DNA of 27,984 nucleotides. It comes from a virus. This document shows positions 1-27,984 of the stretch, piece after piece (positions within the stretch are counted from its first letter, which is position 1; every line of letters begins with the position of its first letter). The DNA is taken from IMG/VR virus record IMGVR_UViG_3300048442_000711, positions 1-27,984 of that record; one strand, 5' to 3'. The notes under the pieces were generated by a model. The model was given only the letters and a program-made list of their open reading frames with translations. It had not been told where the DNA came from and did no database searches. The translations under genes and the position numbers were made by a program.

Positions 1-369
1 TTCATGAGCCTCTTTGATTGCTGCCATGAGGTGTCCCCCATTTGCACAACCTTCCAATTTAGTCTCTGTATCAGACATTTGAACTTTCATCATACTCCCT
101 GAGACATCAACTTCATTAGCAAATAAATATATACCATTTGCTGCTAAGTGGAATGTGTCAGGACTAGAACTATCTTCTAGTGACTCCAGGATCGTGGGAT
201 CTAAGTTTTTCTTAGGTTTTCTCGGATTTGCGTGATATTCTATTTTTCTCTCTTTAGCGAGTGAATCGCAGAATATGTTTGCAGTGTATGTTTTGATAGA
301 ACTATCAAAACGATCAGTATTGGTTTTTACACCATTTTCGGTCTTCAATGAGACCATATAATTAGCCAT
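1..369 (-). CDS. AIPR-like protein, N-terminal part (runs off left edge)
   Basis: A minus-strand frame of 123 codons opens at ATG 369 and is still open at base 1, so only the N-terminus is present. The start has a good Shine-Dalgarno (AAGGAG, complement of 376-381). The segment HLAANGIYLFANEV followed about 25 residues later by LEGCANGGHLMAAIKEA resembles the core of AIPR (abortive-infection phage-resistance) proteins, where an NNGI-type motif precedes an NGxQT-type motif. The match is to the pattern only; the canonical QT is GH here. A small hairpin (390-395 with 399-404, loop ttc) lies in the leader just upstream of the Shine-Dalgarno. The gene diverges from the methyltransferase at 641. 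Coding status is firm and the family is tentative; biochemical role in a phage is unknown. Confidence 0.55.
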   Translation of the reverse strand, partial: MANYMVSLKTENGVKTNTDRFDSSIKTYTANIFCDSLAKERKIEYHANPRKPKKNLDPTILESLEDSSSPDTFHLAANGIYLFANEVDVSGSMMKVQMSDTETKLEGCANGGHLMAAIKEAHE

Positions 370-484
370 GCTAATCTCCTTAATTTACAGATGCCTTCGG
401 CACCTTCTTTACGAAACATTTGTTCCGTGTAATGAATATTAAAGGATCTGGATTTTATTACAAGTTTATAAAAGTAAAATTTTC

Positions 485-584
485 TACAGAAAGAACAAAA
501 GCCCTCGTTAAAGGGCTAGTGTTACACACAGACAATCAGAGGATGATCTGAAGTGCTTGCGCACATTGATGATCGAATCTGATC
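485..584 (-). ncRNA. Candidate structured small RNA
   Basis: On the minus strand an extended -10 element (TG-A-TATATT, complement of 592-600) is followed seven bases later by a stem that starts almost at the predicted 5' end. ATCAGA/TCTGAT (535-540 with 578-583) encloses GATC/GATC (545-548 with 571-574) and GTGC-ttgc-GCAC (553-564). A second small hairpin GTGT/ACAC (519-529) and a terminator hairpin (500-517) with a T-rich tail follow. There is no credible reading frame. The RNA would be about 95 nt. This is inference from structure and promoter placement; the target and function are unknown. Confidence 0.45.
489..517 (-). terminator. Rho-independent terminator of the minus-strand small RNA
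   Basis: AGCCCT (500-505) pairs with AGGGCT (512-517) around a six-base loop. Read on the minus strand the stem is followed by TTTTGTTCTTT. On the plus strand no T-run follows, so the direction is minus. Confidence 0.6.
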
Positions 585-591
585 TTTAATA

Positions 592-600
592 AATATATCA
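592..600 (-). promoter_or_regulatory. Extended -10 promoter, minus strand
   Basis: The minus strand reads TG-A-TATATT. It is placed seven bases before the start of the structured RNA and has no obvious -35. It has the same TGnTAnnnT form as the elements at 626-634, 3571-3579, 9404-9412 and 9488-9496. Confidence 0.4.
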
Positions 601-625
601 CAATCTTTGAATTATGCAAACATAC

Positions 626-634
626 TGGTAACAT
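626..634 (+). promoter_or_regulatory. Extended -10 promoter for leaderless methyltransferase
   Basis: TG-G-TAACAT ends six bases before the GTG at 641, and no Shine-Dalgarno precedes that GTG. This spacing places the transcript start at or next to the start codon, as expected for a leaderless mRNA. Confidence 0.45.
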
Positions 635-640
635 ATATTT

Positions 641-2260
641 GTGATAGCAGGAAGTTTATTCTCCGGTATAGGAGGTTTAGAATATGGTCTACATAGATCA
701 GGGCTAGTTAGTGAAACAGCTTGGATGGTAGAAATGGATGATTTCTGCTGTTCTGTTTTAGAAAAAAACTTTCCTGAAACAATGATCTTAAATAAAAAGA
801 TAGAAGATGTAAATCCAAAGTATCTACCAAAGATAGATATTCTTACAGCAGGGTTTCCATGTCAGCCAGTATCGGTTGCAGGAGCAAGAAAGGGAGTAAA
901 TGATGAAAGATGGTTATGGGATGAAGTTTGGAGATTTATTGATGTACTTCGACCACGATACTTCATCTTGGAAAATGTCCCAGGACTACTTACAGCAAAC
1001 AAAGGGAAAGCCTTCGAAAGAGTTATCAAAGATATTTCCCAAAGCAGGTTGTATAGATTCGAATGGCAAATTGTATCAGCAAGATCAATTGGTGCGCCAC
1101 ACCTTAGAAAAAGATTCTTTGGAATCGGTGAATTGGCCGACACCCTCGACTCAAGACAACGAACACAAAAATTTGAATTTGAACGAGAAGGGCAGAAGAA
1201 TAGCCAAGAATGGGGGAGAGGACAGATCCTTGAATCTAGCAGACAAAGTTCAGGTAGCGAGTTGGGAAACACCGAACACAATGGATCACCTACCACCGAG
1301 ATCAGGGGAGGCGTTGGAGAATGTCCTGTACAGAGGGGACAAGGAGAGGAAATCCAAGAGGAAGTCGACAGGAAACCTGAGGGAGAATTCACGACTTCAA
1401 GGCAAGAGGCTGAACTATGGATGGGTAACACGACTTATGGGTTTTCCGGATGGATGGCTAGATTAGGCATTAAAAATATTTGGTCATCTACACCAAATAC
1501 CTGGAGGACACCAACCACTTTTGATCACAAAGGTGAAAATGCTTATACACATGCTGCATCTTTCCTACAAGGAAAAAACACAAGAGCTTCAGGTCAACCC
1601 GTACAGGTAGCTTTAGCAGATCAAGTTGCTATGGAGGAATTAAAAAAAGATCCAGATCTATTTCAAAAATATGCAGAACATAAAATTTTAAAAAGACCTA
1701 ACCTACCAAAACAAAAAGATTTTGTAGACTATCTAAGATCCGTAAGCTCTGTAAAGAGTCTCTATCAAAAAGTAGGTAGTGAAATATCAAAATCAAAAAT
1801 AGAGCATTGGTTTAGATATGATGATTCAGGTTTTAGTTATCCATCTATAGATCATTGGTATATTATTAAACCTTACTTACTGCCTCTAAAGTTTGACAAA
1901 GAAATGACTTATACGGAGTCATACAATTGGGTTAATGAAACTGCTTTTCCAACAGCTGCAGCAAGAGATCATAAAGACACATATGGAACTGTTTTGACAG
2001 GATCTAAAACAGGCGATAGGAATACTTTACCTTTAAATATTTTTAGAAAACTTAGAGATCAAATCAAAGATTTTGCTATGTGGGAATATAATATGCCCAG
2101 ATCTATAGAAGATTATCCAGATCGTGTAAATAAACTTAAAGCTTTAGGAAATGCTGTAGTTCCACAATGTGCCGAATTAGTTGGAAGACTAATCTTAAAC
2201 TCTATCGGCACCGATAAACTTATCTTTTGTGATTCAATTAAGGAAGATCATCCTCAGTGA
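641..2260 (+). CDS. C5-cytosine-specific DNA methyltransferase (Dcm family)
   Basis: This 539-residue protein would transfer a methyl group from S-adenosylmethionine to cytosine C5 in DNA. Visible motifs are the SAM-binding SLFSGIGG (residues 5-12), the catalytic GFPCQP with Cys74, ENV (111-113), GAPHLRKR (151-158) of the motif VIII region and the terminal KALGNAVVPQ. The stretch between motif VIII and the end is unusually long (about 330 residues). Its first part (about 168-275) is polar and apparently disordered, and its later part has two WPTP-like modules (WRTPTTFDHKG, AFPTAAARDHKD) and an HWFRYDD...YPSIDHW segment seen in phage methylases. The GTG start lacks a Shine-Dalgarno but sits six bases after an extended -10, so it is probably leaderless; it places motif I at the N-terminus as expected. 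The role is probably protection from host restriction, with unknown specificity. Bases 900-1466 also carry another frame. Confidence 0.9.
   Translation: MIAGSLFSGIGGLEYGLHRSGLVSETAWMVEMDDFCCSVLEKNFPETMILNKKIEDVNPKYLPKIDILTAGFPCQPVSVAGARKGVNDERWLWDEVWRFIDVLRPRYFILENVPGLLTANKGKAFERVIKDISQSRLYRFEWQIVSARSIGAPHLRKRFFGIGELADTLDSRQRTQKFEFEREGQKNSQEWGRGQILESSRQSSGSELGNTEHNGSPTTEIRGGVGECPVQRGQGEEIQEEVDRKPEGEFTTSRQEAELWMGNTTYGFSGWMARLGIKNIWSSTPNTWRTPTTFDHKGENAYTHAASFLQGKNTRASGQPVQVALADQVAMEELKKDPDLFQKYAEHKILKRPNLPKQKDFVDYLRSVSSVKSLYQKVGSEISKSKIEHWFRYDDSGFSYPSIDHWYIIKPYLLPLKFDKEMTYTESYNWVNETAFPTAAARDHKDTYGTVLTGSKTGDRNTLPLNIFRKLRDQIKDFAMWEYNMPRSIEDYPDRVNKLKALGNAVVPQCAELVGRLILNSIGTDKLIFCDSIKEDHPQ
889..896 (+). 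promoter_or_regulatory. Shine-Dalgarno of the nested frame
   Basis: AAAGGGAG ends six bases before ATG 903 and three before ATG 900. It lies inside the methyltransferase gene, whose own GTG start has no such site. It is the main local signal that the nested +1 frame is translated. Confidence 0.45.
900..1466 (+). CDS. Overprinted WPTP-type methylase-associated protein nested in the methyltransferase
   Basis: A 188-residue frame is open in the +1 register entirely inside the methyltransferase. It has an ordered set of motifs that I recognise from stand-alone phage proteins often found with methylases: DTSSWKMSQ, FPKAG...NGKLY, NWPTPSTQDN, then MDHLPPRSGEAL with a basic RKSKRKSTGNLRE stretch, ending in LNYGWVTRLMGFPDGW. 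Over the same bases the methyltransferase frame reads its own motifs: ILENVPG opposite SSWKMSQ and LADT opposite WPTP. A Shine-Dalgarno precedes ATG 903, which may be the true start. The function is not known; a role in target recognition or with the methyltransferase is a guess. Alternatives are a compensated frameshift history or a non-translated shadow. A minus-strand frame is also open here, which lowers the weight of openness alone. Confidence 0.5.
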   Translation: MMKDGYGMKFGDLLMYFDHDTSSWKMSQDYLQQTKGKPSKELSKIFPKAGCIDSNGKLYQQDQLVRHTLEKDSLESVNWPTPSTQDNEHKNLNLNEKGRRIAKNGGEDRSLNLADKVQVASWETPNTMDHLPPRSGEALENVLYRGDKERKSKRKSTGNLRENSRLQGKRLNYGWVTRLMGFPDGWLD

Positions 2261-2393
2261 GTTGGCCTAATATATCATTTGTATTTAGGTCATTTAGTTT
2301 TTTTGTTTTATTTTTTTTAATTTTCGGATGTTTAATACCTTTTATTTTATTTTTAGAGGCTAATCCAACACCAATCATCTCAATATAACTCAT
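2238..2393 (-). CDS. Lysine-rich microprotein (51 aa), convergent with methyltransferase
   Basis: This minus-strand gene runs from ATG 2393 to TAA at 2238, overlapping the end of the methyltransferase by 23 bases. A Shine-Dalgarno (AAAGGA) lies five bases upstream of the start, and a promoter-like TTGTAA-16-TATAGT (complement of 2423-2450) lies about 30 bases upstream. The product has a short N-terminal part (MSYIEMIGVGLAS), a strongly basic centre with KIKKNKTKK, and an acidic end (LTEDDLP). It has no recognised family. The ribosome-binding site and promoter are the reasons for calling it. Confidence 0.5.
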   Translation of the reverse strand: MSYIEMIGVGLASKNKIKGIKHPKIKKNKTKKLNDLNTNDILGQLTEDDLP

Positions 2394-2422
2394 GTTATCC
2401 TTTCTTTTAAGGTATAAATATT

Positions 2423-2450
2423 ACTATAAATTTTTCTTTAGAAGTTACAA
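2423..2450 (-). promoter_or_regulatory. Promoter of the 51-aa minus-strand gene
   Basis: On the minus strand TTGTAA (2445-2450) and TATAGT (2423-2428) are separated by 16 bases and lie about 30 bases before the start at 2393. Confidence 0.35.
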
Positions 2451-2537
2451 TAAAGTTACCAAAATGTTAAATCTTCTTGGCGATAAAGTTTTTAGTTTCA
2501 ATGTTTATAGGGTTTTACAGAATTATTAACAATTTAT

Positions 2538-2575
2538 GTCACATGTGACATTTTGTGACATTTTGTGACTGTCAC
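2538..2575 (+). promoter_or_regulatory. TGTGAC operator-like array
   Basis: TGTGAC begins at 2544, 2554 and 2564, exactly ten bases apart, so all copies face the same side of the helix. The first is part of the perfect palindrome GTCACATGTGAC (2538-2549), and an inverted GTCAC (2571-2575) closes the array. It lies 70-107 bases upstream of the small-gene operon at 2645, a likely position for a regulator. Confidence 0.55.
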
Positions 2576-2580
2576 GCCCT

Positions 2581-2625
2581 AGAGTAGAGTAGACTAGAGT
2601 AGACTAGACTAGACTAGAGTAGACT
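2581..2625 (+). repeat. Nine tandem AGA(G/C)T pentamers
   Basis: Nine consecutive five-base units read AGAGT, AGAGT, AGACT, AGAGT, AGACT, AGACT, AGACT, AGAGT and AGACT. The third base is constant and only the fourth varies. The five-base period puts TAG stops into all three plus frames. The tract runs directly into the leader of the gene at 2645. Confidence 0.85.
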
Positions 2626-2644
2626 ATATAGGGAGGGAATATAT

Positions 2645-2830
2645 ATGAAAATAATGATCAGTTATGAAATGACAGAAGACTATATTGTTAATGCTGATTC
2701 TGTAGAAGATGCAATAAAAAAAGTAAGTGAGATTTTTGAACACAAACAAAGTTCTCAGAAAGATCTCTTATGGCAAGAAAAAGTAGACTATCATTGTGAG
2801 ATAAATAAGAAATATGAAATAGAGGAATAA
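2645..2830 (+). CDS. Small phage protein (61 aa), first gene of a coupled trio
   Basis: A strong Shine-Dalgarno (GGGAGGG, 2631-2637) sits seven bases before ATG 2645. The protein is acidic and soluble-looking, with a pattern YIVNADSVEDAIKKVSEIF that is echoed by the next gene (FFVAAKDADEAVEIFMNGI), so the two may be diverged paralogues. The stop overlaps the next start as TAATG. No family was recognised. Position behind an operator-like array suggests a regulated accessory operon. Confidence 0.65.
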   Translation: MKIMISYEMTEDYIVNADSVEDAIKKVSEIFEHKQSSQKDLLWQEKVDYHCEINKKYEIEE

Positions 2831-3003
2831 TGGAAGAAAAAGATTACGAAATTAAATTTTTTGTAGCAGCTAAAGATGCAGATGAAGCTGTAGAGATTTT
2901 TATGAATGGTATTCAAAGTATTGAAAGCAATGACTGGATACCGGAAGTTTCTCCTATATTAGATCCTGATTTCTATGATATAAAACCGGAAGGGACAATA
3001 TAA
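2830..3003 (+). CDS. Small acidic phage protein (57 aa), coupled second gene
   Basis: ATG 2830 overlaps the previous stop by one base (TAATG), and its own TAA overlaps the next ATG by one base. The product begins MEEKDYEIKFFVAAKDADEA and ends IKPEGTI, and is rich in Asp and Glu. The spacing of hydrophobic residues before the DADEAVE segment resembles the 61-aa upstream protein. Its function is unknown. The stop/start coupling on both sides supports it as a real gene despite its size. Confidence 0.65.
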   Translation: MEEKDYEIKFFVAAKDADEAVEIFMNGIQSIESNDWIPEVSPILDPDFYDIKPEGTI

Positions 3004-3197
3004 TGGCAGACTTTAATTTTCCACCTGGAACTAAAAGAGAAGATGCTATTGATGAGCTTATAAGCGATCAATCTTTAAAAGAAGTTGTTTTAAAACAATT
3101 TAATTACATGAGAATCAAAGGTATCAATTTAGTTCAGGATGCTGATGATCTTGTAAATTTATATTTAAACATTTGCAAAAATTTCGAAGAAAAGTAA
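3003..3197 (+). CDS. Small phage protein (64 aa), coupled third gene
   Basis: The start overlaps the preceding stop (TAATG at 3001-3005). The product looks helical and acidic, with FPPGTKREDAIDELISDQ near the start and an amphipathic C-terminal half. It is not recognised. A terminator at 3282 ends this three-gene unit. The gene sits two genes before TerL, but nothing in it (no evident HTH) supports calling it a small terminase. Confidence 0.65.
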   Translation: MADFNFPPGTKREDAIDELISDQSLKEVVLKQFNYMRIKGINLVQDADDLVNLYLNICKNFEEK

Positions 3198-3281
3198 ACT
3201 AAGTACATATTCGCTACGGATAGTTGAAAGACTGCCATAGTTTGTTTACGAGCCTTTCGTGAACACTGATTAAAAGTAAAG

Positions 3282-3311
3282 AGCAGGTGCCAAGACACCT
3301 GCTTTTTATTT
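3282..3311 (+). terminator. Terminator of the small-gene operon
   Basis: AGCAGGTG (3282-3289) pairs with CACCTGCT (3296-3303) around a six-base loop, followed by TTTTTATTT. A second RNA hairpin (GTTTACGA with TCGTGAAC, about 3244-3264) lies in the same 3' untranslated segment between 3198 and 3281. Confidence 0.85.
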
Positions 3312-3335
3312 ACCCAAAATCAAAACCTGATGATG

Positions 3336-3341
3336 TATAGT
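3336..3341 (+). promoter_or_regulatory. -10 element of a candidate small RNA
   Basis: TATAGT lies five to six bases before the hairpin that begins near 3347, placing a transcript start at or near its first base. No -35 was seen. Confidence 0.3.
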
Positions 3342-3346
3342 GTATA

Positions 3347-3412
3347 GGTCGGCTACTAAACCGACTTCCTCCCATCATCGGCTGATTCGTAAGGATCAGC
3401 CTATTCTTTTTA
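3347..3412 (+). ncRNA. Candidate small RNA with exposed CCUCCC
   Basis: This intergenic segment holds a 5' hairpin (AGGTCGG with CCGACTT, 3346-3352 and 3361-3367, one G-U pair), a C-rich single-stranded linker containing CCTCCC (3368-3373), and a terminator hairpin. It has no plausible frame. The linker is complementary to purine-rich ribosome-binding sites, including GGGAGG at 2631-2636 and ATGGGAG at 4004-4010. An alternative fold pairs GATGATG (3329-3335) with CATCATC (3373-3379). The RNA model is inference. Confidence 0.4.
3380..3412 (+). terminator. Terminator of the intergenic small RNA
   Basis: GGCTGAT (3380-3386) pairs with ATCAGCC (3395-3401) around an eight-base loop, followed by tattctttttaa. 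The tail overlaps the last codon of the minus-strand gene at 3410. Confidence 0.7.
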
Positions 3413-3529
3413 ATTCTTGTAAGATTTTTTTTCGACTGCCAGATCTCTTCTAATTTTCTTTGCTAGTCTTCTACGCTCTTTCCTATTCATAGTTGGAGCA
3501 TGATCTTTTGATACTGTATATATTTTCAT
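3410..3529 (-). CDS. Basic microprotein (39 aa)
   Basis: A minus-strand frame runs from ATG 3529 to TAA at 3410. TAAGAT (complement of 3536-3541) ends exactly six bases before the ATG and there is no Shine-Dalgarno, the same leaderless arrangement as other genes here. The centre is strongly basic (NRKERRRLAKKIRRDL), a composition common in very small phage proteins that bind nucleic acid. No family was recognised. Its 3' end meets the terminator of the plus-strand small RNA. Confidence 0.5.
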   Translation of the reverse strand: MKIYTVSKDHAPTMNRKERRRLAKKIRRDLAVEKKSYKN

Positions 3530-3570
3530 AAATCTATCTTAGATAAAAGGTTTCTAATATTTTTTATTTG

Positions 3571-3579
3571 TGATATTGT
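3571..3579 (+). promoter_or_regulatory. Extended -10 promoter of thioredoxin
   Basis: TG-A-TATTGT is followed nine bases later by ATG 3589. There is no Shine-Dalgarno, so a leaderless or nearly leaderless transcript is likely. Confidence 0.4.
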
Positions 3580-3588
3580 TAATACACT

Positions 3589-3906
3589 ATGATACGAAAA
3601 ATTGACCAGATAGACTTCACAGACACAGTACTAAGAGACACCACCACAATTGTAAAATTTGAAGCAGAGTGGTGTCAACCATGCAAACAAATTACACCTG
3701 CAGTAGAAGAACTTGCAAAGGAATGGAATGAAAAAGAATGTGAATTTGTAGCGATCGATATAGATGCATCGCCATCCATAGCAAATCACTACAACATTCA
3801 AAGTGTTCCAACTTTTATTGCATTTAATAAAGGTTTGCCAGTTTCTGAAGTCCGTTCTAATATTAATATTGGAAACATAAAGTCAAGTTTTAGTAAATTA
3901 GTCTGA
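3589..3906 (+). CDS. Thioredoxin
   Basis: This 105-residue protein is a full-length single-domain thioredoxin, a cytoplasmic disulfide reductase. The active site is WCQPC with Cys29 and Cys32 (the usual WCGPC with Gln for Gly), and the cis-proline loop is SVPTF with Pro74. The length matches the family. It is monocistronic, with its own extended -10 promoter and a strong terminator right behind the stop. In phages thioredoxins may support host-like ribonucleotide reduction or serve as a polymerase processivity factor, as host thioredoxin does in T7; neither partner is in this window. The Gln variant could shift redox potential or partner choice. Confidence 0.93.
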   Translation: MIRKIDQIDFTDTVLRDTTTIVKFEAEWCQPCKQITPAVEELAKEWNEKECEFVAIDIDASPSIANHYNIQSVPTFIAFNKGLPVSEVRSNINIGNIKSSFSKLV

Positions 3907-3910
3907 TATT

Positions 3911-3960
3911 TCTAGGAGCCTCTGCCCCCTGTTGTAAAAGCAGAGGCAACTAGATTTTTA
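3911..3960 (+). terminator. Strong terminator after thioredoxin
   Basis: GCCTCTGC (3918-3925) pairs with GCAGAGGC (3940-3947). The stem is extended outside by TCTAG (3911-3915) with CTAGA (3950-3954) and followed by TTTTTAATATTTTT. It begins five bases after the thioredoxin stop. Confidence 0.9.
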
Positions 3961-3991
3961 ATATTTTTGTCACACCAAACGATTAATATAG

Positions 3992-3997
3992 TAAAAT
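3992..3997 (+). promoter_or_regulatory. -10 element of the 4004 gene
   Basis: TAAAAT ends six bases before ATG 4004, the leaderless spacing. If transcription starts near 4004, the GGGAG at 4006-4010 would also serve as a Shine-Dalgarno for ATG 4016 on a very short leader. Confidence 0.4.
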
Positions 3998-4003
3998 ATC
4001 ATT

Positions 4004-5074
4004 ATGGGAGAGAATATGATTGAAAAATTTGAAGAACGACAATTTCTAAAATTCGAAGATAGCACAACTTATGAACAGTGGGTAGAAGTAGGCAATAGTC
4101 TTATGCAAGCTACACAAAATATTATGTGGTGGCTTGGTGATTGGTGGAACTTCGGTGAACATAAATATGGAGAACTAGCTGCACAAGCTCTTTCTATGAA
4201 TATTCCGTATTCAACATTTTCAAGTGCTGCAGCTGTATCTAGAGCTATACCGGTAGAGAGAAGAGTACCGGAACTATCCTGGAGTCATCATAAAGAAGTT
4301 GCTTTTATAGATGATCAGGATGTGCAAGACAGTCTTTTACTAGAGTCTGTTAGAAAAGGTTTTACTACAAAAGGACTTAGACAAAAAGTGCAAGACTATA
4401 AAGTAGATCAGATTGCACCTGTATCAGCTCCTATAGATCCAATGCAAAAACATAACATCAATTACAAACCTAGTAATAATTGGAATTTTGGATATCCAAT
4501 TCAAAACTTTGGTGTAGACACAATAGAAAAAACTCCACCTCAGATGATTGCTAACTTGATTTACTTCTTTAAAAAACCTGAAGATAAATTAGTTTTTGAT
4601 TTAACAGACAAGTATCAAGTAACTAACGATGTTGCAAAAGCGTTTGATCTAGATTGTAAAAGTTATGATATATTTCCTCATCCAGAAACTACAAAAGTAG
4701 AGCAATCAGATTTTGTAGTTCAAAAGTACGATAGATCTATATCTGATGCAGATATGGTTTTTCTCAATATGTTAGATTTTTCAGATAATCCAAATGTTCC
4801 TTCTGGACTTTTCATGAGGCAACAAATCTTGGATCTAGGAGTTTCAATGAAAAAAGATTCTACCTTGTTTGTTATAGCTAAAGACTTTGAAGGATGGGGT
4901 TTAGAAAGTACCTTTGATCTGGTTTTTAGTGACTCCAATTTTGGATTGTGTGAATATATCTCTATTCCAAATAAAGCTAAATTTACTAAAGATGAAGAGC
5001 TTTCTGCTATAGCAAGTAGGCAACTACTTTCAAAAGCAGGATATATATTGGTATTGACTAAAAAATATTCATAA
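4004..5074 (+). CDS. DNA-binding-like protein with degenerate methyltransferase-like C-terminus
   Basis: The N-terminal third (TYEQWVEVGNSLMQ, MWWLGDWWNFGE, ELSWSHHKEVA) matches a phage pattern I recall from ParB-like or DNA-binding proteins in which WWxGDW and LSWSHH are hallmarks. The C-terminal part (from about residue 180) reads like a Rossmann-type DNA methyltransferase: a KLVFDLTDKY strand where the SAM motif is expected, SYDIFPHPE as the second strand, and MVFLNMLDF where a DPPY-type catalytic motif would be. The catalytic tetrapeptide is absent, so activity is doubtful. ATG 4004 has a leaderless-type promoter; ATG 4016 has a Shine-Dalgarno and may be the true start (352 aa). Lying directly before TerL, it might help DNA recognition for packaging, but that is only positional. 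Function is unproven. Confidence 0.7.
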   Translation: MGENMIEKFEERQFLKFEDSTTYEQWVEVGNSLMQATQNIMWWLGDWWNFGEHKYGELAAQALSMNIPYSTFSSAAAVSRAIPVERRVPELSWSHHKEVAFIDDQDVQDSLLLESVRKGFTTKGLRQKVQDYKVDQIAPVSAPIDPMQKHNINYKPSNNWNFGYPIQNFGVDTIEKTPPQMIANLIYFFKKPEDKLVFDLTDKYQVTNDVAKAFDLDCKSYDIFPHPETTKVEQSDFVVQKYDRSISDADMVFLNMLDFSDNPNVPSGLFMRQQILDLGVSMKKDSTLFVIAKDFEGWGLESTFDLVFSDSNFGLCEYISIPNKAKFTKDEELSAIASRQLLSKAGYILVLTKKYS

Positions 5075-5081
5075 TCTTAGT

Positions 5082-5087
5082 TATACT
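5082..5087 (+). promoter_or_regulatory. -10 element before terminase
   Basis: TATACT lies seven bases before ATG 5095, and no Shine-Dalgarno is present. This suggests a leaderless promoter heading the packaging and head genes. Confidence 0.4.
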
Positions 5088-5094
5088 TCACTAA

Positions 5095-6372
5095 ATGGTT
5101 AATAAAGATAAAGACAATTTAACTTTTACTTTTAACTCTGTCAAAGGTGCAGATAGTCAAGAGTTTAAATTTCAAATGCCTCCCTTACATGAAGCACAAG
5201 AAGTCGTAGCAAGTTCTGAGGCAAGGTGGAAAATATTGTGTGCAGGTCGAAGATTTGGTAAATCAAGACTAGGAGTTATGCTCACATTGATTACAGCTAT
5301 GCAAGGTAAAAGAGCATGGTGGGTTGCACCTACTTACACGATAGCTAGAGTAGGTTGGCGTGAAATTCAAAATGCAGCTATGGGATTTCCTGATAAATTT
5401 CCTGTAAATATTTCATTGGTAAACATGGAAGTTACTTTTCCTCAAACAGGTGGATCTATAGCAGTGAGATCAGCAGACACTCCACATAGACTTCGTGGTG
5501 AAGGTTTAGATTATTTAGTTATGGATGAGGCAGCTTTCATCAAACCAGATGTTTGGCATCAAGTTCTAAGACCTACTCTTACCGAAAGAAAAGGATCTGC
5601 ACTTTTTATCAGCACTCCTATGGGGATGAACAATTGGTTTTATGAACTATGGGAATTTGCAGAAGGTAAAGAGGATTGGGAAAGATTCCAATTTGCTACA
5701 TGGGATAATCCATTCATAGACAGAGAAGAAGTAGAAAAAGCTAAAGATGAAGTTGGATCTATTGTTTTTGCTCAGGAGTATTTAGCAGAATTTGTAGAAG
5801 CAGGTCAAGGTATGTTGCAACCTGAGTGGATTAAATACTACAGAGAAAAGTCAAATATGTTGTTTGTAGGTGGAGAGAATGTAAACCTTTATGATTGTAC
5901 TAGATTTTGCACTGTTGACTTGGCTACCTCAGTTAAGGATGGATCTGACTATACTGTAATTGCTAGTTTTGCAATAACACCCAAAGGTAAAATTGTTATT
6001 TTAGATGTCGATAGAAAGAGGATGGAGGCTCCAGATATAATACCTCGAATAAGACAAAAAATGGCAGAATATGATTTACAATGGGTTGGTATGGAGCGAG
6101 CAGGCTACCAGCTTTCGCTCATACAGTTTGCCAAGAGAGATGGTTTAGCTGTGAAGGAATTGAGAGCCGACAAAGATAAAGTTAGTCGCGCTCTACCATT
6201 AGCTGCTCGCATGGAAGCAGGTGATGTGTACTTTAAGCAAGGCGCACCTTGGCTAGTAGAAGTAGAAAGAGAACTTATGAGTTTTCCAGTAGGTCATCAT
6301 GATGACATTGTTGATGCAATAGGATACGGAGTTATCAGCGCACAAATAAAGAGGGAATGGAGCGCATACTAA
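5095..6372 (+). CDS. terL: Terminase large subunit
   Basis: This 425-residue protein is the ATP-driven DNA-packaging motor and nuclease. The ATPase shows Walker A AGRRFGKS (50-57), Walker B LVMDE (141-145) and coupling motif ISTP (172-175). The RNase H-like nuclease domain follows, with acidic residues in TVDLATSVKDGSDYT near 278 and the terminal GHHDDIVDA. The length is normal for the family. The start has no Shine-Dalgarno but a -10 sequence seven bases upstream. The portal gene begins immediately after the stop with no gap (TAAATG), so translation is likely coupled. No recognisable small subunit lies directly upstream. Confidence 0.97.
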   Translation: MVNKDKDNLTFTFNSVKGADSQEFKFQMPPLHEAQEVVASSEARWKILCAGRRFGKSRLGVMLTLITAMQGKRAWWVAPTYTIARVGWREIQNAAMGFPDKFPVNISLVNMEVTFPQTGGSIAVRSADTPHRLRGEGLDYLVMDEAAFIKPDVWHQVLRPTLTERKGSALFISTPMGMNNWFYELWEFAEGKEDWERFQFATWDNPFIDREEVEKAKDEVGSIVFAQEYLAEFVEAGQGMLQPEWIKYYREKSNMLFVGGENVNLYDCTRFCTVDLATSVKDGSDYTVIASFAITPKGKIVILDVDRKRMEAPDIIPRIRQKMAEYDLQWVGMERAGYQLSLIQFAKRDGLAVKELRADKDKVSRALPLAARMEAGDVYFKQGAPWLVEVERELMSFPVGHHDDIVDAIGYGVISAQIKREWSAY

Positions 6373-8985
6373 ATGGCAGAAGAAAAAAAATCTTTTTATC
6401 GTAGGACTGTAGATTATTTAAACACACCTACACAAAGACAGCAAGAAAAAGCTAGTAGATACAATCAAAGCACTTCTTTAGATCGTGCAGTTTATGGATA
6501 CAATACTGAATCTGGATACTTTCCTTCAAATATGTTGGATGATATTGGTGATGGATCAAACAACTCTGCTGTTGTTGCATGTCTAAATGTTCTTGCAACT
6601 TCATTTGCAGAGCCACGACCATTAGTTTATAAAGACACAGATGATGGTGATCAAGAATTAATTAAACAACATCCAATAGCAAAACTTTTAGAAAGACCAA
6701 ATCCATTTACTTCAGGTAACTTACTTGCTCACTATATGGTTGTAGCTTTATCAGCTTATGGAGATGCTTATCTTTATAAAAATAGAAATTCAGATGGCAA
6801 TGTAGTTCAACTTGTACCTTTGATGCCAAACATGGTTGAGCCAAAAGGTGATGAAGATACTTTGATAACACATTTTAAATACAAACCATATGGTGGACTT
6901 GGAGGGGAGAGTATAGTCGTACCTACTAATGATATAGTGCATATCCGAAACGGAATTGATCCAAATAACCATAGGCGTGGTTTCGCTCCATTAAAATCAG
7001 TGTTAAGAGAAATCTTAGGTGATGAGGCTGCAGGACAATATGCAGCAGCACTCTTACATAATATGGCTGTACCAGGTGTCATCCTCTCACCCAAAGATGA
7101 TTCTATGGGCGGTCCTTCTAAAGAAGAGGCTGAAGCGATTTCTGCTATGTACAAACAAAAATTTGGTGGCAAAAATCGTGGCGCTCCAATGATCTTATCA
7201 GGATCTATGAATGTCGAAGTAGTATCTTTTTCCCCAGATCAAATGAATCTTACAGAATTAAGAAAACTACCTGAAGAAAGAGTATCTGCAGTTTTAGGTG
7301 TCCCAGCAATTCTCGCCGGACTCGGAGCTGGACTGGATGCAGCCACTTATAACAACACCCGTGAATTAAGAGAGTTCTTTACAGAACAAAAACTTGTACC
7401 TTTATGGAAATCAGTAGCATCAGAATTGACACATCAGTTACTTAGAAAAGATTTTGATGATGATGATGTATATGTTAAATATAACTTGGATGATGTAAGA
7501 GCTTTATCACAAGACAAAGATGATATTTATAAAAGAATGAACACTGCTGTACAAGGTGGTTGGATAACAATTAGCGAGGCAAGAAAACAAGCAGGTTTAA
7601 AAACAGATGAAACTCATGACCTTTATCTAAGACCAATGAACATGGTAGAACGATCAATTGATGGTAGCCCACCACAAACTGATCAAGAGCCAAATCAAGA
7701 AGTTGAAGATCTTAAACAAGCAATAAAAGATTTAGATGAAAAAGTGATGACAACTGTTTCAGCAGATTTAGAGGCAATAAGATCTGATCTTTTAAAACCA
7801 ACTCCAACACCTCTAAATGAAGAAAAATATGTTGCAGAGATGCCTAATGGTGCATGGTGCATACTCAATCATGAAGACAATCAAGTAATTAAATGTTATG
7901 AAACTCAAGAGGCAGCTAATACAGCTTTGAGTAGAATGAAAAAAGCACCAAAGAAAATTACTAATTTTCCTAAATCAGGTGACAATCAGTCGATCTCTAT
8001 AACAAACTCACAACATAAACAATTTCCTAGTTATGCTTATGTCAAAGATTTAAAAGAAAACTGGCCAGAGATTTGGAGAAGAGCAGGTACCGGTGGTAAT
8101 CCTCCTACTTCATTTACCGGTAACGATGCTTTCAATAAATGGACAGATTACAAAGGTGGAGATAGAAGTGAATCTGTACTTAATTGGGTAAAGCGTAGAG
8201 AAAGATTTATGAACAGACACAAAAAAAATAACAGACTTAATGGAACAATTGCTGTTATGAAATGGGGTGGCGTTACAGCTTCAGGAGTACCTGCAATGAG
8301 AAAAGTTGTAAACGAATATAAAAAAGTTATTCGTGAAAGAAGAAAAATTCAAGAAGCATTACTTTTAGAAATTCAAGAAAAAGCATTGAGTCAAGGTGTT
8401 AAAGATAGTCTCAAGAAAAAAGTTAGTGAACATAATGCTAAAGATCCTAAGTACCGAGCTACAACAAGAATGTTAACAGCCTGTTATAACAGAGGATTAG
8501 CAGCTTATCAGAATAATCCTGGATCAGTCAGAGGTAATGTAAGTTCTCCACAGCAGTGGGCAATGGCCAGAGTTAATGGCCTATTAAGAGCTTTAAGAAC
8601 AGGTAAATTTAAAAGAACAGCTTATGATACAGATCTTCTTCCTAGCAACCATCCGTTAAGTTCTAAGAAAAATGCAACACAAGTTATTGAAGAAATAAAT
8701 GTGTCAACAGAAGAGGCAGAGGCTTTATCCGAAGTAGAAATGAATTCTGCTAGATCCGAGAAAGCAGCTAAGGGATCTATAAAAGTTGGAGATGCAGTTT
8801 CTTGGAGTATTAATAAAGATCCAGATCCACCATCTACTGTCCATGGAATTGTAACCTCAGTAAAGGATGATGAAGCAACCATGATGGTTTGGGCAATTAT
8901 GGAAGATGGATCGCATCAGAAAACAGATCGATCTGTAAGACAGTCGATATCTAAGTTAAGAAAAATCAAAGACTTTAGAAGTTAA
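6373..8985 (+). CDS. Portal protein with long multidomain C-terminal extension
   Basis: The first 430 residues or so are an HK97-type portal, the dodecameric DNA gateway: LNVLATSFAEPRPLVYKD, the PNPFTSG segment, the NDIVHIRNG strand and the GVPAILAGLG clip/stem region. Portals of this type usually end near 400-450 residues, but this protein has 870. The extension contains a short domain with MPNGAWCILNHEDNQVIKCYETQEAA, a domain with YAYVKDLKENWPEIWRRAG and RSESVLNWVKRRERF, a segment with QQWAMARVNGLLRAL, and a terminal Tudor-like beta domain beginning SIKVGDAVSWSI. These modules are familiar to me as separate or fused units in other phage head proteins. The gene starts one base after TerL stops. 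The last codons lie in a 20-bp palindrome shared with the convergent gene. Confidence 0.93.
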   Translation: MAEEKKSFYRRTVDYLNTPTQRQQEKASRYNQSTSLDRAVYGYNTESGYFPSNMLDDIGDGSNNSAVVACLNVLATSFAEPRPLVYKDTDDGDQELIKQHPIAKLLERPNPFTSGNLLAHYMVVALSAYGDAYLYKNRNSDGNVVQLVPLMPNMVEPKGDEDTLITHFKYKPYGGLGGESIVVPTNDIVHIRNGIDPNNHRRGFAPLKSVLREILGDEAAGQYAAALLHNMAVPGVILSPKDDSMGGPSKEEAEAISAMYKQKFGGKNRGAPMILSGSMNVEVVSFSPDQMNLTELRKLPEERVSAVLGVPAILAGLGAGLDAATYNNTRELREFFTEQKLVPLWKSVASELTHQLLRKDFDDDDVYVKYNLDDVRALSQDKDDIYKRMNTAVQGGWITISEARKQAGLKTDETHDLYLRPMNMVERSIDGSPPQTDQEPNQEVEDLKQAIKDLDEKVMTTVSADLEAIRSDLLKPTPTPLNEEKYVAEMPNGAWCILNHEDNQVIKCYETQEAANTALSRMKKAPKKITNFPKSGDNQSISITNSQHKQFPSYAYVKDLKENWPEIWRRAGTGGNPPTSFTGNDAFNKWTDYKGGDRSESVLNWVKRRERFMNRHKKNNRLNGTIAVMKWGGVTASGVPAMRKVVNEYKKVIRERRKIQEALLLEIQEKALSQGVKDSLKKKVSEHNAKDPKYRATTRMLTACYNRGLAAYQNNPGSVRGNVSSPQQWAMARVNGLLRALRTGKFKRTAYDTDLLPSNHPLSSKKNATQVIEEINVSTEEAEALSEVEMNSARSEKAAKGSIKVGDAVSWSINKDPDPPSTVHGIVTSVKDDEATMMVWAIMEDGSHQKTDRSVRQSISKLRKIKDFRS

Positions 8986-8993
8986 CTTCTAAA
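8974..8993. repeat. Perfect 20-bp palindrome at convergent gene ends
   Basis: TTTAGAAGTT followed directly by AACTTCTAAA. It encodes Phe-Arg-Ser-stop on both strands, forming the identical C-termini of the portal and of the minus-strand gene at 8982. As RNA it could fold as an eight-base-pair stem with a TTAA loop, a possible bidirectional end signal. Confidence 0.85.
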
Positions 8994-9191
8994 AATTGGA
9001 TTCTCACTCGGAATATATTCAACACCACGCACTCTTAATTTATTAATTAATCTTACTTGTTCATCTTCTGATAAAAAGGTAAGCCAATCATTAATGATGG
9101 CATTTCTTTGATACTTAGGAGATTTAGCAATCTGATCCATAAATATTTGGAATTCTGTTACTCTATCCCCATCATTTCTTTGTATACCCAT
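8982..9191 (-). CDS. Minus-strand small protein (69 aa)
   Basis: The frame runs from ATG 9191 to a stop at 8982 and overlaps the upstream minus-strand gene by 34 bases. The product looks helical (FMDQIAKSPKYQRNAIINDW, then a LSEDEQVRLINKLR helix). No strong Shine-Dalgarno was seen, so it may be coupled to its upstream neighbour; an internal ATG at residue 18 is an alternative start. It converges on the portal gene and shares the palindrome that ends it. No family was recognised. Confidence 0.6.
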   Translation of the reverse strand: MGIQRNDGDRVTEFQIFMDQIAKSPKYQRNAIINDWLTFLSEDEQVRLINKLRVRGVEYIPSENPIFRS

Positions 9192-9397
9192 TCTAGTAAA
9201 TAGTCCCTATCTTCTGCTCCGTACTTAAAGTCTTTCGCAGCTAGCTTGTCTGATACTTCTAGTTTATTACGAACTAGTTTTATGTTCAATGTCTTATCAA
9301 AAATATCTAAGGTACCTGTGTTGTCAGAGTTTATCGCCACCGAGAAACTCCCAGATCCAATATGCAAAGTCGATATTTTAGCAACTTCATTGTCCAT
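9158..9397 (-). CDS. Minus-strand small protein (79 aa), leaderless start
   Basis: The frame is open further up, to an ATG at 9427, but ATG 9397 is chosen because TG-G-TATAGT (complement of 9404-9412) ends six bases before it, the leaderless spacing. The product begins MDNEVAKISTLHIGSGSFSV and has alternating beta-type strands (DNTGTLDIFDKTLNIKLV) followed by a helical end (RDYLLEWVYKEMM). It is unrecognised. It starts a two-gene minus-strand unit inserted between the portal and protease genes, which otherwise are neighbours in phage head modules. Confidence 0.6.
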   Translation of the reverse strand: MDNEVAKISTLHIGSGSFSVAINSDNTGTLDIFDKTLNIKLVRNKLEVSDKLAAKDFKYGAEDRDYLLEWVYKEMMGIE

Positions 9398-9403
9398 GTA
9401 ATA

Positions 9404-9412
9404 ACTATACCA
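9404..9412 (-). promoter_or_regulatory. Extended -10 promoter of the minus-strand pair
   Basis: The minus strand reads TG-G-TATAGT, six bases before ATG 9397. Confidence 0.5.
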
Positions 9413-9487
9413 CAGATGTGCAAACAAATGTTTTTTCAGATTGGCAATGTAAAATACACAATAATTATAAAAGACTGTCTACAATAT

Positions 9488-9496
9488 TGTTATATT
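9488..9496 (+). promoter_or_regulatory. Extended -10 promoter before protease/capsid
   Basis: TG-T-TATATT lies 56 bases before ATG 9553, giving a leader of about 50 nt with a normal Shine-Dalgarno. It would drive the protease and capsid unit independently of the TerL promoter. Confidence 0.4.
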
Positions 9497-9552
9497 GGCT
9501 TTAGTCAGTTATTTAGTGCGCATTAGTAACAAAGTACAGGAGTAAGACAAAT

Positions 9553-11055
9553 ATGTCAGAAGAAAAAGAAATCAAAAATATTAATTTTGAGATGAAAGAA
9601 GAGTCAGACAAAACAGGGGAAGTTAAAGCAGTTTTCTCAGTTTTCAACGATGTAGATAGTGATGGAGATGTCGTAGTACCAGGCGCAGTTAAGTCAGGTT
9701 TTAAAGGTGGATCAGTACCAATGGTTTGGTCTCACAAATGGGATATGCCAATTGGTAAAGGTAGCATCTCACAAGACAACGACATGGCAACATTCACAGG
9801 TGAGTTTTTTATGGATACCGAGTCAGGTAAAGAGGCTTACAACCTAGTAAAAAGCATGGGCGATTTACAACAGTGGTCTTTTGGTTTTAGAGTTAATGAT
9901 GCAGAGTATGGCAAATTTCAAAAGGATGGGAAAGATGAAGAAGATGTTAGATACCTTAAAGACTTATCGGTTTACGAAGTTAGTCCTGTACTTGTTGGAG
10001 CTAATCAAGAAACTTTCACCATGGCGATTAAAAGCGATAAAGAAACAGAAGCAAAGATCGTTCAATCCGTATCTGTATCTGATGATCCAGATCTGGGAGG
10101 GGTTAAGGACACTCTTACTAGTGATTCAATTCAACCTGAGGAGCCTAAAGAAGAAGTAAAAGATGATGAGAAAAAAGCAGCTCCTAAAAGTGATACATTC
10201 GCTACTGCTGCAGAAGCAGAACAGCGTGCTAAAGAAATAGGATGTGTTGGATCTCATATGCATGATGCTGATGGACAAGCAGTATTTATGCCATGTGCTA
10301 CACATGAAGATTACGAATCCAGAATGCAAAAAAGCACAACAGCTATGACTGTGTTAGCTAATATTGCAGCTGGAATGAAAGAAATTTTAAATTCTGTCCC
10401 AACTGATGATGCATCACTTGATGCGTTAAAAGAAATCAATCTTAGGATTCTAAGTATTGTTGATGAGGATAGTGAGGTTTCAGAGAAGAGTGCCAGCGTG
10501 CAAGGCAAACGCTTTTCTGATGAGGTAAAAGATGTTCTTGCAGCATTGAATAACCTCGTTGCCAGAGTTCAATCTATAGGAGAACTCAGGAAAAAGAATA
10601 AGAGGAAGTTGGGAGTTTCTACAACTGAAGCTCTCAGAACAGTTCAAGAAAGTGTCCAAGATGCTTTCGAAGAACTAGACAAATTCGTAGAAGAATTTGG
10701 AACTGAAGGAGCGTTAGAGATGGAAAGTAATGAAGTCGAAACTGCTGAAGATACAGTTGAAGTGACTGAAGATTCAGATCCTGAATTAACTGCTGAGGAA
10801 GAAGTAGGGGAAGTTGTTGAGGCGCAAGCTGATACTCCAGATCCTGCTGAAGAGCCAGAAGTTGATACAGGTGATGAAAGACAAGTTGAAGATCCTGTAG
10901 ATCAAGCAGAAGAAGTTTCAGAAGTTGAAATTGAAGAAGTTGAAGTTGACAGTGAACTTGATGATCTTTGGTTAGAGAGTCAAAGAATTGCAACAGAAAC
11001 TTTGTTGACCGACATAGAAATAGAAGATAACGAGATTATTGAGGAGATAGTATGA
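9553..11055 (+). CDS. HK97-type prohead protease with long acidic C-terminal region
   Basis: Residues 1 to about 160 are a U35-family prohead serine protease, which matures the capsid by cutting scaffold or delta domains. VWSHKWDMPIGKG carries His61 and QQWSFGF carries Ser109. The family is usually about 200 residues; this protein has 500. The extra 330 residues hold a motif with GCVGSHMHDADGQAVFMPC (about 230-250, three Cys or His pairs, known from other phage proteins), a helical region, and a very acidic tail full of Glu and Asp. The acidic helical tail could act as an internal scaffold fused to the protease. AGGAG lies upstream of the ATG. The stop overlaps the capsid start (ATGA). Confidence 0.9.
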   Translation: MSEEKEIKNINFEMKEESDKTGEVKAVFSVFNDVDSDGDVVVPGAVKSGFKGGSVPMVWSHKWDMPIGKGSISQDNDMATFTGEFFMDTESGKEAYNLVKSMGDLQQWSFGFRVNDAEYGKFQKDGKDEEDVRYLKDLSVYEVSPVLVGANQETFTMAIKSDKETEAKIVQSVSVSDDPDLGGVKDTLTSDSIQPEEPKEEVKDDEKKAAPKSDTFATAAEAEQRAKEIGCVGSHMHDADGQAVFMPCATHEDYESRMQKSTTAMTVLANIAAGMKEILNSVPTDDASLDALKEINLRILSIVDEDSEVSEKSASVQGKRFSDEVKDVLAALNNLVARVQSIGELRKKNKRKLGVSTTEALRTVQESVQDAFEELDKFVEEFGTEGALEMESNEVETAEDTVEVTEDSDPELTAEEEVGEVVEAQADTPDPAEEPEVDTGDERQVEDPVDQAEEVSEVEIEEVEVDSELDDLWLESQRIATETLLTDIEIEDNEIIEEIV

Positions 11056-12287
11056 GCGATGTAAAAGAAATTCGCAAAAATATTGCTGAAAAGTCAGAAG
11101 AGCTTAAAGGTTTATTCGAGAACATCGAAGGACAAGAAGGCGCTTCTACTCCAGAACAAAAGAATGCAGTCATTGAAAGAAATGAAGAACTTGCATCTTT
11201 AAGGGATGACCTTAAAGTAGCTGAAGCAAAATCTAAATTAGATGTTTCAGGTAACGCAGTTCCTAGCATTCCTAACCCATCAGAAGAAGCAAAAGATTCT
11301 TCTTTTGGCTCAGAGTTCATGAAGTCAGCAGCTTATAAAGGTTATGTAGAGAATGGTGCTAAGAACTTACAAAGCACAATTCAAACAAAAACCAATTTAA
11401 CCACAACAGGTTACCCACCAGAATCTTTAAGAGGTCCTGGTATTTTGGAAACAGCTCTTCGTGATCCTAATGCAGTAATTAACCTATTTGATCAAATTAA
11501 TACAGATCAAAATGCGTTTGTTTATTTGGAAGAAACTACTTTCACAAACAACGCAGCTGAAGCAGCCGAGGCTGCAGCAGTAGGCGAAGCAGCATTAGCT
11601 TTCACCGAAAGAACTGCTACAATCTCAAAACTTGGCGTAAACATCCCAGTCACAGATGAGTTGATGCAAGATGTTTCAGGTCTAGAAGGATATTTGAATT
11701 CAAGACTACAAACCATGATGAGATTAAGACTAGACAGCCAGTTAATAGCTGGTAATGGTACTTCACCAAACCTTGAAGGTATCTTAGATGCAGGAAAATC
11801 CAGTGTTGGATCAACTGCTTATGGATCCTACTCAGGTGGTTTGGGAAGAATCGGAGCTATCTATGGAGCAATCACTGACATTAGAGTGAATGCATTCACA
11901 GAGCCTGATGCAATAGTAATCCACCCTAACGACTGGTCACAGATCGTTTTGCAAGTCGATGAAGACTTTGCTGGTGATGCTACTGCAGGTTACGCTTCTA
12001 AATCACCTGTATTCACCCAAGCCGGTGGATATGGTGGTGGCGTTGCTAACCAACTTTGGGGATTAAATGTTGTTGCTTCAACAGCAATTCCTGAAGGTAC
12101 CATCCTAGTTGGTAAATTCGGTGGTGGAGAAGCAGCTCATGTTGTAATGAGACAAGGTATTGATGTCGCAGTTAGTGATAGTCATGGTGATAATTTTACA
12201 AAAAATATCATGGTGATCAGAGCTACAATGCGTGTTGGATTCCCTGTTTACAGACAAGCAGCTTTCCATAAGATCACAAGCGCTTAA
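11052..12287 (+). CDS. Major capsid protein (HK97 fold)
   Basis: This 411-residue protein belongs to the Phage_capsid family and forms the icosahedral shell. Residues 1 to about 105 are a charged coiled-coil delta domain (IRKNIAEKSEELKGLFENI), probably removed by the protease just upstream. The mature part starts near the TKTNLTTTGYPPES region and has the family landmarks TATISKLGVNIPVTDELMQD, LIAGNGTSPNLEGIL and a terminal RVGFPVYRQAAFHKI. It starts inside the protease stop by a 4-base overlap and ends before a strong terminator, consistent with high expression and attenuation of downstream genes. Confidence 0.95.
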   Translation: MSDVKEIRKNIAEKSEELKGLFENIEGQEGASTPEQKNAVIERNEELASLRDDLKVAEAKSKLDVSGNAVPSIPNPSEEAKDSSFGSEFMKSAAYKGYVENGAKNLQSTIQTKTNLTTTGYPPESLRGPGILETALRDPNAVINLFDQINTDQNAFVYLEETTFTNNAAEAAEAAAVGEAALAFTERTATISKLGVNIPVTDELMQDVSGLEGYLNSRLQTMMRLRLDSQLIAGNGTSPNLEGILDAGKSSVGSTAYGSYSGGLGRIGAIYGAITDIRVNAFTEPDAIVIHPNDWSQIVLQVDEDFAGDATAGYASKSPVFTQAGGYGGGVANQLWGLNVVASTAIPEGTILVGKFGGGEAAHVVMRQGIDVAVSDSHGDNFTKNIMVIRATMRVGFPVYRQAAFHKITSA

Positions 12288-12303
12288 TAGCGTTACGATT
12301 TGA

Positions 12304-12333
12304 AATATGGGGGCTATATGCCCCCATATTTTA
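12304..12333 (+). terminator. Strong terminator after major capsid gene
   Basis: AATATGGGGGC (12304-12314) pairs with GCCCCCATATT (12320-12330) around a five-base loop, followed by TTTTA counted from within the stem. The stem is symmetric, so it could work in both directions. Confidence 0.9.
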
Positions 12334-12414
12334 TAGAGTTAAAAACAGGTAGGTTTCAAAGCGATATACAGTAAGAGCATACTCAAGCCACCTACTACGA
12401 TTAGAAAGAAAAAA

Positions 12415-12474
12415 ATGCCTTATCATTCAAAACCAAAACCAAAAAAGAAAAAGCCTAAAAAAAGAAATAAATAA
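12415..12474 (+). CDS. Lys/Pro-rich micropeptide (19 aa)
   Basis: The ATG at 12415 opens a 20-codon frame encoding MPYHSKPKPKKKKPKKRNK. Ten of its 19 residues are lysine. Tiny MPY-plus-lysine peptides of this kind occur after capsid genes in other marine phages, as I recall, which is the main reason to call it. The upstream AGAAAG is a weak ribosome-binding site. It may bind DNA or neutralise charge in the head. The 80 bases before it hold a possible long-range stem (GTAGGT with ACCTAC). Confidence 0.5.
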   Translation: MPYHSKPKPKKKKPKKRNK

Positions 12475-12490
12475 GTTAGGATTAATTATT

Positions 12491-12754
12491 ATGTCAGAAG
12501 AAAAATATATAAAACCGGAAAAGTCTATTTGGAAGCTACAAGATGGAACAATATGGGAAGGTCCAATGTCAGAGCTACCAAAAGCAAATGCAGATCTAAT
12601 TGCTAAAGCAGGTTGGGAATATCCTGAGTCCTGGTTAAAAGAGCAAGGTTGGGGTAAAAAAGCTCCTGCTAAGAAAAAAGCTCCAGCAAAGAAAAAAGCA
12701 GCTCCGAAGAAAAAAGTAGAAACTAAAGCAGTTAAACCATCAGAAAATAAGTAA
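12491..12754 (+). CDS. Small protein with histone-like AK/PK tail (87 aa)
   Basis: AGGA lies eight bases upstream of ATG 12491. The N-terminal 55 residues look like a small folded domain with several Trp residues (SIWKLQDGTIWEGPMSELP). The C-terminus is a low-complexity Ala-Lys-Pro tail (KKAPAKKKAPAKKKAAPKK) resembling histone H1-like DNA-binding tails. The position between capsid and connector suggests a virion or head component that contacts DNA, but this is inference. No family name can be given. Confidence 0.75.
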   Translation: MSEEKYIKPEKSIWKLQDGTIWEGPMSELPKANADLIAKAGWEYPESWLKEQGWGKKAPAKKKAPAKKKAAPKKKVETKAVKPSENK

Positions 12755-12763
12755 GGAGTAGCA

Positions 12764-13402
12764 ATGGCTCTCTGTTCTTATACTGATGTTGAAACTATTG
12801 TACAGATAGATTTAAGTTCATCTCTACAAACATCTTTAACTAATAGCATTATTCCCTTTGCCGATGCAACAATAAAAACATATGTCGGATACGATATAGA
12901 GGTTGGCAATCAAACTGAAATAATATTCGGTGATAATAATCGTGAAATACAATTAAAGCATCTTCCTGTTAACTCAATAACCTCAGTAACTGAAGATGAC
13001 AATACACTAACCGAAGGCAATGAAGCAGATTTTGTTTTTCATGAAAACGGCAGGTTAGAAAGAGTACTAAATCGTTGGTCAGGATCTAGACCTAAGAATA
13101 TTACAGTTGTTTACAATGCAGGATATTCTACAATTCCTGATGACATAAAGTTTACAAGTGCAAGAGTTTCTGCAAGAATACTTATGTCTGCTTTAAATTT
13201 AAGTAGTCAGAGTAAAACAGGAGCTGTGGAGTCACATCTCACAGATAGTACCAATGGGGCTGGTATGAGTGTAGTAACACAAGAAAGAATTGGAGATCTA
13301 GATGTAACTCTAGTGGATCCGTTAGCTTATTTTGATGGACCAATTCTAAAAGAATCAGATAAGATGCTACTTAACACACACAAGAAGCAAATCTTTGTCT
13401 AG
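12764..13402 (+). CDS. Head-tail connector protein (gp6/gp15-like adaptor)
   Basis: The 212-residue protein begins with the helical CSYTDVETIV...SLTNSIIPFADATIKTYVGYDI, typical of connectors that ring the portal. It continues with the PVNSITSVTEDD strand-turn and the IPDDIKFTSARVSARIL helix. AGGAG is directly upstream of the ATG. Its stop TAG overlaps the next GTG. It is assigned by pattern and its position between capsid and tail genes. Confidence 0.85.
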   Translation: MALCSYTDVETIVQIDLSSSLQTSLTNSIIPFADATIKTYVGYDIEVGNQTEIIFGDNNREIQLKHLPVNSITSVTEDDNTLTEGNEADFVFHENGRLERVLNRWSGSRPKNITVVYNAGYSTIPDDIKFTSARVSARILMSALNLSSQSKTGAVESHLTDSTNGAGMSVVTQERIGDLDVTLVDPLAYFDGPILKESDKMLLNTHKKQIFV

Positions 13403-13572
13403 TGGATATAGTTACTTTAACTTATTTAATCGGTTTCTTAAACTATCATGGTTTAATTTCTGTCCATTTTAATGAATACACGAGAGAAAAAGTTTATGAG
13501 GAAAGCCTTATAAACGAACAATTCGCTGAAATTATAAAGGGCGAAGAATGGAATATAAGGAAGAATCTCTAA
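13402..13572 (+). CDS. Small protein coupled to connector (56 aa)
   Basis: A GTG start overlaps the connector stop (TAGTG) and the frame runs to TAA at 13572, 25 bases inside whiB. The N-terminus is hydrophobic and aromatic (DIVTLTYLIGFLNYHGLISV), and the rest is charged (EYTREKVYEESLINEQFAEI). There is no Shine-Dalgarno, so translation would depend on coupling. It is not recognised. The dense overlaps on both sides, and the lack of any other gene in this gap, support it. Confidence 0.5.
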   Translation: MDIVTLTYLIGFLNYHGLISVHFNEYTREKVYEESLINEQFAEIIKGEEWNIRKNL

Positions 13573-13838
13573 CCAACATACTCAGGTTACAAGAGTTGTG
13601 GTGGCAAGATGATGCTAATTGTAAAAACGCTGATCCAGATCTATTTTTTCCAGATCGTGGAGCATCTACTCGAAAAGCAAAAGAATTTTGCAATAACTGT
13701 AAAGTCCAAGAACATTGTTTAGAATATGCAATAGTGAATGCAGAGAAATTTGGCATTTGGGGTGGATTGTCTGAAAGAGAGCGAAGAAAGATTCGTAAAG
13801 AACGAGGATTGACAAGGAAAAGAAAAAATGCCAAGTAG
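13548..13838 (+). CDS. whiB: WhiB-family iron-sulfur transcription regulator
   Basis: This 96-residue protein has the complete WhiB signature: Cys25, then Cys48-x2-Cys51-x5-Cys57 to hold a [4Fe-4S] cluster, the DPDLFFP segment after the first cysteine, the GIWGG turn (69-73), and a basic C-terminal helix (SERERRKIRKERG) for DNA contact. WhiB proteins bind the principal sigma factor and are confined to Actinobacteria and their phages; the mycobacteriophage TM4 homologue interferes with host WhiB2. Here it sits inside the head-tail connector block, overlapped by genes on both sides. It may switch late transcription or rewire host transcription. This is the best evidence for the host. Confidence 0.96.
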   Translation: MEYKEESLTNILRLQELWWQDDANCKNADPDLFFPDRGASTRKAKEFCNNCKVQEHCLEYAIVNAEKFGIWGGLSERERRKIRKERGLTRKRKNAK

Positions 13839-14361
13839 AAAAGTTCCAAAAGTTGAAGAGGCTTATAAGCTCTTTATAAAAGATCCACATAAACCTTTAT
13901 CTGATTGGGCAAGAGAATGGGATTGCTCTCATGAAAGAGTGAGACAATTAAGAGAACAAAGTGGTTTGGAGCCGATTTCAGCTATAGATCACGAAATAGC
14001 AATTACTGTCATTGATAGAATTCGTGATGGTAAGTATAGTCTTACAGTAAGAGAATTATATGAGGACTTACCTATAGGACTCGAAAGGTTTATGACCTGG
14101 ATGCAAGATGATCCTGCTATATGGTTAGGTGTTAAAGAAGCCCAACAGTATGTTGAATTACAAAAGTGGAATCCTGAAGCAAAACAATGTAAGAAGTGTG
14201 GAGTTCTACAACCTATTAAAGAATTTAATAAAACACAAAAATATAAAGATGGTAGACAGAAAGTTTGTAATGAATGCCTCATCGATAGTAAAGGTAAACT
14301 AAAAGAACTCGATAAGCGTAGAGAAGAACTTAAAAAACTAAAAAACAAATTATCAGACTAA
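13828..14361 (+). CDS. HTH plus zinc-ribbon DNA-binding protein
   Basis: The 177-residue protein starts inside whiB with an 11-base overlap. Residues about 24-45 (LSDWAREWDCSHERVRQLRE) resemble a helix-turn-helix of sigma-region-4 type. Near the C-terminus Cys121, Cys124, Cys147 and Cys150 form a CxxC...CxxC zinc ribbon with an EFNKTQKYKDGRQKVC spacing typical of the zinc knuckles that precede phage HNH nucleases, but no HNH follows. A charged helix ends it. Coupling to WhiB suggests the two act in the same regulatory step. The exact family is unknown. Confidence 0.75.
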   Translation: MPSRKVPKVEEAYKLFIKDPHKPLSDWAREWDCSHERVRQLREQSGLEPISAIDHEIAITVIDRIRDGKYSLTVRELYEDLPIGLERFMTWMQDDPAIWLGVKEAQQYVELQKWNPEAKQCKKCGVLQPIKEFNKTQKYKDGRQKVCNECLIDSKGKLKELDKRREELKKLKNKLSD

Positions 14362-14370
14362 AGTAAGTGT

Positions 14371-14706
14371 ATGTCTTACAATTATCAAAACTATTTAAAA
14401 ACAAATGTAACTATTCAAAGTATGTCAACTAGTAGTATCGATGATAGAGGTTTATACAATTCTGATTGGTCTGATGCTACTGACACAGTTGGTAGATTAG
14501 TATCACTATCAAGTCAAGAAGAAAGTGGCACTACTGATCTATTAGTTGATGAATTCAATCTTTATATACCTTCAACAGTAACTGTACAATCTAACAATAG
14601 AGTGAAAATAAGTACAGATTATTATGACATTGAAGGAGTAGAAAAAAGAGAAAATCGTTTTGGTGATGATGTAGTAAAGGTATTGAGACTTAGAAAGGCA
14701 AACTAA
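14371..14706 (+). CDS. Head-tail joining protein (HK97 gp10/SPP1 gp16 class)
   Basis: A 111-residue beta-rich protein with the DEFNLYIPSTVTVQSNNRVKI and DYYDIEGVEKRENRFGDDVVKV segments that typify phage head-tail joining (stopper) proteins. The length is normal. Its stop overlaps the next start by one base (TAATG). The ribosome-binding site upstream is weak (AAGTAAG). It closes the connector after DNA packaging and provides the tail docking surface. Confidence 0.82.
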   Translation: MSYNYQNYLKTNVTIQSMSTSSIDDRGLYNSDWSDATDTVGRLVSLSSQEESGTTDLLVDEFNLYIPSTVTVQSNNRVKISTDYYDIEGVEKRENRFGDDVVKVLRLRKAN

Positions 14707-15653
14707 TGGCCTATAAAGGGGGTATGACTACTCGCTATAGAAGTATTCTTTACAACTTTTCTGCAGGAAAATTTGCATCAGGTGACTTGATCGCTCTTAA
14801 TATACAACCTCCTATGCTGAGGTCATTAAGAAATGATTTTTTAAATCTTTCAAAAGGTCTTGGTGACTTACAATCAATTGCAAATAAATCTATTCCAACC
14901 CGTTTGCAAAGAAGAGTAGCTGGTAGAGCTATAGGTAGAGTTGGTGGCGCAATCATACCTCAGGGATTTGGTCCTTTTACTCGTTTAGCAAACCGAGCAT
15001 ATGGTAGACAATCTTCAAGAGCAATGAATAATTATTTTAATAAAAAAAACAATGCTAAATTTTCTTTAGATGGTAACAAACTTACAAAGGAAGTTAGGAA
15101 GACTTTAGAACAAAATAACAGAGGTGCAGTAAAAGCACAGTACATAAAAAGCAAAAGAGATCTTAATAGTTTAGGTATTAACATAAAAGACTTCAACCCT
15201 TCATTTGTCCTTAAAGAGATTCAGCTGTATATGATGTCAAAAGTAACAACTGCTGCTCCAAAGAAAACAGGTAACTTAAGAAAATCTATAATCAATAGAG
15301 GTTTTGATAGGAGTAATAAACAATATTTAGCAACAGGTAGATTAACAGTTGGATCTAGTATGGGTAATACAGGTAACATTGCAGACATGGCTCCATATTG
15401 GTGGAAGACACTTTACCCTTCATATTATTTAAATCAAAAAGGGCAAAGATATTTAAAGAAAAATCTAACTAACCCTTTTTGGTTTGGTAAATCAGTGTTT
15501 AAAGGTATACAAAAAACATTAGGAAATGAAGCCGTACAAGGTTTAAAATATCAAGACTTACAACCTCCAAACCCAGGTCAAGAAAGTTTCGAATTATCAG
15601 AACGCAACTTTAAAGATTTAGGGGATTTAGGCGAAATAGACCTACCCTTCTAA
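14706..15653 (+). CDS. Tail-completion/neck protein, gp10-like, with long basic N-terminal extension
   Basis: The C-terminal half holds VTTAAPKKTGNLRKSI (about residues 176-192), the hallmark of HK97 gp10-like neck proteins, with a following beta region ending in APYWWKTLYPSYYL. Typical family members are 110-170 residues; this protein has 315. The N-terminal 140 residues are basic and unfamiliar, with Gly/Arg-rich LQRRVAGRAIGRVGGAI. The extension is intact and in frame. It overlaps the joining gene by one base. Confidence 0.75.
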   Translation: MAYKGGMTTRYRSILYNFSAGKFASGDLIALNIQPPMLRSLRNDFLNLSKGLGDLQSIANKSIPTRLQRRVAGRAIGRVGGAIIPQGFGPFTRLANRAYGRQSSRAMNNYFNKKNNAKFSLDGNKLTKEVRKTLEQNNRGAVKAQYIKSKRDLNSLGINIKDFNPSFVLKEIQLYMMSKVTTAAPKKTGNLRKSIINRGFDRSNKQYLATGRLTVGSSMGNTGNIADMAPYWWKTLYPSYYLNQKGQRYLKKNLTNPFWFGKSVFKGIQKTLGNEAVQGLKYQDLQPPNPGQESFELSERNFKDLGDLGEIDLPF

Positions 15654-15661
15654 TTCTTATG

Positions 15662-15667
15662 TATAAT
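15662..15667 (+). promoter_or_regulatory. Consensus -10 TATAAT before tail-terminator gene
   Basis: A perfect TATAAT lies 23 bases before ATG 15691, just after the previous gene stops, followed by a TTAGGAG Shine-Dalgarno. No -35 was seen. Confidence 0.35.
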
Positions 15668-15690
15668 TGATTTATTAAGTTAGGAGAAAA

Positions 15691-16167
15691 ATGCCAGGTG
15701 TTGATAACAACATGAATGTACCACCAGATCCGGAAATAGTCGCTAGAGCGTGGGCATTATCTAAAACAAGCATAACAGATGTTATTGGAACAAGAATAGC
15801 AACGAGATTACCACAAGATGCAACTATGCCATTTGTAGTTGTAGAAAATGGTGGTAGTGCTTTATTAGATGAAGACTCACAGGCAGCAGTAAACCTAACA
15901 GTAATCAATTTTTCTTGTTATGCAGGTAGATGGGGTGGATCTGGAAACAAAGCCGAGCCTGACTATACCGCTGCTAGTAATCTAGCTCAAATAATTTATA
16001 AAGAGGCTTTTATCGAATCAAATACACAAATAACAACTTCTTCTGGCGTAAAGGCTTGGATCTATGGAATGAGTGTGTCTACAGCTCCACAAAGAATTGA
16101 AGAAGATGAAGTCTTATTAGCCAACTTTCTATTGTCTTGTAATATGACTTATCGTTATTCCGAATAA
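15691..16167 (+). CDS. Tail terminator protein
   Basis: A 158-residue protein with the layout of siphophage tail terminators: an N-terminal helix (PEIVARAWALS), IGTRIATRLPQDATMPFVVV leading into a beta sheet, and an INFSCYAG strand, then helix and strand repeats. It caps the tail tube and joins it to the neck. AGGAG precedes the ATG by five bases. Identification is by fold pattern and by position just upstream of the tail tube. Confidence 0.75.
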   Translation: MPGVDNNMNVPPDPEIVARAWALSKTSITDVIGTRIATRLPQDATMPFVVVENGGSALLDEDSQAAVNLTVINFSCYAGRWGGSGNKAEPDYTAASNLAQIIYKEAFIESNTQITTSSGVKAWIYGMSVSTAPQRIEEDEVLLANFLLSCNMTYRYSE

Positions 16168-16213
16168 CCCTAAATATAAAAAACATCCTCTAATATTACT
16201 TTTGAGGTAAATA

Positions 16214-16516
16214 ATGGCAAAAATAAAAGTTAAAGTTAATCCGGTCTATCCTGCCGATGCAATCGGTGATGAAAAAACAGGTTTAACATTTACCAAGAAT
16301 GAATGGACAGAAGTAACCGGGACTGATTGGAAACGACTAAAAGAATCTCAAGGAAGACTTTGGGATGAGTTCAGCATACCTAGACTCATTGCAGAAGGTC
16401 AAGATTGGGAAGTTGTGAAAGTCAATCAAACCACTATGGGAGTGGACAACACACCTATAGATGGGGATGAGGTAGAAGACATTTCTGATGATTGGTATGG
16501 ATCAGAAGAAGAGTAA
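16214..16516 (+). CDS. Small phage protein between tail terminator and tube (100 aa)
   Basis: GAGGTAA lies upstream of ATG 16214. The first 70 residues look beta-rich with Trp (KNEWTEVTGTDWKRLKES), and the C-terminus is very acidic (DGDEVEDISDDWYGSEEE). The N-terminal pattern resembles small virion accessory proteins that begin with a lysine-rich strand and a GLTFTKNEW turn. I cannot assign a family. Its place directly before the tube gene suggests a tail or neck role. Confidence 0.7.
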   Translation: MAKIKVKVNPVYPADAIGDEKTGLTFTKNEWTEVTGTDWKRLKESQGRLWDEFSIPRLIAEGQDWEVVKVNQTTMGVDNTPIDGDEVEDISDDWYGSEEE

Positions 16517-16524
16517 CTAATGAG

Positions 16525-16544
16525 AATTAGTTTGCAAACTAATT
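16525..16544. repeat. Perfect 20-bp palindrome before the tail-tube gene
   Basis: AATTAGTTTG is followed immediately by CAAACTAATT. It ends 25 bases before the tail-tube ATG. No T-run follows, so it is not a standard terminator; an operator or an mRNA-stabilising hairpin is more likely. Confidence 0.85.
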
Positions 16545-16569
16545 ACAAAGTATAAGTTAGGAGAACTAT

Positions 16570-17226
16570 ATGGCTACTACAAGTTATAACACTTCAGGTG
16601 CAATATCTGATGTTCTCATCGGAACAGGTGTTCTTTATGTGGGTGCGAAAGGTAGTACTTTCCCTGCACAAGATTCAACCACAGCAACAGCTTGGGCAGA
16701 TAACGATTCTGCTTGGACTGATGTTGGATATTCCGAAGATGGATGGTCTCTTGAATATGACAAGACTTTTGAAGACATTATGGTCGCAGAAGAAATTGAT
16801 CCTATTAAGTCTGTAAAGACTGCACAAGAGATTCGTTTGACAGGTACACTTGCTCAAGCAAGTATGGCTGCTATTAAAGAAGCATTCGGAGGTGGTACTA
16901 TCACAGAAGATGATACTACAAACTTTGCTTCTGGATTTGATACCTATACTCCACCTTCAACTGATGACTTCACTGAAAAATCACTTTTATTAGTGACAGA
17001 GGGTCCAGGAGGTAGTGTTAGGCATTTTCATATCCCAAGAGCTGTGAATGTCGGTGCTTTCACAATGGCTCATCAAAAAGCTCCACAAAAAGTGTTGCTT
17101 GCTGTTGAGTTCAAAATATTAGTACCAGACTCAGTGTCTACATCCGTAGGAACAACAAATGGTAAACAAAATCTATTCAAGATTATAGATAATACCAATG
17201 CTTCAACCGAAGGAAGTGTAAACTAA
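16570..17226 (+). CDS. Major tail tube protein
   Basis: The 218-residue protein starts with SGAISDVLIGTGVLYVGAKGS and continues with DVGYSEDGWSLEYDKTFEDIMV, the typical start of siphophage tube proteins in which early strands set up the hexameric ring. Later segments IRLTGTLAQASMAAIKEAF and VLLAVEFKILVPD complete the pattern. AGGAGA is upstream. Tandem chaperone genes follow, as is standard. A 20-bp palindrome precedes it. Confidence 0.88.
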   Translation: MATTSYNTSGAISDVLIGTGVLYVGAKGSTFPAQDSTTATAWADNDSAWTDVGYSEDGWSLEYDKTFEDIMVAEEIDPIKSVKTAQEIRLTGTLAQASMAAIKEAFGGGTITEDDTTNFASGFDTYTPPSTDDFTEKSLLLVTEGPGGSVRHFHIPRAVNVGAFTMAHQKAPQKVLLAVEFKILVPDSVSTSVGTTNGKQNLFKIIDNTNASTEGSVN

Positions 17227-17257
17227 ATTTAATGCTTTACTAGATCGGAGGAAAATT

Positions 17258-17608
17258 ATGAGTGAGCGTTTTAAAGATTTTGATGCTGCTAAGGATGCCT
17301 TAGCTAACGAAGCGATTGTTGCGAAGATAAATGGTAAGGAATATAAGTTCCCACCCTACTTATCAGCAAAGGTCGTTTTGAATCAGTTGACATGGATCAA
17401 CGAGGATGGCAGCCTGGCAGCTTCAGATCTTCCAATGTGGTTTAAAACTGTATTTGGAGAAGAAAATTTCGAGGAAATCTCAAGTGATGTTGATTTCCAA
17501 ACTTTACAAGATGTTTCTGCTTGGTTAATGGAACAATATGGACTTAACCAAACAGATATAGTCAATGATCAAACTGATGGTGAAGATGAGGGTGATACCC
17601 CAAAATAA
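17258..17608 (+). CDS. Tail assembly chaperone, short form (gpG-like)
   Basis: This 116-residue protein lies between the tube and tape-measure genes, the invariant place of the lambda G-type chaperone. It has GGAGG upstream. It contains a helical core (DAAKDALANEAIVAKINGKEYKF, then VDFQTLQDVSAWLMEQYGL) and ends DTPK. A slippery CCCAAAA abuts the stop codon so that some ribosomes continue into the -1 frame. The short form is made in excess and binds the tape measure during tail assembly. Confidence 0.85.
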   Translation: MSERFKDFDAAKDALANEAIVAKINGKEYKFPPYLSAKVVLNQLTWINEDGSLAASDLPMWFKTVFGEENFEEISSDVDFQTLQDVSAWLMEQYGLNQTDIVNDQTDGEDEGDTPK

Positions 17609-17937
17609 TCTACAAGACTACTGACATTGTAGATCGGTGGTCTTATGTCGAATCTGACTTTAACAAAATCTACAATATTTTAGAGCCTTTAGATCTGGAA
17701 TGGCGCAAATTTTACAGATTACTTAGTACAATGCCTATAGATAGTTCTTTATTTTATCAAGCAAACACTGATCCTGAACAAGAGGTATCAGATGAGCCAC
17801 CTAAGGGATGGTGGAAAGAAGAGTTCGATAGAAGAAGAGGTAGACACCGAAGAAATAGAGTGAATACAACTATTGATCAGATGATTGGAGATCAAGATAG
17901 AATAGCGAGAAACGATGGAACAAGCAACAGTAGGTAA
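17258..17937 (+). CDS. Tail assembly chaperone, frameshifted long form (gpGT-like)
   Basis: Slippage by -1 at CCCAAAA (17599-17605) joins the short form to a second frame that is open from 17596 to the TAG-like stop at 17935-17937. The fusion reads ...DTPK then IIYKTTDIVDRW, giving about 226 residues. The downstream part has a tryptophan-containing helix pair (LEPLDLEWRKFYRLL), then PPKGWWKEEFDRRRGRHRR, a basic end typical of T-domains. An ATG at 17731 lies within it but is unlikely to be the start. The stop overlaps the tape-measure start by 23 bases. Confidence 0.82.
17599..17605 (+). promoter_or_regulatory. -1 ribosomal frameshift slippery site
   Basis: C CCA AAA in the zero frame is a perfect X XXY YYZ heptamer, immediately followed by the zero-frame stop TAA. 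Re-pairing in -1 opens the T-domain frame. No downstream pseudoknot was worked out. Confidence 0.85.
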
Positions 17938-20900
17938 TGTAAGCGTAAATATTGGAGCTATCACTAACTCCAAACAAATGGTACAAGATGCTCAGACAGT
18001 TGCCGATGAAAATGTTAAGGCAGTAAAAAAAGTCCAAGGTGCCATGACTACTATCTCGACAATAAGCTTGGCAGGTATAACTGCTGCAGGTGTAGCTTTG
18101 TTAGGATCTGCTCGTGCAGCTATAGTTTTTGAAGATTCTTTTGCAGGTATAAGAAAAACTGTAGAAGCCTCAGAAGAACAATTCGGAAGATTAGCAACCT
18201 CAATTAAAGAAATAGCTTCCGTTGCCCCTATGTCCTCAACCGAACTTAATAGAATTGGTGAACTCGGTGGTCAATTAGGTGTTGCTGTAAGTAATTTACC
18301 AGATTTTATAAAAACAGTTTCTACACTAGCAGTAACCACTAACTTAACAGTAGATGGTGCTTCGCTAGGTTTAGCACGACTAGATGCTATAGCTCAAACT
18401 AATGGCGAAACTTTTCAAAACTTAGCATCAACAATAGTAGATCTCGGAAACAACTTCGCAGCTACTGAATCTGAAATCATGACAACTGTCTTGCGTATAG
18501 CTCAGGCAGCTGCCCAAGTTGGAGCAACAACTCAAGATGCCTTAGCCTTTGCTACTGCACTTCAAGCTATCGGTGTTCCGGCTCAAGCAGGTGGTACTGC
18601 TGTAGCGCGTGTATTCCAAAGTATTCAATCTGCATTAATTCAAGCACAAGGTGAAACTACAGAATTTGGAAGAATTGCTGCACAATCAGGTCAAGTTGCA
18701 GCAGATGGTTTTGATGAATTATTCGGAGAAGATCCAGCTAAAGCTGTTCAATTTTTTATTGAAGGTTTAAATCAATTAAACTCTTCTGGAGATGATGTCA
18801 TATCCAGGTTAGAACGATTAGGTTTATCACAAAGAAGAACTACTTTAGCTATATTAGGTTTAGCTGAAGCTGGAGATTTGGTCAACAGAACATTAGATAC
18901 AGCAAGAACAGCTTTTGATGATAACAGTGCTGCTACAGAAGAGGCGTTAAAAAAATATGGAACGCTTGCCTCACAAATACAAATAACTAAAAATATCTTT
19001 AACGAGTTAGGTGTACAAATTGGTGATAATGTAACTCCACTTTTAAAAGAATTAAATCAAACAGTACAAAGAGTAACTTTAGGAATAATACAATCTGAAA
19101 ATGCTTTTAACCTTATACAATTAGCTTTAAAACTCTTAGGTGTTGCTCTTGCAGCAACTATAACTCAAATGAAAGCATTTCAAGTTTTACTATTGGCTAT
19201 TTCAAAACATCCTATAATTGCATCTTTATATGCTATATCTGCTGGTATGGTCTATTTTCAAGGAAAGACAGCGATAGCAGCAGGAGCTGTAGAGCAATTA
19301 AGAAGACAGCTTGATGGATTCACCGGAGATGGAGCAGTTACAGCAGAAGTAATTGCAGGTCTTATAGAACAAACTAATGAATTCCAAGATTTAGGAGAAA
19401 TGTCATTTTTTGATCCAGATCAAATTAAACAAGATTTAGCTTTAGGTCTTTCCGGATCTGAAGAAGAAATAACAGCATTTAAAGATAAATTTATAGATGA
19501 ACTTAATTTTAGTAGATCAGTAGCATCAGGAAAAAATATGCTTACATCTTTCAATGATCAACTAATGACAGGTAAGATGACTGCTGAAGAAATTATTGCA
19601 TCAGCTCAAAAAATGGTTGGCGAAAATGGTTTGATTCAAGACTCAATCTTAGACATGGAAGATGTCACTAAGTTTGTAAACATGTCAGAACAGCAAAGAC
19701 TTATGGCTTTAAATAATGCTTTAGAGATAGAGGAAGAATACAACGCAGTTTATGAAATTTTTCAATTAATTACCTCTGCCCAAGAAGCAAATCTTAAAGT
19801 GAAAAAAGAAAAACTAAGATTAGAAGCATTAGAAGCTATGGGTATTAGAAACATAGGTGATCTAACTGATGAAGAAAGAAGACAATTAGAGCCTCTTATT
19901 GTTGCAATGGAAAAGAGAATTGAAGCAGGAGAAAAAACAGTTGATGTTCTTGATGACATAGCAAATGCTGAATCTGAGGCTGAAAGTATATTTGATAGAA
20001 TAGCAACTAACACAATTGAATCTGCTGAAAGATTATTTGATTCCTTAGATTCCGTTGGTGAAATGACAGCTAAGTCTGCTGAAGAAATAAATAAAGCATT
20101 AGCTGACAAAATTAGATTAGGTGACATTTTCCAAGCACAAATAGCCTTCTTGAAAAATGAAGGATTTGATGATGTTGCATTAGAATTTTCTAAACTAGGA
20201 CCAGAATTTGCAGCAACACTACAAGCCTTATTAAATGATCCACAAGCATTAAGCCTAAGAGAGCAATTATTACAACAAGCTAATCTTTCTGAGAGTAACG
20301 AACTAAAAGATGCATTATTCGGAACTGATGAGGAAGTACTAGATAAAACAACACAAGCAGGTAAAGATTTTATTAATGGATATATTAAAGGTGTAGAAGA
20401 ACAAGCTGTTGAATTAGATAACGCAGTAAAAGAGGTTATGCTAAATACAGTATCTGTAGCTGAAAAAACTTTGGGTATAGAGTCACCTTCTAAAATTACC
20501 AAAGATTTAGGTAAATTTATAATTTTAGGATTTGTTGAAGGTTTACAAAAGTCATATCCAACAATGGAAAGAACTTTTGAAGGACAAATGATTGATTTAG
20601 TCTCTATGGCCAAGCAAGCTGCAAGTGAAGCAAACAGTGCAATAAGTGGCGCATTTTCTTCACAGTTTAATTTATTTGGTGCAAATCAAAGTGTTTTATC
20701 TGGCGAACAAAAGTTAAATGATTTACTAAAAGAACAAACTACTTTGCTCAAAGGAAATACAGCTGCTATGACAAAGGGCATTCAAGATGCAAGAGACAAA
20801 AGAGATTTCTTAAAAATAGCATATGAAGAAGGAACGATATCTCTAGCTGAATATCAATTAGCTGAAGAAGAGTTGACTGAAGCTGAAAATGCTAGATCTG

Positions 20901-21667
20901 ATAGATTAGCTGAACTGGATAAAGATATTTCTAATGCAAACATACAACAAGCTCAAAACTTATTCAATATGGGACAACAAGCATTTGAACTCTTATCATT
21001 AGGTCCTGATGCTGTCAATATATTTAAGGAACTAGCAACTACTTTAGGTATTGATGCATCTGTAATTGATACAGTAACAGGTAAAACAGAACAGCTAGCT
21101 AATACAATCGGTACTAAGTTTGCCGGTAAAATGGATGAGGTAGCTAGTAAGTTCTTCAATACAAACATGCAGATAGAACAAGATGAAATAACAATAGATG
21201 TAAATAATAATCCTGCAGTAATTAGCATTGATCAAGTAGAACAACAGTTAATGGCACTAATAGGAAAAGATTGGAGAGTCCAACTTGGAATTGATTCTTC
21301 AGGACTCCCAGGAAGTTCTACATCTTCTAGCTCAACAAGTGCTGGTGGAGGAGGATCTATGGCTACTGTTTATGCAGGTGGAGGTAGATTACCTGCTTAT
21401 GCAAATGGTGGATCACTTGCATCAGGATATGGTTTGGTTGGGGAGTATGGTCCTGAAATAATTAGAGCAATTCCTGGAGGTGGAGTAGATATTACACCTA
21501 TAGGAAATACTGGATCATCAAGTATTAATATTTCTAATCTAAATGTAAATGTGACAGGAGTCCCATCAGATCCAATGCAAGCAAGAAAAGCTGCATTAGC
21601 TATAAGGAAAGAACTTAGCAAGCTAGATCGAGAAGGTACAATAGGCACAGGAATTAGAGGTAGATAG
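17915..21667 (+). CDS. Tape measure protein
   Basis: This 1250-residue protein sets tail length and is ejected with the DNA. Residues about 60-400 match the TP901-type core (AGIRKTVEASEEQFGRLATS, PAQAGGTAVARVFQSI). A hydrophobic stretch near 390-450 (LIQLALKLLGVALAATITQM, then ISKHPIIASLYAISAGMVYF) may insert in the membrane. Long helical segments fill the middle, and the end is Gly/Ser-rich with YGLVGEYGPEIIRAIPGG. At about 0.15 nm per residue the tail would be roughly 190 nm. It begins inside the chaperone reading frame. The ATG has a weak Shine-Dalgarno. Confidence 0.93.
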   Translation: MEQATVGNVSVNIGAITNSKQMVQDAQTVADENVKAVKKVQGAMTTISTISLAGITAAGVALLGSARAAIVFEDSFAGIRKTVEASEEQFGRLATSIKEIASVAPMSSTELNRIGELGGQLGVAVSNLPDFIKTVSTLAVTTNLTVDGASLGLARLDAIAQTNGETFQNLASTIVDLGNNFAATESEIMTTVLRIAQAAAQVGATTQDALAFATALQAIGVPAQAGGTAVARVFQSIQSALIQAQGETTEFGRIAAQSGQVAADGFDELFGEDPAKAVQFFIEGLNQLNSSGDDVISRLERLGLSQRRTTLAILGLAEAGDLVNRTLDTARTAFDDNSAATEEALKKYGTLASQIQITKNIFNELGVQIGDNVTPLLKELNQTVQRVTLGIIQSENAFNLIQLALKLLGVALAATITQMKAFQVLLLAISKHPIIASLYAISAGMVYFQGKTAIAAGAVEQLRRQLDGFTGDGAVTAEVIAGLIEQTNEFQDLGEMSFFDPDQIKQDLALGLSGSEEEITAFKDKFIDELNFSRSVASGKNMLTSFNDQLMTGKMTAEEIIASAQKMVGENGLIQDSILDMEDVTKFVNMSEQQRLMALNNALEIEEEYNAVYEIFQLITSAQEANLKVKKEKLRLEALEAMGIRNIGDLTDEERRQLEPLIVAMEKRIEAGEKTVDVLDDIANAESEAESIFDRIATNTIESAERLFDSLDSVGEMTAKSAEEINKALADKIRLGDIFQAQIAFLKNEGFDDVALEFSKLGPEFAATLQALLNDPQALSLREQLLQQANLSESNELKDALFGTDEEVLDKTTQAGKDFINGYIKGVEEQAVELDNAVKEVMLNTVSVAEKTLGIESPSKITKDLGKFIILGFVEGLQKSYPTMERTFEGQMIDLVSMAKQAASEANSAISGAFSSQFNLFGANQSVLSGEQKLNDLLKEQTTLLKGNTAAMTKGIQDARDKRDFLKIAYEEGTISLAEYQLAEEELTEAENARSDRLAELDKDISNANIQQAQNLFNMGQQAFELLSLGPDAVNIFKELATTLGIDASVIDTVTGKTEQLANTIGTKFAGKMDEVASKFFNTNMQIEQDEITIDVNNNPAVISIDQVEQQLMALIGKDWRVQLGIDSSGLPGSSTSSSSTSAGGGGSMATVYAGGGRLPAYANGGSLASGYGLVGEYGPEIIRAIPGGGVDITPIGNTGSSSINISNLNVNVTGVPSDPMQARKAALAIRKELSKLDREGTIGTGIRGR

Positions 21668-22149
21668 TGTTAAAGAAGATAAAAGATAATATAGGTTTAG
21701 TTGCAACAGCAATAGCTCTTATGGGATCTGTTGGTGCAGGAGTGCAATCAGTCGGACAAATAGTAAATACACTTCAAGGTATTGATGAAAGAATGGTTGG
21801 AATAGAAATAGAGTTTGAACAACTCAAACAAGACACAATGGTTTCAAATGATATTGCAGTTCTTTATGAAAAAATACAAGACTTAGAAATAGCTGCACAG
21901 AATGTAGGCAAGTTCAATGAAGAGATAGCTACCTTATCAGCTAACTTATATAACTTAGAGCAAACAGTAAAAGAAGGTGGGTTTGATTTAGATAGATATT
22001 ACTTACTAGAAAAATGGGAATATCAAGACCTTAATGACTCAATAACTAGAGCCGAAACACAAGTTCAAGTCGTTACTAATAGTTTGTGGGAACTTAACGA
22101 TTTAAAAACTAGATTAGCTTACTTAGAAGCAGCAGGTCATGGACATTAA
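21667..22149 (+). CDS. Single-span membrane coiled-coil protein after tape measure (160 aa)
   Basis: A GTG start overlaps the tape-measure stop (TAGTG). Residues about 9-31 (IGLVATAIALMGSVGAG) form a probable transmembrane helix. The rest is a long acidic coiled coil (IGVEIEFEQ-like heptads, LEIAAQNVGKFNEEIATLSA) ending AAGHGH. Such architecture can belong to tail accessory proteins or to holin-like or spanin-like lysis proteins; nothing seen here decides. The coupling to the tape measure favours a tail role. Confidence 0.7.
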   Translation: MLKKIKDNIGLVATAIALMGSVGAGVQSVGQIVNTLQGIDERMVGIEIEFEQLKQDTMVSNDIAVLYEKIQDLEIAAQNVGKFNEEIATLSANLYNLEQTVKEGGFDLDRYYLLEKWEYQDLNDSITRAETQVQVVTNSLWELNDLKTRLAYLEAAGHGH

Positions 22150-22272
22150 ATGATAGACAACAAAGATAAAGAAGTTTTAAAGCCATGTAAATCAGATTTT
22201 AAATGTGGTAATTATTTTTATGGACCAGAATACAGATATTGTAAACAATGTCGAGCTAAGGATATGTGCTAA
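22150..22272 (+). CDS. Cysteine-rich microprotein (40 aa)
   Basis: The ATG immediately follows the preceding stop (TAAATG), and its TAA overlaps the next gene's ATG (TAATG). The product begins MIDNKDKEVLKPCKSDFKC and has five cysteines, with a Cys-x5-Cys and a Cys-x2-Cys-x4-Cys arrangement (residues 13, 19, 28, 31 and 36). This suggests a small zinc- or metal-binding knuckle. It is unrecognised. The tight coupling to both neighbours supports it as a real gene. Confidence 0.65.
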   Translation: MIDNKDKEVLKPCKSDFKCGNYFYGPEYRYCKQCRAKDMC

Positions 22273-23507
22273 TGGCTAATACAGTAACAATAGGTAGGTT
22301 AACATTTACTTCTCCAGGTCAGTTAAATGACTCCAGATCTGGTAACGAACACATTCTAAATTTAGTAGGTACTTTTGTAACTGAAACCTTAGATGAAGTT
22401 AAGTATTTAAGAGATGAATTAATTTCTTGTGCTAATGGTTACTATTGTGTTCCATTTACTTGGGAAGGTGATAGTTCTTTATCAGGTTATGTAAAAGTAA
22501 ATAGTGCCTCAGTTGATACTTCAAGAGTAAGAGTTGGTGGATATAAATATACAATAGATCTTCAATGGCTTGGCAATATGGGTGAAACAGAATTTGAGAG
22601 TCAGTTATCAGGCGCTTTAATACAAAACGATCATTCAATAACTTCTTCAACTACACAATTTTACGCACCACCTACAAATCATTATTCACATGATCATTCT
22701 TCAACACCGAATAACTACGCAAGAACTGGTGAAGATGGAGACATACAAGTTAAGTACGGAAGTTCAATTAGAAGTTACAATGCTAAATATTTAGTAGATC
22801 CTATAGATTTCTACAAGAATGGATGTAAAATATTTACCGATGATATAAGTGATACTTCAAGACTAAGGTGTGGTTTAGAATCATCAAACAATTCTCCAGC
22901 ATCAACAATAATTCAAAATGGTTTAGTAAAAATGACATTTACAAATGATACTGATAAAACAAGATTTAAAATATTTACTTATGATGGTAATGGATATAAA
23001 TCAGAAAATGCTTTTGCAGTTTCAAGAGGCGTTTCTGAGACAGAGTGGCAAGGTTGGAGATCTATACAAATACTCAAGAATACTCCAGAAGTAGCAACAG
23101 TAAGACTTACAAGTTATTACGATGCTACTACAAAAGATCAAAGGTTAACTTTTGATGTAACATTGAGGAGAGGATCTAGGCATTTTTCTATAGTTGCCTC
23201 TCAGTGGTCATCTGCTCAATTTAACATTAAACCAACAAGTACTATTGCTTACAATGATCAAACTAGTTATGCAATTGAAACTAATAATGATGCAGATGGT
23301 AATCAGGTAATCATAGGTAGTCCTCAAAATTTTGATGTTGATACGACTGATGGTGGGATAGAAAGTACTGCAAGTACAGCTACTTTGAAAGCATTCATCG
23401 GCTTTGTCTACAATGGCACTTCAGCTGCCTCTATTGATACAGCCTCTAATATAAGGGATCAATACTTAGACAATGTCTATGAAACTGTAAGACTAGTTAA
23501 ATCATGA
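22272..23507 (+). CDS. Distal tail (Dit-like) / minor tail protein
   Basis: The 411-residue protein starts MANTVTIGRLTFTSPGQLND at ATG 22272, overlapping the preceding stop; an upstream in-frame GTG at 22266 is less natural. The first 105 residues form a Dit-like beta domain (FVTETLDEVKYLRDELISC, the VPFTWEGD turn). The remainder is a beta-rich C-terminal domain resembling a carbohydrate-binding or jelly-roll module. It lies between tape measure and the tip/fibre protein, as Dit does. It ends with ATGA overlapping the next gene. Confidence 0.72.
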   Translation: MANTVTIGRLTFTSPGQLNDSRSGNEHILNLVGTFVTETLDEVKYLRDELISCANGYYCVPFTWEGDSSLSGYVKVNSASVDTSRVRVGGYKYTIDLQWLGNMGETEFESQLSGALIQNDHSITSSTTQFYAPPTNHYSHDHSSTPNNYARTGEDGDIQVKYGSSIRSYNAKYLVDPIDFYKNGCKIFTDDISDTSRLRCGLESSNNSPASTIIQNGLVKMTFTNDTDKTRFKIFTYDGNGYKSENAFAVSRGVSETEWQGWRSIQILKNTPEVATVRLTSYYDATTKDQRLTFDVTLRRGSRHFSIVASQWSSAQFNIKPTSTIAYNDQTSYAIETNNDADGNQVIIGSPQNFDVDTTDGGIESTASTATLKAFIGFVYNGTSAASIDTASNIRDQYLDNVYETVRLVKS

Positions 23508-26500
23508 GTGTTACAGAGAAGTTAATGGCTCCAGGTCAGTTTAACCTGACACTTGATAAGAGCATTACACCCAACACAATAATAAATCAGCTAGATGCTT
23601 GGGGACAAATCGTTATTGTTCCTGCAGATATAAATGTACAAGAATATAGTGATGCAACACTTTTAAGTTCAGCAAGTTATGTGGGTATTGTTTATTCTTT
23701 GGAACTAGGAGAAGAAGATAGTGTCAATGTTTTTGGTCAAGGTCTTGCTGCATATTTAGGAGATAGCGATACAAGGGGTATGCCTATTTCTGAGACAGGT
23801 GGTAATGCAGGAGTTAGGTCTTATATAAATTCAACTCTTAATAATGTTTTGGATCATACAGGTACGCCTAAAGGTTTACTTAGAGATGAGTCTGGTAGTC
23901 AAGGTGCAATAAGAAAAGGAACTATCACAGAGCCATCAAATAGTTCAACCTATACAGGGAAACACTATACAGAGTCAGCTATGAAAGCTATCAAGTATGT
24001 ATGCCAAGATTTAGGTGTAGAGTTTAAAATAAGTACTTCTGGATATCTTGATGCTGGACCAGTCGGAACAATATTTTCAGGGCATTCATCTGATCCTACT
24101 TCAATTATTGTACGAGATGCTAGTGGTGAAGATCCAAATATAGATGGTGTAGCAACAACAAGTTTATTAGCACAATATGATGCTTCAGAATTTGTTAGTC
24201 AAGTAGAGCTTATAGCAAGTAAATATGGTGCTGAGGCAAATATTGGAAATGCTACAGCATCATCAATACCATATAAAGATATTTTTGGAAGTGACTTAAA
24301 AAGAGTTCAATATATATCAGATCCTCAAACTCAAGGTACAAGTAAAGCAACTAGAGCTTCTGCTTACCTGAATGAGTTAAACACAATAAAAAAGACTTTA
24401 AATGTATCTCTAGAAGAGTATGACATATCAGGAGATTTTGTCGTTGGCGATAAAATCTTTATATATGATCCGGATATAGGATTTGTCGATACAGATGCTG
24501 ATAAAACATTAGATGGTAGATCAAATCTATTCGAAGTCGTATACCAAGGTCAAGTTTTAAATCCAACAAAAATTCGTATCTTAGGTGTAACTTGGCCTAT
24601 CAAGTTAGGATACGGAGTTTTCTATAGAGATAAAGATGGTAACTACACAGAGTTAACAGATTACTGTGTTTGGGAAGATGGAGATGTACAGTTAGAAATT
24701 GGTGATGTTGCTCCCACTATAGGAGAGAGTCTAGGATTTAGTGGATATACTGTTGATCAAACAGGATCTCCTGACAAATCTATTCCAGGTCAACCTACTG
24801 ACTCAAATGGTAATGTAGGATTAAATACTATTTCAGGAAGTTATTCAGATGGCAATGGTATCTCTAAAGCTTTCATTAAAGTAACTTGGAATCAACCACT
24901 TAATAGTGATGGATCAGCAATAACTGATGGAGCTTATTACAGACTTAGATACAGAGTAGTACAAGACACTGATGGCAATAACATTATTGATTCTAGTGAT
25001 ACTCAAGTTTCCGAATACATATATTCAACAGTAGATTTTGATACAAGAGAGTTTATTATATATGATCTCTCACCAAATACTTATTATGAAATAGGTGTAC
25101 AAGCAATTGATATTTCAGGATTTGATAGTGCTTTCTCTACAGTTAGCTCTATACAAACTTCATCAGATGCAGGTGCGCCAAACAAACCTGATGGATTTGC
25201 TACTATAGCCTCCAATCCATTACGAGTACAATTTATACATAATTTAGGTCAAGCAAAGAATGATTCTGGTAATGCTGTAAGTCCGGTTGTAGACTTCACA
25301 TTAGCTAAAGACTTAGACCATCTAAATATCTATGCATCTACTACACAAGGATTTAGTCTTAATTACAATTCAACAACTAATAAAGTAACAAACTCTGGTT
25401 TTAAAATAGGAGAGTTGAAAGCTACTTCTTCACATATACAAAATGGTATTGCAGCAGTAGGTTATATTGATCTGGATAATGCATCAACTCATTACTTTAG
25501 ACTCACAGCAGTAGATAGTTCAGGTAACGAATCTGAGCCATCTGATGAACAAACTGGTAGTGCAGAACTAATTAACACATCTCATATAGCAAACTTAGCA
25601 GTAACAAATGCTGTTATAGCTAATGCAGCTATTACCGATGCTAAGGTTGCAGATTTATCAGCAGGTAAAATAACAGCCGGTACTATATCCGGTCAAGAGA
25701 TAATCCTTAATGTAAGTGGTGATACAGGTAATGATTCAAGTATTAGATCCTCAAACTATTCTACAGGATCAGCAGGTTGGAAAATAAATTCAGATGGATC
25801 TGCAGAATTTCAAAATGCAACCATAAGAGGCGATTTGAATGCATCAGACATAACATCAGGAACATTATCTTCAAACAGACTTGATACTGCTTTTATAGCT
25901 GTAGGTGGTGCAGCAAGTGATGTGAACTCAGGATCAACAACTATTGATGGTGGTAACATCACAACAAACAGTATCACTGCAAACCAATTGAATTTTACAC
26001 CTTTACAAGATGGTGATGCAATAACAGATGGAACTATTGCAGGTATAACAATAAATAGCACTGAAATACAAAGTACAGGATTTAACAGTTCTAGTGGTTT
26101 TCAAATAAGTGCTAATGGTAATGCAATATTTAGAGATGTAACTATTAGAGGTACTTTGGAAGGGACATCACTCACAGATAACTTTACTTTAGATGGTGGA
26201 ACAATAAGAACATCTTCATCAGGATCAAGAGTTGAAATAAAAGAATCAGCAAATGTTGGTATGATCAATTTCTATGAAAGTTCTGGTGAACTAACAATGT
26301 CAATGCAAGCATCAACTGATGAATTTCAAATGGTTGGTGGTTTAGATGATAATGTCAAACTAAGCACAGTCTCAGGTAAGGAACTAGAAATTAATGCAGG
26401 AACTATAAAACTTAATGCTTATGGTAACGCCTCAGGTGGTCCAATAAATCTAGGTACACCAGGAACTAATAATATTGCACATGTTGATGTAAAAATAGGT

Positions 26501-27448
26501 ATTGCAGGTAACAATGGAAACTACGATTATGGTACATCAGGTCAAGTGTTACAAAGTAACGCTACAGGAGTATCTTGGGAAACTGTTGCAGGACATAATC
26601 ACACAGGTATAACTTTCCCTAACTCAGGAACAGTATTATCTGATAATACTCACAGTCACAACACAGATTTTTCTAACTTTGCAAATACAACTGACTTAGT
26701 AAATCATATAGGTAACAACAGTAATGCTCATGGAATTGGTAACAAAGCTAATAATGCAGATCTAAACAACAAAGCAAATAACTCTGCTTTAAATAACAAA
26801 GCTAACTCAGCTACAGTATCAGCTTTATCAAGTGAATTTAGTGGTCATGTTGGAGACAATAACCATGGTGGTTTAAGTAACAGCCATACTAACTCTTCAA
26901 ATGCTCATGGTCAGTCAAACATAACAGGTTTAGTTTTAGCTCTATCAGCTAAGAAAAACAATAGCGATCTTCCTAATAGTCACGATAATAATGAACATAA
27001 TGTAAATTATGTGACTGCATCTCACAACCATATAAACGCTCACGCTCACGATGATAGAATGTTAAACATTAATTCAAACACAGTTCCGGGTATAAATGTT
27101 GTAAAAAGAATGACTCCGATTACTGCAAACTTTACGAATACCTATGGAGATGTTTTAGAAACCTATACAGGATCAGTACCAGAAATACGACAAGATAGAT
27201 ACAGACTTACCTATCAAGATGTAAAACAAGCGTTTATTGATGATGGACTTGATCCTACTAATATTGGTTATTTTGTTGAAGATCTTGACTATGTGGAAGA
27301 TGAAGCAAAAGCAGACTTGCCAAGTGGTGAAACTATGAAAGGTCTGATGGATGGGGAATTAGAGCCAATACTTGTAAAGAGTATTCAAGATCTCTATGAT
27401 ATGATAGAATTACTACAAGCAAGAGTAGACGAGTTGGAAGGTGCATAA
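23504..27448 (+). CDS. Tail tip / receptor-binding fibre protein (1314 aa)
   Basis: It overlaps the Dit-like gene by four bases. Residues 1 to about 410 are a tail-tip hub-like domain. Two fibronectin-III-like domains follow (about 430-560, with SPNTYYEIGVQAIDISG, and 560-690, with THYFRLTAVDSSGNESEPSD). Next comes an ITDAKVADLSAGKITAGTI segment that is standard in phage host-specificity proteins, then a beta-helical fibre, a His/Asn-rich region with three NKAN repeats (1080-1106), and a C-terminal part ending IQDLYDMIELLQARVDELEG that resembles S74-type intramolecular chaperones. It very likely binds the host. Confidence 0.88.
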   Translation: MSVTEKLMAPGQFNLTLDKSITPNTIINQLDAWGQIVIVPADINVQEYSDATLLSSASYVGIVYSLELGEEDSVNVFGQGLAAYLGDSDTRGMPISETGGNAGVRSYINSTLNNVLDHTGTPKGLLRDESGSQGAIRKGTITEPSNSSTYTGKHYTESAMKAIKYVCQDLGVEFKISTSGYLDAGPVGTIFSGHSSDPTSIIVRDASGEDPNIDGVATTSLLAQYDASEFVSQVELIASKYGAEANIGNATASSIPYKDIFGSDLKRVQYISDPQTQGTSKATRASAYLNELNTIKKTLNVSLEEYDISGDFVVGDKIFIYDPDIGFVDTDADKTLDGRSNLFEVVYQGQVLNPTKIRILGVTWPIKLGYGVFYRDKDGNYTELTDYCVWEDGDVQLEIGDVAPTIGESLGFSGYTVDQTGSPDKSIPGQPTDSNGNVGLNTISGSYSDGNGISKAFIKVTWNQPLNSDGSAITDGAYYRLRYRVVQDTDGNNIIDSSDTQVSEYIYSTVDFDTREFIIYDLSPNTYYEIGVQAIDISGFDSAFSTVSSIQTSSDAGAPNKPDGFATIASNPLRVQFIHNLGQAKNDSGNAVSPVVDFTLAKDLDHLNIYASTTQGFSLNYNSTTNKVTNSGFKIGELKATSSHIQNGIAAVGYIDLDNASTHYFRLTAVDSSGNESEPSDEQTGSAELINTSHIANLAVTNAVIANAAITDAKVADLSAGKITAGTISGQEIILNVSGDTGNDSSIRSSNYSTGSAGWKINSDGSAEFQNATIRGDLNASDITSGTLSSNRLDTAFIAVGGAASDVNSGSTTIDGGNITTNSITANQLNFTPLQDGDAITDGTIAGITINSTEIQSTGFNSSSGFQISANGNAIFRDVTIRGTLEGTSLTDNFTLDGGTIRTSSSGSRVEIKESANVGMINFYESSGELTMSMQASTDEFQMVGGLDDNVKLSTVSGKELEINAGTIKLNAYGNASGGPINLGTPGTNNIAHVDVKIGIAGNNGNYDYGTSGQVLQSNATGVSWETVAGHNHTGITFPNSGTVLSDNTHSHNTDFSNFANTTDLVNHIGNNSNAHGIGNKANNADLNNKANNSALNNKANSATVSALSSEFSGHVGDNNHGGLSNSHTNSSNAHGQSNITGLVLALSAKKNNSDLPNSHDNNEHNVNYVTASHNHINAHAHDDRMLNINSNTVPGINVVKRMTPITANFTNTYGDVLETYTGSVPEIRQDRYRLTYQDVKQAFIDDGLDPTNIGYFVEDLDYVEDEAKADLPSGETMKGLMDGELEPILVKSIQDLYDMIELLQARVDELEGA
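26741..26821 (+). repeat. Three 27-bp in-frame repeats in the fibre gene
   Basis: Units start at 26741, 26768 and 26795 and encode NKANNADLN, NKANNSALN and NKANSATVS. They lie in the His/Asn-rich shaft, are likely copy-number variable, and fit a repetitive fibre fold. Confidence 0.8.
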
Positions 27449-27663
27449 TGGCATATACAGATTTTAAATTTTTTGATCCCCCTGAGGATATGACTACTGA
27501 TGAGAAAATAGCTCAACAACAGTCAATAATAGAAGATCTTGAGATGGTTTATTGGAAAGTTAAACAAGACTCAAATATTAGCGAGTTTGAATTATCTTCT
27601 ATGGAAAATGAAATTATGGCTGCAAGAGCAAAATTTGAAGACTTAGGTGGAACTTACGAGTGA
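27448..27663 (+). CDS. Small acidic helical protein (71 aa)
   Basis: ATG 27448 overlaps the fibre stop (TAATG). The product starts MAYTDFKFFDPPEDM and is largely helical (DEKIAQQQSIIEDLEMVYWK, then SEFELSSMENEIMAARAKFEDL). It is acidic and has no recognised family. As the gene directly behind a fibre it could be a tail-fibre chaperone or a virion component, but only position suggests so. The next gene begins four bases before its end. Confidence 0.65.
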   Translation: MAYTDFKFFDPPEDMTTDEKIAQQQSIIEDLEMVYWKVKQDSNISEFELSSMENEIMAARAKFEDLGGTYE

Positions 27664-27984
27664 AGTTTGATCTGGGGGGAAACAAACAAATAGAATTTAA
27701 GACTGACATAACAAGTCTTGTAGAAGTAGCCCCTGTAAAACCATCCAAACATTACTTACCTCAATGGTTTAAATCAATGGCTGATAGTCATGAAAAACCA
27801 AAGAATCTTGATGGACCTCCTAATAGATTTGGTAAAAGTTACGATATTGCTAAAAAATGGCGTGAAGGAACAGTTAAAAGATGTCCAGCAATAGTTGATC
27901 TTATGAGTGAAGGTTTTATTATTCCAATGTGGTCTGATTTTTTAGTTCAAAGAGACAAAAAATTATTGGAATGGGATAATTCAG
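27660..27984 (+). CDS. Conserved phage protein, N-terminal part (runs off right edge)
   Basis: A GTG at 27660 overlaps the preceding TGA (GTGA) and the frame remains open for 108 codons to the end. Recognisable segments are KHYLPQWFKSMADS and TVKRCPAIVDLMSEGFIIPMWSDF. I recall RCPAxxDxxxxGFIIPxWSD as a conserved stretch in uncharacterised tail-region proteins of marine phages, so it is likely a virion-related protein of unknown function. Only the N-terminus is present. Confidence 0.65.
   Translation, partial: MKFDLGGNKQIEFKTDITSLVEVAPVKPSKHYLPQWFKSMADSHEKPKNLDGPPNRFGKSYDIAKKWREGTVKRCPAIVDLMSEGFIIPMWSDFLVQRDKKLLEWDNS

What the first reader, a model, noticed from the sequence alone, without database searches (positions are those of the whole stretch)
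900..1466. A methylase gene that encodes a second recognisable protein in the +1 frame
Both frames carry family motifs over the same bases. Frame 1 reads ILENVPG, GAPHLRKR, LADT and EHNGSPTTEI. Frame 2 reads SSWKMSQ, FPKAG...NGKLY, WPTPSTQD, MDHLPPRS and WVTRLMGFPDGW, an ordered series seen in stand-alone phage proteins. Frame 2 stays open for 189 codons and begins behind AAAGGGAG. Stronger still, motifs are register-shifted images of each other (ENVPG/SWKMSQ; LADT/WPTP). If the correspondence holds across homologues, the WPTP family may have been born by overprinting on Dcm methylases, then moved to its own loci. This would be a dual-coded methylase system.
Basis: partly seen in the sequence, partly recalled or inferred. 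Interest (0 to 1): 0.88.

Follow-up and report, generated by a model that had tools for sequence, protein, structure and literature searches.

The report
Methylase gene encoding two proteins
One stretch of phage DNA encodes two different proteins in two reading frames, most likely the chemical half and the DNA-reading half of one DNA-methylating enzyme, and the same double coding turns up in phages, bacteria and archaea.

Summary
The window's Dcm-type m5C methylase (alpha, 641-2260) holds a nested +1-frame gene (beta, 900-1466) that matches PHROG_1008. Every relative examined has the same layout. Of 79 loci chosen only by the alpha region before the overlap, 77 carry beta in +1; the other two are cut by contig ends. 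In bacterial and archaeal genomes it is 79 of 80, and no stand-alone beta was found. Codon-position statistics show beta is under protein-level selection: dual constraint over methylase motifs VI-VIII, beta dominant over the WPTP region. Both frames stay open beyond synonymous-shuffle expectation. Motif IX lies in beta, and motif X lies in one frame only (188 alpha, 11 beta, of 209). Best reading: a naturally split m5C methyltransferase, with alpha catalytic and beta the target-recognition/motif IX subunit, resembling M.EcoHK31I and M.AquI, the two genes written over each other. 'Born on Dcm, then moved to its own loci' is not supported. Beta's WPTP/IX(/X) part looks like the missing half of the enzyme, and only its N-terminal part is overprinted on alpha's motifs. 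Complex formation and activity are inferred, not shown.

The parts
641..2260 (+). alpha gene: Dcm-type C5-cytosine methyltransferase (GTG start, 539 aa)
   Evidence: PF00145 E=1.9e-47 over aa 5-189; TIGR00675 E=6e-41; phrog_363 / phrog_116
971..985 (+). alpha motif VI ENVPG; same bases read SWKMSQ in beta
1091..1120 (+). alpha motif VIII region GAPHLRKRFF; same bases read the LVRHT segment in beta
891..896 (+). Shine-Dalgarno-like AGGGAG before the beta ATG; AAAGGAG/AAAGGAAT-like in most relatives
900..1466 (+). beta gene: nested +1 ORF, 188 aa, PHROG_1008 family
   Evidence: E=1.1e-12; conserved +1 overlap; selection
900..1115 (+). dually constrained part: beta N-terminus (SSWKMSQ, FPKAG..NGKLY, LVRHT) over alpha motifs VI-VIII
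   Evidence: differences at F1 pos1/2/3 0.08/0.04/0.09 against 0.17/0.11/0.39 before the overlap
1134..1400 (+). beta WPTP-type modules (WPTPSTQD..., WETPNTMDHLPPRS...), the probable target-recognition region; the alpha reading here (LADT.., NTEHNGSPTTEI) is largely a shadow
   Evidence: F2 third position is the variable one (0.27/0.08/0.05), F2 aa identity 0.90 against F1 0.70
1407..1457 (+). beta motif IX-like segment RLNYGWVTRLMGFPDGW
   Evidence: near-invariant in A1/A2/A4; profile of the IX-X segment hits only C5-methyltransferases in the PDB (marginal E)
1460..1975 (+). alpha, after the overlap: module that relatives such as L023 carry in the beta frame
   Evidence: aa 274-445 match L023 in its beta frame at 42% identity, E=9e-40; codon signature here is that of the alpha frame
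2123..2197 (+). alpha motif X (RVNKLKALGNAVVPQ...)
   Evidence: phrog_1008 profile positions 294-311 match it weakly

Best explanation
The locus encodes a naturally split m5C DNA methyltransferase whose two subunits are written over each other. Alpha (one frame) carries the SAM-binding and catalytic motifs I-VIII and here also motif X. Beta (+1 frame, own ribosome binding site) carries WPTP modules, which probably read the DNA target, and motif IX. The two proteins would associate to form the working enzyme. Over motifs VI-VIII both frames are selected. Over the WPTP/motif IX region beta is the constrained gene and alpha is an open bridge to motif X. Shown: two selected frames, conserved overlap, motif distribution. 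Inferred: complex formation, target reading by WPTP modules, methylation activity.
For: Nested family and universal +1 overlap. Openness of both frames beyond synonymous shuffles in 26 diverse loci. Codon-position signature switching before, within and after the overlap. Motif X in exactly one frame in nearly all of 209 loci and motif IX-like in beta in 202 of 209. Actinophages and some others: alpha stops after motif VIII and beta holds WPTP, IX and X. Own translation start: in MNEL-type genes the beta ATG lies 4 nt after the alpha start in 30 of 30. Beta IX-X profile matches only C5-methyltransferases in the PDB, at motifs IX-X. Recognition module found in the alpha frame in the window and in the beta frame in L023. 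L249 has motifs IX and X in the alpha frame.
Against: No direct evidence of beta protein, complex or activity. AlphaFold models of beta alone are poor (pLDDT 49 and 46), so there is no structural support. Pfam and NCBIfam do not recognise beta. The PDB match is marginal (E=0.034). A few loci have interrupted alpha frames (L062/L063, L052, L187, L221, L225).
Confidence: 0.78

Rival explanations
1. One long methyltransferase made by programmed ribosomal frameshifting between the two frames, not two proteins.
For: Motifs I-VIII, IX and X are complementary across frames; in actinophages one +1 shift would join them.
Against: Beta is conserved upstream of any useful shift point, over motifs VI-VIII or even from motif I, with its own start. 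The layout in the window would need two shifts. Alpha ends share no slippery or stop context in nine split loci.
Confidence: 0.08
2. Beta is a real nested gene but not a methylase subunit (for example a cognate nuclease, an inhibitor, or an anti-restriction protein).
For: Pfam and NCBIfam give no methylase match for beta; function was never assayed here.
Against: Motif IX is in beta and motif X in only one of the two frames; fused form L249 and the shared recognition module.
Confidence: 0.12
3. Frame 2 is a passive image of a conserved Dcm frame or of base composition.
For: +1 images of conserved motifs are partly forced by the genetic code.
Against: Synonymous changes in the Dcm frame fall about 4-9 fold inside the overlap and F2 third positions vary most in the WPTP region; permutation tests; where alpha ends early its shadow fills with stops (L062/L063).
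Confidence: 0.02

Closest known systems
M.EcoHK31I (YGGCCR), naturally split C5-methyltransferase
   Same: Two polypeptides; the larger has motifs I-VIII and X, the smaller has motif IX (PMC3404938). Same motif split as in the window. From memory, not checked: its small subunit is also encoded in an alternative frame inside the large one.
   Different: The sequence of EcoHK31I was not at hand, so homology was not tested. There the recognition domain is predicted on the large subunit; here WPTP modules lie mainly on the nested one. The target of the window enzyme is unknown.
M.AquI (CYCGRG), alpha/beta C5-methyltransferase
   Same: [quoted passage not shown] like the actinophage layout here.
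   Different: The long +1 overlap found here is not described for AquI in the text read; from memory its two ORFs overlap only briefly.
PHROG_1008 and PHROG_363/116 'DNA methyltransferase' families
   Same: The nested frame is PHROG_1008; the Dcm frame is PHROG_363/116. Streptomyces phage Samy annotates both side by side.
   Different: No statement found that the two families are two readings of the same DNA.
Paenibacillus phage Diva DIVA_49/DIVA_50
   Same: Annotated as methyltransferase with 'g49 internal gene' in +1.
   Different: The passages read of the P. larvae phage genome paper (PMC6070908) do not discuss it.

Membership tests
C5-cytosine DNA methyltransferase (PF00145), alpha | motifs I-VIII and X in one ORF | tested here: met
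C5-cytosine DNA methyltransferase, alpha alone | motif IX and recognition domain in the same frame | tested here: not met
   The motif IX-like segment is in the +1 frame; the alpha frame does carry one later WPTP-like module at 1460-1975
PHROG_1008 (beta) | profile match over the full protein | tested here: met
   E=1.1e-12, residues 2-188 to profile 61-280
Naturally split C5-methyltransferase (EcoHK31I/AquI kind) | catalytic motifs divided between two ORFs without duplication | tested here: met
   188 alpha-only and 11 beta-only motif X of 209; IX-like in beta 202 of 209
Naturally split C5-methyltransferase (EcoHK31I/AquI kind) | both polypeptides needed for activity | not testable with these tools
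   needs expression and methylation assay
M.EcoHK31I | sequence homology of small subunit; YGGCCR specificity | not tested
   its sequence and the paper were not in the collections

The most novel reading that the evidence does not exclude
A widespread, largely unrecognised class of dual-coded m5C methyltransferases in phages, bacteria and archaea, in which the catalytic and the specificity subunits reciprocally overprint each other and recognition modules can pass from one reading frame to the other.
Probability: 0.6. Interest if true: 0.85.

Novelty: new variant of a known kind. Interest (0 to 1): 0.74.

Why it matters
Many genes annotated as a single 'DNA cytosine methyltransferase' would be two genes in one. 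Their DNA specificity would then lie in a frame that annotation usually omits, and the annotated recognition region would be a shadow translation. It also offers a large, deeply conserved natural set of long same-strand overlapping genes, rare in cellular genomes, for studying how two proteins evolve in one sequence and how a split enzyme is expressed in balance.

Tried and rejected
Stand-alone WPTP loci: none found. Passive-image hypothesis: rejected. AlphaFold of the window beta and of the L073 beta: too poor to use, so no fold search was run. PDB search with the general beta profile: no match. Profile comparison with the single E. coli Dcm sequence: aligned at motifs IX-X but not significant. 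Automatic motif counts gave a few false double or missing motif X calls, checked by eye. Literature searches for this overlap found nothing specific; only open-licence papers are held, so this is weak evidence of novelty. L187, L221 and L225 have one alpha stop; decay or sequencing error was not resolved.

Full report
What is there. The Dcm ORF 641-2260 has motifs I-VIII and X. A nested +1 ORF, 900-1466, starts with ATG right after an in-frame TAA and an AGGGAG element and belongs to PHROG_1008. The record is a 27,984-base virus contig with caudovirus terminase, portal, protease, capsid and tail genes.

Generality. A search with the nested protein gave 458 viral relatives; of the 80 kept, 78 have the nested match in +1 to a Dcm match at the same locus, the other two (L049, L053) being contig ends. 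Because that sample was chosen by frame 2, a second sample was chosen only by the first 86 residues of the methylase, which do not overlap. There 77 of 79 have the nested profile in +1 and the two exceptions end at contig edges. In genome contigs of bacteria and archaea 79 of 80 overlap in +1 and the last is a contig edge. About 7% of sampled Pseudomonadota genomes (27 of 398) match PHROG_1008 (two of those loci gave no nested-profile hit here). Over all loci, 287 of 293 nested ORFs overlap in +1, 3 are at edges, 2 are in one ORF with Dcm, 1 is frameshifted and none stands alone; these include duplicates, 209 pairs being distinct in the nested C-terminus and not cut by contig ends. Named phages with the layout include Diva, ABMM1, Mwe-JY08, Catdawg, Vash, Jamun, DrYang, Samy, S-H1, SW5, BF1-TP2 and a Vibrio phage, and an E. 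coli prophage-like gene has it too.

Selection. In the window group the differences per site at methylase codon positions 1/2/3 are 0.17/0.11/0.39 before the overlap, 0.08/0.04/0.09 over motifs VI-VIII, 0.27/0.08/0.05 over the WPTP region, and between 0.16/0.09/0.37 and 0.32/0.16/0.45 after the overlap. Two further groups agree. Position 1 of the methylase is position 3 of the nested frame. So over motifs VI-VIII both proteins are held, and over the WPTP region the nested protein is the constrained one (amino acid identity 0.90 against 0.70). These pairs are not independent of each other. Both frames are open beyond synonymous permutation. In L062/L063, where the methylase stops after motif VIII, its shadow frame fills with stops, which shows that openness elsewhere is kept by selection.

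What beta is. Its near-invariant end, LNPxWVExLMGxPxGW, occupies the place of motif IX, and in actinophages and some others it runs on into motif X while alpha stops after motif VIII. A profile of that segment finds only C5-methyltransferases in the PDB, aligned at motifs IX-X, although at marginal E-values of 0.034-0.57. Motif X occurs in one frame only: 188 alpha, 11 beta; the 10 others are false calls, interrupted frames or degenerate motifs. This complementarity is what a split enzyme predicts. A recognition module found in the beta frame of L023 lies in the alpha frame of the window, and L249 has motif IX itself in the alpha frame, although that one comes from a metagenome assembly.

Translation. 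In MNEL-type genes the beta ATG lies 4 nt after the alpha start, apparently behind the same Shine-Dalgarno, in 30 of 30 distinct genes, although synonymous choices without that ATG exist. In the marine group the nested ATG follows AAAGGAG-like sequences. This speaks for separate initiation and against frameshifting, as do the unconserved alpha ends.

Known and new. Two-polypeptide C5-methyltransferases are known: M.EcoHK31I with motif IX apart and M.AquI with IX-X apart (PMC3404938). I recall that the EcoHK31I small subunit is also read from an alternative frame, but could not check it. One annotation calls the gene internal and actinophage annotators list both ORFs, mostly with shortened overlaps. 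I found no description of the general dual coding. The window's case is therefore filed with a known kind of split enzyme, in a variant with long reciprocal overprinting and repeated WPTP modules.

Noticed in passing
L087 (Mycobacterium phage OfUltron) 1808-2567: A frame switch: the methylase frame is cut early (gp75) and the later motifs continue in what is the beta frame in relatives (gp76).
   Followed up: partly
L249:2799-3788: Dcm ORF with the beta-type motif IX (LNPDWVEWLMGFPIGWTE) and motif X in its own frame, a possible natural refusion, with a shortened nested ORF.
   Followed up: partly
L062:3316-4620 and L063: Alpha stops after motif VIII, the shadow frame is full of stops, and a motif X segment lies downstream in the alpha frame as if in a third piece.
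   Followed up: no
window:1460-1975: Inserted module with WRTP/ADQV ends and a helix-turn-helix-like stretch, in the alpha frame here and in the beta frame in many of L023-L044.
   Followed up: partly
window:862-1431 (-): A 189-codon open frame also exists on the opposite strand over the same region; not tested for conservation.
   Followed up: no
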